Shown here one piece after another: positions 1 to 35,995 of a stretch of DNA of 35,995 nt. The stretch is from Steroidobacteraceae bacterium (GTDB lineage Bacteria > Pseudomonadota > Gammaproteobacteria > Steroidobacterales > Steroidobacteraceae): positions 1-35,995 of the forward strand of contig DAIDVO010000030.1 of assembly GCA_027456085.1 (NCBI GenBank), written 5' to 3'. Within the stretch, counting starts at the first letter, position 1, and the number at the start of each line of letters is the position of its first letter. The notes under the pieces were generated by a model, which was not told where the DNA came from, ran no database searches, and worked only from the letters and a program-made list of their open reading frames with translations. The position numbers were made by a program, and so were the translations under genes.

Positions 1-39
1 CCGGCGCCCGCGCCCGCGCCCGCGAATCGGAGCCCATGA
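1..39 (+). CDS. mreC: 3' end of upstream gene, probably rod shape-determining protein MreC (C-terminal ...PAPAPAPANRSP*), truncated by window
   Basis: Open frame from base 1 (PAPAPAPANRSP) to TGA at 37-39, overlapping the mreD ATG at 36. Identity inferred from position before mreD; Pro/Ala-rich tail is typical of MreC. Confidence 0.6.
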   Translation, partial: PAPAPAPANRSP

Positions 40-512
40 TGCGCGACGGCCGGCTGAAACGAACCCCCGTGCTGCTGTCGGCGCTGGTCGCCTTGACGCT
101 CGCGATCGTGCCGCTGCCCAGGGTCATCGACACACTGCGCCCGGATTTCCTGGTTTTGGTGGTCTTTTACTGGTCGATCATAGCGCCCCGCGCCGGCGGC
201 CTCACGCTCGCTTTTGCCGCCGGCCTCGCGCTCGACATCACCAAGGGCGTCGTGCTCGGCGAACATGCGTTGGCGCTCACCTTGATGGCCGCATGGGCGA
301 CGCATCTTCGGCTGCGTTTGCGCGTGTTCTCGATGCTGCATCAATCCCTGACGATATTCGCGCTGCTCGCCGGCTATCAATTCGTGCTGTTCTGGGTCGA
401 CGGCGCGACCGGCTACCCGGTGACCTCGATGGGCCGCTGGCTCGCGCCCGTCACCGGGGCATTGATTTGGCCGGTGATGAGCGAGATTTTGAGCCGCACG
501 CATGAGCGCTGA
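36..512 (+). CDS. mreD: rod shape-determining protein MreD
   Basis: 158 aa hydrophobic multi-span protein (RPDFLVLVVFYWSIIAPRAGGLTLAFAAGLALDITKG), directly before mrdA/rodA. Confidence 0.9.
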   Translation: MMRDGRLKRTPVLLSALVALTLAIVPLPRVIDTLRPDFLVLVVFYWSIIAPRAGGLTLAFAAGLALDITKGVVLGEHALALTLMAAWATHLRLRLRVFSMLHQSLTIFALLAGYQFVLFWVDGATGYPVTSMGRWLAPVTGALIWPVMSEILSRTHER

Positions 513-532
513 ATCCGCCGGGGTCGGCTAGA

Positions 533-2461
533 TTGGTCCGGCGCGTACGCATAAAGGACCACTGGGGCGAAAGACGCATCTTTAACGTCCGCAGCATCAT
601 CGCCGGAGCGATCGTCGCCACGCTCCTGCTGGCGGTGGCTGCGCGCCTGTTCTACCTCCAGGTCCTGCGCTACAACTATTACTCCGAGCTTTCGCAGGGC
701 AACCGCGTGCGCATCGAACCGATCCCGCCGAGCCGCGGACTCATCTTCGATCGCAACGGCGTGGTACTCGCCGACAACATGCCGGCTTATCAACTCGAGC
801 TCGTGCGCGAACAGGTCGGAACCCGGCAACAGGTGGATCAGAGTCTTGAACGCCTCGTGTCGATCGGCCTGCTCGACCAAGATGACATACCGAGCATCAA
901 GCGCACGATCATGTCGCACCACGTCTACGAGAGCGTTCCGATCAAACTCCAGTTGACGGACGAGGAAATGGCGCTGTTCGCCGTGCACCGTTTTCAATTC
1001 ACAGGCATCGACATCCACACGCGGCTGTCGCGCCACTACCCGTTCGGGCCGCTCGCCGTGCATGCGTTGGGCTATGTCGCCGCGATCAGCGCGCAGGACT
1101 TGAGCCACATTGACGCCGCCGAGTACGCCGGGACGACGCTGATCGGCAAGCTGGGCGTCGAGGGAGAATACGAAGAGGTGCTGCACGGCACACCGGGGTT
1201 TCGCGAAGTGCTCGTCAATGCGGCGGGCCGGCCCGTCGAGAAGGAAGGCGCCTACAAGCCGCGGCTCACGATGCGCCCGCCGATCGCGGGGTCCGATCTC
1301 GTGTTGAGCCTGGATATGCGTGCGCAGCGTGCCGCCGAGGAAGGCCTCAAGGGCATGCGCGGCGCCGTCGTCGCGATCGACCCCACCAGCGGAGACGTGA
1401 TAGCGCTCGCGAGCACCCCGAGCTTCGACCCGAACGAATTCGCGCGCGGCCTGACGAACAAGCAATACGCGCAACTGCAGGACGATCCGGACAAGCCTTT
1501 GATCAACCGCGCGCTGCGCGGCGCGTATCCGCCGGGCTCCACGGTCAAGCCCTATTACGCGCTCGCCGCGCTGCACTACGGCGTCATGACGCCGGACGAG
1601 ACGCTTTTCTGTCCCGGCCACTATAGCCTGCCCGGCAGCCGGCACGTCTATCGCTGCTGGAGGCACCGCGGACACGGCACGATCTCGATGCGGCGCGCGA
1701 TCGCCCAGTCCTGCGACGTGTATTTCTATCAAGTCGCCAACAAGCTCGGCATCGAGCGCATGCACGAGTTCATGAGCGAATTCGGCTTCGGGCGATTGAC
1801 CGGCATCGACATCCCCGGTGAAAAGCCGGGCTTGATGCCGTCACCGGAATGGAAGCGCCACGCCTACAAGAATCCGGCCGATGAAGTGTGGTTCCCCGGG
1901 GAGACGCTGATCGTCGGCATCGGCCAGGGCTATATGCTCGCGACGCCGCTGCAGCTCGCGCACGCGGTCGCCGGCATCGCCGCGCGCGGCCGGGAGTTCA
2001 TCCCCCGATTGGTCGTGGGCATCCGCCCGCCCGGATCGTCCGCGGTCATCCACCTGCCCGTCAAGCCGGAATCCGGCGTGCCGGACGTGACGCCCGACCA
2101 GTGGGAGGTGATCGACGAGGGCATGGAGGCTGCGGCGAGCCCCGGCGGCACGGTCGCGAACATCGGCGTCGGCGCGCCCTACCGGGTCGCGGCTAAGACC
2201 GGCACGGCCCAGGTCTTTTCGCTCGGCAAGAACCAGAAATACAACGTCAAGGAGATTGCCGAACGCATGCGCGATCACGGACTGTTGATTGCCTACGCAC
2301 CGGTGGATCATCCGAAACTTGCGCTCGCCGTGTTTGTCGAAAACGGCGAGCATGGCGGAACGATTGGCGGGCCGATCGCGCGCAAGGTGTTCGACGCGTA
2401 TCTTTTGCCGGACAAGGCGGCGGCGCCAGCGGGGAATCCGACGATGGGCAAGGCTCGATGA
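533..2461 (+). CDS. mrdA: penicillin-binding protein 2 (peptidoglycan transpeptidase MrdA)
   Basis: 642 aa; N-terminal TM, PBP dimer domain, SxxK motif (PPGSTVKPYY), KTGTAQ motif; followed by rodA with ATGA overlap. TTG start in the track. Confidence 0.95.
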   Translation: MVRRVRIKDHWGERRIFNVRSIIAGAIVATLLLAVAARLFYLQVLRYNYYSELSQGNRVRIEPIPPSRGLIFDRNGVVLADNMPAYQLELVREQVGTRQQVDQSLERLVSIGLLDQDDIPSIKRTIMSHHVYESVPIKLQLTDEEMALFAVHRFQFTGIDIHTRLSRHYPFGPLAVHALGYVAAISAQDLSHIDAAEYAGTTLIGKLGVEGEYEEVLHGTPGFREVLVNAAGRPVEKEGAYKPRLTMRPPIAGSDLVLSLDMRAQRAAEEGLKGMRGAVVAIDPTSGDVIALASTPSFDPNEFARGLTNKQYAQLQDDPDKPLINRALRGAYPPGSTVKPYYALAALHYGVMTPDETLFCPGHYSLPGSRHVYRCWRHRGHGTISMRRAIAQSCDVYFYQVANKLGIERMHEFMSEFGFGRLTGIDIPGEKPGLMPSPEWKRHAYKNPADEVWFPGETLIVGIGQGYMLATPLQLAHAVAGIAARGREFIPRLVVGIRPPGSSAVIHLPVKPESGVPDVTPDQWEVIDEGMEAAASPGGTVANIGVGAPYRVAAKTGTAQVFSLGKNQKYNVKEIAERMRDHGLLIAYAPVDHPKLALAVFVENGEHGGTIGGPIARKVFDAYLLPDKAAAPAGNPTMGKAR

Positions 2462-3597
2462 TATTCGACGAACTTTCGCCGTCGCGCGCCCGCCGCACGC
2501 TGACCGCGGGCAGCCGCACGCTGCGCGCACTTCGGCTCGATGGTCCCTTGACCGGCGTACTATCGCTCATCATCTGTATAGGGGTCCTGGTCGTCTACAG
2601 CGCGTCGGGCCAGAACGTCAAAATGGTCGAGCACCATCTCGGCAACATCGCGATCGCCGTGGCGGCGCTGATAGCGCTCGCCAGGTTTTCGACGCCGCAA
2701 TACCTGCGCTTGTTCGCGCCTGCGGCGTACGTGATCGGCATACTCCTTCTGATAGTCGTCGACGCCACCGGCCACATCGGCAAGGGCGCCCAGCGCTGGC
2801 TGGACATAGGCTTCATGCGGTTCCAGCCGTCGGAGATCATGAAGCTCGCGGTGCCGATGATTTGCGCCTGGTACATGCACGAGCGCCCGCTGCCGCCGAC
2901 TTTCAAGGATCTGCTGGTCATGGGGGTATTCATCGCCATTCCGACCGCGATGGTCGTCGTCCAGCCGGATCTCGGCACTGCCCTGCTGATCGCCGCCTCG
3001 GGATTGATCGTGCTGCTGCTCGCCGGGTTGCCGGTGCAGATCATCCTGCTGTCGATCCCGCTGCTCGGCGCGGCCGCGTGGAGCGCGTGGCATTTCATGC
3101 ACGACTACCAGCGCCAGCGCCTGTTCATGTTCTTGAACCCGGAAAGCGACCGCCTCGGCGCCGGCTACCACATCATCCAGTCCCAGATCGCGATCGGCTC
3201 CGGCGGCGTGTTCGGCAAGGGATACATGCACGGCAGCCAGGCGCAGCTAGATTTCCTGCCGGAACGATCCACCGACTTCATTTTTTCGGTCATCGGCGAA
3301 GAATTCGGCCTGCTCGGCCAGCTGCTGATTCTCACGCTCTACGGAATCGTGATCGGGCGCGCGCTCTATCTCGCGATGCAGGGTCAGGATACGTTTTCGC
3401 GGCTGACCGGCGGTGCGATCGCGCTGAGTTTCTTCGTCTACGTGTTCGTGAACTCCGGGATGGTCAGCGGCATTTTGCCGGTGGTCGGCGTCCAGTTGCC
3501 GCTGATCAGCTACGGCGGCACTTCGATGGTGACAATCATGGCGGGATTCGGCATCCTCATGTCGCTGCATTCGCACCGCAAACTCGTGGGGTCTTGA
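2458..3597 (+). CDS. rodA: rod shape-determining protein RodA (SEDS glycosyltransferase)
   Basis: 379 aa polytopic; SEDS motifs (GAQRWLDIGFMRFQPSEIMKLAVPM; FLPERSTDFIFSVIGEEFG; PLISYGGTSM). Confidence 0.95.
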   Translation: MIFDELSPSRARRTLTAGSRTLRALRLDGPLTGVLSLIICIGVLVVYSASGQNVKMVEHHLGNIAIAVAALIALARFSTPQYLRLFAPAAYVIGILLLIVVDATGHIGKGAQRWLDIGFMRFQPSEIMKLAVPMICAWYMHERPLPPTFKDLLVMGVFIAIPTAMVVVQPDLGTALLIAASGLIVLLLAGLPVQIILLSIPLLGAAAWSAWHFMHDYQRQRLFMFLNPESDRLGAGYHIIQSQIAIGSGGVFGKGYMHGSQAQLDFLPERSTDFIFSVIGEEFGLLGQLLILTLYGIVIGRALYLAMQGQDTFSRLTGGAIALSFFVYVFVNSGMVSGILPVVGVQLPLISYGGTSMVTIMAGFGILMSLHSHRKLVGS

Positions 3598-4616
3598 CAG
3601 AGTCCGTGCACGCCCCTCCGCGTCTATGCCGCCCGCTCGTCCTCGCCTGTCTGATCGGCGCCGGCCTCGCGCCCGCGAGCGCATTCGATACGCACCGCGC
3701 CGCTATCAAGCAATTCATCGCGTACATGGGGGAGCACGATTCGTTCGATGCGCGCAAGCTGCGCAAGTTGCTGGCAACCGCGCAAAGCCGGCAGGCGATC
3801 ATCGATGCGATGGACAAGCCCGCCGAGAAGACCCTGCCGTGGTACCAGTACCGGACCATTTTCCTGAATGAAAAACGCATTCAATTGGGCGCTGACTTTT
3901 GGCTCGCTCATCGGCGGGAACTCGAGTCCTCGAGCGCGAGAACGGGCGTCGCGCCGGAATACGTGGTGGCGATTCTCGGCGTCGAAACCTATTACGGACG
4001 GCAGACCGGCCGGTTTCGCGTCATCGACGCGCTGGCGACGCTGGCGTTCGATTACCCGGCGCGGGCCAAGTACTTCCGCAGCGAACTGGAACAATTCCTG
4101 CTGTTGACGCGCGACTTTGGAATCAAGCCGCTGCAAGCGATGGGTTCGTACGCAGGAGCGATGGGCGCGCCGCAGTTCATGCCTTCTACTTACAGGCGCT
4201 ACGGCCTCGATGCGAGCGACAACGGCCGCATCGATCTTTGGACCGACTGGCCCGACGTGTTCGACAGCGTCGCCTATTTCTTGAAGGAACACGGCTGGAA
4301 CACCGGCGCGCCAGTGATGAGCGACGCCATCGTCGCGCCGTACGGCTTGGCGGCGCCGGACGAGCGCGCGCTCGAGCTGTCGGACACCGTCGCGTCGCTC
4401 GAAGCCGAGGGTCTGCACATCGATGCCGCGCCTGCCCCCGATGCGCCGGCCATGCTGATCGCCGCCGATGAGGCCGACGGCGTGCATTGGCGCGTCGGCT
4501 ACGGCAATTTCTACGCGATCACGCGCTACAACCATAGTCCCTTATATGCGATGGCCGTGACCGAACTCGCGGCGGCGATCAAACGGCGCGTCCGCGCCGC
4601 GGCGGCGCTCCCGTGA
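3594..4616 (+). CDS. mltB: lytic murein transglycosylase B
   Basis: Signal peptide (LVLACLIGAGLAPASA) and MltB motifs (ILGVETYYGRQTGRFRVIDALATLAFDYP; MGSYAGAMGAPQFMPSTYRRYGLDA). Track ORF begins at 2289 but the upstream part overlaps mrdA/rodA; start set at TTG 3594 (TTGA overlap with rodA stop) or GTG 3606. Confidence 0.9.
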   Translation: MTESVHAPPRLCRPLVLACLIGAGLAPASAFDTHRAAIKQFIAYMGEHDSFDARKLRKLLATAQSRQAIIDAMDKPAEKTLPWYQYRTIFLNEKRIQLGADFWLAHRRELESSSARTGVAPEYVVAILGVETYYGRQTGRFRVIDALATLAFDYPARAKYFRSELEQFLLLTRDFGIKPLQAMGSYAGAMGAPQFMPSTYRRYGLDASDNGRIDLWTDWPDVFDSVAYFLKEHGWNTGAPVMSDAIVAPYGLAAPDERALELSDTVASLEAEGLHIDAAPAPDAPAMLIAADEADGVHWRVGYGNFYAITRYNHSPLYAMAVTELAAAIKRRVRAAAALP

Positions 4617-5464
4617 GGCGACGCTCGCTTCGCTCGGGCGCGCTCCTCGCGGCGAGCGCCGCACTTCTCGCCGCATGCCAAGGTGCGGCGCCGATTCGGC
4701 CGAGCGCACCGCAATCGACGGCGCCACGGCCGCTGAATCCGCCGCTGCCGCCGCCGCCGCGCAACGTGTTCGCGGTGCCGGACGCGGTACCGCACGTGGA
4801 GCCGCGCTCGCCTTACGGGAATCCGCCTTTCTACGAGGTATTCGGCAAGCGCTATTACGTGCTGCCTTCGAGCGCCGGCTATGACAAGCGCGGAGTCGCA
4901 TCCTGGTATGGACCGGGCTTTTATGAGGACCGCACGTCGACGCACGAGCCCTATGATATGTATGCGATGACCGCGGCCCACAAGACCCTGCCGCTGCCGT
5001 GCTACGTGCGCGTGACCAATCTCGAGAATGGCCGGAGCGTCGTCGTGCGCGTCAACGACCGCGGTCCGTTCGTCGCAAATCGCATCATCGACCTGTCCTA
5101 TACCGCAGCCGCCAAACTCGACATGTTGCGCAAGGGCACGGCGATGGTGGAAGTGCGCGCGATAGACTCCACGGTGCCCACGGTGCCCACGGTGCCCACG
5201 GCGTCCGCGGCGCCCGCCGCAGCCCCCGTCACGGCCTTGTTCATCCAGGCCGGCGCATTTGCGGTGCACGCGAATGCCGAACATTTGGTGAGCAAGCTGC
5301 AGCGCGAGGGGTACGCCAACGCGTTCGTGCGCGGCGATGAGGTCGCGGGACGGATATTGTATCGCGTGCGTATCGGCCCGGTCGCAAGCGTCGAGGCGTA
5401 CGACAGAATCGTCGATGCGCTCGCCGAAATCGGCCTCGCCGATGCGCATCTCGCGCTGAATTAA
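4613..5464 (+). CDS. rlpA: septal ring lytic transglycosylase RlpA family lipoprotein with SPOR domain
   Basis: Lipobox-like LLAAC; RlpA double-psi barrel (GVASWYGPGFYEDRTSTHEPYDMYAMTAAHKTLPLPCYVRVTNLENGRSVVVRVNDRGPF); C-terminal SPOR-like repeat. GTGA overlap with mltB. Confidence 0.92.
   Translation: MRRRSLRSGALLAASAALLAACQGAAPIRPSAPQSTAPRPLNPPLPPPPRNVFAVPDAVPHVEPRSPYGNPPFYEVFGKRYYVLPSSAGYDKRGVASWYGPGFYEDRTSTHEPYDMYAMTAAHKTLPLPCYVRVTNLENGRSVVVRVNDRGPFVANRIIDLSYTAAAKLDMLRKGTAMVEVRAIDSTVPTVPTVPTASAAPAAAPVTALFIQAGAFAVHANAEHLVSKLQREGYANAFVRGDEVAGRILYRVRIGPVASVEAYDRIVDALAEIGLADAHLALN
5169..5203 (+). repeat. Short in-frame tandem repeat, 9-bp unit ccacggtgc (about 3.9 copies), encoding TVP repeats
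   Basis: ccacggtgc|ccacggtgc|ccacggtgc|ccacggcg in the RlpA inter-domain linker. Confidence 0.9.
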
Positions 5465-5529
5465 TGAACTATTTCCGCAGCCGGATCGTCGGTACACTAG
5501 TCTCCACGTCACCGAGGGCCTCATTCGCC

Positions 5530-6666
5530 ATGCTTCGTTCCCTTTTCGCATTCTGCGCACTCGTCTTTGCCGCGAGCACGACTTGTTACGCCGACATTCC
5601 GATCCCGACCCCCCCGTCGGTCGACGCGCAGGCGTACATTTTGGTCGATTACCACACGGGCAAGATCTTGGCCGCGCAGAACGCAGTGCAGCGCATGGCG
5701 CCCGCGAGCCTGACCAAACTGATGACCGCGTACATCGTGTTCGAGGAACTCGCGGCCGGCAAACTCAAGCTCGACGAGCCGGTGACCGTCAGCAAGCACG
5801 CATGGCAGACAGGCGGCTCGCGCATGTTCATTCAGGTCGGAACGCAGGTGCCGGTCAAGTCGCTGATCCTCGGCATGATCGTCCAATCCGGCAACGACGC
5901 GACCGTCGCGCTCGCCGAACGGGTCGCCGGCACGGAGGACACGTTCGTCCAGATGATGAACGCGACCGCAAAAAAGCTCGGCATGGTCAACACGCACTAC
6001 GTCGATGCCACCGGCCTCCCGGACCCGGACCACTACACGACGGCCCGCGACCTGTCGCTGCTCACGACCGCATTGATCCGCGATTTCCCGCAGTATTACC
6101 CATGGTTCGCGCTCCGCGAATTCGAGTACGGCGGCATCAAACAGCAGAATCGCAACGGACTGCTGGAGACCGACAAGAGCGTCGACGGACTGAAGACCGG
6201 CCATACCGAAGCGGCCGGGTATTGCCTGGTGGCATCGGCACTGCGCAACGGCATGCGCCTGATTTCCGTGGTTCTCGGCGGATCGGAGTTCAAGGGGCGC
6301 GAGAACGCGAGTGACGCGCTGCTGAACTACGGGTTCACGTTCTACGACACGCAGCTGATCGCGAAAGCCCATGCGCAGCTCGCCGCGGCGACCGTGTGGA
6401 AGGCCGCCGAGTCGCCGATCGGGGTCGGCATTTCGCACGACCTGTACGTGACCGTGCCGCGCGGCGGATCCGCGAGCTTGAAGACATCGATCCAGCTTCA
6501 GCCGAAGCTCATCGCGCCGCTCAAGGCCGGCTCGGACGTCGGTGAGTTGCGCGTCTACGCCGGCGCCAACCTCGTCGCGAGCGCGCGGCTGCACCCCTTG
6601 TCGGACGACGCCGACGGCGGCTGGTGGCGGGACATGATCGATACGATCCGGCTTTGGTTCGCCTGA
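5530..6666 (+). CDS. dacA: D-alanyl-D-alanine carboxypeptidase (PBP5/6 family)
   Basis: Signal peptide MLRSLFAFCALVFAASTTCYA; active-site motifs SLTK, SGN, KTG (DGLKTGHTEAAGYCLVASA). Track ORF start is 5464; 5530 fits the signal peptide better. Confidence 0.93.
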   Translation: MLRSLFAFCALVFAASTTCYADIPIPTPPSVDAQAYILVDYHTGKILAAQNAVQRMAPASLTKLMTAYIVFEELAAGKLKLDEPVTVSKHAWQTGGSRMFIQVGTQVPVKSLILGMIVQSGNDATVALAERVAGTEDTFVQMMNATAKKLGMVNTHYVDATGLPDPDHYTTARDLSLLTTALIRDFPQYYPWFALREFEYGGIKQQNRNGLLETDKSVDGLKTGHTEAAGYCLVASALRNGMRLISVVLGGSEFKGRENASDALLNYGFTFYDTQLIAKAHAQLAAATVWKAAESPIGVGISHDLYVTVPRGGSASLKTSIQLQPKLIAPLKAGSDVGELRVYAGANLVASARLHPLSDDADGGWWRDMIDTIRLWFA

Positions 6667-6679
6667 CGGATTCGCCTCG

Positions 6680-7549
6680 ATGCCGTTGCCGACATGCTAT
6701 CTGAACGGAGAATACCTGCCGCTCGCGCAAGCGCGGGTATCGCCGCTCGATAGGGCGTTTCTCTTCGCCGACGCGGTCTACGAGGTCCTGCCGGTGTACG
6801 CCGGCAGGCCGTTCCGGCTGCGCGAGCATTTCGACCGGCTCGCGCGCAGCCTGAATTCGATCCGCATGCAGCCGCCGCTGACGCACGCGGCGTGGGCGGA
6901 TGTCTGCGGTGAACTCGCCGCAAGGAACGGCGGCGGCGATCTGTATCTGTACGTACAAGTGACCCGAGGCGCCGAATTCGGCCGCAATCATGCGTGGCCC
7001 GAGAATCTGCAGCCGACGATCTTCGCGTACGCGACGGCGCTTGAACCCCTCGCCGCAGAGATTCTCGAGCGCGGCGTCGCAGCGGTGACCGCGCAGGACA
7101 TCCGCTGGGCCCGCCGCGACATCAAATCCACGGCCTTGCTCGCGAACGTTCTTCTGAAGAAGCTCGCGCTGGATCGAGGCGCCTACGAAACATTGCTTCT
7201 CGACCGCGGATATCTCACGGAAGGCTCTTCGACGACGGTGCACGTGGTCGCGGACGGCGTGATCCGCACGCCTCCGAACAGCCACCGGATTCTTCCCGGA
7301 ACGACGCGCGACGTCGTCACCGACCTCGCCGCACGGCACGGAATGCCGAATGCGGCCACCCAGGTGACGGAGGCGCAACTGCGCGCGGCCGACGAGATCT
7401 GGCTCGCGTTCTCGACGCGCGGCGTGCTGCCGGTCACCCGTCTCGACGGCGCTCCCGTGGGCTCGGGCCTGCCCGGCCCGATGTTCCGGCGCATGCATGC
7501 GGCATTCGAGGCTTATGTCCGCGAATTGGCGGATAAGCCCGTGTTATGA
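6680..7549 (+). CDS. class IV aminotransferase, probable D-amino acid aminotransferase
   Basis: 289 aa; YLNGEYLPLAQARVSPLDRAFLFADAVYEVLPVYAGRPFRLREHFDRL and LTEGSSTTVHVV typical of D-amino acid transaminases. Confidence 0.85.
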   Translation: MPLPTCYLNGEYLPLAQARVSPLDRAFLFADAVYEVLPVYAGRPFRLREHFDRLARSLNSIRMQPPLTHAAWADVCGELAARNGGGDLYLYVQVTRGAEFGRNHAWPENLQPTIFAYATALEPLAAEILERGVAAVTAQDIRWARRDIKSTALLANVLLKKLALDRGAYETLLLDRGYLTEGSSTTVHVVADGVIRTPPNSHRILPGTTRDVVTDLAARHGMPNAATQVTEAQLRAADEIWLAFSTRGVLPVTRLDGAPVGSGLPGPMFRRMHAAFEAYVRELADKPVL

Positions 7550-7809
7550 GCGGTCCGGCTGAAAAGGATTTTCCGAGCGATTTTCCGATCAAAGTCATGG
7601 GCCGCTGCGCGAGCGATGTGCGCGCCCTTGCGACCGAGATCATCGAAAGGCACATGGGGGCGCTCGACGAGGCGCGCGTGCGCACGCGCACCAGCAGCGA
7701 CGGGAATTTCATTGCCGTCACGTACTGCGTATACGCGCACAGCCGCGCGCAGCTGGACGCCGTTTACCGCGAGCTTTCGGCCTGTAAGTCCGTGCTGATG
7801 GCGCTATAG
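7546..7809 (+). CDS. ybeD: YbeD/DUF493 family protein
   Basis: 87 aa; [32 protein letters not shown] overlap with preceding gene; next to lipB. Confidence 0.88.
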
Positions 7810-8429
7810 CGCGGCCCGCAGCCGAGCTTCGCAACGAGGTGGCGGGCGACCGCGACGCCGGCCGCGTCGACGTCAGCGGCGCCGCAAAGGTCGGCGAGGC
7901 GCGTGACGGCGAGCCCGCGGTAGCCGCAAACGTTGATGCGCCGAAACGGCTCCAGGTCGAGTGAAACGTTGAGGCTCGCGCCGTGGTAGCTCGCGCCGCG
8001 CCGGATGCGTAAGCCGATGCTCGCAAGCTTGGCGCCGTCGACATAGACGCCGGGCGCGCCGCGCCGGCCGACCGCGGCCACTCCGAGCTCGGCTGCGTAG
8101 GCGATGATCGCATCTTCCAGTGCGACGACGAGTTCGCGTATGCCGAGCTTCATGCGCCGCAAGTCAAGCAACGGATAAATGACCAATTGGCCCGGCCCGT
8201 GATACGTCACCTGGCCGCCGCGGTCGATTTGCACGACCGGAATGTCGCCGGGATTGAGCAGATGTTCGCGGCTCGCGTTCATTCCCAGCGTGAACACCGG
8301 AGGATGCTCGACGAGCCAAATCTCGTCGCGCGTCGACCCGTCACGCTCATCGGTGAAGCGCTGCATCGCGCGCCAAGTGGGCTCGTACGCGGCCAACCCC
8401 AAGCGGCGGACGGCGGGCGCGACGCTCAT
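7764..8429 (-). CDS. lipB: lipoyl(octanoyl) transferase LipB
   Basis: [58 protein letters not shown] at 8429 gives ATGA overlap with the lipA stop; track ORF extends upstream to 8522. Confidence 0.95.
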
Positions 8430-9490
8430 TGGTCCAAGCGGCGGTTGTCCAAGCCGGCGTTGTTGCGCGCCAGCGCCTGCTCGGCGCGGTAGCTCGATCG
8501 GACCAAAGGCCCGGACACGCACTCGGTGAACCCGAGGGCGAGCGCCTGCGCGCGGTATTCGTCGAATTGCGCCGGCGTCACGTAACGTTCGATCGGCAGG
8601 TGATTGGCGGTGGGGCGCAGATATTGGCCGAGCGTCAATATATCGACCGAGCTCGAACGCAAGTCGCGCATCGTCGCGTGGATTTCAGCGTCCGTTTCTC
8701 CGAGTCCCAACATGAGGCTGGTTTTGGTCAGAACTGCGGGCCGGTAAGCTTTCGCGTGCGCGAGCACGCCAAGGGTCTGATCGTAGCCCGCCCGCGGATC
8801 CCGGACCGGATGGGTCAATCGCCGCACGGTCTCCACATTCTGGGCAAACACGTCCAAGCCCGAGGCAATTACGGTCTGCACGTCGGTCAACGCCCCTTTG
8901 AAATCCGGCGTCAGCGCCTCGACGGCGGTCTCAGGGTTCGCGCGCTTGATCGCGCGGATGGCCGCCGCATAGTGCGCCGCGCCCCCGTCCGCCAAGTCAT
9001 CGCGGTTGACGGAGGTCAGCACGACGTAGCGCAGCTTCATCAGCGCGACCGAGCGCGCGGCGTTCGCCGGCTCTTCCGGATCCAGCCAGCCGCGCGGATT
9101 GCCGGTATCGACCGCGCAAAAGCGGCAGGCGCGCGTGCACACCGAGCCCATCAGCATGATCGTCGCGGTGCCCGCGTTCCAGCACTCGCCGATGTTCGGG
9201 CATTTCGCCTCCTCGCACACCGTGCTCAAGCGATGCTGCTTGACGATATCCTTCACCGCCGAATAGCCCGCTCCGGCGGCCATACGGGCACGCAGCCAGC
9301 GCGGCTTATGGCCGGAGAGCGCGGCGCGGGGCTGCGCCTCCGGCGCCGCGGCGCCGGCTTTGACGCCGTCCTTGATCGCCGTGAAGCCTTGCGAGGTCGT
9401 GTATTTATCGCCGCTCGCGACCCGCGGCGGCTGCGTACCGGCGGGCGATGAGCCCGCGGTCTCGATCGGTATGCCTTTGAATTCGCTCAT
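8426..9490 (-). CDS. lipA: lipoyl synthase LipA (radical SAM)
   Basis: [13 protein letters not shown] and CTRACRFC clusters; [10 protein letters not shown]. Start placed at MSEFKG. Confidence 0.96.
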
Positions 9491-9504
9491 GCTTTGATTG
9501 TAGC

Positions 9505-10191
9505 TCATCGAGCCGCGTTCAACGCCGACAGGCGTTCGGCGGTGCCCACATCCTCCCACAATCCGCGATACAGCTCGGCGGTACAGCGCTTTGTCTGCAT
9601 GGCGCCGGTCAATACCGGTTTCAGCGGGCGCACGCCGTCGGCGAGGCCCGCAAAGAGCCGCTCGCGATAGACCGCGATTCCGGAGAACGTGAACCTGCTC
9701 GGGGCGGACGCCAGCGCCAGCCCCGCCTCCAGGCCGAAATCACCGTCCGGATGCTGCGGCGGATTCGGCACGAGCACCAAATGCGCATCCGCCTCAGGAT
9801 TGATCGCGAGATTCTCGAGCGGGTAATCGGTGAATATGTCGCCGTTCACGACCGCAAACGGACCGGGCGCCAGATGTGCGAGCGCGCGCACGATGCCGCC
9901 GGCCGCCTCGAGGGCTTGCGGCGCCTCGTCGCTATAGCGGATCGACACGCCATATTTCGAACCGTCGCCGAGAAAATCGCGGATCTGGCTCCCGCGCCAG
10001 CATAAGTTGACCGTGATCTTGGCGATGCCGGCGCGGCTCAACGCACGCACATGATGTTCGATCAGCGGCGCGCCGCGCGCGATCAACAGAGGTTTCGGCA
10101 TCGAATCGGTCAGCGGCCGCATCCGCTCGCCGCGCCCGGCGGCGAGAATCATCGCCGCCCGCGGCCGTCGGTCCTCGCAGCCTGCGGTCAC
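9505..10191 (-). CDS. murU: N-acetylmuramate alpha-1-phosphate uridylyltransferase MurU (nucleotidyltransferase)
   Basis: [53 protein letters not shown] at 10191 gives GTGA overlap with amgK stop (ATG alternative at 10152). Confidence 0.88.
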
Positions 10192-11222
10192 GCTAGGGTC
10201 CGCGCCTGCGCGCGCTCGAAATTTCCGTCGACCTGCGCCGCCAGAAATTCCGCGAACTCGGAGGTCTCCCGGTATGCAGCGCAAGCCGAGCGCACATAGG
10301 CGAGTACGCGCGGCAAATCGCGCAGATATTGCGGCTTCCGGTCGCGATAGTAGAGCCGGCAGAATATACCCAGCACTTTGACGTGCCGCTGGATTCCCAT
10401 CAGATCGAACCAGCGCATGAAAACGGACTCGTCCGCGTCGAGCGGGAATCCCCCCTGCCGAACAAGCTTTCGGTAATGCAGCGCCCAGGCGCGCACCCGC
10501 TCCGGCGGCCAAGCGACATAACAGTCCTTCAACAGCGAAACCAGATCGTAAGTGACCGGCCCGCCGACGGCGTCCTGGAAATCGAGAATTCCGGGATTGC
10601 CCGCGTCGAGGACCATCAGATTGCGCGAGTGATAATCGCGGTGCACGAAGGTCGCGGGCTGCTCCGCCGCCGACCGCAGCAGGCAGTCGTACAAGCGCTC
10701 CAGCATCGCCCGCGCCGAGGAGTCGACGTCGATACCGAGATGGCGCCGCAAGAACCACTCCGGCATCAGATCCATCTCGCGGGTCAGCGTTTCTCGGTCA
10801 TAGGCCGGCAAATTGCCGGCGTGCGCCCGCCCCGCGGTTTGCATCGTCGCGAGCGCGCCGAGCGCGTCCGCGTATAGCCGGTCGACGCCGCGGTTGGCCG
10901 CGAGCTCGTCGAGATAATGCCGAGAACCCAAATCGGTGAGCAGAAGGAACCCGCGCTCCGTATCGCGCGCCAATACCCGCGGCACGCTCAAGCCGATTTG
11001 CGCGAGCGTCCTCGCGACCTGCAGATACGGCCCGAGGTTCTCCTGGTCGGGCGGCGCGTCCATCACGATGAAGCTCTCCGCGCCGCGTACGATGCGAAAA
11101 TAGCGCCGGAAGCTCGCGTCGGCCGAGGCCGGTGCGATCGGGCAGCCGGCGAACCCCAGGTCCTCGGAGATCCAGCGGGAGAGCTCCTGGAACCTATGAG
11201 CGCTCGCGGCGGGTGGAATCAT
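10188..11222 (-). CDS. amgK: anomeric N-acetylmuramate/N-acetylglucosamine kinase AmgK (aminoglycoside phosphotransferase fold)
   Basis: ASFRRYFRIVRGAESFIVMDAPP; ATFVHRDYHSRNLMVL; GILDFQDAVGGPVTYDLVSLLKD; upstream of murU and divergent from lptD. Confidence 0.9.
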   Translation of the reverse strand: MIPPAASAHRFQELSRWISEDLGFAGCPIAPASADASFRRYFRIVRGAESFIVMDAPPDQENLGPYLQVARTLAQIGLSVPRVLARDTERGFLLLTDLGSRHYLDELAANRGVDRLYADALGALATMQTAGRAHAGNLPAYDRETLTREMDLMPEWFLRRHLGIDVDSSARAMLERLYDCLLRSAAEQPATFVHRDYHSRNLMVLDAGNPGILDFQDAVGGPVTYDLVSLLKDCYVAWPPERVRAWALHYRKLVRQGGFPLDADESVFMRWFDLMGIQRHVKVLGIFCRLYYRDRKPQYLRDLPRVLAYVRSACAAYRETSEFAEFLAAQVDGNFERAQARTLA

Positions 11223-11268
11223 GCGGCCACATCGTTGAACCGCAAATGCGGCGCACGCAAGTATACCG

Positions 11269-11276
11269 ATTATAAT
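11269..11276. promoter_or_regulatory. Palindromic -10 element ATTATAAT between divergent amgK and lptD (candidate bidirectional promoter)
   Basis: ATTATAAT is its own reverse complement and supplies TATAAT on both strands (plus 11271-11276; minus 11274-11269). No good -35 seen on either side. Confidence 0.6.
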
Positions 11277-11341
11277 GGGGGCCCCGCGCGTCTTCGGTGC
11301 GCGCAGCGCTGTTCACAACTTCTGGGCGACATATCTTGCCG

Positions 11342-13558
11342 ATGGCTCCTCATGCACGCGCCGTACTGCTGTTGACCGCCGTCGTTGCGGCGCCGGCGGC
11401 GCGCTCGGCCGACGTCTGTCCCGTGCCGCCCGCGCCGACGCCGCCGGGCGCGTTGTTCGAGCATATCGATGCGAGCGATCATCGAATCCATATCGAGAGC
11501 GACGCGGCCACGCTCGGCGCCGATGGCGATGCCGCCGTCAGCGGACGGGTCCTGGTTCTGCAGGACGCGCGGCGGGTGGCCGCCGACCAGGTGACGTATG
11601 ACCGGCGCACGGGCCGCATCACGGTCAAAGGCGCCGTCGAATTCGAGGATCCCAAGCTCAGGATCGAGAGCGACGCGGGCGACTACGACCAGGTCGGCGG
11701 CGCGGATTTCGGCGATGCGTCCTTTCAGCTATTGAACCGCCGCGGCCGCGGCTACGCGCGCGAGATCAAAGTCCATCCGGGCGGCCAGGTCTCGCTCGAC
11801 CAGGTGCGCTATACGACCTGCCCGGCCGGCAACGAGGATTGGACGCTGCACGCAGCGTCGATCAAGCTCGACACCGCGCGGCAACAGGGGGACGCGCGCA
11901 GCGCCTATCTCGTGTTCAAGGGCGTCCCTCTGTTCTACACCCCGTACCTGTCGTTCCCGCTTGGGAGCCAGCGCCAAAGCGGGCTCTTGTACCCGAACTT
12001 CGCTCACTCGGGCAACAACGGATACTCGATAGGAATACCGTATTACTTCAATTTGGCACCGAACTACGACCTGACGCTCACCCCAGGCGTCATGTCCGCC
12101 CGCGGCGTCGACATCGACGGCCAATTCCGCTATTTGACGGCGGCGTCGCACGGGCAAGTCGACACGACCGTGCTGCCGAACGATTCGCAAACGCACAGCG
12201 GGAGAAACTATTTCCACGTAACCGACGTGACCGACTTCAGTCGGCACAGCCGCGTCGGCTTCGACGTCGCGAGCGTCAGCGACAGCAACTACTTCCAGGA
12301 TTTTGCGGTGGGCTCCGCGCAAACCAGCGTCACCTACCTCGAGCGCACCGCCGATTACCGCTATTACGACAACGTTTGGCGGATCAGCGCGCAGCTGCAG
12401 AACTTCCAGACGATCGACATCGCGGTCGGCAGCGCGGACCGCCCGTACTCGCGCGTGCCGCGCATCGATGCAGCGGCCCTTTGGCCGCTCGCCGGCACCG
12501 GGCTCGAGATGGCGCTGAACAGCGAGGCGGTGAATTTCCTGCGCGACGTCGGCCCCACCGGCGTGCGCTTAAACCTCGCGCCGGAGCTGCGCTGGTCGCA
12601 GCGCGCCGCCGGCTATTTCTTCGTTCCCGCGGTCGGCTGGCAATTCACCCAGTACGATCTGCGCAATGTGGGCGCCGGCGCCCCGAGTACGCCGACACGC
12701 TCGCTTCCTTACGGCCGGCTCGACACGGGCCTGATCTTCGAACGCGACTCCGGCGCCACCGGGCAGCGCAGCGAGACGCTCGAGCCGCGGATCGTATACA
12801 GTTACGTGCCGTACCGAAATCAGGACAATCTGCCGATTTTCGACACGGCCCTGCCGGACTTGAACATTACCGACCTGTACCGCACCAACCGCTATGTCGG
12901 CTACGACCGCGTCGGCGATGCGAACCAATTGAGCATGGGCCTCACGACACGGCTGTTCGACCATGCCGACGGGCGTCAATACCTGTCCGCGACACTGGGT
13001 CAGATCCGCTATTTCACGCAGCCGCGCGTGACGCTCCCGGGTGAAGCGCCGGCCTCGTACGGCGCGTCCAACATCATCGGCCAGGTCGCCGTGACCGCCT
13101 ATAGGAACTGGAGCGTCAAGATGGACTACCAGTGGAATCCATACAGCAGCAAGACGGAGAAGTCCGAGGTCTCGATGCAGTACCGTCCCGACCTCGCACG
13201 CATGGTCAATCTGGGATACCGGTTCCAGCACGGCGTACTCGACCAGTGGGACGGCTCCTTCGCATGGCCGATGGCGCGGCACTGGAACGTGGTGGGACGC
13301 CTGGTCTATTCCATCATCGACCGGCAAACGATCGAACAGGTGGCCGGAATAGAGTATTCGAGCTGCTGCTGGCGATTCGAAGTCGTCCAGCGCCGCTACC
13401 TCGCCAAGCGATCTACCGTCGTCAATCAACCCGGAGCGCTCGACACGTCGATCGCGGTGCAATTGGAACTCCTCGGCTTGAGTAATGTCGGAAGGCCTGC
13501 GGGCTCTTTCCTGCAGCGGTCTATTAGCGGATACTCCGCCGTCAACCCGACTCCCTAG
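11342..13558 (+). CDS. lptD: LPS-assembly protein LptD
   Basis: Signal peptide, OstA-type N domain, conserved LFYTPYLSFPLGSQRQSGLLYPNFAHSGNNGYSIGIPYYFNLAPNYDLTLTPGVMSARG, C-terminal barrel. Start 11342 preferred over GTG 11297. Confidence 0.95.
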   Translation: MAPHARAVLLLTAVVAAPAARSADVCPVPPAPTPPGALFEHIDASDHRIHIESDAATLGADGDAAVSGRVLVLQDARRVAADQVTYDRRTGRITVKGAVEFEDPKLRIESDAGDYDQVGGADFGDASFQLLNRRGRGYAREIKVHPGGQVSLDQVRYTTCPAGNEDWTLHAASIKLDTARQQGDARSAYLVFKGVPLFYTPYLSFPLGSQRQSGLLYPNFAHSGNNGYSIGIPYYFNLAPNYDLTLTPGVMSARGVDIDGQFRYLTAASHGQVDTTVLPNDSQTHSGRNYFHVTDVTDFSRHSRVGFDVASVSDSNYFQDFAVGSAQTSVTYLERTADYRYYDNVWRISAQLQNFQTIDIAVGSADRPYSRVPRIDAAALWPLAGTGLEMALNSEAVNFLRDVGPTGVRLNLAPELRWSQRAAGYFFVPAVGWQFTQYDLRNVGAGAPSTPTRSLPYGRLDTGLIFERDSGATGQRSETLEPRIVYSYVPYRNQDNLPIFDTALPDLNITDLYRTNRYVGYDRVGDANQLSMGLTTRLFDHADGRQYLSATLGQIRYFTQPRVTLPGEAPASYGASNIIGQVAVTAYRNWSVKMDYQWNPYSSKTEKSEVSMQYRPDLARMVNLGYRFQHGVLDQWDGSFAWPMARHWNVVGRLVYSIIDRQTIEQVAGIEYSSCCWRFEVVQRRYLAKRSTVVNQPGALDTSIAVQLELLGLSNVGRPAGSFLQRSISGYSAVNPTP

Positions 13559-13578
13559 CCCTAGAGTACCGATCGAAC

Positions 13579-14886
13579 ATGCGACTGATTTCCCGTGTAT
13601 TCCTGACCTCGATTTCGGCGTTCCTGCTGTGCTCCGCAGCACAGGCCCAGACGCGGGATATCGGCACGCGCGGCATCTTGCTCGACCGCATCGCCGCCGT
13701 GGTCAACGACGGCATCGTCATGAAGAGCCAGCTGGAAGCGCAACTGGATGCCGTGACCAAGCGCCTCGACGATCAGAAGGTCGCGCTGCCGCCGCGCAGC
13801 GTTCTGCAGAAACAGGTACTGGACCGCCTGATCATGCAGGAGATAGAGGAACAGAGAGCCACGCGCATCGGCCTCTCCATTTCGGACGAACAGCTGAACG
13901 GGGCGCTGCAGGAAATCGCGGCGCGCAACAAGATTCCCTTCGACCAATTGCCGACCGCGCTCGCGGCCCAGGGCATCGACTACAAACAATACCGCGAGTC
14001 GATGCGCAAGGAATTGACGCTGCAGGCGCTGCGCGAGCGCGACGTGATTTCGCATATCGTCGTCACGCCGCGCGAAATCGAACAATATCTGCAACGCGAG
14101 GACAGCGCGGCCGCGAACGAAGAGTTCAACATATCGCATATTCTGATATCCCTGCCGGCGGCCGCATCGCCCCGGCAAATCGCGGAAATCACGCGCAAGG
14201 CGCAGGACATTGCCGACCGTGCGCGCAAGGGCGAGAACTTCGCCCAGCTCGCGATCGCCAATTCCAACAGCCAGACGGCCTTGGAAGGCGGCGCACTCGG
14301 ATGGCGCAAGGGAAGTCAGCTTCCCGATTTCATCCTGCAGCTGGTCACCAAGTTGAAGCCCGGCGAGATCGGCGGACCGGTGCGCACGCCGAGCGGCTTC
14401 CATATCGTGAAATTGAACGATCGGCGCAGCGGCGAAAAGCCGGTGATCGTGGAGCAAGTGCATCTCCGGCATATTCTGCTGAAGCCGAACGAGCTGGACG
14501 ACGACCAGACCGTGCGGCAGGAGCTGCTGAAGATTCGCCAGCGTGTCTTGAACGGCGAGGATTTCGCCGGCATCGCGTCGACCACGTCTGAAGATCCGGG
14601 ATCGGCGCCGGACGGCGGCGACCTCGGCTGGGCCGCGCCGAGTACCTACGTGCCCGAATTCGCGCAGGCGATCGCGAATCTCAAGATCGACGAAATCAGC
14701 ATGCCATTCAAGACTCGCTATGGTTGGCATATAGTGCAGCTGTTGGGCCGCCGCACTTACGACAGTACCTCGGATCTGCGCCGTCAGCGAGCGTTCGAGG
14801 CGATTCGCGCGAGCAAGGCCGACGAGGAAACCGAGCTTTGGCTGCAGCGCTTGCGCGACGAGGCATTCGTCGAAATCAAAATGTAG
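13579..14886 (+). CDS. surA: periplasmic chaperone / peptidyl-prolyl isomerase SurA
   Basis: DRIAAVVNDGIVMKSQLEAQL; two parvulin domains (LGWRKGSQLPDF; DGGDLGWAAPSTYVPEF). Confidence 0.96.
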   Translation: MRLISRVFLTSISAFLLCSAAQAQTRDIGTRGILLDRIAAVVNDGIVMKSQLEAQLDAVTKRLDDQKVALPPRSVLQKQVLDRLIMQEIEEQRATRIGLSISDEQLNGALQEIAARNKIPFDQLPTALAAQGIDYKQYRESMRKELTLQALRERDVISHIVVTPREIEQYLQREDSAAANEEFNISHILISLPAAASPRQIAEITRKAQDIADRARKGENFAQLAIANSNSQTALEGGALGWRKGSQLPDFILQLVTKLKPGEIGGPVRTPSGFHIVKLNDRRSGEKPVIVEQVHLRHILLKPNELDDDQTVRQELLKIRQRVLNGEDFAGIASTTSEDPGSAPDGGDLGWAAPSTYVPEFAQAIANLKIDEISMPFKTRYGWHIVQLLGRRTYDSTSDLRRQRAFEAIRASKADEETELWLQRLRDEAFVEIKM

Positions 14887-15887
14887 TGGCAAGCGCAAGG
14901 ATCGTCGTCACGTCGGGTGAGCCGGCCGGGATCGGACCGGATACCTGCGTCATGCTCGCCGAGTCCGACTGGGACGCGGCTTTGGTGTTCGCAGGCGATG
15001 CCGCGTTGCTGCGCGCGACCGCGGCCTCCTTGAATGTTCGCGTGAATATCGCAAGCTACGATCCCGCGGCGCCGACGCGTCCTCACCGGCGCGGCATTCT
15101 CGAAGTCCTGGAGATCCCGTGCGCGGTACCGCCCGTGGCCGGGCAGCCGGATCCGCGCAACGCCGAGTATGTGCTGCGCATGCTCGACCGCGCCTGCGAC
15201 GGCTGCATGAACGGCGAATTCGCCGCGATGGTCACGGCGCCGGTCCAAAAGAGCACGCTGATGGACGCCGGCTTCGCGTTCACCGGGCATACCGAATATC
15301 TCGCCGCGCGCACGCACGCCGCGCTGCCGGTGATGATGCTGAGCGATGAACGCATGCGCGTTGCGCTCGTGACCACGCACTTGCCGCTCGCCGAGGTGAG
15401 CCGAGCGATCACGGCGGACCGGTTGCGCGCGACATTGCGCATCGTCGACGCGGATTTGCGCCGCTATTTTGGATTGCGTTCGCCGCGGATCCTCGTGCTC
15501 GGCTTGAACCCCCATGCCGGAGAATCGGGCCACCTCGGGCGCGAGGAGATCGACGTGATCGAACCCGTGATTCGGCAAGTGCGCGCCGAGGGCATCGACG
15601 CGCAAGGGCCGTTGCCGGCGGACACGGCCTTCGCCGAGCGGATTCTCGACGGCGCGGATGTCGTCGTCGCGATGTACCACGACCAAGGCTTGCCCGTGAT
15701 CAAGCATGCGAGCTTCGGCCACGCGGTGAACGTCACGCTCGGCCTGCCGATTTTGCGCACGAGCGTCGATCACGGCACCGCCTTGGCGCTCGCGCGCACC
15801 GGCAGGGCCGACCCGGGCAGCCTCCATGCCGCCGTCGCGCTCGCCATCCGGCTGGCCGGTGCGCGCGCCGCGCATGCCGGTTCGTAA
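14886..15887 (+). CDS. pdxA: 4-hydroxythreonine-4-phosphate dehydrogenase PdxA
   Basis: GTG start overlapping surA TAG (TAGTG); SGEPAGIGPD, MVTAPVQK, FTGHTEYLA, LGLNPHAGE, AMYHDQGLPVIK, LPILRTSVDHGTAL. Confidence 0.96.
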   Translation: MASARIVVTSGEPAGIGPDTCVMLAESDWDAALVFAGDAALLRATAASLNVRVNIASYDPAAPTRPHRRGILEVLEIPCAVPPVAGQPDPRNAEYVLRMLDRACDGCMNGEFAAMVTAPVQKSTLMDAGFAFTGHTEYLAARTHAALPVMMLSDERMRVALVTTHLPLAEVSRAITADRLRATLRIVDADLRRYFGLRSPRILVLGLNPHAGESGHLGREEIDVIEPVIRQVRAEGIDAQGPLPADTAFAERILDGADVVVAMYHDQGLPVIKHASFGHAVNVTLGLPILRTSVDHGTALALARTGRADPGSLHAAVALAIRLAGARAAHAGS

Positions 15888-16677
15888 GCGCTTCGGCCAG
15901 CATTTCCTGCACGATCGGGCGGTCGTCGCCCGCATCGTCGACGCGGTAGCGCCGGCGCAAGGCCAGCACATCGTCGAGATCGGACCCGGGCGCGGCGCCC
16001 TGACCTGGGCCTTGCTCGCGCGCGCGCACTCGCTGGACGCGATCGAAATCGATCGCGATCTTGCCGCCCTGCTCGCGGCCGATCCGCGCGCGGCCGGCGG
16101 ATTGCGAATGCACGTCGAGGATGCGCTGCGCAGCGACTTCGCGGCCTTGCGCGGCGCAGGTCCGCGCTTGCGGATAGTCGGCAATCTTCCCTACAACATC
16201 TCCACGCCGCTGATGTTCGAGCTGCTGCGCCAGCGCGATTCGATCGAGGACATGCATTTCATGCTGCAGAAGGAGGTCGTCGACCGCATTACGGCGAGGC
16301 CCGGCGGCAAGGAGTACGGCCGCCTGACCGTGATGCTCGCGGCCCATGCACAAGTCGACGCGCTGTTCGACGTCGGACCGGGCGCATTCCAGCCGCCCCC
16401 GCGGGTCTGGTCCGCGGTCGTTCGGCTGCGCCCATGCCGCACGCCGAATTTCGAATTCGGCGACGATCGGCTGCTGCGGATGCTGGTGACGGCGGCGTTC
16501 TCCCATCGGCGCAAAACCTTGCGCAACGGCCTCAAAGGCCTGCTCTCCGCGGTGGAAATCGAGGGCTGCGGCATCGACCCCGGCCTGCGCCCGGAAGTCC
16601 TGGAGCCGGCTCAATTTGGCCGCCTCGCGGCGCATTTGCACGCACGGACCGCGCCCGACCCGCGACAAATTCCATAG
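15874..16677 (+). CDS. rsmA: 16S rRNA (adenine1518/1519-N6)-dimethyltransferase RsmA
   Basis: MPVRKRFGQHFLHDRAVV; EIGPGRGALT; GNLPYNISTPLMFELL; FQPPPRVWSAVV. Overlaps pdxA 3' end by 14 nt. Confidence 0.96.
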   Translation: MPVRKRFGQHFLHDRAVVARIVDAVAPAQGQHIVEIGPGRGALTWALLARAHSLDAIEIDRDLAALLAADPRAAGGLRMHVEDALRSDFAALRGAGPRLRIVGNLPYNISTPLMFELLRQRDSIEDMHFMLQKEVVDRITARPGGKEYGRLTVMLAAHAQVDALFDVGPGAFQPPPRVWSAVVRLRPCRTPNFEFGDDRLLRMLVTAAFSHRRKTLRNGLKGLLSAVEIEGCGIDPGLRPEVLEPAQFGRLAAHLHARTAPDPRQIP

Positions 16678-16694
16678 GCCGCGCACGCCTCCGC

Positions 16695-16700
16695 TATACT
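16695..16700 (+). promoter_or_regulatory. Candidate -10 (TATACT) seven nt upstream of the usp ATG
   Basis: ccgcTATACTtgacccaATG; spacing would put the start site at or next to the ATG. Confidence 0.35.
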
Positions 16701-16707
16701 TGACCCA

Positions 16708-17139
16708 ATGCCGGCCTATAAGAAAATTCTCGTGCTTTTGGACCTCTCGGACGGAAGCGAACAGGTCGCCGTGGCGGGGCGCGCGATGGCGGCACATTCG
16801 CAGGCGTCGGTCGTCGCCTTGCATGTCGTCGAGTTCGTGCCGGTCGAGCCGATGGGCGAATCCCTGATGCCCGCGCTTCAGATCGAGGAAGAGTTGATCG
16901 CGCGCTCGCGCAAGATGCTCGAGGACATGGTGAAGCGGCTCGGCCTCGAACGCACGATATGCCGCGTCGAAGCTGGAAATACCAAGGCGGAGATCCTGCG
17001 CGTCGCCGAACAGGAGCGCGCGGACTTGATCGTGCTCGGCAGCCGTGAACGGCACGGTCTCGCCATTCTGGTCAATTTCACGGAGGACACCGTCCTGCAC
17101 GCGGCGCACTGCGACGTGCTGGCCGTTCGCTTGAAGTGA
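16708..17139 (+). CDS. universal stress protein (UspA) family
   Basis: [64 protein letters not shown]. Confidence 0.9.
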
Positions 17140-17143
17140 TGCG

Positions 17144-17539
17144 ATGCGCCCCATGACAGCCGAATCAGCGAATCCCCGGATCCGGGTGGAAGTCGAGACT
17201 TCCTATCTCGAGGAACAATCGGATCCGCGCGACAGGCGCTACGTATTTTCCTACACGATCACGATCCGCAATGACGGCCCCGTGCCCGCGCGGCTGCTGA
17301 CGCGCCATTGGATCATCACCGACGCGAACGGCAACGTCAAAGAGACCCGCGGCGACGGCGTCGTCGGCGAACAGCCTTATTTGAAGCCGGGCCAGGGGTT
17401 CCGGTACTCGAGCGGGGCGGTCATCGAGACTCCGGTCGGCACGATGCAAGGAAGCTACCAAATGGTGGCCGACGACGGGCAACAGTTCGACGCACCGATC
17501 GCGCCGTTCAGACTGGCGATGCCCGGAGTGCTTCACTAG
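17144..17539 (+). CDS. apaG: ApaG (Co2+/Mg2+ efflux protein ApaG family)
   Basis: [67 protein letters not shown]. Confidence 0.95.
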
Positions 17540-17542
17540 GCG

Positions 17543-18361
17543 ATGGCGCTTTACGCGATCGGCGACGTCCAGGGGTGCGACCGGGAGCTCGGTGCGCTTC
17601 TCGAGGCGATCCATTTCTCGCGCGATCGCGACCGCCTATGGTTCGTCGGCGATCTCGTGAACCGCGGACCGGACTCGCTCGGCGTATTGCGCAGGGTCCG
17701 TGCGCTCGACGACGCCGCGATCACGGTGCTCGGCAATCACGACTTGCATTTTCTCGCGGTGGCGCTCGGGTGCGCACGCACGCGCAGCAGCGATACGCTC
17801 GATACCTTGATGAGCGCCCGCGATCGCCGCGTATTGACGGATTGGCTCATTTCGCGCCCCTTGCTGCATGAGGACAGGGCGCTGCGGCTCGTGCTGCTGC
17901 ACGCGGGGCTGCCGCCGCAATGGGATCTGCCGACGGCGACGGCTTGCGCACGGGAATTCGAGAGCGCGCTGCAGCGCGCGCCGGAACGCCTGTTCGAGCG
18001 CATGTACGGCGACAGCCCCAACCAGTGGTCCGCGAATCTCGACGGCGCCGAGCGCCTGCGGTTCATCGCAAATTGCTTGACGCGCTTGCGTTACGTGGAC
18101 GGCGAAGGGCGCCTCGCGCTGCGCGCGAAAGGCGCGCCGGAGAAACTTCGCTCATCCTCGCTGATTCCCTGGTTCGACGTCGAAGCCGCAGCATGGCGCG
18201 GCGCGCGCATCGTGTTCGGCCATTGGTCGACCATGGGCTTCTTTCGCAACGCGGACGTGATCAGCCTCGACACCGGCTGCGTATGGGGCGGACGATTGAC
18301 GGCACTGCGCCTCGACGTCGCGGCCGCCGAGCCCATCTCGATCGGCTGCGCGGCCGGATGA
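17543..18361 (+). CDS. apaH: symmetrical bis(5'-nucleosyl)-tetraphosphatase ApaH
   Basis: MALYAIGDVQGCDREL; FVGDLVNRGPDSLGVLR; VLGNHDLHFLAVA; FGHWSTMGF. Confidence 0.95.
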   Translation: MALYAIGDVQGCDRELGALLEAIHFSRDRDRLWFVGDLVNRGPDSLGVLRRVRALDDAAITVLGNHDLHFLAVALGCARTRSSDTLDTLMSARDRRVLTDWLISRPLLHEDRALRLVLLHAGLPPQWDLPTATACAREFESALQRAPERLFERMYGDSPNQWSANLDGAERLRFIANCLTRLRYVDGEGRLALRAKGAPEKLRSSSLIPWFDVEAAAWRGARIVFGHWSTMGFFRNADVISLDTGCVWGGRLTALRLDVAAAEPISIGCAAG

Positions 18362-18367
18362 GCGGCC

Positions 18368-18967
18368 TCAGGGCGCGGACTTGCCGAGTTCGGCCTGTTC
18401 TGCCGGCGGAAGCGCCCGCAGAACCTCACCGCGCACGAAGTAGCGGCTGCCGCTCAATTGGTAAGGAACGCAGGTGATGTCCTGCTTCAGATCGCGCGTG
18501 GTAAGTTTCGGCAAGATTTGCCGCGCGAATTCCTCGACCAATTCGCAATCGCCCATCCCCATGTTGCGGAACGCGTCGGGCGCGATCGTAAAGGGTTCGA
18601 AGCGGGCATCGACCGGCGCCAGATCGCCCGCATGCAGGGGCTTGGCTGCCGGCTCCGGCACCGCGGGCGCGGAGAAGCGTATGTCGAGACTGGGGCTCAG
18701 CGAGTTCGGGCCCGGCGGGCGTCCGTATTCCGCGCAGCCGACCGCGACGATCCGCAAATCCCTCCGGGCACCGAGATCCGTCAATAGCGCGCGCACCTTG
18801 TCGCTCAAGCCATCGCAGGAATAGCGCGAGGTGCGGCCCAGGTAGACGAAATTGACGTGGTGTTCCTTCCACACGGCCGGCAGAGGCGCGCCGGACGCCG
18901 CGAATACCGGCCCCGCGGTGAGCGCCGCAACCAAGCACAAGCCTGCTTCCAACCCCTTGAACCGCAT
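18368..18967 (-). CDS. uncharacterised exported protein
   Basis: Signal peptide MRFKGLEAGLCLVAALTAGPVFAA; no family recognised. Alternative start 18979; stop lies a few nt from the convergent apaH stop. Confidence 0.65.
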   Translation of the reverse strand: MRFKGLEAGLCLVAALTAGPVFAASGAPLPAVWKEHHVNFVYLGRTSRYSCDGLSDKVRALLTDLGARRDLRIVAVGCAEYGRPPGPNSLSPSLDIRFSAPAVPEPAAKPLHAGDLAPVDARFEPFTIAPDAFRNMGMGDCELVEEFARQILPKLTTRDLKQDITCVPYQLSGSRYFVRGEVLRALPPAEQAELGKSAP

Positions 18968-19053
18968 AATCACCCTCATTGGCGCGATGGCAGTAATGGC
19001 AACCCGGTAAGCCTTAAGACCGCACCGCCGGCGCCTAAGTTTCGCGCCGCCGG

Positions 19054-19059
19054 TATAAT
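19054..19059 (+). promoter_or_regulatory. Consensus -10 (TATAAT) immediately upstream of the HAAO start codon
   Basis: ccggTATAATgtgcgcATG; no Shine-Dalgarno-like purine tract before ATG 19066. Confidence 0.45.
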
Positions 19060-19065
19060 GTGCGC

Positions 19066-19584
19066 ATGCCAATCCCCGCCCCGTTCAGTCTCGATCGGTG
19101 GATCGCCGAGAACCGCGGCTCGTTGAAACCGCCGGTCGGCAACAAGCTCCTGTTCCGCGACGGCGACTTCATCGTCATGGCGGTAGGCGGCCCGAACTCC
19201 CGCAAGGATTTTCATCATGACCCGAGTGAAGAGATCTTTTACCAGGTTCAGGGGGATATCGTGCTGAAGACGATCCAGGGCGGGCGTGTGACCGACGTGC
19301 CGATTCGGCAAGGCGACATTTTTCTGTTGCCGGCACAGGTGCCGCATTCGCCGCAGCGGCCCGCCGGTACGGTCGGAATCGTCGTCGAACGCAGGCGCCA
19401 AGCCGATGAATTGGACGGGTTCTCCTGGTATTGCGAGAACTGCGGAGCATGCCTGCATCTGGAGCGCGTCGCGGTGGGGGACATCGAGCGGCAACTGCCG
19501 CTCATATTCTCGCGATTCTATTCGAACGTGCAACGGCGCACCTGTCGCTCCTGCGGCGCCGTGATGCAGCCGCCCGGCACGTGA
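19066..19584 (+). CDS. nbaC: 3-hydroxyanthranilate 3,4-dioxygenase
   Basis: GGPNSRKDFHHDPSEEIFYQVQGDIVLKTI; PHSPQRPAGTVGIVVER; C-terminal CENCGAC and CRSCGAV rubredoxin-like pairs. Track start is GTG 19060. Confidence 0.92.
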   Translation: MPIPAPFSLDRWIAENRGSLKPPVGNKLLFRDGDFIVMAVGGPNSRKDFHHDPSEEIFYQVQGDIVLKTIQGGRVTDVPIRQGDIFLLPAQVPHSPQRPAGTVGIVVERRRQADELDGFSWYCENCGACLHLERVAVGDIERQLPLIFSRFYSNVQRRTCRSCGAVMQPPGT

Positions 19585-19603
19585 CGGCCGCGGCGGCCGC
19601 GAT

Positions 19604-20875
19604 GTGTTGAACCGGGAATTCACCGCGGAGCGCGCGCAGCGTGAGGATGCGCACGACGTCCTCGCGCACGTCGCCGGGGAGTTCCATCATCCGGTCGACG
19701 CCGCCGGCCGCAAGCAGATCTATCTGTGCGGCCATTCCCTCGGCCTGCAGCCGAAGGCCGCTGCCGCATGCGTCGAACAAGAGTTGGCCGATTGGCGCGA
19801 ACTCGCGGTGCGCGGACATCACGCGGCAAAGCGGCCGTGGATCGGCTACCACGAGCGCTTGGCCGAACCGCTCGCAAACCTCGTCGGCGCGGCCCCCGCC
19901 GAAGTCGTCGCGATGAATTCACTGACCGTGAATCTTCACCTCATGATGGTCAGTTTCTTTCGCCCCGCGGGCGGCAGGGATTGCGTTTTGGTCGAAAAGT
20001 CGGCGTTCCCTTCGGATCGATATGCAATTGATTCTCAACTAGCCTTTCATGGACTCGATCCTCAAAGCCACCTGATCGAAATCGGGCCGCGGCCCGGCGA
20101 ATGGTGCCTGCGCACGGAAGACCTCGTCGACGGCATCGGGCAGGCCGGGGCGCGGCTCGCTCTCGTCCTGCTGCCGGGAGTTCAATACCAGAGCGGGCAA
20201 TCCTTCAACCTCGAACCCGTGATCGCCGCCGCGCGCCAAGCCGGCGCCGCAGTCGGTCTCGATCTTGCGCACGCGATCGGCAACACCCTGCTGCATCTGC
20301 ACGATTGGAACGCGGACTTCGCGGTCTGGTGCGGATATAAATATTTGAACGGCGGCCCCGGCGCGCTCGGCGGCTGTTTCGTCCATGACCGCCACGCGGC
20401 GAACTTCGAGCTGCCGCGATTCGCGGGTTGGTGGGGCCACGACAAGGACACGCGGTTTGCGATGGGTCCGCAATTCCATCCGATGGCCGGCGCCGAAGGA
20501 TGGCAAATCAGCAACCCGCCGATCTTGTCCGCGGCGCCGCTGCTGGCGTCCTTGGACATTTTCAGGCGCGCGGACCTTCGCCGCCTGCGCGCCAAGTCCG
20601 TCGCGCTGAGCGATTTCCTGCGCCGCTCGATCGAGGCCCTGGCGCCGGGACTCGTCGAGATCATTACTCCGGCAACGGCCGCGGACCGCGGCTGTCAATT
20701 GAGTTTGCGGTTGCCGCGGGATGGCAAGCGCTGTTTCGAACGGTTGAGCGCCGCCGGGGTCGTCGGCGATTGGCGGGAGCCGGAAATATTGCGCTTGGCG
20801 CCGGTGCCGTCCTACAACTCCTTCGTCGACGTCTTTAGGGCCGCCGAGGCGCTCGCTCGCGCCGCCGCAGCATGA
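19604..20875 (+). CDS. kynU: kynureninase
   Basis: IYLCGHSLGLQPKAAAACVEQEL; GVDLAHAIGNTLL-type motif (GLDLAHAIGNTLLHLHDWNADFAVWCGYKYLNGGPGALGGCFVHDRHA); C-term WREPEILRLAPVPSYNSFVDVFR. Confidence 0.94.
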   Translation: MLNREFTAERAQREDAHDVLAHVAGEFHHPVDAAGRKQIYLCGHSLGLQPKAAAACVEQELADWRELAVRGHHAAKRPWIGYHERLAEPLANLVGAAPAEVVAMNSLTVNLHLMMVSFFRPAGGRDCVLVEKSAFPSDRYAIDSQLAFHGLDPQSHLIEIGPRPGEWCLRTEDLVDGIGQAGARLALVLLPGVQYQSGQSFNLEPVIAAARQAGAAVGLDLAHAIGNTLLHLHDWNADFAVWCGYKYLNGGPGALGGCFVHDRHAANFELPRFAGWWGHDKDTRFAMGPQFHPMAGAEGWQISNPPILSAAPLLASLDIFRRADLRRLRAKSVALSDFLRRSIEALAPGLVEIITPATAADRGCQLSLRLPRDGKRCFERLSAAGVVGDWREPEILRLAPVPSYNSFVDVFRAAEALARAAAA

Positions 20876-22217
20876 GTGCCGACGGCCGCTCCCTTGCCCT
20901 CGCCGGCGCGGCTACGAGGTATCGGTCTACGAAGCCGGCGCCGATCCGCGCGCGGGTCCCGCCGCTTCGGGGCGGTCGATCAACTTGGCCTTGGCCGCGC
21001 GCGGCATCAATGCGCTGAAGCGCGCCGGGGTATACGAGGAACTTGCGCACGACTGGGTGCCGATGCACGGCCGGCTCATTCACGGCCGCGAAGGCGGGAC
21101 GTCGATGCAGCCCTACGGCGTCCACCCGGACGAAGTGATTCATTCGATTTCACGGCATCGGCTGAACCGTACGTTGCTGGACATCGCCGTGCGGCGCTTC
21201 GGCGTCGATGTGCGCTTCGAACACCGCCTGGAATCGGCCGACTTCGATGCAGGCATCGCATCGGTGCGCGACCTGCGCGCGGACCGGCTCGTGCCGGTGC
21301 GCATGCGGCCGCTCGTCGCCAGCGACGGCGCCGGGTCGTGCATGCGCCGTGCGATGCACGGCGCGCATCTGATCGAGGCGCGCGAGGAAGATCTGGCGCA
21401 CGGTTACAAGGAATTGTCGATACCCGCCGGGCCCGGCGGCAGTTACGTGCTGGAGCGCGAAGCGCTGCATGTCTGGCCGCGCGGGGGCTTCATGTTGATC
21501 GCGCTGCCGAACGCCGACGGCAGCTTCACGGCGACCTTATTCCTGCCGACGAGCGGGCCCGACGGCTTTGCGAGCTTGACCGACCGCTGCCGGGTGGAGA
21601 GGTTCCTGCGCGCGCACTTTCCCGACGTCGTCGCGCTGATGCCCGACCGCCTGCGGGAATTCGAGGCGCACCCGACGGGATTTCTCGGCACTGTGCGGGC
21701 CGAACCGTGGCATGTCCGCGGAATGGCCGCGCTCATTGGCGACAGCGCGCACGCGATCGTACCGTTCCACGGTCAAGGCATGAACGCATGCTTCGAGGAT
21801 TGCCTGTATTTCGACGCCTGCGTCGCCCGGCACCCCTCGTGGGAGGAGGGATTTGCGGATTTCTTCGCCGCGCGCAAGGCCGACACCGACGCCATTGCCG
21901 AGATGGCGCTCGAGAATTACCGGGAAATGCGCGAGCGGGTCGCCGATCCGAAATTTCAACTGCAAAGCGCCTTGTCGCGGGAACTCGAGCGCCGCCACCC
22001 GCAGCGCTTCATTTCGCGCTATTCGATGGTGATGTTCCACGAGGAGATTCCGTACCGCGTTGCGCAGGCGCGCGGCCGCATCCAATCCCGCTTGCTCGGC
22101 GACTTGACCGATAAGGTCTCGCAACTCGGCGAAATCGATTTCGATGTCGCGCGCCGCGAGGTCGAGGCGCGTTTGCCGCCGCTCGCTCAGGACTTGTCGA
22201 GCGTGATGAAGCTGTAG
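20872..22217 (+). pseudogene. kmo: kynurenine 3-monooxygenase with N-terminal deletion/frameshift (track ORF 20985..22217)
   Basis: KMO homology in one frame from about 20907: RGYEVSVYEAGADPRAGPAASGRSINLALAARGINALKRAG...WHVRGMAALIGDSAHAIVPFHGQGMNACFEDC...RRHPQRFISRYSMVMFHEEIPYRVAQARG. The coupled ATG at 20872 (ATGA with kynU stop) is in another frame (MSADGRSLALAGAATRYRSTK..., terminates after 48 codons), and no GxGxxG motif is encoded. Confidence 0.75.
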
Positions 22218-22732
22218 TCGAATTCATGGACGGCGTCGGCTTGGTGGCGCTCGCGCGCCGTTTCGCGCCAGCCGGCGTCGTGCCAATCCTTGAAATGCGC
22301 ATCGCCGCCTGCGATGCAGGTATGGACCAGGGTCAGGTGGATGCGCAGCGCGAACGGCAAGCACAGCCGGTAGACCTCCCCGCCGCCGATGACCATGATC
22401 GTCCGATCAGGCCGCCCCGCCGCGAGCGCCTGCGCGATCGTCGCGACCGCGGTGCAGCCCGGCGCGACCACGCCCCGCTGCCGCGTCAAGACGAGGTTGC
22501 GGCGGCCGGGCAGCGCCCGTCCGATCGACTCATGCGTCTTGCGGCCCATCAATACATCATGGCCGAGGGTGATCGCCTTGAATCGCCGCAGGTCCGCGGG
22601 CAGCCTCCACGGCAGTCGGTTGTCGCGGCCGATGACGTCGTTCTCCGCGACCGCGACGACGAATTCGATCGCCGCACCTGCGCGCGGAGCCGAAAATGCC
22701 GGCGTATCGTTCCCGCTAGTGTCCGTCTTCAT
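22187..22732 (-). CDS. folA: dihydrofolate reductase
   Basis: VVAVAENDVIGRDNRLPWRLPADLRRFKAITLGHDVLMGRKTHESIGRALPGRRNLVLTR; MVIGGGEVYRLCLPFA. Confidence 0.94.
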   Translation of the reverse strand: MKTDTSGNDTPAFSAPRAGAAIEFVVAVAENDVIGRDNRLPWRLPADLRRFKAITLGHDVLMGRKTHESIGRALPGRRNLVLTRQRGVVAPGCTAVATIAQALAAGRPDRTIMVIGGGEVYRLCLPFALRIHLTLVHTCIAGGDAHFKDWHDAGWRETARERHQADAVHEFDYSFITLDKS

Positions 22733-22837
22733 GCCCCGATCCGCGTGCCGAAAGCGGGTTTATACGCCGAACGGCCGCCGGCGAGAAGTTACCAACGCCC
22801 CGATGTAAGCATCATTCGGCGCGCGTCCACTCGCGCA

Positions 22838-23728
22838 TCAAGCGACGCGGCACTCGTTCACGATCCAACGCGTGAACTCCTGCAAGTCCTCGCGACTGCG
22901 ATCTTCGGGTCTTTGAAGAATGACGTAGCTCTCGTTCGTGGTCAGCTCCGCGTCGAACAGCTTGATCAAGCCACCGGCGGCGAACCGGTCGGCGCTCAAC
23001 CGCGCCGGCACGAGCGCGACGCCGATGCCCTGTTCGGCCGCGATCACGACCGCGGACATCGTGTCGAGGCGCACGAGGCGATTCGGCTTGATCGGCTCCA
23101 TGCCCAATCCCAGCGTCCATCGTTCCCAGGCTTCGCGCCGCTCCTCGTGCACGAGAAGCGTCTTGCCGTTCAGGTCTTCGTAGCGGTCGATCGGATTATC
23201 CAGCAGGAACGACGGTGAACAGGCGACTATGAAGCTTTGCGCGAACAGCTCGTGCACCGTGAGGCCTTCCCAGGGACCCGAGCCGACGACGATCGACAGA
23301 TCCGCCTCCGCCGGGTGGGTCTTCGGCGCGGAGAACGTGGTCTCGATCCGAATGTCAGTCTCCTCACGCGCCTGCGAGAACGACGCGAGGCGCGGCAACA
23401 GCATCTCGTTCGCGAAAAACGAGGGCACATTCAGGCGAATGATCGTGCGGCCGTAGCGGATCTGAAGCTGCTCCGTGACGCTCTCGAGCTTGGAAAATAT
23501 GTCGTCGAGGTGTTCCAGGTAATGCGCGCCCGCATCGGTGAGCGCGAGCGTGCGCACGCCGCGGGCACCCCGTTCGAACAGCGTGACGCCGAGTTGCTCC
23601 TCGAGCGCCTTGATCTGGTGGCTGACGGCCGACGGCGTGACGAACAACTCGTCGGCGGCCGCCTTGAAGCTTTGCAGCTTGGCGGCAACCTGGAAAGTCT
23701 TCAGAAATTTGAGCGACGGCAGGCGCAT
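22838..23728 (-). CDS. LysR-family transcriptional regulator (GcvA-like)
   Basis: MRLPSLKFLKTFQVAAKLQSFKAAADELFVTPSAVSHQIKALEEQLGVTLFERGARGVRTLALTDAG wHTH; substrate-binding domain follows. Confidence 0.92.
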   Translation of the reverse strand: MRLPSLKFLKTFQVAAKLQSFKAAADELFVTPSAVSHQIKALEEQLGVTLFERGARGVRTLALTDAGAHYLEHLDDIFSKLESVTEQLQIRYGRTIIRLNVPSFFANEMLLPRLASFSQAREETDIRIETTFSAPKTHPAEADLSIVVGSGPWEGLTVHELFAQSFIVACSPSFLLDNPIDRYEDLNGKTLLVHEERREAWERWTLGLGMEPIKPNRLVRLDTMSAVVIAAEQGIGVALVPARLSADRFAAGGLIKLFDAELTTNESYVILQRPEDRSREDLQEFTRWIVNECRVA

Positions 23729-23743
23729 AGGTCGACCAACGCG

Positions 23744-23756
23744 TTATCGGGGATAA
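23744..23756. promoter_or_regulatory. Candidate LysR box (T-N11-A dyad): TTATCgggGATAA
   Basis: Perfect 5-bp inverted repeat with T-N11-A spacing, 16 nt upstream of the LysR ATG; overlapping dyad GGGGATAAGCATTCCCC follows. Confidence 0.5.
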
Positions 23757-23926
23757 GCATTCCCCAGGGCCATTTTTCGCAATGATATAAGCAAATTACA
23801 TGCCATGGGTCGAAATCGCCATGTTGGCGCGCCGTTTTGGTCTTTCGCCGGGTCCCGTGCCGCATCTCTGCGCAGGGACCGTCCGCCGCCGCACGGTGCC
23901 GGCGCATCGGCGCGCAAGGCGCGCGC

Positions 23927-24444
23927 TCAGTGCGTCTTGCGCTTCGCGCGCCCCGCCGTCCGGCGCGCACGCCTCTTGCGGGGCGCCTTGGCCGGCGCCA
24001 GCATGCTGCCGCGGCAATTTTGCGCACCGCAACGGCAGGCGAATATCTCGTCCACGTTCGGCGCATCGTCCACATCCCGCCCGATCTGGTAGTCGTAGGC
24101 GAGTTCCTCGCCCTTTTGAATGGTGCGAATCGCCTCGATGAAGATTCGCTTGTCGGCGACGCTGCTTTCGCAATTCGGCTCGCAGCCGTGATTGATGTAG
24201 CGGCCCTCGTTGCCGCCGACGCCGCCGTCGATGACCGTCTTCGAGTCCACCGTGAACAAGAACGTGTGGTTGTCGTCCTCGGTCTTGTCCTCGTAGCGTG
24301 CGTCGGCCTCGGCGTGGCTGACGCGCTCGCCGAGGTATTCGATGATCGCGGTGCCCTTGCGGATTCGACGCAGCGCGAAAACGCCGAACCCGTGAATCGG
24401 CGAATGCCTGACTTCGATCATCGGCGCGCGGCGCGCGCTCTTCT

Positions 24445-24448
<4 letters not shown>
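23927..24448 (-). CDS. SET-domain protein (putative protein-lysine methyltransferase) with post-SET motif and basic C-terminal tail
   Basis: [54 protein letters not shown]; post-[13 protein letters not shown]; tail [22 protein letters not shown] 24448 has ATGA overlap with thyA stop; track ORF starts 24481. Confidence 0.92.
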
Positions 24449-25239
<791 letters not shown>

Positions 25240-25242
25240 GCG

Positions 25243-26079
25243 CTAGCTTTTTACGGGGGCGAGGTTGCCGCTGACCGCATTGCGCCGGTACGCGTAGACC
25301 ATCATGATCGCGCCGATGACGATCATCGGCATCGTCAGCAGCATCCCCATCGTCAGCCAATTGCCGGCCAGGTAGCCGATGTCCGCGTCGGGCAGGCGCA
25401 CCCACTCCACGGTGAAGCGGGCGAATCCGTAGACGATCATGAACAAGGCGCTGGGCGCCAGGCGCGGCCGCGGCTTCGCCGTGAACGTCCACATGATCAC
25501 GAACAGCAGCAGCCCCTCGAGCACCGCCTCGTAGAGCTGGGACGGATGCCTGCCGATCAGGACGCCCTGCGCATTCGGCACGCCGAAAGCCCACGGCAGG
25601 TTGGTAGGCTTTCCCCAGAGCTCGCCATTGATGAAATTACCGAGCCTTCCGGCCATCAAGCCGATGCCCGGCAGCGGCGCAAGGAAGTCGAAAACGTCGA
25701 CTGCGTGCTTGCCTTTCGCGCGCGCAAACAGGAATGCCGCGACCACGACGCCGGCCAGGCCGCCGTGAAAGGACATGCCGCCGTCCCAGATGCGGAACGC
25801 ATTGAGCCAATTCTCCGCAAGCACGTCATGGCCGTAGAATATGCACCAGCCGGTCCGGCCGCCGACGATGACGCCGATCGCGCAATAGAAAATCAAATCG
25901 TCGATATCCAGCCCGTTCCATGTCGATCCGGGGCGCCGCGCGCGGTAGCGCGCAAGGAGCCAGGCGGTGGTGAAGCCGACGAGGTACATGATCCCGTACC
26001 AGTGGACGCGCAAGGGTCCTACCCCGAGAAACGGCCCGATGGAGATCGCGATCGGATTGATGTGCGGATAGACGAGCAT
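25243..26079 (-). CDS. lgt: prolipoprotein diacylglyceryl transferase
   Basis: MLVYPHINPIAISIGPFLGVGPLRVHWYGIMYLVGF; HGGLAGVVVA; GRLGNFINGELWG. Confidence 0.95.
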   Translation of the reverse strand: MLVYPHINPIAISIGPFLGVGPLRVHWYGIMYLVGFTTAWLLARYRARRPGSTWNGLDIDDLIFYCAIGVIVGGRTGWCIFYGHDVLAENWLNAFRIWDGGMSFHGGLAGVVVAAFLFARAKGKHAVDVFDFLAPLPGIGLMAGRLGNFINGELWGKPTNLPWAFGVPNAQGVLIGRHPSQLYEAVLEGLLLFVIMWTFTAKPRPRLAPSALFMIVYGFARFTVEWVRLPDADIGYLAGNWLTMGMLLTMPMIVIGAIMMVYAYRRNAVSGNLAPVKS

Positions 26080-26124
26080 GGCTATAAGTTTAACCCACGG
26101 CATTCGCCGGCGAGAACACCGTTC

Positions 26125-27336
26125 TCACGCCAACGGCGCGTTGACGCGGCAATAATACGCCTTCAAGTATCGCGTTTCCGCTATCGCCGGGTGCACCGGG
26201 TGATCGGGCGCCTGTCCGCCCTGCTCCAATAATTGAACGTGCTTGCCGGCGGTCCGGGCCGCCTTGCCTATCGCATCCTGCAGCGCTTCGGCGCTCATGT
26301 GATATGAGCACGAGCAAGACACCAAAATGCCGTCGTCGGCGAGCAGCTGCAGCGCGAGCTGGTTCAATCGCTTGTACGCCGCCTGCGCCTTCGGCAGATC
26401 CTTCTTGCGCTTTGCGAATGCCGGCGGATCGATGACGAGCACATCGAATTTCGCGCCCTCGCGGCTCAAATCCGCCAACACGTCGAACGCATCACCCTTG
26501 CGCGCATGGATCGCGTGGCCGTTGCGCTTGCCGTTCTGCTGCGCGAGTTCGAGCGCCCGGGCGGAACTGTCCACGCACAGCACCTCGCCCGCGCCGGCCC
26601 GCGCCGCGCCGAGGCCCCATGCGCCGACGTAGCTGAACACGTCGAGAACGCGTGCGCCCGGTCGGATGTACTTCGAAAGCGCCCGGCGGTTCGCCGATTG
26701 GTCGAAAAACCAGCCCGTTTTCTGGCCCTCGCGCAGCGGCACTTCGAATTCCAGGCCGTCCTCGACGACGATCCCGAGTTCCGCGACCGAGCCGACGGCC
26801 TCTTCCACATATGCCGGCAGACCCTCCAGTTCGCGCGCGCCGCCGTCGTTCTTGAACAACAGCGCATCGACGCGCAGCTCCTGCGCGAGCGCCTGCCGGA
26901 TCTGATCCTTGAAGCGCTCCATGCCTGCGGTTCCGATTTGAACGACGCAAGTCCCGCCGAAGCGGTCGATCACGAGGCCCGGAAGCCCGTCGGCCTCGCC
27001 GTAGACCAACCGATAGTACGGAGCCGCGTAAAGGCGTTCGCGCAAGCCGAGCGCGCGCCGCAAGCGCGCCGCGAACCACGCGACATCGGGAATTTTCCAA
27101 CTTTCGAGCAAGCGTGCGCAAATCAGCGATTGTGGATTGACGTAGGCCAATCCGAGCGCGCGGTCGTTGTGCGCCAGCACCCGCACCAGTTGGCCCGCCT
27201 GGAACGCGCCGAGCGGCGTCTGGGCGGTGTCCACTTCGTTGCTGAACACCCAAAGATGGCCCGCCTGCAAGCGGCGGTCTTCATTGCGCTTCAGGCGCAA
27301 TGCGGGCAAAGACGCAACGGCTTCATTCACTGACAT
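26125..27336 (-). CDS. class I SAM-dependent rRNA methyltransferase with N-terminal PUA domain (RlmI/YccW-like)
   Basis: RRLQAGHLWVFSNEVD (PUA); GQKTGWFFDQSANRRALSKYIRPGARVLDVFSYVGAWGLGAARAGA; VIDPPAFAKRKKDL. Confidence 0.88.
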   Translation of the reverse strand: MSVNEAVASLPALRLKRNEDRRLQAGHLWVFSNEVDTAQTPLGAFQAGQLVRVLAHNDRALGLAYVNPQSLICARLLESWKIPDVAWFAARLRRALGLRERLYAAPYYRLVYGEADGLPGLVIDRFGGTCVVQIGTAGMERFKDQIRQALAQELRVDALLFKNDGGARELEGLPAYVEEAVGSVAELGIVVEDGLEFEVPLREGQKTGWFFDQSANRRALSKYIRPGARVLDVFSYVGAWGLGAARAGAGEVLCVDSSARALELAQQNGKRNGHAIHARKGDAFDVLADLSREGAKFDVLVIDPPAFAKRKKDLPKAQAAYKRLNQLALQLLADDGILVSCSCSYHMSAEALQDAIGKAARTAGKHVQLLEQGGQAPDHPVHPAIAETRYLKAYYCRVNAPLA

Positions 27337-27357
27337 GGCGGGCACTTCGGTTATAGT
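27330..27357 (+). promoter_or_regulatory. Candidate sigma70-type promoter for the YyaL-like gene (CTGACA-N16-TATAGT)
   Basis: -35 CTGACA at 27330-27335 (5/6 to consensus), -10 TATAGT at 27352-27357, ATG at 27390; the -35 overlaps the divergent gene's start codon. Confidence 0.5.
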
Positions 27358-27389
27358 CGCGCGCATTCTACCCGACGCGGACGCTTCCG

Positions 27390-29462
27390 ATGCAGCGCAA
27401 TCGACTCTACGAGGAAACCAGCCCATATCTTCTGCAGCATGCCGAAAATCCGGTCGATTGGCACCCTTGGGGCGAAGAGGCGCTCGCGCGGGCGCGCGCC
27501 GAGGACAAGCCGATATTGCTGTCCATCGGCTATTCCGCATGTCATTGGTGCCACGTGATGGCGCACGAATCCTTCGAGGATCCGGACACCGCGGCGCTGA
27601 TGAATGCGCTGTTCATCAACATCAAGGTGGACCGCGAGGAGCGGCCGGATCTCGACAAGATTTACCAAATCGCGCAGCAATTGCTGACGCGGCGCGCGGG
27701 CGGGTGGCCGCTGACGATGTTCCTGACCGCCGGCGAGCAACAGCCGTTTTTCGGCGGCACCTATTTCCCGAAGGAGGCGAACTTCGGATTGCCGCCGTTC
27801 CGCGACATCCTCGGGCGCGTCGCCGAGTACTACCGCGTCCATCGCGCCGAAATCGCCGCCCAAGCCGAACCGCTGCGGCACGCACTTCAGTCCATCCTGC
27901 CCGCGGGCGGGCCGTCCGACGCTGCGCTCGATGCCGCATCGCTCGAGCGGGCGCGTGCGGCGCTCGACGATCTGTTCGACGCCGAGTACGGCGGATTCAG
28001 GCAAGCGCCGAAGTTCCCGCACGCGATGGCCGTCGAACGCGCGCTGCGCCATTGGCGCTCGACCGTGGATACGGCGGCGCCCGATCTCAAAGCCTTGTTC
28101 ATCGCGACGTTGACGCTGACGCGCATGGCCGAGGGCGGGCTTTACGATCAGCTCGGAGGCGGCTTCTACCGCTATTCGGTGGATCGCGAATGGATGATTC
28201 CGCACTTCGAAAAGATGCTCTACGACAACGCGGCGCTGCTCGCGCTGTACTCGCAAGCGTATTTGGCGACCGCCGAACCCCTGTTCGCACGCATCGCCGC
28301 CGAAACCGCGGACTGGGCGGTGCGCGAAATGCGCTCGCCGGAGGGCGGCTTTTATTCGAGTCTGGACGCCGACAGCGAGGGCGCTGAAGGCAAATTCTAC
28401 GTATGGGACAAGGCGCAGATTCAAGGCTCTCTGAACGCGGACGAGTGTGCCGCGTTTTGCGCGCGCTTTGGCCTCGAGCGCGCGCCGAATTTCGACGGCA
28501 AATGGCATTTGCATGCGGCTCTGCCGATCCAAGACGTCGCGCTGCGCGAAGGCTCGACGCCTGCGGCGGTGGCGGCGCTGATCGAGGACGCACGCGCGCG
28601 GCTCTTCGCCGTACGCAATGCGCGCGTGCGGCCTGCGCGCGACGAGAAGATACTCACCGCCTGGAACGGACTCATGATCAAGGGCCTCGCGCTCGCCGCG
28701 CGCACGCAGGGTAGCCTCGACCTCGCCGAGCGGGCGTCCGAAGCCGTCGATTTTCTCCGCAATCGTCTGTGGAAGGACGGCCGTCTGCTCGCGGTCCACA
28801 AGGACGGACGCGCGCACCTTGCGGCATACCTCGACGACTACGCGTTCCTCGCGGACGCACTGCTCGAACTTTTGCAAACGCGCTGGCGTACGCGGGATTT
28901 GGAATTCCTCGTGCAGCTGGTCGAGGTCTTGCTCGCGAAATTCGAGGACCGCGCCGTCGGCGGCTTCTTCTTCACGGCGTCCGATCACGAGCGCCTGATT
29001 CACCGCAGCAAGTCGTTCAGCGACGAATCCCTGCCAGCCGGCAACGCGATCGCCGCCGGCGTGCTCGGCCGGCTCGGATACCTGCTCGGCGAACCGCGCT
29101 ACCTCGACGCCGCGCGCCGCACGCTGACCGCCGCACTGCCGATGATGATGCAGGACCCCGCACTGCACATGAGCGCGCTTAACGCGCTCGACGATCATCT
29201 CGCGCCGACGCAAGTCGTGATCATCCGCGGCGCCGCGGCCGAAGCCATGCGCTGGGCGCGCGAGCTCGGATGCCTGTACGCGCCCTCACGCCTGCTGTTC
29301 GCGATCCCCGACGAGGCCGAGGGGCTGCCGCGCGCCTTGTCGGAGAAGCGCAGCGCTGACGGCGCCGTCGCCTACGTTTGCACCGGGAGCACCTGTTCGC
29401 CGCCGATCGGCGATCTCGACGAAGTCGCGCGCGCACTCAAAACGTCCCGGCCGCGCCTGTGA
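27390..29462 (+). CDS. thioredoxin domain-containing protein, YyaL/DUF255 family
   Basis: 690 aa; [70 protein letters not shown]. Confidence 0.92.
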
Positions 29463-29474
29463 ACCTCGATCGGG

Positions 29475-29936
29475 CTAGCGCAACCGTCCAGGGCGCGCGA
29501 GCGCCGCCGCGAGCGCCTCGCGCAAATCGCCGTGCAGCGCGGGATCAAAGACCGGGGCTGCGAGCCAATCGAGCGCCCAGGGCTGCAGCGTACGCGTGCG
29601 CTCGGGCTCGGACGCATGCCGCGGAAACAGGTGCGCATGCAGCGCGGGCTCGACGTTGCCGAACATCGCGTAATTGATGCGCATGGCCAAGGTCACCTCG
29701 ATCAACGCATCGCCGAGCAGCGCCATGTCGGCGAGGAATCGGGCCCTCTCATCCGCCTGCAGCGCATTCAGGTCGGCGACGACCGGGTCGGGCAGCAAGA
29801 GGCAATAGCCTGGGAGCACTTGCCGCTCGCCGAGCACGGCCCAGCCGGACTTGAGTTTCGCGACGGCCGCGGGATAATCGCCGGCGCGGCAGCGGGCGAC
29901 GATACGATGGATCGCGGTGGTTTCCGCGGCCGGCAT
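29475..29936 (-). CDS. HIT-superfamily-like protein
   Basis: 153 aa; NYAMFGNVEPALHAHLFPRH resembles a HIT histidine motif. Confidence 0.6.
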   Translation of the reverse strand: MPAAETTAIHRIVARCRAGDYPAAVAKLKSGWAVLGERQVLPGYCLLLPDPVVADLNALQADERARFLADMALLGDALIEVTLAMRINYAMFGNVEPALHAHLFPRHASEPERTRTLQPWALDWLAAPVFDPALHGDLREALAAALARPGRLR

Positions 29937-29956
29937 CAGCGCAATCGCCTATGCAA

Positions 29957-30586
29957 TCAACCGCGCCAATGGCGCCACGCGCCGGTATCCATGTGCACGA
30001 AATTGGAAACCCGGTAGTAGCCGACGCCGCCCAGCTTTTGTTTGAGCGCCGTGGCCGCGAGCTCCGCGCAATTGACGCCATTGATCCGCACGTCGATCGC
30101 GCGCCCCTGCATGTGGAGGCTGTGCAGCGCGACGCCGTGGCTGCGTTCATGCAGCATCTCGTTGGTCGCGGGCGAGCGGTAGCCGGATATCACGTGAAAC
30201 TCCGGAGCGACGCCGACCGCGCCCGCCACATGGTGCAGATAATCCATCAAACCGGGATCGATCGGGTGCAGGTCGCCGTTGCGAAAATCGCGCAGCACAT
30301 GTTCGATCTGCGCCATCGCGGATGCAACGTATGCCTGATCCCGATAAAACTCGACATCCAGATCCTCGCCGGTATGCAGATTCATCAGCACGATGCGCTT
30401 CGACGTCGACGCGGCGGCTGCGGCGGCCGGATCCGGCGGGATCGGCGGCGCGTATCGGGACTGCGGCGCGAACGCCGCTGAGCGCGCAAGCGCCGCGCTG
30501 CGCACCGGCCCCGCAATTACACCGGCGCCGACCGCGCAGGCCGCGAGGCTGCCAACTTTCAGGAAACGGCGGCGATCCATCGTCAT
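29957..30586 (-). CDS. YcbK/DUF882 (peptidase M15-like) protein with Tat signal
   Basis: Twin-arginine RRRFLK; EFHVISGYRSPATNEMLHERSHGVALHSLHMQGRAIDVRI; ATGA overlap with upstream gene. Confidence 0.88.
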   Translation of the reverse strand: MTMDRRRFLKVGSLAACAVGAGVIAGPVRSAALARSAAFAPQSRYAPPIPPDPAAAAAASTSKRIVLMNLHTGEDLDVEFYRDQAYVASAMAQIEHVLRDFRNGDLHPIDPGLMDYLHHVAGAVGVAPEFHVISGYRSPATNEMLHERSHGVALHSLHMQGRAIDVRINGVNCAELAATALKQKLGGVGYYRVSNFVHMDTGAWRHWRG

Positions 30587-31779
30587 TGATGACCTCGACT
30601 GGATATGAGCCGCCCGCGATCGAGCGCGAGCACGGTCGCTTTCGGGAAAAAATTGAAATCGGAGGCCGAAGCCCAGGTGTACGCGCCCATCGAGCGCCCC
30701 AGGATGAGATCACCGATTTCCAGCTTGGGTAATTCCATGTTCTCGTCAATCACATCGATACTGTCACATGTGGGACCGGCAAGAACCGACGAAAATCGTT
30801 CCCCGCCCTTCACCAGCGCGTCGATGAGGTAATGCGCGTGGTCGAACAGAAGGCCGTTGTACGAGCCATATACTACATCGTCCGGATAGTACCACCATCG
30901 TCCGCCGCGTTGCGCACGGCCCATCACCGAGGCGACGGCAACCGCTGCCGGAGCGGCAATGAAGCGCCCAGGCTCCGCGATCACCCGCAAGCCTCGCGCA
31001 AGCTCGCGCAAAGCTCTGCGCAATGGCGCACAGAATTCTTCGATCGGCGCCGCCGCCTGCCGATAGTCGACCGGAAATCAGCCGCCGATATCGAGGATTC
31101 GCATGTGCAGACCCCGCGCCGCGGCGCGGCGCAGCAAACCTGCGCACGCGCGGATCGCCTCGACATGCGTATCAGGTCCGCTCGCCTGCGACCCAACGTG
31201 AAACGATAAGCCGGCGACGCGGATGCCGAGCCCCGCGGCGAGCGACATCAGCTCTTCCGCAGCCTCGGGCCCGCAACCGAATTTGCGCGACAAATCGCAA
31301 ACGGCGTCTGGGCTTCTGAACGAAATTCGGATCAAAAGTTCCGCGCGATGGCGCACCTGCGCGAACTTTCGCACTTCGTCCTCGTTGTCGACGACGAAAA
31401 TGCGCACGCCGAAGGCCAAGGCCGTGCGGATATCGCCGTCCCGCTTGATCGGGTGCGTATGAATACAGCGGTCCGGCGCGACCCGCGCGCGCCGCACCAT
31501 ATCGATTTCCCCGTTGCTCGCCAAGTCGAAGTAGGCGCCCTGCGCGAGCAGCGTTTCGACGACCGATTGGTGCGGCAATGGCTTCAGTGCGTAATGTAAA
31601 TCGACGCCCGGAAGAGCCGCCGCGAGCCTTCGATACTGGCCGCGCACGCGCTCGGCGTCGATGACGAGCAGCGGCGAGCCATAGCGCTGCACGAGATGCC
31701 GTATCGAGTCTTCGGAGAACGGGTCCTGCGCCGGATCGAGTTCCAGTTCGCGCGCAGCCCCGGTTTCATGACGCAGCAA
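30583..31779 (-). pseudogene. fold-III PLP-dependent (ornithine/lysine-type) decarboxylase interrupted by one in-frame TGA (31078-31080); nonsense allele or recoded gene
   Basis: Track ORFs 31078..31779 and 30583..31023 are in one frame (398 codons plus stop); manual reading across gives ...HYALKPLPHQSVVETL...SFHVGSQASG...RILDIGG*FPVDYRQAAAPIEEFCAPLRRALRELARGLRVIAEPGRFIAAPA...DVVYGSYNGLLFDH...AGPTCDSIDVI... Confidence 0.88.
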
Positions 31780-31797
31780 CGGCGAACGCGCCTTGGC

Positions 31798-32787
31798 CTA
31801 GCCGGCGCCGGAGTCGGCCGAGGCCGCGCCCAAGCCGCCGGCTCTGCGCAGGCGGTCGATCACCGCGGTCCAGCGCTCGTCCGCCGGCGGCGCCTGCACG
31901 AAGATCCTCATGCTGCCTGCGCGATCCAGGGTACGCAGGTGGTTGTAGAGATTATGCGCGTAAGCGTCGGCCTTCTTGCCGGCGTTGATCCAAGTCAAGT
32001 AACGCTGCGCATGCATCGGCGCGCGCATTGCCAAGACGGCGACTTTCTCACCGCGTTCGGCAAACTCGGCCGCACGCGCTTCCAGCTCCTCGGACTCGAT
32101 GATTTCGAGCGGCGTCAACGGCGCGTAATGTGAGCCTCGATCGCCGGGAGATCTCGGTGCATCGCCGGCCTCGGCGAGCGTGCCGACGACCTTTTCAATC
32201 TGCGTACGCGTAATGAATCCGGGACGCAGCAAGCGCACAACGTTGCCCAGACACGAAACGATCGTCGACTCGAGGCCTATCTGCGACTCGCCGCCGTCGA
32301 GCACGACCGGCAAAGCGTCGCCGAACTCCTCGCGCACGTGTTCTGGCCTCGTCGGGCTCAAGCGGCCGTAGCGATTCGCCGACGGGGCGGCGATTCCGCC
32401 GCCGAAGGCCGTCAACAATTGCAGCGCGATCGGATGCGCCGGTATGCGAATGCCGATGCTGTTCTGGCCGCCGCTGACGACCGTATTGACGTCGTCCGCC
32501 TTTGGCAGAATCAAGGTCAGGGGACCCGGCCAAAACTCCGCGGCCAGACGTTCGGCCGCGGGCGGCATCTCGCGCACCCAGCGGTGCAAATAGCGCGGAT
32601 TGTCGAGGTGCACGATGACCGGGTGATCCGCGGGCCGGCCCTTGAGTTCGAATATACGGACGACGGCCGCCGGATCCGCCGCATTGGCGCCGAGTCCGTA
32701 AACGGTTTCCGTCGGAAACGCGACCAGCCCGCCGGCACGCAAAGTTTCGACGGCTTCTTCTATTTCAGTCTGTGTCGCTCTTACCAC
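31798..32787 (-). CDS. L-threonylcarbamoyladenylate synthase (Sua5/TsaC family, long form)
   Basis: TLRAGGLVAFPTETVYGLGANAADPAAVVRIFELKGRPADHPVIVHL; SIGIRIPAHPIALQLL; IGLESTIV; C-terminal Sua5 domain (PRSPGDRGSHYAPLTP). Confidence 0.93.
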   Translation of the reverse strand: MVRATQTEIEEAVETLRAGGLVAFPTETVYGLGANAADPAAVVRIFELKGRPADHPVIVHLDNPRYLHRWVREMPPAAERLAAEFWPGPLTLILPKADDVNTVVSGGQNSIGIRIPAHPIALQLLTAFGGGIAAPSANRYGRLSPTRPEHVREEFGDALPVVLDGGESQIGLESTIVSCLGNVVRLLRPGFITRTQIEKVVGTLAEAGDAPRSPGDRGSHYAPLTPLEIIESEELEARAAEFAERGEKVAVLAMRAPMHAQRYLTWINAGKKADAYAHNLYNHLRTLDRAGSMRIFVQAPPADERWTAVIDRLRRAGGLGAASADSGAG

Positions 32788-32825
32788 GGTCGAATGATAT
32801 CAAGACTGCGGCCGGCGACGCCCTT

Positions 32826-35669
32826 TTAAGAAACCGGCGCAGCGACGTCGAGCGGATCGAGATCGGTGCGGCGCCAGCGGCCGTCCGCCTGGCGCACGAG
32901 TTCGTACGCGGGCCAATAGTGCTTGTCGAGCTTCAGCGTGATGACGTCGACTTGGCCGTTCCAACTGACCGTTTTGAGGCGCACCGAGGCGCGATCCGGC
33001 TTAGCGCGGACGGCTTCGATGAACGCGTCCAGATTCGGCGTCGGCCGGCCGTCGACTTCAATAATGCGCCGCCCGGCGAACAGCCCATAGTGCGTGGCGG
33101 GCGAGCCGTAGTAGAAAAAGGCGACGAACACGCCGGTACGCGGTATCCCGCGCTGAATGGCCATTGCGCGATAGGGCGCCTGCAAGGTCGCGCCCGCCCA
33201 AATCAATACACGATCAATGCCGCGTCCTCGCAGCGGCACGGTCGCCATCGTCAGGGTCTTCTCGGCCCCGTCCCGCCAAACGGTCGCGGTGACCTCGGGC
33301 TTTTGCACGGCCAGCTCGACCTCGCGGAAGCGCTTCACGCCCTTGCCGTCGACCGCGAGCAGCAAATCCCCCGGCTCCAGAAGCCGCGATTCGGGCGATC
33401 CGGCCGCCAAGCGGTCGATGCTGAGAACCTGTCTGCGTTGTTCGTCGTGCTGCTCGAATCGGCGCACCCAGGCATCCGGCAGGCCTAATTTGCGCGCGTT
33501 CGCGAGCGACGCGACGTCGAATTCGGCTTCGAAGGAGTACATCGGCTTATCGTCGATGACGTCCGTGACCATCTGCGTGACGATATCGGATGGAATGCCG
33601 TGGTTCGCCTGCGCGATGCCTTGTTGCGTTTCGAACGCGAAACTCGCCCAGAGCGCGAGCACCTCGCCCTTCTTGTTGGCGAGCACTCCGTCGAAGTCGC
33701 TCGGCGGGTTCACGAGATCGGCCGCCTCGAGATTGCTGTCGCGGAACCGCAGGGTCCGGGACAGCGGGAACGAGAGCACGTCCATGCTCGACACCTGGGT
33801 TTTCTCGGACATGAGCTTCGAATCGCTGTGCTGCCCGACGACCCATACGTCGTCGCCGGCCTTCAGTTCCCGGGTATCGAACGTTGCCGCGCGGACCGGC
33901 GTATCGCCGATCAACCTAGGGTCGTACGAAATGACCGCAAGGTTGTGCAACGGATGAATGAACACGACCTTCCCCGGGACCTCGACCGTGTCGTCGAACG
34001 TGATGCGCACGTCCCCGAGCGAGACCGGCACGGTGTTGCGGTCCGTCACGATCAATCCGCGCTTCGTATCGACGATCACGCCCGTGCCGTGGTAGTGCCG
34101 TTCGGTGACGCCGGAAACCGAGTAAGGCATGTCGAAGTTTATCGACACCAGGGACGGCGCCAGCCTGTCGATCCGGGGATCCCCGGTGTGCGCAAACCGG
34201 GTCGATGCGCTCTTCAGCGGCCGCGGCGCGGGACCGGGCGCGATGCGCATGCACGGCCAGGTGCCGAGGCGGTCATCGCGCACGCACTCGCGCGCGGGAA
34301 ACCAGAGCCTGTCCATGCGCATCACCTTGAGCTGCACGGCGTGCGGATCCTGCAGCGTCACGTAACGCACCGTCGCCCGCGCACCGTCCGCCAAAGTCGC
34401 GAGCACCGAGGCGAAATCGGCCAGCTTTTCGACTTTCTTACCGTTGACCGCACTGATCAGCGCGGCACGCGGTATGCCGGCGCTGTCGAATACATATCCG
34501 GGATCCGCGACGTAGACGCCTTTGATCGGCAAATGAAAGCTGCGCGCCATCTCGTAGGAGAGCGTATGCACGACCGCATCGCCGAATTCGATGTACGAAT
34601 CGGCCGTGATCGAGTCCAAATTCACGACGCCCAGCCGTTGGCTGATCCTCTTGTCGCCCCGCTGCACCACGACGTCGATCGGCAGGCCGACATGGCCGTC
34701 GAGCACGGCCTCCAGCGCGAAGAACTCGGGCACCGGTTTGCCGTCGATCGATATCAAGATATCCCCTGGCTGCAGATAGCGGTCCGCCTCCGATCCCGGC
34801 TGCACGTCGTCGACGACCAGCATGCCCGTCAGCTGCGGGAACGCGCGGCGCATGCGCGCCTCCGTCGCCTTCCCTAAGCCGAGTCGCGTCAGTTCGTCGT
34901 ACGGCGTGTATTTGAAGACTGTCTCCAGCGTGCCACGCGGCACGGGCTTGCCGGCTTCGATGAACTTCAGCGCCCGGGTCACTACCGGCAGCGGGAAATA
35001 GAAGCTCGATGCGGCGCCGGTGGCGCCGCCGGCGTTCAGCGCGACGACCCGACCCTTGATGTCGATCACCGGCGAACCGGAAGAACCCCCGGAAGTGCTG
35101 GAGGCCGCCTGGTAGTAAAACGTATTGAAATCGTTGTACTTGCCATAGCCGTATTGCGGCGCTTCGCGGTCCAAGCGCGCCAATGTGCCGGCAAGAATCG
35201 ACAGTTGTTCGCCGGCATCGTTGCCGACCACCCGGATCTCGCGTCCGACCACGGCGCCCTGGGGATAAAGCGGCAGCGCCGCGGGTTTGATGAACCTCAG
35301 TTTCGACGGATCGTAGCGGTAGATGCCGAAGTCATGCACCGGGTCGCGATAGACCGGGTAGAGCTGAACTTCCTCTCGATTCTGGAAGATCGCCTGGGCG
35401 ATGACCGGACCCGCGGTGACCACGTGACGATTCGTCAATATCAAGCCGTGCTTCGCGTCGATCACAAAGCCGGTCGCTTGCGCGCTCTCGTTCCACTCCG
35501 TATCGAAGGCGCGCGTACTGTCGATTTGAATCGACACGACCGCGGTCGATATCCGCTCGAGCGTCCGCGTCCACTCGTCGGCGGAACTCTCGGGCGTTTG
35601 CGCACAAGCGGCGAATGACGCGCCGATGGAAACGACGAACAGGCACCAGAAGGCGGCTAGGCGTGGCAT
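32826..35669 (-). CDS. exported Nma111/DEG7-like tandem HtrA-type serine protease with multiple PDZ-like domains
   Basis: 947 aa with Sec signal; first domain has ATGFVIDAKHGLILTNRHVV, YRDPVHDFGIYRYDP, VVGNDAGEQLSILAGTLARLDR, TSGGSSGSPVIDIKG; second domain homologous but degenerate; PDZ-like segments after each. Confidence 0.9.
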   Translation of the reverse strand: MPRLAAFWCLFVVSIGASFAACAQTPESSADEWTRTLERISTAVVSIQIDSTRAFDTEWNESAQATGFVIDAKHGLILTNRHVVTAGPVIAQAIFQNREEVQLYPVYRDPVHDFGIYRYDPSKLRFIKPAALPLYPQGAVVGREIRVVGNDAGEQLSILAGTLARLDREAPQYGYGKYNDFNTFYYQAASSTSGGSSGSPVIDIKGRVVALNAGGATGAASSFYFPLPVVTRALKFIEAGKPVPRGTLETVFKYTPYDELTRLGLGKATEARMRRAFPQLTGMLVVDDVQPGSEADRYLQPGDILISIDGKPVPEFFALEAVLDGHVGLPIDVVVQRGDKRISQRLGVVNLDSITADSYIEFGDAVVHTLSYEMARSFHLPIKGVYVADPGYVFDSAGIPRAALISAVNGKKVEKLADFASVLATLADGARATVRYVTLQDPHAVQLKVMRMDRLWFPARECVRDDRLGTWPCMRIAPGPAPRPLKSASTRFAHTGDPRIDRLAPSLVSINFDMPYSVSGVTERHYHGTGVIVDTKRGLIVTDRNTVPVSLGDVRITFDDTVEVPGKVVFIHPLHNLAVISYDPRLIGDTPVRAATFDTRELKAGDDVWVVGQHSDSKLMSEKTQVSSMDVLSFPLSRTLRFRDSNLEAADLVNPPSDFDGVLANKKGEVLALWASFAFETQQGIAQANHGIPSDIVTQMVTDVIDDKPMYSFEAEFDVASLANARKLGLPDAWVRRFEQHDEQRRQVLSIDRLAAGSPESRLLEPGDLLLAVDGKGVKRFREVELAVQKPEVTATVWRDGAEKTLTMATVPLRGRGIDRVLIWAGATLQAPYRAMAIQRGIPRTGVFVAFFYYGSPATHYGLFAGRRIIEVDGRPTPNLDAFIEAVRAKPDRASVRLKTVSWNGQVDVITLKLDKHYWPAYELVRQADGRWRRTDLDPLDVAAPVS

Positions 35670-35804
35670 GCGGATCCTCGAGGGTGAGCCGATAGGCCCC
35701 GATGATCCGACAAGCCCCGCTGCCGGCAGGTTCCTTAAGGCCGCGGATCGGCGAAACCGCGCTTCGGTCGGGTCCGTTCGAGACGGCCGGATGATACACG
35801 ATCG

Positions 35805-35995
35805 TCAGCCTCCCGAACGCTTCGCCGGCCATCCCAGTTCATTCAATAGGGCGACCACGGCATCCCGATGTTCGCCTTGAATTTCGATGACTCCGTCGCG
35901 CACCGTTCCGCCGGAACCACAGCGTTTTTTGAGCTTGCCGGCGAGCGCCGCCAATTCTTCGGCCGCCAGCGGCAAACCACTGACCGTCGTGACGC
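35805..35995 (-). CDS. yciH: translation initiation factor SUI1/YciH family, 5' end outside the window (not in ORF track)
   Basis: Manual minus-strand translation: VTTVSGLPLAAEELAALAGKLKKRCGSGGTVRDGVIEIQGEHRDAVVALLNELGWPAKRSGG*, with the conserved KKxCGxGGTVxDGVIEIQG motif. Confidence 0.9.
   Translation of the reverse strand, partial: VTTVSGLPLAAEELAALAGKLKKRCGSGGTVRDGVIEIQGEHRDAVVALLNELGWPAKRSGG

Follow-up and report, generated by a model that had tools for sequence, protein, structure and literature searches.

Does an isolated in-frame TGA in a decarboxylase gene of a Steroidobacteraceae bacterium signal recoding of UGA, the recent loss of the gene, or an error in the assembled sequence? 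The window analyzed here is the whole of contig DAIDVO010000030.1 (C30; 35,995 nucleotides), which belongs to a draft metagenome-assembled genome (2.46 Mb, 204 contigs, 81% complete). The evidence discussed below makes a single-base consensus error in this draft genome, within an ordinary decarboxylase gene, the most likely explanation, with a probability of roughly 70%. The relevant features of the window are the following.

30583..31779, minus strand: fold type III lysine/ornithine decarboxylase, frame interrupted by a stop (reading-frame translation, Pfam domains, PDB match)
31078..31080, minus strand: in-frame TGA at codon 234, the third Gly of LDIGGGFP (sequence and aligned homologues)
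31043..31064, minus strand: 6-bp inverted repeat 3′ of the TGA, ordinary and not conserved (sequence, folding, orthologue check)
30883..30885, minus strand: CCG, the private substitution L299P within WWYYLDDG (homologue alignment)
30874..30876, minus strand: GTA, the private substitution G302V within WWYYLDDG (homologue alignment)
31798..32787, minus strand: L-threonylcarbamoyladenylate synthase (Sua5/YwlC type), the intact upstream neighbor (homology, Pfam, congener synteny)
29957..30586, minus strand: MepK-like (DUF882) protein, the downstream neighbor, with its start within an ATGA overlap (homology, Pfam, congener synteny)

The decarboxylase frame (31779-30583) comprises 399 codons, that is, 398 residues and the stop, and contains neither an indel nor a second internal stop. 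The minus strand around the interruption reads GAT ATC GGC GGC TGA TTT CCG GTC GAC; the TGA inside an otherwise intact frame that was reported in the first-pass annotation is indeed present in the assembly, at 31080-31078. The terminal TGA of the frame overlaps the ATG of the next gene (ATGA at 30586), as had also been noticed. The first candidate start is a TTG at 31779, after an upstream stop, with no in-frame ATG between 31779 and 31797, and an obvious ATG start is missing at the same place in several congeners as well. The gene neighborhood is kept in the genus: a Sua5 homologue immediately precedes the decarboxylase and, in many congeners, a MepK-like gene immediately follows it.

The assignment to the PLP decarboxylases made from the sequence alone is borne out by Pfam matches on either side of the stop, in one and the same frame (PF02784, the barrel, before it and PF00278, the sheet domain, after it), and by the nearest solved structure, the lysine/ornithine decarboxylase of Vibrio vulnificus (2plj). 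The motifs that carry the active-site Lys, His, Glu and Cys (YALKP, SFHVG, EPGR and GPTCDS, respectively) are all found in the translated frame in alignment with 2plj. The interrupted gene accordingly belongs to the fold type III lysine/ornithine decarboxylases, with substrate and activity predicted from this similarity. It shares with the V. vulnificus enzyme the domains and the motifs YALKP, SFHVGSQ, LDIGG.FP, EPGR and GPTCDS, but differs from it in the TGA that replaces Gly234 and in the substitutions L299P and G302V within WWYYLDDG.

The residue replaced by the TGA is invariant. Gly occupies this position in all 29 aligned family orthologues (one per genome, 20 of the genomes being congeners), where it is encoded by GGC, GGG, GGA or GGT, and none of the 29 contains an internal stop. 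The same column holds Gly, and never a stop, TGA or Cys, in 80 of the 80 genome_contigs homologues found with an alignment-based scan, a set that overlaps heavily with the genomes of the 29 orthologues. The third Gly of GGGFP thus stands as the site affected, GGA to TGA remains the simplest change, and the alignment with sister genomes shows the TGA to be private to this assembly. The named homologues come mainly from uncultured Gammaproteobacteria and Steroidobacteraceae; one, in CAMCBU010000006.1, is titled Klebsiella pneumoniae, probably a mislabel, and groups with Steroidobacteraceae-type homologues (L144).

Several apparent disruptions in relatives were discarded. The orthologous frames of congeners G001 (L154, contig C16) and G011 (L155, contig C74) appear broken, but the splits are scaffold gaps of 2 and 10 N rather than frameshifts, a TAG in congener G020 sits just 5′ of the ATG start of its gene, and the stops in sister matches of the LysA-like gene, situated at the distal ends of the matched regions, resemble terminal stops.

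Among known systems, UGA is recoded as selenocysteine with the help of a SECIS element and is read as Gly in some CPR bacteria. The present case resembles such systems in that an in-frame TGA, at a Gly position, is flanked on both sides by conserved sequence; decoding of UGA at codon 234 could then involve selenocysteine, a UGA-reading tRNA-Gly, or programmed readthrough aided by the downstream hairpin. The stem itself does exist, as described in the first-pass annotation, with the arms ATCGGC (31064-31059) and GCCGAT (31048-31043) located 13 nt past the TGA, but it carries no signal: the folding energy of the region, −14.6 kcal/mol, is no lower than the mean of its shuffled versions (−15.2 kcal/mol, z = +0.24), a perfect 6-bp stem with a loop of 3-12 nt turns up in 16% of 50-nt stretches drawn at random from the same genome, a comparable stem is lacking at the site in all but 3 of the 29 intact orthologues, and there is no Rfam match at E-values up to 1.

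A search of the assembly for the decoding machinery failed to find selA, gave nothing above the cut-off for selB or tRNA-Sec, and revealed no UCA anticodon among 31 of the 32 tRNAs, an absence that is not absolute, the assembly being incomplete. Of the 23 congeners searched, only G001 encodes a SelB that scores above the curated cut-off (L070, G001:C119:9338-11212), a point that could be counted in favor of decoding. Against it, no homologue has TGA, Cys or Sec at the invariant Gly, and TGA is the main stop of this genome, terminating 389 of the 641 gene-like frames in the sample, in agreement with its earlier description as a normal stop. Furthermore, other genes of the assembly are interrupted in the same manner by TAA and TAG, which would be of no use to any UGA decoder. 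A literature search for readthrough in metagenome-assembled genomes yielded nothing pertinent. Given the ordinary hairpin, the machinery not found and the use of TGA as the main stop, decoding of UGA at this site is very unlikely, so that the first-pass skepticism regarding selenocysteine or other recoding appears justified.

A more serious competitor is a genuine recent nonsense mutation, under which the gene would be a young pseudogene encoding a 233-residue fragment devoid of the rest of the barrel and of the C-terminal sheet domain, and might no longer be translationally coupled to the MepK-like gene. The principal evidence for this reading comes from the two radical private substitutions, L299P and G302V, at columns that are invariant across the 80 homologues. 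The decarboxylase deviates at 3 of 103 invariant columns, compared with 3 of 441 for four neighbor genes, and only one other among 84 distinct homologues has three such private changes, with 68 of the 84 having none. These two substitutions, of a kind also expected in a gene undergoing decay, keep the young pseudogene alive as a rival; they could be either real decay or further errors, and G302V (GTA) likewise fits a G to T change, GGA to GTA. On the opposite side, the frame shows neither an indel nor a second stop, and branch lengths are ordinary and give no indication of accelerated evolution or long-term relaxed constraint. Moreover, no other gene of the same function was detected in the 81% complete assembly: a search for the Orn/Arg decarboxylase fold found, besides this gene, just one LysA-like gene, with no second lysine/ornithine decarboxylase, and no fold-I decarboxylase was found either. 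If the stop were genuine, the sole lysine/ornithine decarboxylase found in the assembly would be lost.

The observation that weighs most heavily against a nonsense mutation is that the decarboxylase is not the only gene so interrupted. A coding-potential scan with homology checks, covering 445 kb and then 957 kb (39% of the genome), revealed in the 957 kb sampled at least nine further conserved genes with one isolated in-frame stop each, at Glu, Asp or Gly positions.

NadE: in-frame stop, Glu in PDB relatives
DksA: in-frame stop, Glu in PDB relatives
PQQ dehydrogenase: in-frame stop, Glu in PDB relatives
TrmL: in-frame stop, Glu in PDB relatives
SMC: TAA, sister codons GAA or GAG
Cys/Met PLP enzyme: TAG, sister codons mostly GAG
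PutA: TAA, E in the sister protein
TldD: TAG, D in the sister protein
hydrolase: TGA at the expected Gly of a GYSEGG motif, with Gly inferred from the motif

Taken as one set, these nine stops are located at L174:7644, L173:4900, L173:3472, L170:5615, L255:15818, L244:17114, L268:998, L191:3046 and L164:3857. Candidate stops in seven more genes, those for IleRS (L193), PDH E1-alpha (L252), a histidine kinase, YicC, an ABC transporter, an outer-membrane efflux protein and a PHP protein, were left out of the count because the residue replaced is uncertain. With the decarboxylase included, the ten interrupted genes contain all three kinds of stop (TAA, TAG and TGA), which is what the search for further in-frame TGAs proposed in the first-pass annotation brought to light in core genes. 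As a control, the same coding-model scan was applied to 800 kb of the better assembly of congener G007 and gave nine candidates, all of which read as gene junctions; in a reverse blast comparison (G000 frames against G007), antisense shadow frames dominated the matches. Like stops are thus found in core genes of this assembly and are absent from the 800 kb scanned of the better congener assembly.

Some of the interrupted genes are nearly indispensable to the cell. NadE is uninterrupted in most of the congeners examined (it is split between contigs in G005 and was not found in G002), and the assembly contains no second copy, the only other hit being a weak match to a carbon-nitrogen hydrolase. 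For these reasons, fixation of the NadE stop in living cells is hardly conceivable, and an error of the consensus or damage to the DNA is the simplest explanation for all the stops. We infer that the ten stops are errors or ex vivo damage rather than mutations fixed in a living population, and the decarboxylase TGA appears to belong to the same class as the other nine. Scaled by length, the observed rate implies about 0.4 such stops per window of this size, so that one stop is unremarkable.

All ten stops can be explained by a single G to T change on the coding strand, from GAA, GAG or GGA. Codons one step away from a stop number, per thousand, about 60 for coding-strand G to T, 47 for C to A, 40 for C to T and 12 (TGG) for G to A. 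Natural mutation is rich in transitions, and a spectrum of ten G to T changes in ten is accordingly unlike it. The same spectrum also counts against random error: none of the ten stops derives from a C to A change in a Ser, Tyr or Cys codon, an outcome with a probability of about 0.003 if changes were random (calculated by hand from codon frequencies). The numbers behind this lack of C to A are small. The interrupted genes are split five and five between the contig strands, so contig orientation does not explain the bias. The list of ten was in part recognized by eye among the candidates, which may bias the spectrum; the four cases that come from homology alone (PutA, TldD, the Cys/Met enzyme and the decarboxylase) agree with G to T. 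No general excess of G to T was seen among missense differences from G007, which likewise speaks against base error, but real divergence swamps this comparison.

G>T artifacts caused by oxidative damage or read error in sequence data are described in PMC12390751, and the stops reported here resemble them as isolated single-base G to T (C to A) changes without biological meaning. They differ from the artifacts covered there in being known from the assembled consensus alone and in looking biased to the coding strand. This bias leaves a small chance that the ten stops reflect genuine damage, biased by strand, to the DNA of the cells that were sequenced, the assembly then recording DNA decay in nature rather than random reading error; for example, 8-oxoguanine might have stayed unrepaired in dormant or dead cells in which the transcribed strand was repaired.

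On balance, the consensus error is preferred for the decarboxylase because like single-base stops are scattered over core genes of the same assembly, and it is further favored by the private nature of the TGA, the ordinary branch length of the gene and the lack of another decarboxylase of the same function among those found. In this scenario, a G would have been misread as, or damaged to, T, turning GGA (Gly234) into TGA; low read depth behind such errors is a guess. The first-pass annotation had ranked a recent nonsense mutation above base error, an order that is reversed by the isolated stops at conserved Glu and Gly codons across the assembly, which leave the young pseudogene a clearly less probable, though still credible, alternative.

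A lone in-frame stop in a metagenome assembly can easily be mistaken for recoding or for a pseudogene. In this assembly the background of single-base stops in unrelated core genes is high enough to explain the TGA of the decarboxylase, and the background stop rate of a draft genome should be gauged before any single stop is interpreted. The true gene of the organism very probably has Gly at position 234 and would encode an ordinary lysine/ornithine decarboxylase.

Follow-up and report, generated by a model that had tools for sequence, protein, structure and literature searches.

A predicted exported bacterial relative of the Nma111/DEG7 proteases combining a putatively active and a degenerate HtrA unit

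In most accounts, Nma111 and DEG7 figure as proteins of eukaryotes that reside in nucleus and chloroplast. Fungal Nma111, also termed Ynm3, has the same active-plus-degenerate layout as the bacterial protease described here. For plant Deg7 the domain order PD-PDZ-PDZ-PDia-PDZ-PDZ was published (PMC3473262), and that paper cites the inactive domain of AtDeg7 as being involved in trimerization. The fungal protein is assigned to the nucleus, and for plant Deg7 plastid stroma, nucleus, mitochondrion or cytosol are given (PMC4130198). The PDZ_1 domain is present in fungal and absent from mammalian HtrA members, and Klim et al. 2018 noted that certain proteins of bacteria lie closer to the OMI protease of yeast (Nma111) than to human HtrA (PMC5982838). 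Our literature searches found no paper describing a full-length exported bacterial family. New here are the full-length form with its predicted export, its conserved pseudo-triad and its near-core occurrence, as well as relatives of half the size from another class.

The window, i.e. the whole stretch of 35,995 nucleotides analysed here, is part of the genome of a Steroidobacteraceae bacterium (contig DAIDVO010000030.1, assembly GCA_027456085.1) and carries the protease gene close to one end (Table 1). Pfam analysis of the encoded 947-aa protein revealed two Trypsin_2, two PDZ_1 (both above the cut-off) and three PDZ_6 matches; the protein consists of two units, each with a trypsin-like, a PDZ and a PDZ_1 domain, with four PDZ domains in all. 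The two protease-like repeats which the first-pass annotation had described were recovered by Pfam, in an alignment of 97 rows and as two predicted folds, and a codon check on the open reading frame found its positions for His82, Ser197 and Asn545 to be correct.

Table 1. Features of the protease gene and of its next downstream neighbour, in window coordinates.
Feature	Position	Strand	Evidence or conservation
Nma111/DEG7-type HtrA protease ORF, 947 aa, ATG start	32826..35669	(-)	ORF call, Pfam, AlphaFold model
Predicted Sec signal peptide, residues 1-23, MPRLAAFWCLFVVSIGASFAACA	35601..35669	(-)	sequence; hydropathy rule
Protease domain 1, residues 38-235, predicted catalytic from its intact triad	34965..35558	(-)	Trypsin_2; fold match Z 23.3
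Catalytic His82	35424..35426	(-)	kept in 97/97 relatives
Catalytic Asp113	35331..35333	(-)	kept in 97/97 relatives
Catalytic Ser197 in GGSSGSP	35079..35081	(-)	97/97 relatives; oxyanion Gly195 likewise 97/97
PDZ domain, unit 1, residues 245-348	34626..34937	(-)	PDZ_6/PDZ (Pfam); model
PDZ_1 (PF12812), unit 1	34386..34613	(-)	67.2 bits vs cut-off 28
Protease domain 2, residues 500-705, degenerate	33555..34172	(-)	second Trypsin_2 stretch; residues 495-813 fold match Z 23.1
Asn545, His position of domain 2	34035..34037	(-)	N 84, D 8, S 3, T 1, Y 1 of 97; never H
Asn576, Asp position of domain 2	33942..33944	(-)	N 90, D 7 of 97
Asp660, Ser position of domain 2	33690..33692	(-)	D 81, G 12, gap 2, M 1, T 1 of 97; never S
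PDZ domain, unit 2, residues 710-812	33234..33542	(-)	PDZ_6 stretches (Pfam); model
PDZ_1 (PF12812), unit 2	32991..33215	(-)	38 bits vs cut-off 28
Sua5-type threonylcarbamoyl-AMP synthase, next downstream gene, conserved neighbour	31798..32787	(-)	Pfam

Conservation was assessed in an alignment of 97 full-length bacterial sequences, among them the query. All 97 share His82, Asp113 and Ser197 of unit 1 as well as the oxyanion Gly195, and protease domain 1 was the most conserved region (mean entropy 0.79, 38 of 198 columns invariant). In unit 2, neither a His at the His position nor a Ser at the Ser position was found in any of the 97 rows (0/97 each), from which we conclude that this unit is non-catalytic across the whole sampled family. 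Its altered triad residues are themselves conserved, usually as an Asn/Asn/Asp pseudo-triad. Protease domain 2 varies more (mean entropy 1.48) but is evidently under constraint, and conservation is fairly high in the last PDZ_1 domain (mean entropy 1.30). Judging from the aligned sequences, the combination of an intact triad in unit 1 with this pseudo-triad is more than chance, and the proposal of one putatively active and one degenerate HtrA unit in the same protein was supported. Two strongly diverged long forms from a single family (L123 and L124, family f3; frames of 900-918 aa) have a second half that evolves very fast, and their His position is occupied by Ser or Tyr.

An AlphaFold model computed from 30 relatives reached a mean pLDDT of 83.8 and a pTM of 0.80, with poor prediction (pLDDT <50) of the active-site loops around residues 165-195. 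Structure comparison of this model, which was also searched with Foldseek, gave Deg8 as the match for residues 24-354 (281 residues aligned with rmsd 3.6, Z 23.3) and the bacterial HtrA protein 8kic as that for residues 495-813 (285 residues with rmsd 4.9, Z 23.1). Model and matches together predict a trypsin-like fold for both units, so that a lack of two such folds, which the first-pass annotation had named as a refutation, was not seen. A sequence search of the PDB returned no solved structure of the long form; the closest entries were ordinary HtrA proteins, with their best-matching stretches in unit 1. Many diverse bacterial sequences are now usable for structural work on the long form.

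The protease shares the HtrA protease fold, PDZ domains and export, the latter predicted for the bacterial long form, with the Do family proteins DegP, DegQ and DegS, which differ by a single protease unit, the lack of a strong PDZ_1 domain and their position in a separate clade. With the NCBIfam Do/DegP model TIGR02037 it scored 126.3 bits and did not reach the curated cut-off of 416.2, whereas the same genome also encodes a true DegP (487 bits) in addition to a DegS-like protein. A tree was calculated from separated N and C halves (20 each) together with DegP-like proteins, using tool-derived sequences only. All 20 N halves formed one clade (100/100), all 20 C halves another (100/99), and the DegP-like proteins, with DegP and DegS of this genome among them, a third (100/100), with the halves of the query outside. 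The protease is thus no ordinary DegP or DegQ, being placed outside with full support, and the other refuting outcome named in the first-pass annotation did not occur either. As the N halves and the C halves each form one clade, the computation places a single ancestral duplication before the radiation of the bacterial family. PF12812 was rejected as sole family marker: it matched 69 of 299 genomes, nearly all weakly via DegP-like second PDZ domains, and the long form occurred among these 299 only in the genome of the window and in genome G007. Searches of other sequence collections yielded further candidates that were discarded. In the plasmid collection (tblastn), all matches were partial and DegP/DegQ-like and extended over less than 80% of the query, and a plasmid match to the C half (H13) was an ordinary trypsin-like peptidase gene; viral contigs gave a single weak 28% fragment.

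With plant DEG7 (AtDeg7, Q8RY22; plant Deg clade III) the protease has in common the PD-PDZ-PDZ-PDia-PDZ-PDZ order, the size class and, in the provisional DEG7 sequence used here, Asn/Asn in unit 2 where His and Asp would be expected, but the bacterial form is predicted to be exported and is devoid of the long linker between the units. Fungal Nma111/Ynm3 differs in being nuclear or cytoplasmic and linked to apoptosis, and the provisional yeast sequence carries Arg instead of Asn at the His position of unit 2. PDZ_1 domains are shared with the fungal proteins (PMC5982838). The sequences of AtDEG7 (1097 aa, as published) and yeast Nma111 (995 aa) used in this work were provisional versions and not database records, and comparisons with them serve as a lead and not as a test. 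Yeast Nma111 presumably has a true length of 997 aa, two residues more than the sequence used here. On this footing, provisional AtDEG7 showed 49% and 36% identity to the two halves and provisional Nma111 43% and 28%, the yeast sequence being collinear with the protease over ~920 residues at 35% identity. In the half tree, the provisional eukaryotic N halves joined the bacterial N halves (100) and the C halves the C halves (99), and the halves of these two provisional sequences fell inside the bacterial radiation. A full-length tree united the two provisional rows (95/95) among deep gammaproteobacterial branches. The PDZ_1 domains, the six-domain layout published for plant Deg7 and the comparison with the provisional sequences hence support the placement of the protease as a relative of the Nma111/DEG7 family from bacteria, in which the first HtrA unit is putatively active and the second degenerate. 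The closer likeness to Nma111 and DEG7 than to DegP and DegS, which had been noticed from the sequence, agrees with this placement.

The signal peptide predicted at the outset is shared by the family: by a simple home-made hydropathy rule, 73 of 77 relatives have a signal-peptide-like N-terminus, and the bacterial protease is very probably exported. Given these N-termini and the locations of the eukaryotic proteins, it is predicted to reside in a compartment different from that of DEG7 and Nma111. By sequence, the protease may alternatively be a lipoprotein cut before Cys22. By eye, a lipobox-like LTSC was seen at the N-terminus of L083, a divergent member from genome G007, so that some family members may be lipoproteins.

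The gene product is likely an exported serine protease of HtrA type that works without ATP and belongs to the Nma111/DEG7 kind, organised as PD(active)-PDZ-PDZ-PD(inactive)-PDZ-PDZ, for which we propose periplasmic quality control. The protein would work in the periplasm, where unit 1 would cleave unfolded or damaged envelope proteins and the PDZ domains would pick up substrates by binding their ends, while unit 2 might act as a structural and regulatory scaffold holding a trimer, as reported for Arabidopsis DEG7. These roles are drawn from general HtrA knowledge and from the involvement of the inactive AtDeg7 domain in trimerization as cited in PMC3473262. With DegP and a DegS-like protein encoded in the same genome, the enzyme would be an additional envelope protease and probably takes part in envelope protein quality control alongside DegP.

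The presence of DegP in the genome can also be read in favour of the main functional rival, a DegS-like signalling or processing protease with one or few substrates and unit 2 as sensor. A specific ligand would be in keeping with the conservation of the pseudo-triad and of the last PDZ_1 domain, and Nma111 is said to act on the specific substrate BIR1 (PMC7804941); however, no substrate- or regulator-like gene occurs among the conserved neighbours, and we regard such a role as rather unlikely. A protein acting mainly as chaperone or scaffold with little proteolysis would fit four PDZ domains and one dead unit, and chaperone activity of yeast Ynm3/Nma111 is cited in PMC4877387. The invariance of the unit 1 triad and of the oxyanion Gly in 97/97 rows nevertheless argues for selection on catalysis and makes this reading improbable. 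For the proposed quality control protease, the bacterial form permits the role of the dead protease unit to be addressed in a simple periplasmic system. A full-length, very probably exported and near-core bacterial counterpart provides the Nma111/DEG7 family with a bacterial home and a different compartment.

The full-length form was present in 128 of 147 genomes of the order to which the window belongs and in 104 of the 112 good ones. The largest block of absences concerns one family with small genomes of ~1.1-1.6 Mb (f266), the others one genus (g469) and single genomes. Across the class it occurred in 25 of 369 genomes distributed over many families, and among 398 sampled genomes of the phylum, this class was the only one with the long form. 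One collection scan, covering Pseudomonadota-type records and one MAG labelled Actinobacteria (L021), gave 80 loci, most of them full length. Relatives share the neighbourhood gcvT-gcvH-gcvPA-gcvPB, a pfkB-type kinase gene, the protease gene, sua5, lysA, often mepK, and a HIT-domain gene; the Sua5 ORF follows the protease gene in most loci of the order, and the upstream part is kept even in relatives without sua5 downstream. These neighbours are housekeeping genes and uninformative on the function of the protease. In the window, the lysA-like decarboxylase gene is split (30583-31779, minus strand) into ORFs 31078-31779 and 30583-31023, while it is one ORF in many relatives; either a frameshift or an error of the assembly accounts for the split. 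The contig end (35813-35995, minus strand), immediately upstream of the protease gene, holds the 3' part of an ORF which resembles YciH/SUI1 (eIF1-like) by eye, where most other relatives have the pfkB-type kinase gene.

Near-universal presence in the order, apparently by vertical descent, together with the conserved neighbourhood argues for an old bacterial gene with long vertical inheritance and against a recent acquisition. The lateral transfer into the bacterium that had been suggested from the sequence is thus not supported as a recent event. Such a transfer of a eukaryotic Nma111/DEG7 gene, with subsequent gain of a signal peptide, would explain why the protease resembles the provisional DEG7 and Nma111 sequences far more than it does the compared DegP-like proteins. 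It is very improbable in view of the occurrence throughout the order and in many families of the class, the deep bacterial diversity in the full-length tree, the conserved neighbours, the signal peptides throughout the relatives by the hydropathy rule, and the position of both provisional eukaryotic halves inside the bacterial radiation of the half tree. An independent tandem duplication of bacterial DegP, whose second copy degenerated by itself and whose likeness to Nma111/DEG7 is convergent, could draw on DegP-like proteins being common and many of them having weak PDZ_1 scores. This explanation is hardly credible because both halves separate from DegP at 100/100, PDZ_1 scores 67 bits in the protease against ~20-41 bits in DegP-like proteins of ~500 aa, and each half of the provisional eukaryotic sequences, N or C, clusters with its bacterial counterpart. 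Tentatively, the exported gammaproteobacterial family may be the older source of Nma111 and DEG7, acquired by fungi and plants in an ancient transfer, with later loss of the signal peptide and a move to nucleus and plastid, half-size relatives keeping the stage before duplication. The bacterial family in any case makes the origin of the eukaryotic genes testable.

Another class of the phylum includes an order in which 14 of 131 genomes carry a half-size form with one unit, mostly of ~490 aa. The carriers, the genome with locus L125 and 13 more, have small genomes of ~1.1-2.4 Mb. The L125 protein combines a signal-like N-terminus with the same GGSSGSP active site; Pfam did not recognise PDZ_1 in it, and the family profile assigned it 172 bits as compared to 54 bits for the DegP of the window genome. 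In the half tree, the half-size proteins grouped with the N halves, closer than DegP (97/83). They may represent the stage before duplication or forms which lost unit 2. At L125 (1426-2898), the half-size gene adjoins ORFs which by eye resemble Pal and CpoB/YbgF.
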